A stretch of DNA of 37,264 nucleotides from Gammaproteobacteria bacterium (GTDB lineage: Bacteria; Pseudomonadota; Gammaproteobacteria; DSM-19610): assembly GCA_026197075.1 (NCBI GenBank), contig JAPHQV010000024.1, positions 1 through 37,264 of the forward strand, given 5' to 3'. Both the position numbers and the translations under genes were made by a program. The notes beneath the pieces are model-generated. The model saw nothing but the letters and a program-made list of their open reading frames with translations. It was not told the DNA's origin and made no database searches. Below are positions 1 through 37,264 of the stretch, in pieces (positions within the stretch are counted from its first letter, which is position 1; every line of letters starts with the position of its first letter).

Positions 1-62
1 GGGACTCGCTGTGAATACATCCCTGTACGCTCGACGGCCGCGTCCATGCGGCCGACGGTCCC
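1..62. repeat. Nested-palindrome repeat, copy 1 (cut by window edge)
   Basis: This copy reads on minus as the core with CAGGGATGTATTCAC, followed by an inner GGCCGC palindrome. The outer arms GGGAC (1-5) and GTCCC (58-62) pair and probably continue to the left of the window. Positions 1-30 are a perfect reverse complement of 301-330. It belongs to the same family as the copies near 1651, 29189 and 31449. Confidence 0.8.
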
Positions 63-182
63 GGCACAGGATGCCGGACTGCCTGCCGACGCCTATGTAG
101 TGAACCAAACTATCGAATTGTACCCGTCTGAACTTTTCTTCAGGGTTACCACCAAGTACGCGTATCTGCGGGTTCATGGATG

Positions 183-330
183 GGACCGTAGGCCGCAAGG
201 GTGAGGCGGAAATAGCCCGATGTCCAGTGGACATCGGGCCCGCCGAACGGGTTCGCATGGTATTCGCGAACCCTGGATCTGCGCAGCAGACGGCCTCCGA
301 GCGTACAGGGATGTATTCACAGCGAGTCCC
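183..330. repeat. Composite nested-palindrome repeat, copy 2
   Basis: This block begins with GGGACCGTAGGCCGC (183-197) and ends with the core CGTACAGGGATGTATTCAC and GAGTCCC (to 330), so its outer ends pair like the other family members. The interior differs: it holds a perfect 11-bp stem with a 3-nt loop (215-225 with 229-239) and an 8-bp stem (249-256 with 266-273). It lies 48 nt beyond the pth stop. The whole stretch 1-377 has no believable gene. Open frames across it on both strands have no recognisable product. Confidence 0.7.
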
Positions 331-377
331 GGGCATGCCCCGCACAGACACGCGTACACCCCAATCAAAGCCACCTA

Positions 378-956
378 TCAACGTGCGCTGTGCAGCTGAT
401 GCATGGCGCGCTCCACTTCACCGGCGAGCAACAGTGGTACCACGCCCAGGGCCGTGTCGATGGACTGCTCGATCAGCCCCTCGTCTTCCCGGGAGGCCTT
501 GCGCAGCACATAGTCCACCACATCGTCGCGGTGGCCCGGATGGCCGATGCCGATGCGCAGGCGCAGGAAGCCATTACCGCCCAGCGCACTGATGATATCG
601 CGCAGGCCATTGTGACCACCGTGGCCACCGCCCTTCTTCAGGCGCGCCGTACCCGGCGGCAGGTCCAGTTCGTCATGCACCACCAGGATGGATTCGGGTG
701 GAATACGGTAAAACTTTGCCAGCGCCGACACCGCCTGGCCGCTGCGGTTCATGTAGGTCAGCGGTTTCAGCAGGCGGCAATCCAGCCCGTCCTGTTCCAT
801 GCGGGCCGTTTCCCCATGGAAACGGTTTTCGTGCCGCAGGCTGTCACCACGCTGCCGCGCCAGGGCATCCACAAACCAGAACCCGGCATTATGCCGGGTC
901 CGGTCGTACTCGGGACCCGGATTACCGAGCCCCACGATGAGCTGGATGGATGCCAC
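378..956 (-). CDS. pth: Peptidyl-tRNA hydrolase
   Basis: Releases tRNA from peptidyl-tRNAs that drop off the ribosome, in the cytoplasm. The 192 residues match the usual bacterial Pth length. The N-terminal GLGNPG signature carries N12. H22 (TRHNAG), N70 (TYMNRSG), D95 (VVHDELD) and N116 (GGHNG) line up with the E. coli catalytic and substrate-binding set N10/H20/N68/D93/N114. The start is GTG at 956, because the family begins only a few residues before the IVGLGNPG strand. It follows rplY by 21 nt on the same strand, the standard gammaproteobacterial rplY-pth pair, and is probably co-transcribed with it. Confidence 0.97.
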   Translation of the reverse strand: MASIQLIVGLGNPGPEYDRTRHNAGFWFVDALARQRGDSLRHENRFHGETARMEQDGLDCRLLKPLTYMNRSGQAVSALAKFYRIPPESILVVHDELDLPPGTARLKKGGGHGGHNGLRDIISALGGNGFLRLRIGIGHPGHRDDVVDYVLRKASREDEGLIEQSIDTALGVVPLLLAGEVERAMHQLHSAR

Positions 957-977
957 GGGCGCGTCGCGCCGGGGCGC

Positions 978-1613
978 TTAGGCGCCGCCTTCCTCGGCTT
1001 CGCCTTCCGTCTCGCCCTCGACTTCTTCACCACCACCCTTCTTGGCGTGAATGGTCACCACCGCCAGGTCATGGTCCTCACCACGGGCCAGTTCCAGCAG
1101 GCTGGTGCCGGCCGGCAGCTGCAGATCGGACAGGTGGAGGGAATCACCCACGTTCAGGTTGGCGATGTCCACCTCGATGAACTCGGGCAGATCCTTCGGC
1201 AGGCAGGAGATCTCCACCTCGATGACCTCATGGCTGACCATGCCGCCGGCCTTCACGCCCACGCAGATTTCTTCATTGATGAAATGCAGCGGTACGTGCA
1301 CATGCACGGGCTTGTTCATGTCGACGCGCTGCAGGTCCATGTGCACGATGTAGGACTTGAAAGGATGGCGCTGCAGATCGCGCAACACCGCCTGAGTGGA
1401 CTTGCCATCCAGGTTCACGGTGATGATCTGCGAGTAGAAGGCCTCGTTTTCCAGGTGCTTCAGCACCTGGTTCTGGGTCATGGAAATGGCCTCGGGTGCC
1501 TGGTCCAGGCCATAGACAATGGCCGGAACCCGGCCGGCGCGACGCAGGCGGCGGCTCGCACCTTTGCCCATGTCCTCGCGCTTTTCGGCGTTCAGTTGAA
1601 AATCGGTACTCAT
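978..1613 (-). CDS. rplY: 50S ribosomal protein L25, long Ctc form
   Basis: Binds 5S rRNA in the large ribosomal subunit. The 211-aa length is the two-domain CTC/TL5 type, not the roughly 94-aa E. coli L25: an N-terminal 5S-binding beta-barrel (about residues 1-95, with the [12 protein letters not shown] motif) is followed by a C-terminal beta domain. The tail is strongly acidic ([16 protein letters not shown]), common in this subfamily. The ATG at 1613 has a strong Shine-Dalgarno, AGGAGAG, 4 nt upstream. It sits between prs and pth in the conserved order. A nested-palindrome repeat lies in the gap between it and prs. Confidence 0.96.
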
Positions 1614-1650
1614 GTTGCTCTCCTGAAAAAATCACCAATCCGGTCCGCGG

Positions 1651-1752
1651 TCAGGGTGTCATCCCGTTGCGGGACCGTAGGCCGCATGGACGCGGCCTAC
1701 GAGCCTACAGGGATGTATTCACGGCGAGTCCCGAAACGGGATGACGCCCTGA
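1651..1752. repeat. Nested-palindrome repeat, copy 3
   Basis: Outer arms 1651-1674 and 1729-1752 are inverted (TCAGGGTGTCATCCCG against CGGGATGACGCCCTGA). They enclose a 54-nt core containing GGCCGCATGGACGCGGCC and CTACAGGGATGTATTCACGG. The core matches the copies at 29214-29265 and 31480-31531, whereas the arms do not match those copies. It lies between the prs stop (1847) and the rplY start. Confidence 0.85.
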
Positions 1753-1846
1753 CTGCGCACTTGCTTGGCGACCGCCTCACCCGCGACCAGGTTCGGCGTC
1801 TTGTTGACGGCGTATGCCGCAAATCGGATTCATGTCCCGCGGGACA

Positions 1847-2806
1847 TCAATCCATAAACAGTGAACTTACGGATTCCTCGTTATGCACCCGACGCATGGT
1901 CTCGGCGAGCATCTCCGCGATGCTCAGCTGGCGGATGCGATCACATTCCAGCGCCGCCGGGCGCAGGGGAATGGTGTCGGTCACCACCAGTTCGTCCAGT
2001 TCGGAACTGGAAATATTATCGATGGCCGGCCCCGACAGCACCGGGTGGGTACAGTAGGCCACCACGCGCCGTGCACCATGTTCCTTGAGGGCCTTGGCGG
2101 CCTTGCACAGGGTGCCGGCGGTATCCACCAGGTCATCGATCAGCACACAGGTGCGGTCTTCCACCTCGCCGATGATGTGCATCACCTGCGAGACATTGGC
2201 CCGCGGGCGGCGCTTGTCGATAATCGCCAGGTCCGCGTCGTCGAGTCGCTTGGCCAGGGCCCGGGCGCGCACCACGCCACCCACGTCCGGTGACACCACC
2301 ACCAGGTCGGAATACTTCTGCCGCCATACATCACCGAGCAGGATCGGCGAGGCGTATACGTTGTCCACGGGCACGTCGAAAAAGCCCTGGATCTGGTCGG
2401 CGTGCAGGTCCACCGTCAATACCCGGTTGGCACCCACCCGGCAGATCATGTCCGCCACGACCCGGGCGGTGATTGGCACTCGCGCCGAACGCGGCCGCCG
2501 ATCCTGGCGGGCATACCCGAAGTAGGGTATCACCGTGGTGATGCGAGCCGCGGAGGCGCGCCGCAGGGCATCCACCATCACCAGCAATTCCATCAGGTTG
2601 TCATTGGCCGGAGAGCAGGTCGGCTGGACGATGAAAACGTCCTTGCCGCGCACGTGCTCCTCGATCTCCACGAAGATCTCGCCATCACTGAACTGGTCGA
2701 CACTGGCCTTGCCCAGGTGCAGATGCAGGTGGTTGACGATATCCTGCGCCAGCCGGGGATTCGCGTTGCCGGTGAATACCATCATACGGCTGTCGGATTC
2801 AGGCAC
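1847..2806 (-). CDS. prs: Ribose-phosphate pyrophosphokinase (PRPP synthetase)
   Basis: Makes 5-phosphoribosyl-1-pyrophosphate from ribose-5-phosphate and ATP, feeding purine, pyrimidine, His, Trp and NAD synthesis. The 319 residues are full length for the class I enzyme. The N-terminus has the [12 protein letters not shown] substrate-proximal strand, and the C-terminal half has the ribose-5-phosphate loop DDLVDTAGT. The start is GTG at 2806, placed 7 nt after GGGGAGAG, which gives the usual short leader before the first strand. It is encoded just downstream of tRNA-Gln in the same direction, as in many Gammaproteobacteria. Confidence 0.97.
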
Positions 2807-2875
2807 GGAACATCTCTCCCCGGTATCGATCGTTCAACTTCAGCACCCCGCGTCGCACGCGTGGTGCTTTCAATG

Positions 2876-2896
2876 TTTGGCTGGGCCGCCAGGATT
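2876..2896 (-). repeat. Duplicate of the tRNA-Gln 3' end
   Basis: The 21 bases TTTGGCTGGGCCGCCAGGAT(T) at 2876-2896 repeat 2935-2955 exactly, that is, the 3' CCA end, acceptor strand and part of the T-stem of the neighbouring tRNA-Gln plus two flanking bases. The 38-nt spacer between the copies holds two small GC hairpins on minus (GCCCCGGAGGGGC and GGGCGCAGCCC). No anticodon or 5' half follows, so this is a fragment and not a second tRNA gene. Confidence 0.85.
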
Positions 2897-2936
2897 ACTC
2901 GGGCTGCGCCCTCGCCCCTCCGGGGCTACAAAAATT

Positions 2937-3011
2937 TGGCTGGGCCGCCAGGATTCGAACCTGGGTATGCGGGGATCAAAACCCCGTGCCTTACCGCTTG
3001 GCGACGGCCCA
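2937..3011 (-). tRNA. tRNA-Gln (anticodon TTG)
   Basis: The minus strand folds as a 75-nt cloverleaf. The acceptor stem pairs TGGGCCG with CGGCCCA. The D arm has GCC/GGC. The anticodon arm is CGGGG-TTTTGAT-CCCCG with anticodon TTG (2977-2979), and the T arm is CCAGG-TTCGAAT-CCTGG. The CCA end is encoded (2937-2939). The U1-A72 pair is the usual bacterial tRNA-Gln identity feature. It lies 17 bp downstream of ispE and upstream of prs, a conserved position. Confidence 0.96.
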
Positions 3012-3028
3012 AGAAAATGCAGCGCGCC

Positions 3029-3889
3029 TCAGGCGCCTTGCGCCAACCGCGCCAGCAGTGGCGATCGGTTGCAACCCCTGGCGATGAAACGCTTCCAGTC
3101 CGGCGGCAATTGCGCGTCCAACGCGCGCGCCGCGGCGGCGTCGGCCAGGGGCAGAAACACGCAGGCACCCGTGCCGGTCATCCGCGCCGGTCCCTGTTCC
3201 CGCAGGCGGGTCAGGGCCGCATCCACGGCGGGAAAGCGGCGGCGCACCACCGGCTCGCAGTCGTTATGGACAGCGCCCGAAAGAAAGTCGGCTATTGTGA
3301 TAGGAGGGGTATCCCGTGTCAATTCCGGTTCGGAAAAAATGGCGGCGGTTGATACGCTTACCGACGGCACCACCACCAGGTACCAGGGCTCTGGCGGGGT
3401 GGCCGGGGTGAGCCGCTCCCCCACCCCTTCCGCCCAGGCGGCAAAACCCCGAACGAAGACAGGGACATCGGCCCCCAGGCGCAGGCCCAGGGCGGCCAGC
3501 TGGTCCGTATTCAGCCCGGTTTCCCAGATTCGGTTCAACGCCACCAGCACGGTGGCCGCGTCGGAGCTGCCACCCCCAAGCCCGCCACCCATGGGCAGGC
3601 GCTTGTCCAGGTCAATGACCACGCCGGCACGCACCCCGGTGTGCTCCACCAACAGGCGCGCGGCACGCAGGCACAGGTCCTGGTCCGCGGACACCCCGGG
3701 CAGTGGCCGCAGCAGCTCGATATGGCCCGCCGGGGCCGGATGGAAGCGCAGCACATCGCCATGATCGAGGAACTGGAACAGGGTCTGCAGCTCGTGGTAG
3801 CCGTCCGGGCGCCGCCCGGTGATGTGCAGGAACAGGTTCAGCTTGGCGGGTGCCGGCCAGGGCCGCCCCTCGCGGGGCACCTCACTCAT
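3029..3889 (-). CDS. ispE: 4-diphosphocytidyl-2-C-methyl-D-erythritol kinase
   Basis: Phosphorylates CDP-methylerythritol at the 2-hydroxyl in the MEP isoprenoid pathway. It is a GHMP-family kinase of 286 residues. The substrate strand [16 protein letters not shown] is near the N-terminus (K16). The ATP loop [17 protein letters not shown] is at about 99-115. The LGADVP motif carrying the catalytic Asp lies in the middle. The open frame extends further upstream, but that part is lolB read in another frame. The ATG at 3889 overlaps the lolB stop by 8 nt, implying translational coupling, and fits the family N-terminus. A second MEP gene, ispG, lies at the other end of the window. Confidence 0.96.
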
Positions 3890-4487
3890 CCGCGGCCCCG
3901 GCCGGCGCCAGGCGTTGCCACTGGTCCACCACCAGCCGCAGGCGCAGGCCCGCATGCTCCAGTGCGATCCGGGTCGGCAGAGGCGGCACCGTGTCCTCGC
4001 CGTAGCCCTGGTAGTCCACCACCCAGCCGGCCTCCTCGAGCCGTGCCAGCCGCCCCTCCGCATCGAAGGCAAGCCGGGCCTGGTCCGGGCGACGCGGCAC
4101 GCCCCGCACCCAGTGATCCAATCCTTCCAGGGGCAGACTCCAGCCCAGTTCCTGCTGCATCAGGGCCTGCGCGTCCGTAGCCCGGGTGATGTGCTCACCC
4201 TGCTGGAAGCGCACCCGCCCGCGCTCACCGTCCAGGCGAATGCCGCCCTGGCCGAAGGGACCGCTGATGCGGATCTGGTACGCATCGCCCTGTTGGCGCC
4301 AGTACAAACCGCCGTGCCAGCCCTCGTCCTCCATGCGCAGGGCTACCCGGCCCTGCAATTCCCAGTCCCGCCAGTCCAGCGCGGACCGGGCATGGGCGTG
4401 CCACTGCTCGGGGTAGCTGACCGTAAGGGGTGGCCGGCTGGCGCAGGCCGTCATCAACAGGAGGGCAAACCAGAACCCGGCACGCAT
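3882..4487 (-). CDS. lolB: Outer-membrane lipoprotein LolB
   Basis: Receives lipoproteins from the periplasmic carrier LolA and inserts them into the outer membrane. The 201 residues are the normal length. The N-terminus is a short lipoprotein signal ending LLLMTAC, with Cys15 as the lipidated residue, though Met at -3 is not the commonest lipobox. The mature part follows the LolB pattern, with a GRVALR strand early and a VRGVPRRP segment around residue 130. The start codon overlaps the TPR gene stop by one base (TGATG) and its 3' end overlaps ispE, so the three genes form a tight unit. There is no strong ribosome-binding site, consistent with coupling. Confidence 0.93.
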
Positions 4488-6277
4488 CAGGGAAGCAGGC
4501 GTTCCAGGGTGTCACGCAGCACGGGATGGTCGGGATCGAGATCCCGACCTTCATCCCAGACACGGCGCGCCGCGTCCTGCTCACCCAGGGTCCAGAGCAC
4601 CTCGCCCAGGTGCGCGGCGATTTCGGCATCCGGCTGCAAGGCGTAGGCTCGCTCCAGGTGCTCACGGGCCAGCTCCAGGTTACCGAGACGGAAATGCACC
4701 CAGCCGAGGCTGTCGATAATGGCCGGATCGTCGGGTACCAGGGCATGGGCGCGCTCGATATAGCCAAGCGCCTCCTGGTACCGGTCGGTGCGGTCCGCCA
4801 GGGTATAGCCAAGGGCATTGAGGGCGCGGGCATCCTCGGGGTTGCGTTCCAGGATACTGCGCAGGTCCGCCTCGGCGAGGTCGAGCCGATCGAGCCGCTC
4901 CGCCACCAGGGAACGGGCATAAAGCAGATCATCGTTGTCGGGATGCACCTGCAGGACCCGGTCATAGAGGGCCAGGGCCTCTTCATGCATGCCGGCCCGG
5001 GACAGGATCACCCCTTCCTCGAGGAACAACCGCAGCGCAGCGCCGGGATCCCGTGCGCGCAGGTCCTGCAGCCGGGCCCGCGCCTCCGCCACACGATCCA
5101 GCCGGCCTTCCAGGTGGGCCATGCGCAGCTGGACCTCCTGCCAATGCTGCGCGCCCGGCTCGACCCGGGAATACCAATCCAGCGCCAGTTCATATTCGGC
5201 GCGGGATTCCGCCAGCTGACCCAGGTAATAGTGGGCTTCCGCCAGATGGCTGCCCAGTTCCAGCAGACGCTGCAGGTAGCGTTCGGCGTCATCGTGCTGC
5301 TCCGCCTCCAGGGCCAGCAGCGCCAGGGGAAAGAGTACTTCCGGATTGTCCGGTTCCTGGCGGGCCAGGATCTGGAACTGCGCGCGGGCGGCCTCCACCT
5401 GTCCCAGCTCCACCAGCAGGCGCGCATGGGCCAGACGCAACTGGCTGTCGTCGGGTTGCTGCGCCACGACCGCCGCCAGTTCGTCCAGGGCCGCTTCAGG
5501 CTCGCCGACCTGTACCCGCACCCTGGCGCGCAACACATGCGCCTGGCTCAGGGTGGGGTCGAGGACCAGCGCCCGCTCCACCACCTCCAGCGCCAGCTCC
5601 CACTCCTGGTTGTGGGCCGCCAGCCGGGCATGGCCCAACTGGGCATGGGGGTTGCCGGCATGGCGGGCCGCCAGTCGGCCCATCAGGTCCAGGGCCGCAG
5701 CCTCGTCGGCCTCGCGGGCCAGCAGTCCGCTCAACTGCTCGAAGCTGCGCGGATCCTCGGCACCCCCCTGGGTGAGCAGGTAATCCAGCTGCTCCAGCGC
5801 CTCGTCGTGGGAACCCTCGCGCAGGGCCAGGGCGGCCAGCGCCTGGCGCGCCTCCAGGTTGCGGTCATCGAGGGCCACCCAGCGTCGGGCCGCCTGCAAG
5901 GCCGCCTGGGGCTGCTTGGCGAATACAGCCACGCGCAGCGCGCGCTCGGCAAGGCGTGGATCCTGCGTCTGGCCAGCCGCCTCCAGCAGGTGGCGAACGG
6001 CATCCTCCAACGCGCCACGCTGCCCGGCGATCTCCCCCAGCAGGATGTCGTAGAGCAGCACCTCGCTCAACTCCGCGTCCGCGGCCGGCGCGGGGGGCGG
6101 GGCCGGCTGGGCGGCGACAGGCTCCGCGGGCGGAGCAGGTGACGTCGGTTCGGGTCCCCGGGGAAGGGCGCAGGCTGTTAGCACTACCGCCAACAGGAGG
6201 GGCGGCAGCAGGCGCCCACCCGGCATGGCCAGGCGCTTATACAGGACAGACTTCTTGGATATAGGCATATTCATCAT
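4487..6277 (-). CDS. TPR-repeat lipoprotein
   Basis: A protein of about 596 residues with a lipoprotein signal (LLLAVVLTAC), a Pro/Ala-rich linker, and then tandem TPR-like helical hairpins to the C-terminus (recurring A..LG.A.AE.G...A A..L patterns, for example NALGYTLADRT and GWVHFRLGNLELAREHLERA). Such proteins commonly act as scaffolds at the envelope. The cargo here is unknown. It sits upstream of lolB with a 1-nt overlap, which suggests a link to outer-membrane biogenesis. The start is uncertain: ATGs at 6277, 6274, 6268 and 6226 all lack a clear Shine-Dalgarno. The one at 6226 would give the most typical 19-aa signal. Confidence 0.85.
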   Translation of the reverse strand: MMNMPISKKSVLYKRLAMPGGRLLPPLLLAVVLTACALPRGPEPTSPAPPAEPVAAQPAPPPAPAADAELSEVLLYDILLGEIAGQRGALEDAVRHLLEAAGQTQDPRLAERALRVAVFAKQPQAALQAARRWVALDDRNLEARQALAALALREGSHDEALEQLDYLLTQGGAEDPRSFEQLSGLLAREADEAAALDLMGRLAARHAGNPHAQLGHARLAAHNQEWELALEVVERALVLDPTLSQAHVLRARVRVQVGEPEAALDELAAVVAQQPDDSQLRLAHARLLVELGQVEAARAQFQILARQEPDNPEVLFPLALLALEAEQHDDAERYLQRLLELGSHLAEAHYYLGQLAESRAEYELALDWYSRVEPGAQHWQEVQLRMAHLEGRLDRVAEARARLQDLRARDPGAALRLFLEEGVILSRAGMHEEALALYDRVLQVHPDNDDLLYARSLVAERLDRLDLAEADLRSILERNPEDARALNALGYTLADRTDRYQEALGYIERAHALVPDDPAIIDSLGWVHFRLGNLELAREHLERAYALQPDAEIAAHLGEVLWTLGEQDAARRVWDEGRDLDPDHPVLRDTLERLLP

Positions 6278-6505
6278 TGTGTCGACACCGGCCAACAGAC
6301 CGGGAAACCAGGGCAAGGCGGGGCCTGGCCATCCCGCAGGGGGGATGCGACCCGACGCATCCATTGTAGGGCCAAGGCGGCACAAACTGGCACCACTATA
6401 CGCAATTACGTGACATTACGCGCCTCGCGGCCAGCGCGATCCGGCTTGTATTCGCCCAGGGCATCCTTCAAAATTTCCCGTTGACTCCTCCAATCGCATC
6501 CCCTC

Positions 6506-7765
6506 ATGCCCCTGATCGCGCTCGGCATCAATCATCGCACCGCCCCGGTGGAACTCCGTGAACGCGTGGTGTTCGCCCCGGAGCGGATGCAGGATGCCCT
6601 GCGCGAGCTGACCGGGCTGCCCGGCATCCAGGAGGCCGCCATCCTCTCCACCTGCAACCGCACCGAGCTGTACGTGGGCAGCGAGGAGGACGCGAGCGGG
6701 ACCGTGATCCACTGGCTGAGCCGCTTTCATCACCTGGATGAAGGCACGCTGCGGCCCTATCTCTATCACCTGCAGGACGCCGACACGGTGCGCCACATCC
6801 TGCGCGTCGCCTCCGGCCTGGATTCCATGATCCTCGGCGAGCCGCAGATCCTCGGCCAGATGAAATGCGCTTACCAGTGCGCCGCGCAGGCCGGCTGCGT
6901 GGACAGCCTGCTGAGCCGTCTGTTCCAGCATGCCTTCTCGGTGGCCAAGCAGGTGCGCACCGATACCGCCATCGGCGCCAGCCCGGTGTCGGTGGCCTTC
7001 GCCGCCGTGAGCCTGGCGCGGCAGATCTTCGGTGACCTGGCGCAACAGACCGCGCTGCTGATCGGCGCCGGGGAAACCGTGGAACTGGCCGCCCGCCACC
7101 TGCACGAACATGGCCTCGGACGCATGATCGTCGCCAACCGCACCGTGGAGCATGCCCATACTCTCGCCAGCCTGTTCAACGGCTATGGCATTGGCCTGGA
7201 GGAGATTCCCGCCCACCTGGCGGAGGCGGATATCGTCATCTCCTCCACCGCCAGCAGCACACCCATTCTCACCCTGCCCGCCGTGAAGCAGGCGCTGAAG
7301 GCGCGCAAGCATCGCCCCATCTTCATGGTGGACATTGCCGTACCGCGTGACATCGAGCCACGAATCGGCGAACTGGACGACATCTTCCTGTACACCGTCG
7401 ACAACCTGCAGGAGGTGATCCAGGAGAACCTGAAATCCCGCCAGGCCGCCGCGCGCCAGGCGGAGGAGATGATCGATGTCCAGGTGAACCACTTCATCGC
7501 CTGGCAGCGCTCCCGGGACGCGGTCCCCGCCATCCGCCAGCTGCGGGAACAGGCGGAAAGCCAGCGTGACGAGGTGCTGCAGAAGGCGCGGCAGCAGCTG
7601 GCCAGTGGCAAGGACCCGGTGCAGGTGATGGAATACCTGGCCCACACCCTGACCAACAAGCTCATTCACCAGCCCAGCACCCACTTGCGCCAGGCCGGCA
7701 GCGACGGCCGTACCGACCTGCTCGAAGCCGCGCGCGAACTGCTGAACCTGCCCGAATCCGAATAA
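6506..7765 (+). CDS. hemA: Glutamyl-tRNA reductase
   Basis: First committed enzyme of C5-pathway tetrapyrrole synthesis: reduces Glu-tRNA(Glu) with NADPH to glutamate-1-semialdehyde. The 419 residues are full length. The catalytic Cys50 lies in STCNRTE. The conserved DTVRHILRVASGLDSMILGEPQILGQ block follows at about residues 93-119 (quoted in pieces: HILRVASGLDS, GEPQILGQ). The NADPH-binding IGAGE loop is at 186-190, and the C-terminal dimerisation helices end in LNLPESE. It is divergent from the TPR gene; the 228-bp gap has no obvious operator. It opens the conserved hemA-prfA-prmC cluster. Confidence 0.98.
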   Translation: MPLIALGINHRTAPVELRERVVFAPERMQDALRELTGLPGIQEAAILSTCNRTELYVGSEEDASGTVIHWLSRFHHLDEGTLRPYLYHLQDADTVRHILRVASGLDSMILGEPQILGQMKCAYQCAAQAGCVDSLLSRLFQHAFSVAKQVRTDTAIGASPVSVAFAAVSLARQIFGDLAQQTALLIGAGETVELAARHLHEHGLGRMIVANRTVEHAHTLASLFNGYGIGLEEIPAHLAEADIVISSTASSTPILTLPAVKQALKARKHRPIFMVDIAVPRDIEPRIGELDDIFLYTVDNLQEVIQENLKSRQAAARQAEEMIDVQVNHFIAWQRSRDAVPAIRQLREQAESQRDEVLQKARQQLASGKDPVQVMEYLAHTLTNKLIHQPSTHLRQAGSDGRTDLLEAARELLNLPESE

Positions 7766-7810
7766 CCCCGCCCCTGTCCATCGGGGCCCAGCCGGTAGTC
7801 ACCCGCCATC

Positions 7811-8893
7811 GTGAAAGCATCCCTACTTCGCAAACTGGAAACCATTACCGAACGGGTCGAGGAACTCAGCGGCCTGCTGGCCGATCCCGAAACCCTGTCC
7901 AGCCAGGACCGTTACCGCACCCTGTCCCAGGAGTACGCCCAGCTGCAACCGGTGGTGGTGAGTTTCCAGGCCTGGCAGCAGGCGCGGAAGGACCAGGCCG
8001 CGGCGGAGGAGATGCGCCGCGACACCGACCCGGAACTGCGTGCCATGGCCGAGGAGGAACTTGCCGCCACCACGGAACGGCTCACGGCACTGGAACAGGA
8101 ACTGCAGAAACAGCTGCTGCCCAGGGATCCCCGCGACAACAATAACGTGTTCCTGGAAATCCGCGCCGGCACCGGCGGCGACGAGGCCGCCATCTTCGCC
8201 GGTGACCTGTTCCGCATGTATTCCCGCTTCGCCGAACTGAAACGCTGGCAGGTGGAGGTACTGAGCGAGAGCCTGGGCGAACATGGTGGTTACAAGGAAA
8301 TCATCGCGCGCATCATCGGCCAGGGGGTTTATGCCAATCTCAAGTTCGAGTCCGGTGCCCACCGGGTGCAGCGCGTACCGGAAACCGAATCCCAGGGCCG
8401 TATCCACACCTCCGCGGCCACCGTGGCCATCATGCCCGAGGCCGAGGAAATGGAGGCCATCGAGGTCAACCCCGCCGACCTGAAAGTGGACACCTACCGC
8501 GCCTCCGGCGCCGGCGGCCAGCACATCAACAAAACCGATTCCGCCATCCGCATCACCCACCTGCCCACGGGCATCGTCGTGGAATGCCAGGACGAGCGTT
8601 CCCAGCACAAGAACCGCGCCCGTGCCCTCTCCCTGCTGGCGGCGAAACTGCAATCCATGGAGGAAGACAAGCGCCACGCCGAGGAGTCCGCCACCCGCCG
8701 CAGCCTGGTGGGCAGCGGCGATCGCTCGGAGCGCATCCGCACCTATAATTTCCCGCAGGGAAGGCTCACCGACCACCGCATCAACCTCACCCTCTACAAG
8801 CTCGAGGACATCATGGCCGGCAACCTGGACCCGGTAATCCAGCCGCTCATCCACGAGTACCAGGCCGACCAGCTGGCGGCACTGGGAGGCTGA
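7811..8893 (+). CDS. prfA: Peptide chain release factor 1
   Basis: Recognises UAA and UAG in the ribosomal A site and triggers peptide release. The 360 residues match RF1. The codon-reading tripeptide is of the PxT class (PET in [14 protein letters not shown]), which separates RF1 from RF2 (SPF). The catalytic GGQ is G235-G236-Q237, the target of PrmC encoded just downstream. The start is GTG at 7811, 45 nt after hemA. A REP-like palindrome lies in the 107-nt gap before prmC. Confidence 0.98.
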
Positions 8894-8904
8894 AGCCACC
8901 ACCC

Positions 8905-8970
8905 GTAGGAGCGGCCTCTGGCCGCGAACCGGTGTACCAATGACGTTTCGCGGCTGGAGGCCGCTTCTAC
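8905..8970. repeat. REP-like palindrome pair between prfA and prmC
   Basis: GTAGGAGCGGCCTCTGGCCG at 8905-8924 is mirrored by CGGCTGGAGGCCGCTTCTAC at 8951-8970, giving a hairpin with a short AT-richer loop. The GTAGGAGC head is typical of REP elements in Pseudomonas and relatives. Related copies lie at 17957-18019 and 35791-35814. Confidence 0.85.
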
Positions 8971-9000
8971 GCAGGATCGAGCCACGCAGGAACCGTACCC

Positions 9001-9876
9001 ATGCAGCCAGGCACCCTCCAATCCCTCCTCGCCGCCGCCTCCGCGTCACTGGCGAGCACCAGCGACAGCCCGCGCCTGGACGCCGAACTGCTGCTGGCCC
9101 ATGCCCTGGGCCAGGACCGCAGTTACCTGCGCGCCTGGCCGGAACGCGTGCCCGCGCCGGCACAGGCCGCCAGGTTCGCGTCGCTGCTGGCGCGCCGCCA
9201 GGCCGGTGAACCCGTTGCCCATCTCCTCGGCGTGCGCGAGTTCTGGTCCCTGGAGCTGCAGGTCACGCCGGATACCCTGATCCCGCGCCCGGAGACCGAG
9301 CTACTGGTGGAGCGCGCCCTGCTACACATCCCCGCCGACCGCCCCGCGACCGTCGCCGACCTCGGGACCGGCAGCGGCGCCATCGCCCTGGCCATCGCCA
9401 GCGAACGCCCACGTGCCCGGGTCCTGGCCACCGACCGCGCCGCCGCGGCCCTGGCGGTGGCGCGCCGCAACGCCGCGGCCCATGCCATCGACAACGTGGA
9501 ATTCCAGGAAGGCGACTGGTGCAAGGGGATGCCCGCCGACCACTTCGATGTCATCCTCAGCAACCCGCCCTACATCGCCGCCGGGGACCCGCACCTGGCG
9601 CAAGGGGATGCCCGCTTCGACCCGCGCAGCGCCCTGGTCTCGGGACCCGATGGCCTCGATGACCTGCGTCTCCTGATCCCCGCGGCCCTGGCCTGCCTGA
9701 AGCCGGGTGGCTGGCTGCTGGTGGAGCACGGGTATGACCAGGGAGCCGAGTTGGTGCGGCTGTTCGAGGCGGCGGGCTATCAGGACGTCCAGGATCATGC
9801 GGACCTGGCCGACAAGAGCCGGATGATCGAAGGAAAACGTCCTTACCAGGGCTTTTCGCAAGCAGGCAAGTCATGA
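9001..9876 (+). CDS. prmC: Release-factor glutamine N5-methyltransferase
   Basis: Methylates the glutamine of the GGQ motif in RF1 and RF2, using S-adenosylmethionine. The 291 residues carry an N-terminal helical domain (about 1-85) and a Rossmann methyltransferase domain. The SAM loop DLGTGSGAIALA starts at D120, and the substrate-Gln motif NPPY is at 188-191. It is formerly HemK, in its usual place after prfA. In many Gammaproteobacteria moeB follows directly; here about 7.3 kb of iron/heme-related sequence intervenes. Confidence 0.97.
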   Translation: MQPGTLQSLLAAASASLASTSDSPRLDAELLLAHALGQDRSYLRAWPERVPAPAQAARFASLLARRQAGEPVAHLLGVREFWSLELQVTPDTLIPRPETELLVERALLHIPADRPATVADLGTGSGAIALAIASERPRARVLATDRAAAALAVARRNAAAHAIDNVEFQEGDWCKGMPADHFDVILSNPPYIAAGDPHLAQGDARFDPRSALVSGPDGLDDLRLLIPAALACLKPGGWLLVEHGYDQGAELVRLFEAAGYQDVQDHADLADKSRMIEGKRPYQGFSQAGKS

Positions 9877-9938
9877 ACCCTGCCCACGCAGCCAGTGGTC
9901 ATCGGGTGGCCAGGAGCCTGGGGCGGGAAAAGAGGGTG

Positions 9939-9971
9939 TTGACTTAATGGATGCGAATGATTATCGTTTGC
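9939..9971 (+). promoter_or_regulatory. Predicted hemP promoter with Fur-like operator
   Basis: A -35 box TTGACT (9939-9944) and a -10-like TATCGT (9962-9967) are separated by 17 bp. The 19-bp element at 9953-9971 read on minus is GCAAACGATAATCATTCGC, agreeing with the classical Fur consensus at 14 of 19 positions, and it covers the -10 box. Its inner 13 bases (9954-9966) recur with one mismatch at 13954-13966 in front of the TonB receptor. Repression by Fur with iron is inferred. Confidence 0.75.
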
Positions 9972-10001
9972 ATTCCATACCGGCAGCCCAGGGAGCCCAC
10001 C

Positions 10002-10163
10002 ATGACGGAAGACCACAGACCGCAGCAACCCAGGCGCCACAGCCCGCCCAGGGTCTATAGCGCCGAACTGCTCGGCAGCACCCGCGAACTCGTCATCCTG
10101 CACCGCGGAGAGGAGTACCGCCTGCGCATCACCGGCAATGACAAACTGCTTCTGACCAAGTAA
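10002..10163 (+). CDS. hemP: Hemin uptake protein HemP
   Basis: A 53-residue protein ending in the HemP-family pattern: residues about 19-53 include SAELLGSTRELVILHRG and EEYRLRITGNDKLLLTK. HemP proteins are small, usually encoded with heme receptors and needed for or regulating heme uptake; in some species they act as transcriptional activators of the receptor gene. The ATG at 10002 follows GGGAG by 6 nt, so the longer upstream frame is not used. It is the first gene of a four-gene plus-strand run, directly under a Fur-like operator. Confidence 0.88.
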   Translation: MTEDHRPQQPRRHSPPRVYSAELLGSTRELVILHRGEEYRLRITGNDKLLLTK

Positions 10164-10227
10164 ATCCAATCCCACCCAGCCAGCTCCCTATGCCAGCCAG
10201 GTAACATGACATGAAGAGGACCGCATC

Positions 10228-10389
10228 ATGTGCACTGGCCACGACAAGCTCAATGTAACCATCACCACGGAATCATCACCTGACAGACCCGTGGCGCCCG
10301 CCATTCGTGAGGATAAGGTCGCCAAGTTCCCCGCATGCGGCAATGCCTGCCCAGGCTGCACGGCCCGCCACGCACGCACCGACAACTGA
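10228..10389 (+). CDS. Small Cys-motif protein (53 aa), unrecognised
   Basis: ATG at 10228 follows GAAGAGGA by 7 nt, a strong ribosome-binding site. It encodes 53 residues beginning MCTGHDKLNV and ending with a cysteine cluster ACGNACPGCTARH, that is C37-x3-C41-P-x-C44. No signal peptide or membrane segment is visible. The cluster could bind an Fe-S centre, zinc or heme (the C41-P42 pair resembles a heme-regulatory Cys-Pro motif), but no function is known to me. It lies 64 nt after hemP and 13 nt before the next gene, so it is probably part of the Fur-controlled transcript. Confidence 0.7.
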   Translation: MCTGHDKLNVTITTESSPDRPVAPAIREDKVAKFPACGNACPGCTARHARTDN

Positions 10390-10402
10390 CAGGAGGCTTC
10401 TC

Positions 10403-10735
10403 ATGCACGCACTCGATACCACCCTGCAGCGTTGTGCCCCGCACTCACTCGCTCACGATGAACTTCCGGGTTTTCGCCCCCGCTACCTCGGCCTGAGCGA
10501 GGCGGAATTTCTTGCCCTCTCCTGCGGCCACCACACCCGGCGCCTCAAGACCGGCTGGCTGCATGGCGCGATGCAACGCTGTTGTGGCCGAGGTTTCTAT
10601 GCCGCGCGGCTGGAAGAGGCGATACTGCTGCACAATGAAACCTGTACCCTGCACCTGCCGCCACAGGCGGCGCATGCCCCCTGGATCGTGCGCAAACCGA
10701 CCTATGCCGCCGGAATAAACCTGGTGTGGTGCTAA
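10403..10735 (+). CDS. Hypothetical protein (110 aa), heme-locus associated
   Basis: ATG at 10403 lies 6 nt after a perfect AGGAGG, so this start is well supported over the longer open frame. The product has 110 residues and is soluble in appearance, with no signal peptide. It has several cysteines: C11, one in LSCGHHTRR, the pair in MQRCCGRGFY, one in NETCTLHL and the C-terminal residue itself. His-rich and Cys-rich spots (SCGHHT) could coordinate metal or heme. I do not recognise the family. It is encoded 13 nt after the Cys-motif gene and 41 nt before the DUF6746-like gene, on the hemP strand. Confidence 0.75.
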   Translation: MHALDTTLQRCAPHSLAHDELPGFRPRYLGLSEAEFLALSCGHHTRRLKTGWLHGAMQRCCGRGFYAARLEEAILLHNETCTLHLPPQAAHAPWIVRKPTYAAGINLVWC

Positions 10736-10776
10736 TCTGGATTGTGTTCCAAATCAACCCTAATGGAGATCCTGTC

Positions 10777-11160
10777 ATGTCCAGCGTTATCAAAACCCTC
10801 CCGGCCACGGCCCTCGTCGCAATGCTCACGGTCGGCGGCCCGGCGCATGCCGACGAGCGCCCCGATCACTTCAAGGGCCTGCCGGCCAAAACCCTGGAGG
10901 AGGCCGTGCGCAATTTTTCGGAACACAACCACAAGCTGGAAGCGGTGCTCGCCCAGGATACCCTCACCAGTCGCGAGCTCTTCGCCATCCATGAGCTGAC
11001 CTACACGCTGGAAAACGCCCTGGAAAGAATCAACTCCGAACTCGAGTCCCTGGCCGAGACCCTGGAAGAAGTGCATGTGGCATCGGAAGCCGCCGACTCG
11101 GAAACCGTACGGTCAAAAGCCCGGGAATACCTGTCCGTATCCCGCAAAGTGATCCCCTGA
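10777..11160 (+). CDS. Exported DUF6746-like protein
   Basis: A 127-residue protein with a Sec signal peptide (about 1-25, ending GGPAHA before DERPDHF). The mature part is all-helical by appearance, with regular Leu spacing (LEEAVRNFSEHNHKLEAVL, TYTLENALERINSELESL). The RPDHFKGLPAKTLEEA opening resembles the DUF6746 family as I remember it, so the name is tentative. The location is periplasmic by inference. ATG at 10777 has GGAG 8 nt upstream. It is the last gene of the hemP run, followed by a GC hairpin at 11204-11228. Confidence 0.75.
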   Translation: MSSVIKTLPATALVAMLTVGGPAHADERPDHFKGLPAKTLEEAVRNFSEHNHKLEAVLAQDTLTSRELFAIHELTYTLENALERINSELESLAETLEEVHVASEAADSETVRSKAREYLSVSRKVIP

Positions 11161-11203
11161 CCTTTCACCACGAGCGGTTCGTCAGACGATCTTCACGACT
11201 TGA

Positions 11204-11228
11204 ACCCGCCTCGGGAAATGAGGCGGGT
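11204..11228. terminator. Hairpin between convergent genes
   Basis: A 9-bp perfect stem ACCCGCCTC / GAGGCGGGT with a 7-nt loop lies between the stop of the DUF6746-like gene and the cytochrome gene stop at 11262. There is no strong T-run on either side, so termination efficiency is uncertain. It is placed to act on both convergent transcripts. Confidence 0.6.
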
Positions 11229-11261
11229 GCTTGCATTCATCACCCATTTCCCGCCAGGACG

Positions 11262-11771
11262 TCAATGGTCATCCACCGGCGGCAGCACGGTATAGGTGGC
11301 GTGACAGGCGACACAGCTGTTCATCAAATTCGCCAGCTGCCGGAGGGTGTGCTCACGATCCCCCAGCGACTCGGCATCCAGGGCGATGGCGTCCATTCCT
11401 TGGTGCACCGAGAAACCCAGCTGCTTGAACTCCAGGGGCAGCTTGGCCATCAGTGAAGCCCGTATCTCCGGCGGAATGTTCTGCACATCGGCCATGCCAG
11501 CCTTGCGGGCATGCTCCGCCACGCGTGGCATATCACCCTCCAGAGCGGCATCCAGGATGATCTGGCTCGCGGAAAGCAGGTGACGCATTTCGGCGAGCAC
11601 GAAGTCGCGCTCGGTATTGTTGATCAACAATCGTACACGGCCATCACTGGAGGGCGTATCGGCGACACGGCCGAACAGCCCGAAGAAGATCAGCACTCCG
11701 ACGAGGGCCAGCGCCAGCAGGCCGGATAGCAGTTGCCATCCGTGACTCGCAATGAAACTATCGTTAGACAT
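11262..11771 (-). CDS. Membrane-anchored class II-like cytochrome c
   Basis: 169 residues. A hydrophobic segment at about 13-34 is an uncleaved anchor, placing the rest in the periplasm. The heme-binding C153-x-x-C156-H157 (NSCVACHATY) is close to the C-terminus, as in cytochromes c' and c556. A helix with M62 (LAEMRHLL) is a possible sixth ligand, and the middle has the GDxxxVxxxA spacing of these four-helix bundles. Electron transfer or gas binding are the known roles of the class; here the role is unknown. The start codon overlaps the TonB receptor stop by 1 nt (TGATG) and has AAGGGAG 6 nt upstream, so the pair is co-translated. Confidence 0.82.
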   Translation of the reverse strand: MSNDSFIASHGWQLLSGLLALALVGVLIFFGLFGRVADTPSSDGRVRLLINNTERDFVLAEMRHLLSASQIILDAALEGDMPRVAEHARKAGMADVQNIPPEIRASLMAKLPLEFKQLGFSVHQGMDAIALDAESLGDREHTLRQLANLMNSCVACHATYTVLPPVDDH

Positions 11772-13849
11772 CAGAAACTCCCTTGCCAGGTAATGGCCAG
11801 GCTGCGGCCCGGCGCCTTGATTTCCTGTCCGGAGACGCCTTCGGTCAGGTGCTCGTGATAGGCCTCATCGGCCAGGTTCTTCACTGCGACGCGCAATGAC
11901 TGCGCCTCATCATAGTTCCATGTGGCACCGATGTCGGCAGTGGTGAAACCGGGGGTGATGTTCTCACTGCCATTGCTGAACACCGTTGCCACGCGATCCT
12001 GTTTCTGCACAAAGCGTACGGTGGCATCCGCCATCCAGCCAGAGGCGATGCGCCCTTCCCAGCCCAGCGACAGTTCATCCGCCGGCACCTGGAACAGCGG
12101 TTCGTTCAGGTCGTCGTTGTCGCCACGTACACGGGAGTACGCCAAGGTTAGCCAGTGACCGGGCAACGCCTGCCAGCGCGCCTGGGCCTCCAACCCGATC
12201 AGCGTCACACGACCGATGTTTTCCGTGGCCTTGATGGGCGCGCCGCTGGGATGCACCGCACCGGTGACGCGGCCGGTGATGTAGTCCGTGATCCGGGTAC
12301 GATAGGCAGAAAGGGCATAGCTCAGGGTGGCGTTTTCCCCCTTGAGACCAGCCTCGATCTGACAGGCGGTCTCCGGCCTGACCTGTGGATTGCCTACATA
12401 ATAGAAACCGTCGCCGCGCGGTGAGGATTCGTAGCGCTCGCGCATCTCACCGGCGCGGAAACCGCGCGCGAAGCTGGCATAGGGTCGCAGCAGCGGTGCG
12501 GCCTGATAGATAGCGCCCAGATTGCCGGATACCGCCCGGTCGCTGCGATCCAGGCCGGTGGTAATGGTGCCCGGCCCGCTGGGATTGGCCATCGCCGCCG
12601 CACTGCCCTGCACCGTGTCGTGGCGCAGACCGGCCAGTACATTGAGCCTGCCGAACTGCATGTCATCCTGTACATAGAAGCCCAGTGCCTTGATGCGGGC
12701 GTCCTGGAAGGGATCATTACGCACCAGCGGAGACAACGGCGTCGGGCTGGCCAGATAGCGCTCCGGCGAGGCCCCCATCTGCCAGACATTCATACCGAAG
12801 GAAAGCAGGTGTTGCGGGTGCGCCAACCAGTCGGCCTTGGCGTCCAGACCGTCGGTGTCGAAACTGACCTGTGTTTCGGCGAGGTTGCGATTCAGGGGCT
12901 CGGCCCAGGAAAAGATCTGCCGCTGCATCTCCTGGCGATAGAGCCGCAGGTCGAGATTGAGCGGATGGTCGCCTTCGCCCCGGCGGCTGTAGCCCACCTC
13001 CGCCAGGCGGCGCCGGGTCCTGGGTGAGTGGACGGTGGTGTGGTCCACGGCCGGGCTCGGGTGCGGCTTGGTGGAGCCAGGAAACCATACGTCCTCATCC
13101 GTATGCTGCTGCAGCGACAGGCGCAGCTGCTGCGCGTTGTCGAGGCGGAAGCGATACTGGCCGATGTAGCTGTCGGAGTCGTAGCCGGTGCGCGCCACCC
13201 TGCCGTCGGGGGAATCGTAATCGCCGATGCGGGCCAGGGAGGCACCCAGCATCAGGGCATGGTCACCCTGGGAGGCGTTCATAACGCCGGTGCCGCGACC
13301 GCTAGTACCGGCGCTGTCGTAGCCGGCGGCCATGTCGAAGGCCGTGCCCGGCTCGAAACGGGCCTGCGGCAGCAGCACGTTGACCGCGCCGCCCAACGCC
13401 CCGGTGCCGTAAAGCACGGAGGCCGGCCCCTTCACCACCTCGACGCGCTCGGCCAGACCCAGGGACATGAAAGAGGCGACAGCGCCGGCGGGCTGCGCCG
13501 AGTTGAGGCGCATGCCGTCCACCAGCAATACCACGCTTTCCTTCTTGAGGCCGCGAATCACGGGGTTCTGGCCCTGGGCGCCGTCGCTGGCCACGGCCAG
13601 TCCGGGCAGGCCGCGCAGGACATCGCCGACGTTGTGGGCATTGCGGCGCAGAATCTCTTCGCGGCCGATACTCACGGTGGCGGCGGGTGTTTCCAGCGCA
13701 GCGGATTCATAGCCCTTGGCGGTGACCGTCATCTGGCCCAGGCGGGGCAGCGGATCCCCTGAGCCGGGATCGGCCATCGCCAGACCAGGGACAAGGGGGA
13801 TCGTGACAAGCGCGCTCAGGGCGCGATGCGTGAAAAAGGGTATTGCCAT
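11771..13849 (-). CDS. TonB-dependent outer-membrane receptor (heme/iron type)
   Basis: 692 residues. A signal peptide (to about ALAMADP) is followed by a TonB-box-like MTVTAKGYES. The plug domain contains LRGLPGLAV, NPVIRGL, VVLLVDGMR and VEVVKGPASVLYGTGALGGAVNV. The remainder is a 22-strand-type barrel ending in an aromatic residue (WQGSF). The FARGFRAGEMRERY segment followed by GNPQVRPE looks like the FRAP/NPNL boxes of heme receptors, but the His usually between them is absent, so the ligand is uncertain. ATG at 13849 has GGAG 8 nt upstream; a TTG at 13867 is less likely. It is coupled to the cytochrome gene downstream and preceded by Fur-like and FNR-like sites. Confidence 0.9.
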   Translation of the reverse strand: MAIPFFTHRALSALVTIPLVPGLAMADPGSGDPLPRLGQMTVTAKGYESAALETPAATVSIGREEILRRNAHNVGDVLRGLPGLAVASDGAQGQNPVIRGLKKESVVLLVDGMRLNSAQPAGAVASFMSLGLAERVEVVKGPASVLYGTGALGGAVNVLLPQARFEPGTAFDMAAGYDSAGTSGRGTGVMNASQGDHALMLGASLARIGDYDSPDGRVARTGYDSDSYIGQYRFRLDNAQQLRLSLQQHTDEDVWFPGSTKPHPSPAVDHTTVHSPRTRRRLAEVGYSRRGEGDHPLNLDLRLYRQEMQRQIFSWAEPLNRNLAETQVSFDTDGLDAKADWLAHPQHLLSFGMNVWQMGASPERYLASPTPLSPLVRNDPFQDARIKALGFYVQDDMQFGRLNVLAGLRHDTVQGSAAAMANPSGPGTITTGLDRSDRAVSGNLGAIYQAAPLLRPYASFARGFRAGEMRERYESSPRGDGFYYVGNPQVRPETACQIEAGLKGENATLSYALSAYRTRITDYITGRVTGAVHPSGAPIKATENIGRVTLIGLEAQARWQALPGHWLTLAYSRVRGDNDDLNEPLFQVPADELSLGWEGRIASGWMADATVRFVQKQDRVATVFSNGSENITPGFTTADIGATWNYDEAQSLRVAVKNLADEAYHEHLTEGVSGQEIKAPGRSLAITWQGSF

Positions 13850-13948
13850 CTCGAATACTCCAGCCAAGGTACGTTCATTGAATTGGCTGGCTGCCGGTTA
13901 CACCTGCATCCGACGTGAGTCGCGGGAGAAATCCGGACGTGGCTGGCT

Positions 13949-13967
13949 GGTTACGAATCATTATCGA
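13949..13967 (-). promoter_or_regulatory. Fur-like operator and -10 box of the TonB receptor
   Basis: On minus this reads GTCGATAATGATTCGTAAC. The GATAAT hexamer (13965-13960) can serve as the -10 box. The 15-bp CGATAATGATTCGTA agrees with the Fur 7-1-7 consensus at 10 of 14 positions. Thirteen bases (13954-13966) match the hemP operator with a single change. Binding by Fur would block RNA polymerase. Confidence 0.6.
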
Positions 13968-13986
13968 CTACATTTACAAGCGCACC

Positions 13987-14000
13987 TTGACCTTGATCAA
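13987..14000 (-). promoter_or_regulatory. FNR/Anr-like site upstream of the TonB receptor
   Basis: On minus the site is TTGATCAAGGTCAA, matching TTGAT-N4-ATCAA at 9 of 10 fixed positions. Its centre lies 34 nt upstream of the last base of GATAAT, so with a normal start point the centre falls at about -41.5, the class II activator position. No good -35 hexamer is present, as expected for an activator-dependent promoter. Confidence 0.6.
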
Positions 14001-14013
14001 GATGGCGGCCTCC

Positions 14014-15258
14014 TCACGCGACCAGTTCATTCAGCCCTCTTGTAAAGGCCGCCAGGCTCGACCTGGGCAGTAACACCAATTTCTTGCCGTGACGTTTGCA
14101 GAAATGTTTGACCCGGTTCGCCGCATCATGGCTGACGCAGTCCAGCGGGCAGAGCACCACATCGGCCTGCGGCAGGATCGCGCCCAGCCGCAGCCGGCCA
14201 TCGTGCAAGCCCCCGTCGTGATGTATGAACTGGCCATTCTGACGTTCCACCAGGCTGCGGAAATGCGCACATTGGCGGCTTCTCCCCCCTACATAGAGAA
14301 TGCAACGACCACAAAGGTTGATATCGCCAAGGCAACCTTCCTGCGTTGTGCAAGTATCGCAGTCCGGCATCAACAGCTTCGCCAGCATCGCCTCCAGGGC
14401 ATCGCGCTCGGCATGCAGCTCCGCCATCTGGCCCTCCAGCTGCAGTTGCCGGTCGCCGTTCTCCATGGCCATCTGTTTCCACGTCCGTGCACTGGCTTCG
14501 GCGCGTTCCACCCGCGCCTGTTCCATCGCGAGCCTGGCCGCGCTGTCTTCCACCTGCTTTCGCAGCCGGTGCAAGAGGGCGTCATCCTCCAGCACCGCCA
14601 GCTGTTCGCGAGCCGTTGCAAGGTCCCGGGCCATACCTTGCGTCTGCGCCAGCCGGTCATTCAAGCGCTGGATCCTGTCGTCCTTTTCCGCGATCTTCGC
14701 CTTGGCGTTCGCTTCCGTATCGGCAAGCTGCTGGTTCATGGCGCGGGTCAATTGCTGCAAGCGTCTGAGTTCCTGCATGTCGACGCGCACCGTGGCGCCG
14801 GCCAGATGGGACAGCATGTGCACCTCGCCGTAGACCCGGTCCGCCAGGGTATCCGTCACACGGGGGTGGGTCACCAGCGCCCAGTAGGCAGCGGCGATAT
14901 CACCGGATTCGATGGCCTCTTCCCAGCGGCTCTCCAGTGCTGCGGGCTCGTGTAACCTGGAAAAACAGCGAATGGTGACCCGATACTTCTGGTCCAGATA
15001 CTTGTGCAGCTGCCGGGATGCATGGGTTTGGTTCCCGGCGATCCCGACAAAAGCCCGATGCAGCTCATAATCCGTAAGGGTGGCATGCAGGCAGACCCCT
15101 ATTTTTCGGCGCAGGCGTCTCAGCTCCCCCAGGGACAGACAGGTGCCGATGACACTGCAATGGGTCTGGGAATCGAGCTGCCAAAGTTTCCTACGGGTGG
15201 CGCAGCAGCTGATTTTTTCTATATTTTCAATCTGATATCGAGACGAAACCGTACACAC
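14014..15258 (-). CDS. DUF2325 domain protein with CxxC cluster
   Basis: 414 residues. The N-terminal region has KLWQLDSQTHCSVIGTCLSL, YELHRAFVGIAG and VYGEVHMLSHLAGA, conserved in the long proteobacterial DUF2325 proteins. A coiled coil spans about 165-295. A cysteine cluster follows (DCDTC, EGCLGD, NLCGRC), then the C-terminal DUF2325 domain starting LYVGGRSRQCAHFR and ending near LAAFTRG. The biochemical role is unknown to me; the Cys residues suggest metal or redox sensing. The GTG at 15258 has GGAG 7 nt upstream and is preferred over TTG at 15264. The promoter carries an excellent Fur box, so iron control is likely. Confidence 0.87.
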   Translation of the reverse strand: MCTVSSRYQIENIEKISCCATRRKLWQLDSQTHCSVIGTCLSLGELRRLRRKIGVCLHATLTDYELHRAFVGIAGNQTHASRQLHKYLDQKYRVTIRCFSRLHEPAALESRWEEAIESGDIAAAYWALVTHPRVTDTLADRVYGEVHMLSHLAGATVRVDMQELRRLQQLTRAMNQQLADTEANAKAKIAEKDDRIQRLNDRLAQTQGMARDLATAREQLAVLEDDALLHRLRKQVEDSAARLAMEQARVERAEASARTWKQMAMENGDRQLQLEGQMAELHAERDALEAMLAKLLMPDCDTCTTQEGCLGDINLCGRCILYVGGRSRQCAHFRSLVERQNGQFIHHDGGLHDGRLRLGAILPQADVVLCPLDCVSHDAANRVKHFCKRHGKKLVLLPRSSLAAFTRGLNELVA

Positions 15259-15300
15259 TCGCAATCTCCGTATACCGCACCAATTGACTCGCGAATGTGA

Positions 15301-15328
15301 ATGATAATGATTCTCATTTCTATGTCAA
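15301..15328 (-). promoter_or_regulatory. Fur-controlled promoter of the DUF2325 gene
   Basis: On minus, TTGACA (15328-15323) and TATCAT (15306-15301) are 16 bp apart, close to an ideal sigma-70 promoter. Between and over them, plus-strand TGATAATGATTCTCA (15302-15316) matches the Fur 7-1-7 consensus at 13 of 14 positions. The predicted start point is about 15294, giving a leader of roughly 35 nt. Confidence 0.85.
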
Positions 15329-15388
15329 GATCTGTTATCCCGCCACCTGCAGGCATGTCGACCATGGCCGTACGGGGTGCGCCCGGGC

Positions 15389-15730
15389 TCAGATCTTCGA
15401 CTGCAGGTAATTCCTGGTGCCGATCTTTTCAATCAGGTCGTGCTGGGTTTCCAGCCAGTCGATGAATTCCCCGCTCTCTTCCAGGATGTCTTCGAGCAAT
15501 TCGCGACTCACATAATCGTCAGCCGACTCACAGAGGATTATGGTTTCGACCAGCACGGTCCGGTGGCTGGTTTCCATTTTCAGGTCGTTGGCGAGTATTT
15601 CGACGGGCTGTTCACCGATGAGCAATTTGCCGAGATCCTGCAGATTCGGCAGGCCCTCGAGAAACAGCACGCGCTTGATCACCTTATCCGCCTGCTGCAT
15701 GACCTTGAGGGAGGCCGAAGCCGCTATCGC
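15389..15730 (-). pseudogene. bfr: Bacterioferritin remnant lacking the N-terminal third
   Basis: The frame from about 15716 down reads as the bacterioferritin C-terminal two thirds: [68 protein letters not shown]. The first available ATG (15700) corresponds to Met52, the heme ligand, so residues 1-50 including E18 are missing and no ribosome-binding site precedes it. Of the ferroxidase ligands in the surviving part, E51 is Val, H54 is Gln, E127 is Ser and H130 is Phe; only E94 is kept. It may descend from a ferroxidase-free Bfr subunit. The homology stops abruptly next to the antiporter remnant. Confidence 0.82.
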
Positions 15731-15749
15731 GTGGCATGGACAGCGATCC

Positions 15750-16578
15750 CTACTGGATCAGCAGTCGCGCCGTCGACGCCTGTACGAATACCGAGAACAG
15801 CACCACGCCGAACGCGGTGGATTGTATCGTCCACCAGTATTCGAGCTCGACCGGCAGGGACAGGGCCAGCGCCAGCGCGACGGAACCGCGCAGGCCGGTC
15901 CATACGATGACCGGAGGCCAGCCCTTGTCGATGGGTGGTTTCAGCACCGGCTGCAAGACCGACGCCCGCTCCGCCCAGGAACACCATCAGGAATCGCCAG
16001 GCCATGTCCGGGATCCCCGCTGGCACGGACGGCTCGAGCGCGACCGCCACAAACAGGCTGAACAGTACGATCGCTGTGGCGTCGTTGAACAGGCTTTCAC
16101 CTTCGATGAGCATCGAGAGCCGCTTCGGCGCACCCAGGGATTTCAGCTGGTCGACAACCGCGACCGGGTCCGTCGCCGCCAGCAGCGCGCCGGTGATCAA
16201 GGCCGCGATCCAGGGGAATCCCGCCGGGTGGGCGATACCGTAGTAGACACCCACACCGGTGAGCAGCGCCGAGGCCAGCATGATCGCGGTCGCCAGAAAC
16301 AGCACCGGCAGGAGATTCTGCCACAGCAGCCTGATGTCGATGCAGAACGCCGCCTCGAACACCAGGATGGGCAGGAATACGAAGAAAATGAGGTCGTGAA
16401 AGCTGCCAGCCCTGATACCGGAATCGACGCCAAGCGCGACGGCCAGCTCCGATGCCGCGAAGCCGACCATCACCAAAATCGAGGAATAGGGCATACGCAA
16501 ACAGCGCGACAAGGGCTGGCTGACAACCGTCAACAGCAAGAGCACCAGTAGGATGGCAACCAGATTTGCCGTTATCAC
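15750..16578 (-). pseudogene. CPA1-type Na+/H+ antiporter with internal deletion and frameshift
   Basis: The frame from GTG 16578 shows an NhaP/CPA1 antiporter N-terminal half: hydrophobic segments, FFVFLPILVFEAAF, the TDPVAVVDQLK and EGESLFNDATAIVLF signatures, up to FLGGAGVGL. At about 15950-15962 the homology jumps into another frame, PPVIVWTGLRGSVALALALS, which is the family's C-terminal WGGLRG region, and ends at 15750. Roughly 100-150 residues of the usual 400 or more are missing between the two parts. Read straight through, the first frame runs on as unrelated sequence to 15724. The gene is almost certainly non-functional. Confidence 0.82.
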
Positions 16579-16754
16579 TGCCCGCCCGGGCTGAGTGATG
16601 CATTGGAAATCGACCCGTCGGTCAACTATAGCAGGGGTTTTCCCGACCAGAATCCGCCCCGGATCAGGCACTCCTATTAATAAGCATATCCGCAGGTACT
16701 AATGTATCTGTCTTTTAGTCTTGATTCCGGTTCCGGAGCGGTTAGGATGAGCCC

Positions 16755-17165
16755 ATGGGCACCACCAACCCAGACCGCATCAAGCACCGCGAAGTCCTGT
16801 TTCGCGGCCCCCACCTGGACCCTCACCAGGCCCAGAGCGCCGCCCTGCTGCTCAGTGATCTCGATGGCATCCTGGCGGTGCGCCTGGCGGACGCCACCCA
16901 CCATATCCTGCACGTCACCTATGACGTGCATATCATTTGCCTGCAGCACATCGAGGAGATCCTCGTCGAGGTGGGGTACCACCTGGACAACAACCTGCTG
17001 GTGAAAGTCAAACGCGCTATCTACTACTACACCGAGCAGGTGGAACGCGAGACCCACGGTTGCCAGGGCGGCAACTGCACCCGTAACCTGTTCATCGAAC
17101 ACTACCGCCGCCACAACCACGGCTGCCGCGACGAACGCCCGGAGCACTGGCGCCGGTATCTCTGA
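16755..17165 (+). CDS. Conserved hypothetical, HMA-like fold with His/Cys-rich tail
   Basis: 136 residues. The core (about 28-90: LLLSDLDGILAVRLAD, HILHVTYDVHII, IEEILVEVGYHLD) has the beta-alpha-beta-beta-alpha-beta rhythm of heavy-metal-associated domains but lacks the CxxC metal motif. A segment LLVKVKRAIYYYTEQVERET follows. The tail HGCQGGNC...HYRRHNHGC is rich in His and Cys and could bind zinc, iron or copper. I do not know an assigned function. ATG at 16755 has AGGA 7 nt upstream. It ends 24 nt before moeB on the same strand, which may mean co-transcription. Confidence 0.8.
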   Translation: MGTTNPDRIKHREVLFRGPHLDPHQAQSAALLLSDLDGILAVRLADATHHILHVTYDVHIICLQHIEEILVEVGYHLDNNLLVKVKRAIYYYTEQVERETHGCQGGNCTRNLFIEHYRRHNHGCRDERPEHWRRYL

Positions 17166-17189
17166 AGCAGTCCCGCTATACTGCCGCCC

Positions 17190-17960
17190 ATGGACGACCC
17201 CCAACTGCTGCGTTACAGCCGCCAGATCCTGCTGCCCCAGTTCGGCATCGAAGGCCAGCAGGCCCTGCTGGACAGTCATGCCCTAATCATTGGGGCCGGC
17301 GGGCTCGGCTCCCCTGCCGCGCTGTACCTGGCGGCCGCCGGCATCGGCCGGCTCAGCATTGCTGATGACGATGCCGTGGAAGCCTCCAACCTGCAGCGTC
17401 AGATCCTGCACCGAGAACAGGATATCGGCCGGCCCAAGGCGGAATCGGCCCGGGACCACTTGCGGCAGCTCAATCCCGAATTGCAGGTGGAGGCCATCAC
17501 CGAGCGCCTGCAGGGAACTGCCCTGGAGGAGCGGGTGCGCGCCGCCGATCTCGTGCTCGACTGCTCGGACAACTTCACCACCCGCTTCGCCATCAACGCG
17601 GCCAGCGTACGCCAGCGTAAGCCGCTGGTATCCGGGGCCGCCATCCGCCTGGAGGGCCAGGTCGCGGTATTCGATCTGCGTGACGACGACCGTCCCTGCT
17701 ATCGCTGCCTGTACCGCGAGGAAGGGGAACTGGAGGAGACCTGCGCGGAGAACGGCGTACTGGGGCCGCTGGTGGGCATCATCGGCAGTATCCAGGCCCT
17801 GGAGGCCATCAAGCTGCTGACGGGTATGGGGAAGGCGCTCACCGGCCGCCTGCTGATCCTGGATGGCATGTCCATGGAGTGGCGGGAAATGAAATTGCGC
17901 AAGGACCCGGAGTGCCCGGTGTGTGGCCGCACACCGGGCCACGCCACCGGCAACCCGTAG
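17190..17960 (+). CDS. moeB: Molybdopterin-synthase adenylyltransferase
   Basis: ThiF/MoeB/E1-like enzyme, 256 residues; adenylates the C-terminal Gly of MoaD (or of ThiS in thiamine synthesis) with ATP. The nucleotide loop IIGAGGLGSP is at 33-42. NLQRQILH carries the conserved Arg, and DCSDNFTTR the Asp near the active site. Two CxxC pairs (CYRC and CPVC) form the structural zinc site. No rhodanese domain is attached, so it is the short form. The stop codon TAG lies inside a REP-like palindrome. In many relatives this gene follows prmC directly. Confidence 0.93.
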   Translation: MDDPQLLRYSRQILLPQFGIEGQQALLDSHALIIGAGGLGSPAALYLAAAGIGRLSIADDDAVEASNLQRQILHREQDIGRPKAESARDHLRQLNPELQVEAITERLQGTALEERVRAADLVLDCSDNFTTRFAINAASVRQRKPLVSGAAIRLEGQVAVFDLRDDDRPCYRCLYREEGELEETCAENGVLGPLVGIIGSIQALEAIKLLTGMGKALTGRLLILDGMSMEWREMKLRKDPECPVCGRTPGHATGNP

Positions 17961-18019
17961 GAGCGGGCTCTGCCCGCGAACGGCATGGGCACCGGTTTCG
18001 CGGGCAGAGCCCGCTCCTA
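17957..18019. repeat. REP-like palindrome pair between moeB and hslO
   Basis: GTAGGAGCGGGCTCTGCCCG is mirrored by CGGGCAGAGCCCGCTCCTAC, forming a near-perfect hairpin between two convergent genes. The first GTAG supplies the TAG stop of moeB. The structure may also act as a bidirectional terminator. Confidence 0.88.
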
Positions 18020-18025
18020 CAGTAC

Positions 18026-18904
18026 TCAGTGCCGCGTGGCCGGCACCTCGGGCTGGTCGGCGGCGGCGAACAGGGCCTCCACGTCGACGGGATCGAACTC
18101 GTAGCGCTGGTTGCAGAATTCACAGTCCACGCGCACGCGGCCCTGTTCCTGGAGGATGTCCTGCACTTCCGCGGGACCCAGTCCACGCAGCATGTTCTCG
18201 ATGCGCTCCCGGGAGCAGCTGCAGCGAAAACTCACCGGCTCGCCCTCGAACAGGCGCACATCCTCCTCGTGATAGAGCCGGTGCAGGATCTCCCGCGCGG
18301 GCAATTGCAACAACTCATCGTGACGCAAGGTCTCACCCAGGTAGACATCGCGCGCCCAGGCATCCTCGTCCTGGGTCGCGCGCGGCAGCTCCTGCAGCAG
18401 CATGCCGCCGGCGCTCTCGGCGTCGGCGGCCAACCACAAACGGGTGGCAAGCTGTTCCGACTGGCGGAAATAGTCTTCCAGGCACAGTGCCAGGCTGTCC
18501 TGGCGCAAATCGACGATACCCTGGTAGCGCTCACCCATGGCACCGGAATCGATGGTGATGGCCAGCCTGCCACTCCCCACCAGCTCGGTGAAACCGCCGT
18601 CGACCACCGTGCCATGCCAGTGGGCCAGGCCGCGGACGTTGCGCCCGGCCGTGGCCTGTACCACCAGCAGGCTGACCGGGCCACTGGACTGGATCTGCAG
18701 GGTCAGGGACCCGTCGAACTTGATGGTGGCGGACAGCATGGCCGCGGCGGCGAAGGCCTGGCCGAGCAACTCCCGCACCGGGGCGGGATAGTCCTTGCGT
18801 TCCAGTGCCGCCTGCCAGCTGGCATCGAGATGCACCAGCTCGCCGCGCACGTTGGTGCGTTCGAACAGAAAACGATGCAATGTGTCCTTGTCGCGGGGAT
18901 TCAT
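18026..18904 (-). CDS. hslO: Redox-regulated chaperone Hsp33
   Basis: A cytosolic holdase switched on by oxidation plus unfolding. 292 residues, the normal length. The C-terminal zinc/redox centre is complete: CSC (in FRCSCSRERIENML) and CEFC (in VDCEFCNQRYEF), the CxC plus CxxC arrangement that forms disulfides when active. The N-terminal domain shows the expected SLTLQIQSSGPVSLLVVQ strand region. The start is ATG at 18904. It is convergent with moeB across the REP pair. The 203-nt gap upstream towards gatB holds an inverted pair of CACCGCAAAGGCGCAAAG-type repeats. Confidence 0.96.
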   Translation of the reverse strand: MNPRDKDTLHRFLFERTNVRGELVHLDASWQAALERKDYPAPVRELLGQAFAAAAMLSATIKFDGSLTLQIQSSGPVSLLVVQATAGRNVRGLAHWHGTVVDGGFTELVGSGRLAITIDSGAMGERYQGIVDLRQDSLALCLEDYFRQSEQLATRLWLAADAESAGGMLLQELPRATQDEDAWARDVYLGETLRHDELLQLPAREILHRLYHEEDVRLFEGEPVSFRCSCSRERIENMLRGLGPAEVQDILQEQGRVRVDCEFCNQRYEFDPVDVEALFAAADQPEVPATRH

Positions 18905-18931
18905 AACCGTACCGAACTCAAAAAACCTTGT

Positions 18932-19070
18932 TCACCGCAAAGGCGCAAAGGGCGCGAAGAAATCCACTATACCGTTATCCCGTATCCGCCATCGGCCTGG
19001 CACCAGAGTGAAACCTCATCCTGACCCATCGCGATTCCATGGCTTTGCGTACTTTGCGCCTTTGCGGTGA
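18932..19070. repeat. Inverted CACCGCAAAGGCGCAAAG repeat pair, locus 1
   Basis: The left unit 18932-18962 (TCACCGCAAAGGCGCAAAGG and on) is mirrored by 19043-19070 (ACTTTGCGCCTTTGCGGTGA), about 80 nt apart, between gatB and hslO on the minus strand. It is the same family as 34985-35069 and the variant at 20572-20803. No coding potential is seen in the gap. Confidence 0.85.
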
Positions 19071-19107
19071 TACGAATTGTCCCTCAGACTGACCACGGCT
19101 GTCTGAA

Positions 19108-20544
<1,437 letters not shown>

Positions 20545-20571
20545 TTGCTATTGACCTTTAGTTGTACCTTG

Positions 20572-20803
20572 AACCGCCAAGGCGCCAAGAACGCCAAGGA
20601 CACCAAGAATATCCTTATGTAACCGCCAAGGCGCCAAGACGCCAAGAAAACCATTTATAAAATAGGCAAAGACACACCATCGGCATCATGGTAACTATTT
20701 GGAGTTACCGTGTACTGCAACACCGATTTCATCCCGGTTTTCTTGGCGTCTTGGCGCCTTGGCGGTTTAACCGATTTTTTCCTTGGTGTCCTTGGCGGTT
20801 CAC
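20572..20803. repeat. Nested inverted AACCGCCAAGGCGCCAAG repeats, locus 2
   Basis: Two left units (20572-20613 and 20621-20652, both with ACCGCCAAGGCGCCAAG) face two right units (20736-20768, CTTGGCGCCTTGGCGGTTT, and 20781-20803, CCTTGGTGTCCTTGGCGGTT) around an AT-rich centre of about 80 nt. The whole gatA-gatB gap is occupied by this structure, with no gene. Transcription of gatB through it would need to pass long hairpins. Confidence 0.87.
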
Positions 20804-20810
20804 AACAAAT

Positions 20811-22259
20811 CTAAAACCCCCCAGGCAGCCGCCGATGCCAGTCGGTCACCTGCTGGTACTGGTGGGCGGCGTTGAGCAGTCTGCCTTCCGCGAAATAATT
20901 GCCAATCAGCTGCAGCCCCACGGGCAAACCGTTGACGAAGCCGGCCGGGATGGACATGCCCGGCAGGCCCGCCAGGTTGGTGGCAATGGTGTAGATGTCG
21001 GACAGGTACATGCTGACCGGGTCGCTCTTTTCGCCCAGGCGGAAGGCGGTACCCGGCGCCGTGGGCCCCATGATCACATCCACCTGCTCGAAGGCCTTCA
21101 AAAAGTCCTCGCGGATCAGGCGCCGCACCTGCTGGGCCTTGAGGTAATAGGCGTCGTAGTAGCCGGAGGACAGGGCATAGGTGCCGATCATGATACGCCG
21201 CTTCACCTCGGCACCGAAGCCCTCGCCACGGGAGCGCACGTAGAGATCCTGCAGGTCATGCGGGTTCTCACAACGGTGGCCGAAGCGCACTCCGTCGAAG
21301 CGCGACAGGTTGGAGGAGCACTCGGCCGGCGCCACCACGTAGTAGGCGGGAACCGCCAGGTGGCTGTTGGGCAGGCTGATGTCCACCACCTCGGCGCCCA
21401 GCTTGCGGTATTCGCCGATAGCAGTCTCGATCACCTTGGCCACGGTGCCATCCAGCCCTTCACCGAAATATTCCCGTGGCAGGCCGATGCGCAGACCCTG
21501 CAGGGCATTCCCGAGTCCGGCGCAATAGTCCTCCAGCGGGCGTTCCACGCTGGTGGAATCGCGCGGGTCGAAACCGGCCATCACGCCCAGCATGAGGGCC
21601 GCATCCTCGGCGCTCTGGGTCATGGGGCCGGCCTGGTCGAGGCTGGAGGCGAAGGCGATCATGCCGTAGCGGGACACGGCGCCATAGGTGGGCTTGAGGC
21701 CGGTCAGCCCGCACAGGGCCGCCGGCTGACGGATGGAGCCGCCGGTGTCGGTGCCGGTGGCGGCCGGTGCCAGGCGCGCCGCCACCGCGGCGGCGGAACC
21801 GCCGGAGGAGCCGCCGGGCACGGTGTCCAGGTCCCAGGGATTGCGCACCGGGCCGTAGTAGCTGGTCTCGTTGGAGGAGCCCATGGCGAACTCGTCCATG
21901 TTGGTCTTGCCCAGCATGACCGCGCCGGCGGCCTTCAGCTTCGCCGTCACCGTGGCGTCGTAGGGGGCGATGAAGTTGTCCAGCATCCTGGAGCCACAGC
22001 TGGTCTTCACCCCCTCGGTGCAGAAGATGTCCTTGTGGGCGAAGGGCAGGCCCAGCAGGGGTCCGTCCTCGCCCGCCGCACGGCGTGCGTCGGCGGCGCG
22101 GGCGGCCTCCAGGGCCGGCTCCGCCGTGACGGTGATGAAGCTGTTGATTCGCTCATCATGGGCCTGGATGCGGTCCAAAAAGGCCTGGGTCAGTTCCACG
22201 CTGGAGAAGGCTTTGGCGCGCAGGCCGTCGGCCAGTTCACGCAGGGTCTTGCGGTGCAT
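20811..22259 (-). CDS. gatA: Asp-tRNA(Asn)/Glu-tRNA(Gln) amidotransferase subunit A
   Basis: Glutaminase subunit of GatCAB; hydrolyses glutamine and channels ammonia to GatB. 482 residues. The amidase-signature Ser-cisSer-Lys triad is intact: K76 (PFAHKDIF), S151 (PGGSSGGS) and nucleophile S175 ([12 protein letters not shown]). ATG at 22259 has GGAAG 8 nt upstream. gatC ends 27 nt upstream. Together with gatB and gatC it lets the cell make Gln-tRNA or Asn-tRNA by transamidation; which one depends on whether GlnRS and AsnRS genes exist elsewhere. Confidence 0.98.
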
Positions 22260-22286
22260 AGGATTCGCTTCCGGTTCCGGCGGGGA

Positions 22287-22574
22287 TTACTCGATGACCT
22301 TGGGGACCAGGTACAGTCCGGCCTCGACACTGGGGGCAATGGCCTGGAACAGCTCCCGGCGGTCGGTTTCGGTCACTTCATCGGGACGCAGCCGCTGGCG
22401 GGCCTCCAGGGGATGGGCCAGGGGCGGCACGCCATTGGTGGCCACGGCGTCGAGCTGTTCGACGAAGGCAAGAATGTCGGACAGATTGCGGGCATACTCG
22501 GGAATATCGGCCGTCTCGATACCCAGGCGGGCCAGGTGGGCAATACGGGCCACGGCAGCGGAATCCAACGCCAT
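22287..22574 (-). CDS. gatC: Asp-tRNA(Asn)/Glu-tRNA(Gln) amidotransferase subunit C
   Basis: Small stabilising subunit wrapping the GatA-GatB interface. 95 residues, the family norm, with the N-terminal [11 protein letters not shown] motif, a [12 protein letters not shown] helix and the conserved [17 protein letters not shown] turn. ATG at 22574 lies 7 nt after GGAG; the longer upstream frame has no such signal. It is first in the gatCAB operon and divergent from mreB, with about 125 nt between them for both promoters. Confidence 0.95.
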
Positions 22575-22606
22575 TCTCTGTCTCCGATCAGTGACGGGCT
22601 GACTAA

Positions 22607-23746
<1,140 letters not shown>

Positions 23747-23794
23747 TCCGTTTGACCCTGGCAGCGCCGGTTTCCATCCGGCGGGAAGCACGCT

Positions 23795-24688
23795 ATTAAG
23801 CTCCTGTTCACACAAGGACCGTCCATTACGATCCGCGCGATCGTGCTGGTGCTGGCGTCCCTTGCCCTGATGACCCTGGACCACCGCCAACAGCACCTGG
23901 ACAGCATTCGTTCCACCCTGTCCGTGGTGGTCTATCCCCTGCAGGCCCTGCTCGACCTGCCCGGCAATGCCAGCCTCTGGTTTCGGGAGTCACTGGCCAC
24001 GCGTCGCCAGTTGCAGGAGGAGAATGCCAGCCTGCGCACCCAGCAACTGATGATCAACAGCCGCCTGCAGAAGCTTGAAGCCCTGGAGGCGGAAAACCTG
24101 CGCCTGCGCGAATTGCTGGGGTCCTCCTTCCAGCTGGGCGAGCGGGTGCTGGTGGCGGAACTGATGTCCGTGGACCTCGATCCCTACAAGCACCTGGTGG
24201 CCCTCAACAAGGGTGACCTGGAAGAGGTCTATCCGGGCCAGGCCGTGCTGGACGAATCCGGCATCATGGGCCAGGTCATTCATGTGGGCCCGCTCAGTTC
24301 AACGGTCATGCTCATCACCGACCCCGACCACGCCATCCCGGTACTGGTCAACCGAACCGGCCTGCGCACCGTTGCCCTGGGTACCGGCGCCATCCACCAA
24401 CTGGACCTGCCGCACATACCGGTCACCGCCGACATCCGGCCGGGCGACCTGCTGGTGACGTCCGGACTGGGCGGCCGCTTCCCCCCCGGCTACCCGGTGG
24501 CCGTGGTGGATACGGTGATCCAGGACCCGGGGCAGGCCTTCTCCCGGGTCAGCGCCGTGCCGCGCGCGCGCCTCGATCGCAGCCGCGAGGTACTGCTGGT
24601 GCGTCGCGCCCACGAACGCCTGCCCCTCGAATCACCCCAACCGGCCCCGGAAACCGGGATTGACGGCGCGGGGGACAGTGCGCCATGA
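23795..24688 (+). CDS. mreC: Rod-shape-determining protein MreC, probable AUU start
   Basis: Bitopic inner-membrane scaffold that activates PBP2-RodA. The family N-terminus (basic or short leader, LFxxGPS, then the transmembrane helix ending LDHR) is found as KLLFTQGPSITIRAIVLVL and LMTLDHR, and it begins at ATT 23795. GGGAAG (23783-23788) is 6 nt before that ATT. There is no ATG, GTG or TTG in frame between the upstream stop and 23795; the first GTG (23843) would cut off the leader and part of the helix. A coiled coil (about 60-110) and the beta-domain follow. 297 residues. The ATGA overlap with mreD is 4 nt. Confidence 0.9.
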   Translation: MKLLFTQGPSITIRAIVLVLASLALMTLDHRQQHLDSIRSTLSVVVYPLQALLDLPGNASLWFRESLATRRQLQEENASLRTQQLMINSRLQKLEALEAENLRLRELLGSSFQLGERVLVAELMSVDLDPYKHLVALNKGDLEEVYPGQAVLDESGIMGQVIHVGPLSSTVMLITDPDHAIPVLVNRTGLRTVALGTGAIHQLDLPHIPVTADIRPGDLLVTSGLGGRFPPGYPVAVVDTVIQDPGQAFSRVSAVPRARLDRSREVLLVRRAHERLPLESPQPAPETGIDGAGDSAP

Positions 24689-25173
24689 GCCTGACCCGAA
24701 GCAATGGCGGCCTGGTGATCCTGTTCACCTTCATCGTCGCCCTGCTGCTGACCATCGTGCCCCTGCCCGAGGGCCTGCGTCCCTACCGCCCGGATTGGGT
24801 GGGGCTGGTGCTGATCTACTGGTGCCTGGCGCTGCCGGACCGGGTCGGCGTGGGCTACGGCTGGGGTGTCGGCCTGCTACTGGACGTCCTCACCGGCACC
24901 CTGCTGGGGCAGCATGCCCTGGCCCTCACCCTGCTGGCCTTTCTCACCCTGAAGCTGCATCAGCGGGTGCGCCTGTACCCGCTCTGGCAGCAATCCCTCA
25001 CGGTGCTGCTGCTGCTCATGCTCCATCAACTCATCAACATGTGGGTGCAAGGCATCACCGGGCGTCCGCCCCAGGATTGGTCCTACTGGCTGCCCTCACT
25101 CATCGGCATGGTCCTGTGGCCCTTCGTCTACCAGTTGCTGCGCGGTCTGCGCCGCCAGTTTTCCGTGAGCTGA
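24685..25173 (+). CDS. mreD: Rod-shape-determining protein MreD
   Basis: Integral inner-membrane partner of MreC. 162 residues with five to six hydrophobic segments, including FTFIVALLLTIVPLP at the start and the conserved RPDWVGLVLIYWCLALP and GWGVGLLLDVLTGTLLGQHA blocks. The start overlaps the mreC stop by 4 nt. mrdA follows after 12 nt. Confidence 0.95.
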   Translation: MSLTRSNGGLVILFTFIVALLLTIVPLPEGLRPYRPDWVGLVLIYWCLALPDRVGVGYGWGVGLLLDVLTGTLLGQHALALTLLAFLTLKLHQRVRLYPLWQQSLTVLLLLMLHQLINMWVQGITGRPPQDWSYWLPSLIGMVLWPFVYQLLRGLRRQFSVS

Positions 25174-25185
25174 GCCAGCGCCGCC

Positions 25186-27033
25186 ATGGCTCGCTTCTCC
25201 ACCCTAAAGGACCATTTCCTCGAAAGCCGCCTGTTCATGGGGCGCGCCCTGGTGATGCTGGCCTTCTGCGCCCTCCTGGTGGGCGTCCTGGTCATCCGCC
25301 TGGTCTACCTGCAGGTGATCGCCCACGAACATTTCACCACCCTGGCCGATGGCAACCGGGTCCGCATCCTGCCGGAACCGCCTAATCGCGGCCTGATCTA
25401 CGACCGTAGCGGTGTCCTGCTGGCGGAAAACCTGCCGTCCTACCGCCTGGAAATCACCCCGGAACAGGTCAAGGACATGGAGGCCAGCCTGGAGGCGCTC
25501 GGCGAACTGATACAGCTGCGCGAAGTGGACCTGGAGCGGTTCGCGCGTTTGCGCAAGAGCAGCCCGGTCTTTCGCGCCATTCCCCTGCGCTTTCGCCTCA
25601 GCGAAGAGGAGGTGGCGCGCTTCGCCGTGAATCGGCACCGCTTCCCGGGCATCGACATTGAAGCCGGCCTGACCCGCCATTACCCGCTCGGTCCACTGGC
25701 GGTGCATGCCCTGGGTTACGTGGGGCGCATCGATGAACGCGACCTGCAGACTATCAGTGAATCCGAGTACAGCGGCACCAGTCACATCGGCAAGACCGGC
25801 CTGGAGCGCACCTACGAGGAACAACTGCACGGCAGCGTCGGCCACCGCCAGGTGGAAACCAACGCCCAGGGGCGGGTACTGCGGGTGCTGGAACGCAGTG
25901 CCCCGGTACCGGGCAGCAATCTGTACCTGACCCTGGATGCGCAGCTGCAGGCAGCCATCGAGCGTATCTTCGACGGCCGCACCGGCGCCGCCGTGGCCAT
26001 CGACCCGGACAGCGGGGATGTACTCGCCCTGGCGAGCATGCCGGTGTTCGACCCCAATCCCTTCGTAAACGGCATCGAGGTGGCGGATTACCGTGCCCTG
26101 CAGGAAGATCCCGCCCGGCCCCTGTTCAACCGCGCCCTGCGCGGCCAGTACCCGCCCGGCTCCACCATCAAACCCTTCGTGGGACTGGGCGGGCTCGAAC
26201 AGGGCATCACCACCAGTCATGCGTCCACCTACTGTCCCGGTTTCTATAAACTCCCGGGCCGGGAACGTCACTACCGGGACTGGAAGCGCAGCGGCCATGG
26301 CACCACCGACTTGCACGAAGCCATCGTCCAGTCCTGTGATGTGTATTTCTACGACCTGGCCCTGACCATGGGCATCGACCGCCTGCACGAGGCCTTGGCC
26401 CACTTCGGTCTCGGGCGTACCACGGGCATCGATCTCATTGGTGAGCTCGGCGGCCTGCTGCCCTCCCGGGAGTGGAAACGGGCCGCCCGCAACGAGGGCT
26501 GGTTCCCCGGTGAGACCCTTATCACCGGCATCGGCCAGGGCTTCATGCTCGCCACGCCCCTGCAGCTGGCCAACGCCACCGCCATCCTCGCCAATGGCGG
26601 GCGCAAGCTGCAACCACGCCTGGTCCGCACCATCCAGGCCAGCGGTGCGCAGGAACCGGAAGCCGTGCCGGTGCTGGAACTGGACCATGTCCCGCGCGTC
26701 AATTCCCGGCACTGGCAGGATGTGATCAACGCCATGATCGACACCATCCACGGACCGCGCGGAACCGCTCGCAGTATTGCCAACGCCCCCTACCGCATCG
26801 CCGGCAAGACCGGCACGGCCCAGGTCTTCGGCCTCAAGGAGGAAGAGGAATACGATGCCGAGAGTCTTGAGTATTACCTGCGCGATCACGCCCTGTTCAT
26901 CGCCTTCGCGCCAGCGGACAAGCCGCGCATCGCCCTGGCGGTGATCGTGGAGCATGGTGGCAGCGGCGGCGGTGTGGCCGCGCCCGTTGCCCGCCGCATC
27001 CTCGACGCCTACCTGCTGGATGAGCCCACATGA
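25186..27033 (+). CDS. mrdA: Penicillin-binding protein 2
   Basis: Class B transpeptidase that cross-links lateral-wall peptidoglycan together with RodA. 615 residues: one N-terminal transmembrane helix (about 20-43), a pedestal domain starting NRGLIYDRSGVLLAEN, and the transpeptidase domain. The active site is complete: S326-T-I-K (PPGSTIKPF), S383-C-D385 (VQSCDVYFY) and K541-T-G (AGKTGTAQVFG). The start is ATG at 25186. The 4-nt ATGA overlap with rodA keeps the two partners at equal dose. Confidence 0.98.
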   Translation: MARFSTLKDHFLESRLFMGRALVMLAFCALLVGVLVIRLVYLQVIAHEHFTTLADGNRVRILPEPPNRGLIYDRSGVLLAENLPSYRLEITPEQVKDMEASLEALGELIQLREVDLERFARLRKSSPVFRAIPLRFRLSEEEVARFAVNRHRFPGIDIEAGLTRHYPLGPLAVHALGYVGRIDERDLQTISESEYSGTSHIGKTGLERTYEEQLHGSVGHRQVETNAQGRVLRVLERSAPVPGSNLYLTLDAQLQAAIERIFDGRTGAAVAIDPDSGDVLALASMPVFDPNPFVNGIEVADYRALQEDPARPLFNRALRGQYPPGSTIKPFVGLGGLEQGITTSHASTYCPGFYKLPGRERHYRDWKRSGHGTTDLHEAIVQSCDVYFYDLALTMGIDRLHEALAHFGLGRTTGIDLIGELGGLLPSREWKRAARNEGWFPGETLITGIGQGFMLATPLQLANATAILANGGRKLQPRLVRTIQASGAQEPEAVPVLELDHVPRVNSRHWQDVINAMIDTIHGPRGTARSIANAPYRIAGKTGTAQVFGLKEEEEYDAESLEYYLRDHALFIAFAPADKPRIALAVIVEHGGSGGGVAAPVARRILDAYLLDEPT

Positions 27034-28154
27034 GCCGGTTGATCGACAAGCGTCGCGAAGACGCCAGTCAGCGCGGTTGGCAGCAGTTGCTGCACCTCGA
27101 TGGCACCCTGCTGTTCGGCCTCATCCTGGTATCCGCGTTCGGCCTGGCGGTGCTCTACAGCGCCAGCGGTCAGAGTTCCGAAGCCCTGCTGCGCCAGGGC
27201 ATCCGCCTGGGGCTCGCCTTCGGCGCCATGGTCGCCCTGGCACAGATCCCGCCCGCCTGGCTGTACCGCTGGGCGCCCTGGCTGTACGGGGCAGGCATCC
27301 TGCTCTTGGTGGCGGTGCTGCTGGTGGGGGACGTGGGCAAGGGTGCGCAACGCTGGCTCGACCTGGGGTTCATCCGCTTCCAGCCCTCGGAGATGATGAA
27401 GCTCGCCCTGCCGCTGATGGTCGCCTGGTATCTCTCCGAGACACGGCTGCCACCCAGTGCGTCCCGGCTGCTGGTGAGCGCCGTTCTCATCATCCTGCCG
27501 GTGGTGCTGATCGCCCGGCAGCCGGATCTCGGCACTTCCCTGCTGATTGGCAGCGCCGGTTTCTTCGTGCTGTTCCTGGCCGGCCTGCAATGGCGGTTAC
27601 TGGCCTTGCTGGGCGGCCTGGTCGCCGCCGGTCTGCCGGTGCTGTGGCACTTCATGCGTGACTACCAGCGCCAGCGGGTCATCACCTTTCTCAACCCCGA
27701 GCAGGACCCCCTCGGCGCCGGTTATCACATCATCCAGTCGAAGATCGCCATCGGTTCCGGCGGGCTGTTCGGCAAGGGTTGGCTGAACGGCACCCAGGCG
27801 CACCTGGAATTCCTGCCGGAGCGCTCCACCGATTTCATCTTTGCCGTGTTGGGCGAGGAATTCGGGCTCATCGGCATCCTGGTACTGCTGTTGCTCTACG
27901 CCTTCATCATCGTGCGCGGCATCTATATCGCCACCCAGGCCCAGGACACCTTCACCCGCCTGCTGGCCGGCAGCCTGTCCCTCACCTTCGTGGTGTACAT
28001 CATCGTCAACACCGGCATGGTCACCGGCCTGCTGCCCGTGGTGGGTCTGCCGCTGCCGCTGGTCAGCTACGGCGGCACCTCCATGGTGACCCTGATGATC
28101 GGATTCGGTATGCTGATGTCCATACACACTCACCGCAAACTGCTTGCGAACTGA
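27030..28154 (+). CDS. rodA: SEDS glycosyltransferase RodA
   Basis: Polymerises lipid II into glycan strands during elongation. 374 residues, about ten transmembrane segments. Family signatures include RWLDLGFIRFQPSEMMKLAL, the RQPDLGTSLL Asp loop, and the C-terminal LPLVSYGGTSMVTLMIGFGM. It overlaps mrdA by 4 nt and is followed by mltB after a 14-nt gap. Confidence 0.98.
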   Translation: MSRLIDKRREDASQRGWQQLLHLDGTLLFGLILVSAFGLAVLYSASGQSSEALLRQGIRLGLAFGAMVALAQIPPAWLYRWAPWLYGAGILLLVAVLLVGDVGKGAQRWLDLGFIRFQPSEMMKLALPLMVAWYLSETRLPPSASRLLVSAVLIILPVVLIARQPDLGTSLLIGSAGFFVLFLAGLQWRLLALLGGLVAAGLPVLWHFMRDYQRQRVITFLNPEQDPLGAGYHIIQSKIAIGSGGLFGKGWLNGTQAHLEFLPERSTDFIFAVLGEEFGLIGILVLLLLYAFIIVRGIYIATQAQDTFTRLLAGSLSLTFVVYIIVNTGMVTGLLPVVGLPLPLVSYGGTSMVTLMIGFGMLMSIHTHRKLLAN

Positions 28155-28168
28155 TTCAAGGGATGACC

Positions 28169-29173
28169 ATGGGACACAGGATGCGCTTCCTGGGATTCAT
28201 CGCACTGCTGCTGGGCACCAGTGCCTGCAGCAGCCTCTCCGCCACATCGGAACGACCGGGGTTTGCCAACCACCCCGAGGCCAAGGCCTTCATCGACGAG
28301 ATGGTGGAACGCCACGCCATGGATCGCGCTGAACTGACCGGACTGTTCGCCGAGGCGCAGGTGCGGGACGATATCCTGCGCGCCATATCCCGGCCGGCGG
28401 AAGGCAAGCCCTGGCACGAATACCGCCCCATCTTCCTGACCCGCAGCCGCATCGACGGCGGGGTGGCCTTCTGGAATGAACACGCGGACATCCTCGCACG
28501 GGTGGAGAAGGCCTTCGGGGTCGATGCCCAGGTCATCGTCGCCATCATCGGCGTGGAAACCCGCTATGGCGGCAACACCGGTTCCTACCGGGTGATCGAC
28601 GCCCTCTCCACCCTGGCCTTCGAATATCCGCCCCGCGCCAAGTTCTTCCGCAGCGAACTGGAGCAGTTCCTGCTGCTGACCAAGGAGGAACGGGTGGACC
28701 GGCGCGAGGCGCGTGGCTCCTATGCCGGCGCCATGGGCCATGGCCAGTTCATTTCCAGCAGCTACCGCAATTTTGCCGTTGACTTCGACGGGGACGGCCG
28801 GCGTGATCTGTGGGACAGCCGCGAGGACATCATCGCCAGCGTGGCCAACTACCTGAGCGTCCATGGCTGGCAGCTGGGCGCCCCGGTGGCGGAACGGGTC
28901 GAACCGAAGACGCGCCCGCCGGAGGAACTGACCGGCGCCGGTATCAAGCCCAGCCTCACCCCGGCCCAGCTGGAGGCCGCGGGCATCCAGAGCCGCCAGG
29001 CGGAAGGCGCCGACACCAAGGCAGCCCTGATCACCCTCGAGCAGCAGGATGGCCCCGAGTACTGGTTGGGCTTCAATAATTTCTACGTCATCACCCGCTA
29101 CAACCGCAGCCCCCTGTACGCCATGGCGGTCTACCAGCTCAGCGAGGAGATCCGCGAGGCGAAAGGGCGCTGA
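28169..29173 (+). CDS. mltB: Membrane-bound lytic murein transglycosylase B
   Basis: Cleaves peptidoglycan glycan strands, forming 1,6-anhydroMurNAc ends, from the outer-membrane inner face. 334 residues with a lipoprotein signal (FIALLLGTSAC). The catalytic Glu lies in IIGVETRYGGNTG, and GSYAGAMGHGQFISSSYRNF with VDFDGDGRRDLW marks the MltB family. ATG 28169 has AAGGG 6 nt upstream; ATG 28163 overlaps that site and is less likely. It sits between rodA and rlpA, its standard place. A nested-palindrome repeat follows 15 nt after the stop. Confidence 0.95.
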   Translation: MGHRMRFLGFIALLLGTSACSSLSATSERPGFANHPEAKAFIDEMVERHAMDRAELTGLFAEAQVRDDILRAISRPAEGKPWHEYRPIFLTRSRIDGGVAFWNEHADILARVEKAFGVDAQVIVAIIGVETRYGGNTGSYRVIDALSTLAFEYPPRAKFFRSELEQFLLLTKEERVDRREARGSYAGAMGHGQFISSSYRNFAVDFDGDGRRDLWDSREDIIASVANYLSVHGWQLGAPVAERVEPKTRPPEELTGAGIKPSLTPAQLEAAGIQSRQAEGADTKAALITLEQQDGPEYWLGFNNFYVITRYNRSPLYAMAVYQLSEEIREAKGR

Positions 29174-29188
29174 TGTCCGGTGGAGACT

Positions 29189-29290
29189 GGAAAGCCCCGC
29201 CTCTGTCGGCGGGTGTCGGCCGCATGGACGCGGCCGTCAAGCCTACAGGGATGTATTCACGGCGTCCCGCCGACAGAGGCGGGGTTTTCC
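29189..29290. repeat. Nested-palindrome repeat inside a terminator-like hairpin, copy 4
   Basis: Perfect or nearly perfect 25-nt arms: 29189-29213 (AAAGCCCCGCCTCTGTCGGC within) and 29266-29290 (GCCGACAGAGGCGGGGTTTT within). With the T-run at the end they look like a strong intrinsic terminator for mltB. The 52-nt core 29214-29265 occupies the loop. It is identical to the reverse complement of 31480-31531 except for one base. Confidence 0.9.
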
Positions 29291-29353
29291 AGCCATGGTG
29301 CATGTAGCCCAACCTCACTGGCATTTGGAACTCCTGCGCGGCACACTGGTCTT

Positions 29354-30208
29354 ATGAAAATGCTCGATCCACGCCTGCTCCTGCTGACATTCGCCCTGCT
29401 GCTCAGTGCCTGCGGCAGCAAGGGTCCCACGCAATCGGCGGGCGGCGACAGCGCCCCGGCACGCCCCGTGGATGTGTCACGGGTGCCTGACGCCGTGCCC
29501 CGGGCAGAACCTCCGAGCCGCTACGGCAACCCGGCTTCCTACGAAGTATTCGGCCAGCGCTATCACACCATGCGCACCAGTACCGGTCACGTGGAACGGG
29601 GCATGGCCTCCTGGTACGGCACCAAGTTTCACGGTCGCCGCACTTCCAGCGGCGAGCCCTACGATATGTATGCCATGACGGCGGCCCACAAGACCCTGCC
29701 GTTGCCCACCTACGCCGAAGTCACCAACCTGAAGAACGGGCGCAAGGTCATCGTAAAGATCAATGACCGCGGGCCTTTCGTGGGCGACCGCATCATCGAC
29801 CTGTCCTATGCCGCCGCCGCACGGCTGGACATTCTCACCGCCGGCACCGGTCTGGTGGAAGTCCGTGCCATCGATCCACAGGCGCCGGCGCCCGTCACTG
29901 CCCAGGCTCCGACCCGGGAGCGCCTGCAGTTGTCACCCATTTCCACAGCCACGGCAGCCGCCGCCCCCGCCAATCCGACCCTGTTCCTGCAGGTGGGCGC
30001 CTTTGCCAGCCGCGATAATGCCGAGCGACTGCGGGCGGAACTGGAACGCGCCGCCGTCGGTCCGGTCCAGATCAGCGCTATCGCCGGTCTCAACGGCCCC
30101 GTATACCGGGTACGCATCGGCCCGTTGTCCAGTGTCGAGGAAGCCGACCGTATGGTCAGTTCGCTGAGCGGCCATGAGCTCGGCCAACCCCGGGTCGTGA
30201 TCGACTAG
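29354..30208 (+). CDS. rlpA: Septal-ring lytic transglycosylase RlpA
   Basis: Outer-membrane lipoprotein acting on denuded glycan strands at division sites. 284 residues. The lipoprotein signal ends LLLSAC. A double-psi beta-barrel domain carries GMASWYGTKFHGRRTSSGE, the conserved His of MTAAHKTLPLPT and the Asp of KINDRGPF. A C-terminal SPOR domain (about 210-284, LFLQVGAFASRDNAERL to the end) binds denuded peptidoglycan. ATG at 29354 is taken because it gives a normal lipoprotein signal; the upstream frame runs through the repeat. Confidence 0.94.
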   Translation: MKMLDPRLLLLTFALLLSACGSKGPTQSAGGDSAPARPVDVSRVPDAVPRAEPPSRYGNPASYEVFGQRYHTMRTSTGHVERGMASWYGTKFHGRRTSSGEPYDMYAMTAAHKTLPLPTYAEVTNLKNGRKVIVKINDRGPFVGDRIIDLSYAAAARLDILTAGTGLVEVRAIDPQAPAPVTAQAPTRERLQLSPISTATAAAAPANPTLFLQVGAFASRDNAERLRAELERAAVGPVQISAIAGLNGPVYRVRIGPLSSVEEADRMVSSLSGHELGQPRVVID

Positions 30209-30280
30209 TTTGCAAAACGGGGGGCGGCCACGGACAATTGCCGCTGATTCCCCCAAGGCAGCACCCATATTCCAAGCGCC

Positions 30281-31432
30281 ATGACAAAACGACTCCTTTT
30301 CCGCATCTGTTTGCCGTTTCTCGCCTGCCTGCTGCTGGCCGGCCAGGCCTCGTCCGTTTCCCTGCCGGTGCCCAAGCCTCCGGCCATCGGCGCCGAAGCC
30401 TACCTGCTGCAGGATTTCCACAGCGGGCAGGTGCTGGCGGAAAAAAACATCGACGAACGCATGGAGCCGGCCAGCATCACCAAGATCATGACCGCCTATG
30501 CCGTCTTCAAGGAGATCCAGGGCGGTCAGCTGGCCCTGGATGACATGGTCAGGGTAAGCGAGAAGGCCTGGCGCACCCAGGGCTCGCGCATGTTCATCGA
30601 GGTAGGCAAGCAGGTGAGCGTGGAGGATCTGCTGCAGGGCCTGATCGTGCAGTCGGGCAACGATGCCAGCGTGGCCCTGGCCGAGCACGTGGCCGGCAGC
30701 GAGGACGCCTTCGCCGGCCTGATGAATCGCTATGCCCGGGAACTGGGGATGACGGGGACGAACTTCGTCAACAGCTATGGCTGGCCCCATGAGCAGCACT
30801 ACACCACGGCCCGGGACATCGCCATTCTGGCCCGCCACCTGATCGAGGAATTCCCCGAGCACTATCACTGGTACGCCCAGCGGCAATTCACCTTCAATGG
30901 CATCACCCAGCACAACCGCAATCGTCTGCTGTGGCGCGACGCCTCCGTCGACGGTCTCAAGACCGGCCATACGGACTCGGCCGGCTACTGCCTGGTGACC
31001 TCCGCGCAGCGCGACGGCATGCGCCTGATCACCGTAGTACTCGGTACCCGCAGCGAAGAGGCCCGCGCCGTCGCCAGCCAGTCGCTGCTGAACTACGGCT
31101 TCCGCTTCTTCGAGACCCACAAACTCTACGAGGCCGGCAATGCGTTGACCCAGGCGCGGGTATGGAAGGGTGCCCTGGAGCAGGCCCCCCTGGGCCTGGG
31201 CGAGGATCTGTTCGTCACCATCCCGCGCGGCCAGTACGATCGCCTCGATGCTTCCATGACCCTCGACAGCCGTATCCTGGCACCGGTACAGAACGGCCAG
31301 ACCCTGGGCAATGTACATGTGCGCCTGGGCGAGCACCTGGTCGCCGAACGGCCACTGCTGGCGCTGGCCGGTGTCGAGGAAGGTTCCTTCTGGCAGCGCC
31401 TAGTGGACGAGGCACGGTTGTATTTCGATTAG
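30281..31432 (+). CDS. dacA: D-alanyl-D-alanine carboxypeptidase (PBP5/6 type)
   Basis: Removes the terminal D-Ala of pentapeptide stems in the periplasm. 383 residues with a cleavable signal peptide (about 1-28). The active-site motifs are S65-I-T-K68 (EPASITKIMTAY), S125-G-N (VQSGNDASVALAE) and K227-T-G (DGLKTGHTDSAGYC). The C-terminal beta domain and a terminal amphipathic stretch (FWQRLVDEARLYFD) anchor it to the membrane surface. The start is ATG at 30281. The symbol is dacA by context; dacC is possible. A nested-palindrome repeat follows the stop by 16 nt. Confidence 0.94.
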   Translation: MTKRLLFRICLPFLACLLLAGQASSVSLPVPKPPAIGAEAYLLQDFHSGQVLAEKNIDERMEPASITKIMTAYAVFKEIQGGQLALDDMVRVSEKAWRTQGSRMFIEVGKQVSVEDLLQGLIVQSGNDASVALAEHVAGSEDAFAGLMNRYARELGMTGTNFVNSYGWPHEQHYTTARDIAILARHLIEEFPEHYHWYAQRQFTFNGITQHNRNRLLWRDASVDGLKTGHTDSAGYCLVTSAQRDGMRLITVVLGTRSEEARAVASQSLLNYGFRFFETHKLYEAGNALTQARVWKGALEQAPLGLGEDLFVTIPRGQYDRLDASMTLDSRILAPVQNGQTLGNVHVRLGEHLVAERPLLALAGVEEGSFWQRLVDEARLYFD

Positions 31433-31448
31433 CCGCGCGCCACGGCCC

Positions 31449-31562
31449 GCCCTGTCCATGCCGGTGACCCGCCGGCGGGACGCCGTGAATACATCCCTGT
31501 AGGCTTGACGGCCGCGTCCTTGCGGCCGACACCCGCCAACGGGTCACCGGCATGGACAGGGC
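31449..31562. repeat. Nested-palindrome repeat, copy 5
   Basis: Arms 31449-31479 and 31532-31562 are inverted with few mismatches (TGTCCATGCCGGTGACCCG against CGGGTCACCGGCATGGACA). They surround a 52-nt core, 31480-31531, that is the reverse complement of 29214-29265 with one substitution. The arms share nothing with the arms of the other copies. It lies just downstream of dacA. Confidence 0.9.
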
Positions 31563-31632
31563 TACCTGCGTAGCTTCGCTATACACAACCTGGCTACCAC
31601 CCAATACACTTTCACACTCCGGAACCCCACCC

Positions 31633-32511
31633 ATGACCACGGTCTACCTGAACGGCACATTCGAACCCCAGGAACAGGCGCGCGTTTCCATTATGGATCG
31701 CGGTTTCCTGTTCGGGGATGGCGTCTACGAGGTGATCCCCGCCTATGGCGGTCGGCTGTTTCGCCTGGAACCGCACCTGGACCGGTTGCAGAACAGCCTG
31801 GACGGCATCCGCCTCGGCAACCCCCTGACCCGCGCCGCCTGGCGCGAGGTGCTGGAGGAACTGTTGCGCCGCAACCGCGATCCGGATGATCCCCGCGATG
31901 ACCAGTCCTTGTATCTCCAGGTCACCCGCGGTGTGGCCCCGAAGCGCGACCACGCCTTTCCCGTGCCGGAGCAGGCCACCGTACTGGCCATGAGCAGCCC
32001 GATTCCGGCGCCCTCCCCCGAGCTGGCGCGCATCGGGGTGAGTGCCATCCGCCTGCCCGACAACCGCTGGCAGCATTGCCACCTGAAGACCATCACCCTG
32101 CTGGCCAATGTGCTGTCGCGCCAGCAGGCCCTCGATGCCGGTGCCGGCGAGGCGATCCTGGTGCGCGATGGCCTGGCCAACGAGGGCGCCGCCAGCAACC
32201 TGTTCCTGGTCAGCGACGGTGTGCTGCGCACCCCGCCGAAGAGCGCCAAGCTGCTGCCCGGCATCACCCGCGACCTGGTGCTGGAACTGGCCGGCCGGCA
32301 CGGGATTCCCTGCCGCGAGGAAGATATCCCCGCCGCGGACCTGGACACGGCCGACGAGGTCTGGCTCACCAGCTCCACGCGCGAGATCCTGCCCGTCACC
32401 AAACTGGACGGGAAGGCCGTGAGGGACGGCAAGCCTGGCCCGCTGTGGCAGCGCATGACCCGTCTCTACCAGGATTACAAGGACGCCGTGCGCGCCGGCA
32501 CCGCAGCGTAG
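31633..32511 (+). CDS. dat: D-amino-acid transaminase (class IV PLP)
   Basis: Interconverts D-alanine and D-glutamate with their keto acids, supplying D-amino acids for the wall. 292 residues of the class IV aminotransferase fold. The N-terminal strand YLNGTF and the MDRGFLFGDGVYEV motif are present. The PLP lysine is K152 in HLKTITLLANVL, and the cofactor-binding Glu is in ANEGAASNLFLV. The ATG at 31633 starts the fold directly. The dacA-dat pair is common; the usual following genes ybeD-lipB-lipA are not here. A copper ATPase follows after 10 nt. Confidence 0.92.
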   Translation: MTTVYLNGTFEPQEQARVSIMDRGFLFGDGVYEVIPAYGGRLFRLEPHLDRLQNSLDGIRLGNPLTRAAWREVLEELLRRNRDPDDPRDDQSLYLQVTRGVAPKRDHAFPVPEQATVLAMSSPIPAPSPELARIGVSAIRLPDNRWQHCHLKTITLLANVLSRQQALDAGAGEAILVRDGLANEGAASNLFLVSDGVLRTPPKSAKLLPGITRDLVLELAGRHGIPCREEDIPAADLDTADEVWLTSSTREILPVTKLDGKAVRDGKPGPLWQRMTRLYQDYKDAVRAGTAA

Positions 32512-32521
32512 CGGCGACCCC

Positions 32522-34957
32522 ATGTCCACTCCCCAGGCCAGGGTGCCGGAGGACTGTTACCACTGCGGCCTGCCGGTCCCCCCGGGCAGTCACTACCAGG
32601 TCCGCATCGACGGTCAGGAACGGGCCATGTGTTGCCCCGGCTGCCAGGCGGTGGCCCAGGCCATCGTCGCCGGCGGCCTCACCGACTTCTACCGCTACCG
32701 AACCGCCACACCCACTCCCGGCAGCCCCGAGCTGGTACCCGAGGCCTTGCGCCAGCTCGATCTCTACGATCGCCCGGAGGTCCAGCAGAGCTTCGTGCGC
32801 AGCGAGGCCGGCAGCGTGCGCGAAGCAGCACTGATCCTGGAGAACATCGTCTGCGCCGCCTGCGTCTGGCTCAACGAGCGCCACGTGGGCAGCCTGCCCG
32901 GGGTGCTGGAATTCAGTATCAACTTCGCCACACGCCGTGCGCGCCTGCGCTGGGACGACAGCGTCATCCACCTGAGCGAGGTGCTGGCGGCCATCGCCGC
33001 CATCGGCTACATCGCCCACCCCTACGATCCCCATCGCCAGGACGAACTGTACCGGCGCGAGCGCGGCCGCCTGCTCAAGCGCCTGGCGGTGGCCGGCCTG
33101 GGCATGATGCAGGTGATGATGCTGGCGGTGGCCCTCTATGCCGGCGACTACTACGGCATCGATGCCGAGCTGGAACATTTCTTCCGCTGGGTGAGCCTGC
33201 TGATCGCCTCGGTGGTGGTGCTGTACAGTGGCCAGGGCTTTTTCGTCAGCGCCTGGCGCGATGCCCGCAATCGCCGGGTGGGCATGGATGTGCCGGTGGC
33301 CCTGGCCATCGGCAGCACCTGGCTGGCCAGCAGCTGGGCCACCTGGACCCGCAGCGGCGAGGTCTATTTCGAATCGGTCACCATGTTCGTGTTCTTCCTG
33401 CTCACCAGCCAGTTCCTGCAGCTCGGCGCGCGCCAGCGCGCCGGCCAGGCCGCCGAGGCCCTCATGCGCCTGCTGCCCGCCATGGCCTTGCGCGTGGGGG
33501 AGCAGGGCGAGGAGACGGTGGCGATCGCCGACCTGCGGCCCGGCGACCGGGTGCGCATCCGGCCCGGTGATGCCGTGCCCGCCGACGGCACGGTACTGGA
33601 GGGCGTCAGTTCGGTAAACGAGTCCCTGCTCACCGGCGAGAGCCTGCCCCATACCCGCCAGGCCGGTGACGGCCTGATCGCCGGCAGCGTCAATGTGGAA
33701 AGCCCGCTGCTGATGCGGGTGGACAAGACCGGCGCCGACACCACCCTGTCCGCCATCCAGCGCCTGCTGGACCGCGCCCAGACCGAGAAACCGCCCATCG
33801 CCCACCTGGCCGAACGCGGCACCGGCTGGTTCGTGCTCACCATCCTGGCGCTCACCGCCCTGGCGGGGCTGGTATGGTGGCAGTTCGACCCCGGACAGGC
33901 CTTCTGGGTCATGGTGGCCATGCTGGTGGTGAGCTGCCCCTGCGCCCTGGCCCTGGCCACCCCCGTGGCCGTGACGGCCGCCACCGGCGGCCTGACGCGC
34001 CTCGGGCTGGTCACCACCCGTGGCCATGCCCTGGAGGCCCTGGCCCAGATCCGCCATATCCTGTTCGACAAGACCGGCACCCTGACCACCGGTGAACTGC
34101 AGCTCGACGAAGTCATCCCCTTGCGCCCCGGCGTGGACGAGGAGCGTTGCCTGGCACTGGCCGCCGCCCTGGAGCGCGGCTCCGAGCATCCCATCGCCCG
34201 GGTGTTCAGTGCCCGGGAGACCGGGCTGGAGGCGCACAGCAGCCTCGCCACCCCGGGCCAGGGCATGGCGGGCCGCATCGAGGGACAGGATTATCGTATC
34301 GGCACCCCCGCCCATGCGCGCGCGGCGGAGCATGCCGAGGTGCTGGCCGCGGCCGCGCGCCGCCCTGATGCCAGCCTGGTGGTACTGGGTGACGCGGACG
34401 GCGGCCTGGCCCTGTTCGTGCTCTCGGACCAGTTGCGCGCCGATGCCCGTGAAGCCATCGCCGAGCTCCAGGCACTGGGACTGGAGGTGGAACTGCTGAG
34501 CGGGGATGGTACGGCACCGGTGCGGCGCGTGGCCGAGACCCTGGGCATCGGCCACTATGTGGGGCGCATGACCCCGGCGGACAAGCTGGAACGGATCCGC
34601 ACCCTGCAGGCGAGCGGTGCCGTGGTGGCCATGGTGGGGGACGGTGTCAACGATGCCCCGGTACTGGCCGCCGCCCAGGTCTCCGTGGCCATGGCCAACG
34701 GCACCGAACTGGCCCAGGCCAGCGCCGACATGATCCTGTTGTCCGAGCAAATCCGCCACCTGCCCGTCGCCGTGCGCACGGCGCGGGACACGGTGCGCAT
34801 CATTCGCCAGAACCTCTACTGGGCGCTGGGCTATAACCTCATCGCACTGCCGGTGGCCGCCTCGGGCATCCTCACCCCCTGGATGGCGGCCCTGGGCATG
34901 TCCGCCAGCTCCCTGCTGGTGGTGCTGAACTCCCTGCGCCTGACCCATCGGCGCTGA
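32522..34957 (+). CDS. ccoI: Copper-translocating P1B-ATPase, CcoI/FixI type
   Basis: Pumps copper, probably Cu(I) to the periplasmic side for cbb3 oxidase assembly. 811 residues. A zinc-finger-like N-terminus (C12, C15, C37, C38, C41 in YHCG and AMCCPGCQA) is followed by an HMA domain with C111-A-A-C114. The transmembrane metal motif is C472-P-C474, the phosphorylation Asp is D516 (DKTGTLTTGE), and GDGVNDAPVL is near the C-terminus. The CCPGC leader separates FixI/CcoI from plain CopA. No ccoNOPQ, ccoG, ccoH or ccoS is in view, so the link to cbb3 oxidase is by family. Confidence 0.88.
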   Translation: MSTPQARVPEDCYHCGLPVPPGSHYQVRIDGQERAMCCPGCQAVAQAIVAGGLTDFYRYRTATPTPGSPELVPEALRQLDLYDRPEVQQSFVRSEAGSVREAALILENIVCAACVWLNERHVGSLPGVLEFSINFATRRARLRWDDSVIHLSEVLAAIAAIGYIAHPYDPHRQDELYRRERGRLLKRLAVAGLGMMQVMMLAVALYAGDYYGIDAELEHFFRWVSLLIASVVVLYSGQGFFVSAWRDARNRRVGMDVPVALAIGSTWLASSWATWTRSGEVYFESVTMFVFFLLTSQFLQLGARQRAGQAAEALMRLLPAMALRVGEQGEETVAIADLRPGDRVRIRPGDAVPADGTVLEGVSSVNESLLTGESLPHTRQAGDGLIAGSVNVESPLLMRVDKTGADTTLSAIQRLLDRAQTEKPPIAHLAERGTGWFVLTILALTALAGLVWWQFDPGQAFWVMVAMLVVSCPCALALATPVAVTAATGGLTRLGLVTTRGHALEALAQIRHILFDKTGTLTTGELQLDEVIPLRPGVDEERCLALAAALERGSEHPIARVFSARETGLEAHSSLATPGQGMAGRIEGQDYRIGTPAHARAAEHAEVLAAAARRPDASLVVLGDADGGLALFVLSDQLRADAREAIAELQALGLEVELLSGDGTAPVRRVAETLGIGHYVGRMTPADKLERIRTLQASGAVVAMVGDGVNDAPVLAAAQVSVAMANGTELAQASADMILLSEQIRHLPVAVRTARDTVRIIRQNLYWALGYNLIALPVAASGILTPWMAALGMSASSLLVVLNSLRLTHRR

Positions 34958-34984
34958 GCTTCGCTGCCAGCCAGCCCGCGTCAA

Positions 34985-35069
34985 TCACCGCAAAGGCGCA
35001 AAGCACGCCGAGAAAATCGGATCATGATTTTGTAAGGGTTTCTTTGCGAGCTTTGCGCCTTTGCGGTGA
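34985..35069. repeat. Inverted CACCGCAAAGGCGCAAAG repeat pair, locus 3
   Basis: TCACCGCAAAGGCGCAAAGC (from 34985) is mirrored by GCTTTGCGCCTTTGCGGTGA (to 35069) around a 24-nt AT-rich loop, between the convergent ccoI and lexA genes. It could serve as a bidirectional terminator. It is the same family as 18932-19070. Confidence 0.87.
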
Positions 35070-35078
35070 ATCGCCGTT

Positions 35079-35681
35079 TTACAAAGACCCGGTACGCAGC
35101 ACCCCCACACCCAGGCCCTCGATCACCAGGGGCTGGCGGCGCAGGTCCACGCGAATGGGTTCGAAATCCGGATTCTCCGGCAGCAGGCGCACGATGTTGT
35201 CCCGCTGTTGAAAGCGTTTCACCGTCACCTCGTCGCCCAGGCGCGCCACCACGATCTGGCCGTTGCGGGCCAGGTGGGTGCGGTGCACCGCCAGCAGGTC
35301 ACCGTCGAGGATGCCGGCGTCGCGCATGCTCATGCCGCGCACCCGCAACAGGTAGTGGGCGCGGGGATGGAACAGGGCGGGATCAACGGGATAGTGATCC
35401 TCGATATGCTCCTCGGCGAGGATGGGATGACCTGCCGCCACCCGGCCCACCACCGGCATGCCGCCCTCCTCCAGCAGCCGGATGCCCCGCGAGGAACCGG
35501 GCACCAGCTCGATCACTCCCTTGCGGGCCAGGGCCTTGAGGTGGTCCTCGGCGGCATTGGGGGAACGAAAACCGAAATGGTCCGCGATATCGGCGCGGGT
35601 GGGGGGGCAACCCTCGCTGAGCATGAACTCACGGATCATGTCGAGGATTTCGGCCTGGCGCGGGGTGAGGGATTCGTTCAT
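35079..35681 (-). CDS. lexA: SOS repressor LexA
   Basis: Represses DNA-repair genes and self-cleaves when RecA filaments form. About 200 residues: a winged-helix DNA-binding domain ([12 protein letters not shown], then [23 protein letters not shown]) and an S24 peptidase domain. The cleavage bond is A83-G84 (RVAAGHPI). The catalytic pair is S118 (RGMSM) and K155 (TVKRF). ATG 35681 gives the standard N-terminus; ATG 35693 would add four residues. Neither has a strong Shine-Dalgarno. Two LexA boxes lie directly upstream. Confidence 0.96.
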
Positions 35682-35694
35682 GGCGGAGCCCATC

Positions 35695-35732
35695 CTGTGG
35701 ATTTATCCAGTAATGCCTGGGAGTATATACAG
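35695..35732 (-). promoter_or_regulatory. Tandem LexA (SOS) boxes of lexA
   Basis: Two CTG-N10-CAG sites: 35695-35710 (on plus CTGTGGATTTATCCAG) and 35717-35732 (CTGGGAGTATATACAG). Their centres are 22 bp apart. Both fit the gammaproteobacterial SOS consensus, and the pair resembles the double operator of E. coli lexA, supporting autorepression. Confidence 0.9.
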
Positions 35733-35790
35733 GCCGGAGGAATGCGCAAGCCCGGCAGGCATCCCTCCACTCCGTGGGGTTTAGCTTCTG

Positions 35791-35814
35791 GTTCGCGGCC
35801 AGAGGCCGCTCCTA
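35791..35814. repeat. Solitary REP-like palindrome upstream of ispG
   Basis: GTTCGCGGCCAGAGGCCGCTCCTAC is one half of the REP family (present here as 35791-35814), containing the short stem GCGGCC / GGCCGC. Unlike the copies at 8905 and 17957 there is no mirrored partner nearby. It sits 57 nt before the ispG start. Confidence 0.7.
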
Positions 35815-35870
35815 CAATTGCCGTAATCCGGTATCATAGGCCTTCCCTGCTCAACCGCTGTACTGACTCC

Positions 35871-37118
<1,248 letters not shown>

Positions 37119-37152
37119 GAGCCTGTCGGAATTGAGACTGATCTACTGCGCC

Positions 37153-37244
37153 GGTGGGAGAGCGATCCATTTTTCCGATCCTTTTCGTCAAATAGCACGA
37201 CTATTCTCCTCAAACGATCGAAAAAATGGCCTCACTCTCCCACC
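37153..37244. repeat. Long imperfect inverted repeat after ispG
   Basis: GGTGGGAGAGCGATCCATTT (from 37153) pairs imperfectly with AAATGGCCTCACTCTCCCACC (to 37244). An inner palindrome AATAG-CACGA-CTATT (37191-37205) sits at the centre. The whole 92 nt could fold as one hairpin. It may be the edge of a dispersed element continuing past the window, or a terminator region for ispG. Confidence 0.7.
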
Positions 37245-37264
37245 TTGCTCGCTACGATCGCTCA

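Follow-up and report, generated by a model that had tools for sequence, protein, structure and literature searches.

MITE-like palindromic repeats carrying a putative dual CsrA/RsmA site in Gammaproteobacteria

Copies of the repeat in the window and the genome

The window (the whole 37,264-nt stretch of DNA analysed) carries, between mltB and rlpA, a palindromic element of ~110 bp with no gene inside, in which two self-complementary arms enclose a core (Table 1). A sequence-only reading had recognised three copies sharing this core, one of them reversed, and these were recovered at 1651–1752, 29189–29290 and 31449–31562, the core at 31449 lying in opposite orientation. Each folds, as DNA or RNA, with a z-score of about −10, and 0 of 200 shuffles were equally stable. 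The copy at 1650–1753 has the strand bearing its GGA triplets (the GGA strand) antisense to both neighbouring genes, and the sister species has an inverted long form there. The only Rfam match in the window is a tRNA gene (2940–3011, minus strand, 61 bits).

Table 1 Features of the repeat copies in the window
Feature	Position	GGA strand	Details
Whole element, short form, mltB/rlpA intergenic region	29188–29291	+	R1 model 83 bits, folding
Left arm TGGAAAGCCCCGCCTCTGTCGGCGGG	29188–29213	+	Pairs with 29266–29291
Hairpin 1, loop CATGGACG at 29223–29230, CsrA/RsmA-type motif CANGGANG	29218–29235	+	
Hairpin 2, CsrA SELEX-like site TACAGGGATGTA at 29244–29255	29241–29263	+	
Right arm CCCGCCGACAGAGGCGGGGTTTTCCA	29266–29291	+	Pairs with left arm, 29188–29213
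Whole element	1650–1753	+	Arms 1650–1675 and 1728–1753; hairpin 1 loop 1685–1692; hairpin 2 site 1706–1717
Whole element	31449–31562	−	Arms 31449–31479 and 31532–31562; hairpin 2 site 31490–31501; hairpin 1 loop 31515–31522
Element copy truncated by contig end	1–68	−	74.7 bits
Long form, 149-nt core	182–330	+	Extra hairpins within hairpin 1; arms weak, decayed

A genome-wide search with an 18-mer returned 59 matches at ≤3 mismatches (0 for a reversed-pattern control), 54 of which are true copies by their upstream context, giving ~55 core copies in the genome. Self-complementary flanks are the rule: among the 41 matches with complete flanks, 37 reached an arm score of ≥30, as against 0.08% of 2449 random windows, and are surrounded by locus-specific, near-perfect inverted repeats of 25–31 nt, while the other 4 comprise two weak-armed copies and two probable chance matches (L056, L057). 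The analysis supports the sequence-only reading in so far as the repeat is dispersed, looks mobile and has self-complementary arms specific to each locus. Fourteen copies end at contig ends, indicating that the repeat breaks the assembly. The long form is present in five copies (L060–L064), with the extra hairpins ATGTCCAGTGGACAT, GAACGGGTTC and CGAACCC placed inside hairpin 1. Copies in this genome lie near gene 3′ ends, close behind stop codons, and rarely between divergent genes.

Arms and empty sites in a sister species

Comparison with a sister species (G001; flanks ~94% identical, both own-clade genomes being drafts) showed that the core and both arms are absent from the site orthologous to 31449. 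Flank searches at 22 further sites with both flanks assembled in the sister species found ~20 without core and arms and one (L019) with a different element copy. At L036 the sister species has a clean empty site, GCGTTAACACCTGACA, where a palindromic insertion of 139 nt stands in this genome; this single clean empty site is compatible with a TTA/TAA target duplication. The whole unit is thus missing at empty sites, as in miniature inverted-repeat elements (MITEs). The earlier proposal, in which the core inserts into the loop of palindromes or terminators that already exist, had named empty sites without arms as the outcome that would refute it, and this is the outcome at 31449 and ~20 other sites, the arms being missing together with the core.

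The T-run at 29189, which had been read as part of an ordinary terminator of mltB, is exceptional among copies: only ~8 of ~250 have TTTT at the right end. With T-tracts nearly absent, an intrinsic terminator, which needs a T-tract behind its GC stem, was rejected as an explanation of the repeat. In other genomes of the host's taxonomic family mltB overlaps or abuts rlpA with no palindrome or terminator between them, so a terminator at this site is not ancestral; in most of these genomes dacA likewise lies a few bases from its next gene. Armless empty sites and the near lack of T-tracts together lead the loop-insertion proposal to fail.

Arms had also been described as differing completely between loci. 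They are locus-specific and self-complementary, but a weak family consensus is detectable near the core: in one subfamily, arms aligned outward from the core read GTCCCG-AACAGG-t-CCGG, with CCGG at a fixed distance from the core and the consensus fading outward. Some arms are common to several loci and species (L258 with L009, L036 and L046), and the median arm length is 26–30 nt in all groups. While hypervariable in their own genome, arms are partly conserved in genome G054 and in a Pseudomonas-like genus. The arms are part of the element, and they drift in sequence while staying complementary.

Seven copies have a filled orthologous site in the sister species, and in 5 of the 7 the core points the other way with respect to the genes. 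One inverted pair has the long form in place of the short form, and in at least two the arms are recognisably related yet changed, with self-complementarity kept. As both assemblies are drafts, misassembly may account for a few inversions, though not for the exchange of long for short form. Aligned orthologous copies in Stenotrophomonas keep their orientation, so core inversion is not universal. Pairs with unrelated arms could reflect repeat insertion at the same intergenic hot spot. The arm-identity metric (orthologous versus random own pairs) was too permissive to prove arm orthology. Orthologous intergenic sites in the sister species (L367–L396) often hold unrelated hairpin repeats, namely GTAGGAGCGGCC REP pairs, GTCATTGCGAGCGNAGCGAAGCAATC repeats and GTCGGGCTGAAGCCCGAC, which we read as shared hot spots or as mutual replacement of repeat families; their presence at several orthologous sites, together with the missing elements, indicates fast turnover of such intergenic sites.

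Core hairpins, host range and strand constraint

The core comprises two hairpins at fixed spacing, each with a C-ANGGAN-G loop, across 303 copies from many families; 15 nt separate the motifs and 20 nt the GGA triplets in 204 of 231 copies. GGA is kept in all 54 own-genome copies, under a selection that allowed any 3 mismatches, and loop variation outside it falls mostly at the two N positions. Hairpin 1, which was not part of any search pattern, reads CAGGGATG/CATGGACG/CAAGGACG in 36 of 37 own copies (motif CANGGANG), and hairpin 2 is UAC-AGGGAN-GUA. The structure is supported by covariation, with 88.8% of cells paired (62.9% shuffled), 18 of 22 pairs changing on both sides, and a covariation score of 0.640 compared with 0.161 for shuffled and 0.10–0.20 (maximum 0.197) for slid controls.

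Sites of CsrA/RsmA are characterised by the SELEX consensus RUACARGGAUGU, an ANGGAN hexaloop and AC/GU closing pairs, and CsrA bridges sites 10–63 nt apart with an optimum >18 (PMC7652899). Both core loops match this published consensus at the sequence level, each being an ANGGAN hexaloop closed by C-G or AC-GU, and the 20 nt between GGA triplets place a second putative site within bridging distance. RNA copied from the core would therefore be a candidate for CsrA/RsmA binding. The genome encodes csrA, but co-occurrence was dropped as support because csrA is found in 19 of 21 genomes with the element and 61 of 74 without it, which does not discriminate. No Rfam family matched the element above its gathering threshold, RsmY scoring only 12.3 bits (threshold 57), and DUF3800-associated RNAs were rejected since that gene family is absent from the genome. 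Neither the core sequence nor a link between CsrA and such repeats was found in the literature searched.

All matching loci with a taxonomic name belong to Gammaproteobacteria or carry no label finer than Proteobacteria, and a covariance model matched 19 of 239 genomes drawn from across the phylum, all Gammaproteobacteria. Hosts include Marinobacter, Microbulbifer, Stenotrophomonas, Rheinheimera, Pectobacterium, Halopseudomonas, Ectothiorhodospira and others, with 40–54 copies in the Stenotrophomonas, Marinobacter and Microbulbifer genomes. The Pseudomonas-like genus (L403–L432) has palindromes of the same plan but different sequence, with two CANGGATG hairpins, GCGGCATGGATGCCGC and GGGCCAGGGATGGCCC (the second differs but keeps the CANGGATG loop), and more conserved arms. 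Larger units also occur: in G054 (L227–L246) a ~220-bp repeat with CTAAATACGTGTTCCGAAT as its inverted ends encloses the element, and divergent copy pairs ~200–350 bp apart, often between convergent genes, form composite inverted units (Stenotrophomonas L304, L308 and L155; Microbulbifer L130; L175). At L409 (~1350–1480), a long run of GGCTTT hexamers lies between two divergent element copies.

Mismatches within the arms are strongly asymmetric. On the GGA strand, G.T exceeds A.C by 271:62 at 6–30 nt from the core, compared with a ratio of ~1:1 outside the stem, and the bias is equally strong whether a copy is sense or antisense. Such an excess is not expected if double-stranded DNA mutates strand-symmetrically, which suggests that the GGA strand is constrained in a folded, single-stranded state. 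Orientation to genes, as called by a home-made gene finder, is balanced (14 sense and 17 antisense copies in this genome; 79:69 over all copies), and a by-eye inspection of the copy list of a single-contig Stenotrophomonas genome gave no obvious replichore strand pattern. If the element works as RNA, half of its copies would accordingly have to be transcribed antisense or by read-through, unless selection acts mainly while the element spreads, and the inversion of 5 of 7 orthologous copies indicates that no strong selection keeps the GGA strand transcribed. This balance is what chiefly limits our confidence, which stays moderate, and it keeps alive an explanation based on single-stranded DNA.

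Candidate CsrA/RsmA module and alternative explanations

We consider it probable (roughly two in three) that these are MITE-like palindromic repeats carrying a dual CsrA/RsmA site, as judged from the motifs. The inserted unit would be the whole palindrome: a central module between two arms of 20–30 nt that amount to terminal inverted repeats. Its insertion would depend on a mobilising enzyme. On the GGA strand the module is predicted to form a structured RNA comprising a stem whose pairing is conserved though its sequence varies, a junction, and two C-ANGGAN-G hexaloop hairpins, spaced such that one CsrA dimer could bridge both. If transcribed by read-through or antisense transcription, this RNA should bind CsrA/RsmA and might serve as a small decoy or place a CsrA site in an mRNA 3′ region. 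After insertion the arms would drift together, and the core could flip, for which template switching within the palindrome is the simplest route.

The element might instead be an ordinary functionless MITE- or REP-like repeat whose core is conserved only through recent spread, as its high copy number and turnover, and the other hairpin repeats at the same intergenic sites in the sister species, would allow; the two-hairpin plan, compensatory stem changes and invariant loops across many gammaproteobacterial families make this unlikely. Equally unlikely, in our judgement, is that complementarity is kept solely because copying, through template switching in the palindrome, makes or remakes the arms at each site, with structural selection minor. 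Arms that change together between sister species agree with copying, as do the inverted cores, which strand switching at inverted repeats predicts and for which hairpin-associated minute inversions in chloroplast DNA offer a precedent (e.g. PMC2903610). However, a strand-specific excess of G.T inside the stems is not expected from copying, and draft assemblies could misplace some of the inversions.

Alternatively, the GGA strand may act as single-stranded DNA, its folded core being the signal for a one-strand transposase (cf. TnpA-REP/IS200-type) and the likeness to CsrA sites coincidental or secondary. Such a role would explain the random orientation to genes and a structural constraint that falls on one strand whether copies are sense or antisense, and it suits copies that behave as insertions and the composite, mobile-looking repeats of Stenotrophomonas and G054. 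Yet a DNA signal does not need both loops to match the CsrA/RsmA consensus including its two free positions, the ends lack a GTAG tag and no partner transposase was identified, so we regard this role as rather improbable. That a small core inserts into the loops of palindromes or intrinsic terminators already in place is very improbable: arms that differ by locus and pair perfectly, and copies close behind stop codons, are what such insertion would give, but it is at odds with orthologous empty sites without arms, missing T-tracts, an arm consensus at a fixed distance from the core and arms common to different loci and species.

As a putative dual CsrA/RsmA module the core resembles CsrB/C, RsmX/Y/Z and 3′UTR/5′UTR targets, which likewise present ANGGAN hexaloop hairpins closed by C-G, with two sites at bridgeable distance. 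Dedicated Csr small RNA genes, however, number one to a few, each under its own promoter and bearing many GGA motifs, whereas the element has two motifs per copy and tens of dispersed copies with no promoter or terminator seen. The inverted repeats of the MITE-type families ERIC, YPAL and NEMIS are conserved in sequence, in contrast to arms that are hypervariable but paired around a conserved central module. All are otherwise alike in being noncoding, intergenic, ~70–300 bp long, with inverted ends and long RNA hairpins (PMC3733652). Inverted ends of 15–30 bp and the lack of coding capacity agree with MITEs; since the ends are not conserved between copies and no transposase matching them was found, we call the repeats MITE-like rather than members of a MITE family. 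REP/REPIN sequences (TnpA-REP) are similarly dispersed chromosomal hairpins, strand-asymmetric and in some genomes in inverted pairs, but the element has a two-hairpin core and much longer arms without conserved sequence, and REP/RAYT was rejected because the aligned arms contain no conserved GTAG or end tag. An autonomous transposon, suggested by two copies flanking a gene near aroA, was rejected as the genes are aroA and its normal neighbours.

The P. fluorescens repeats R0, R2, R200 and others, for which no CsrA connection was made, are also palindromic and intergenic, several having long inverted repeats around a core (PMC2718517); the variant palindromes of the Pseudomonas-like genus may be these catalogued repeats. 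Closer to the proposed function, RIP-seq in P. putida showed in vivo enrichment with RsmA, RsmE and RsmI of intergenic RNAs next to ISPpu8, among them a ‘long palindromic region’, and left these regions unexplained (PMC7937890). They are likewise intergenic, palindromic and associated with a mobile element, and their enrichment would fit a CsrA/RsmA reading of the element should they prove to be related to it.

Mobile palindromic repeats are a known kind of element; what would be new is a dual CsrA/RsmA-type module, proposed here on motif and spacing, beneath hypervariable but paired arms, a natural case in which stem sequence is free to vary and the displayed loop is held fixed. Carbon storage, motility, biofilm and virulence are under CsrA/RsmA control in these bacteria, and how active the protein is depends on the number of RNA sites competing for it. 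It is conceivable, at somewhat less than an even chance, that mobile repeats at tens of copies per genome in many gammaproteobacteria spread dual CsrA/RsmA sites, forming a distributed, heritable and fast-changing sink and bringing transcripts under Csr control by insertion. The Csr system would then have an unrecognised input in repeat copy number, genes could enter its regulon by transposition, and the IS-associated long palindromic regions of P. putida would have a reason for their Rsm enrichment.

The window copy was found on none of the plasmids searched, the Pectobacterium copy on 15, and the element on two viral contigs; a plasmid or phage origin was rejected, as plasmids and viral contigs hardly carry the element. 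The Pectobacterium-type copy (82% over 109 nt) is unannotated on the 15 plasmids, which are from E. coli, Klebsiella and Citrobacter (H6–H20); 14 of them are predicted to be conjugative and many come from wastewater.
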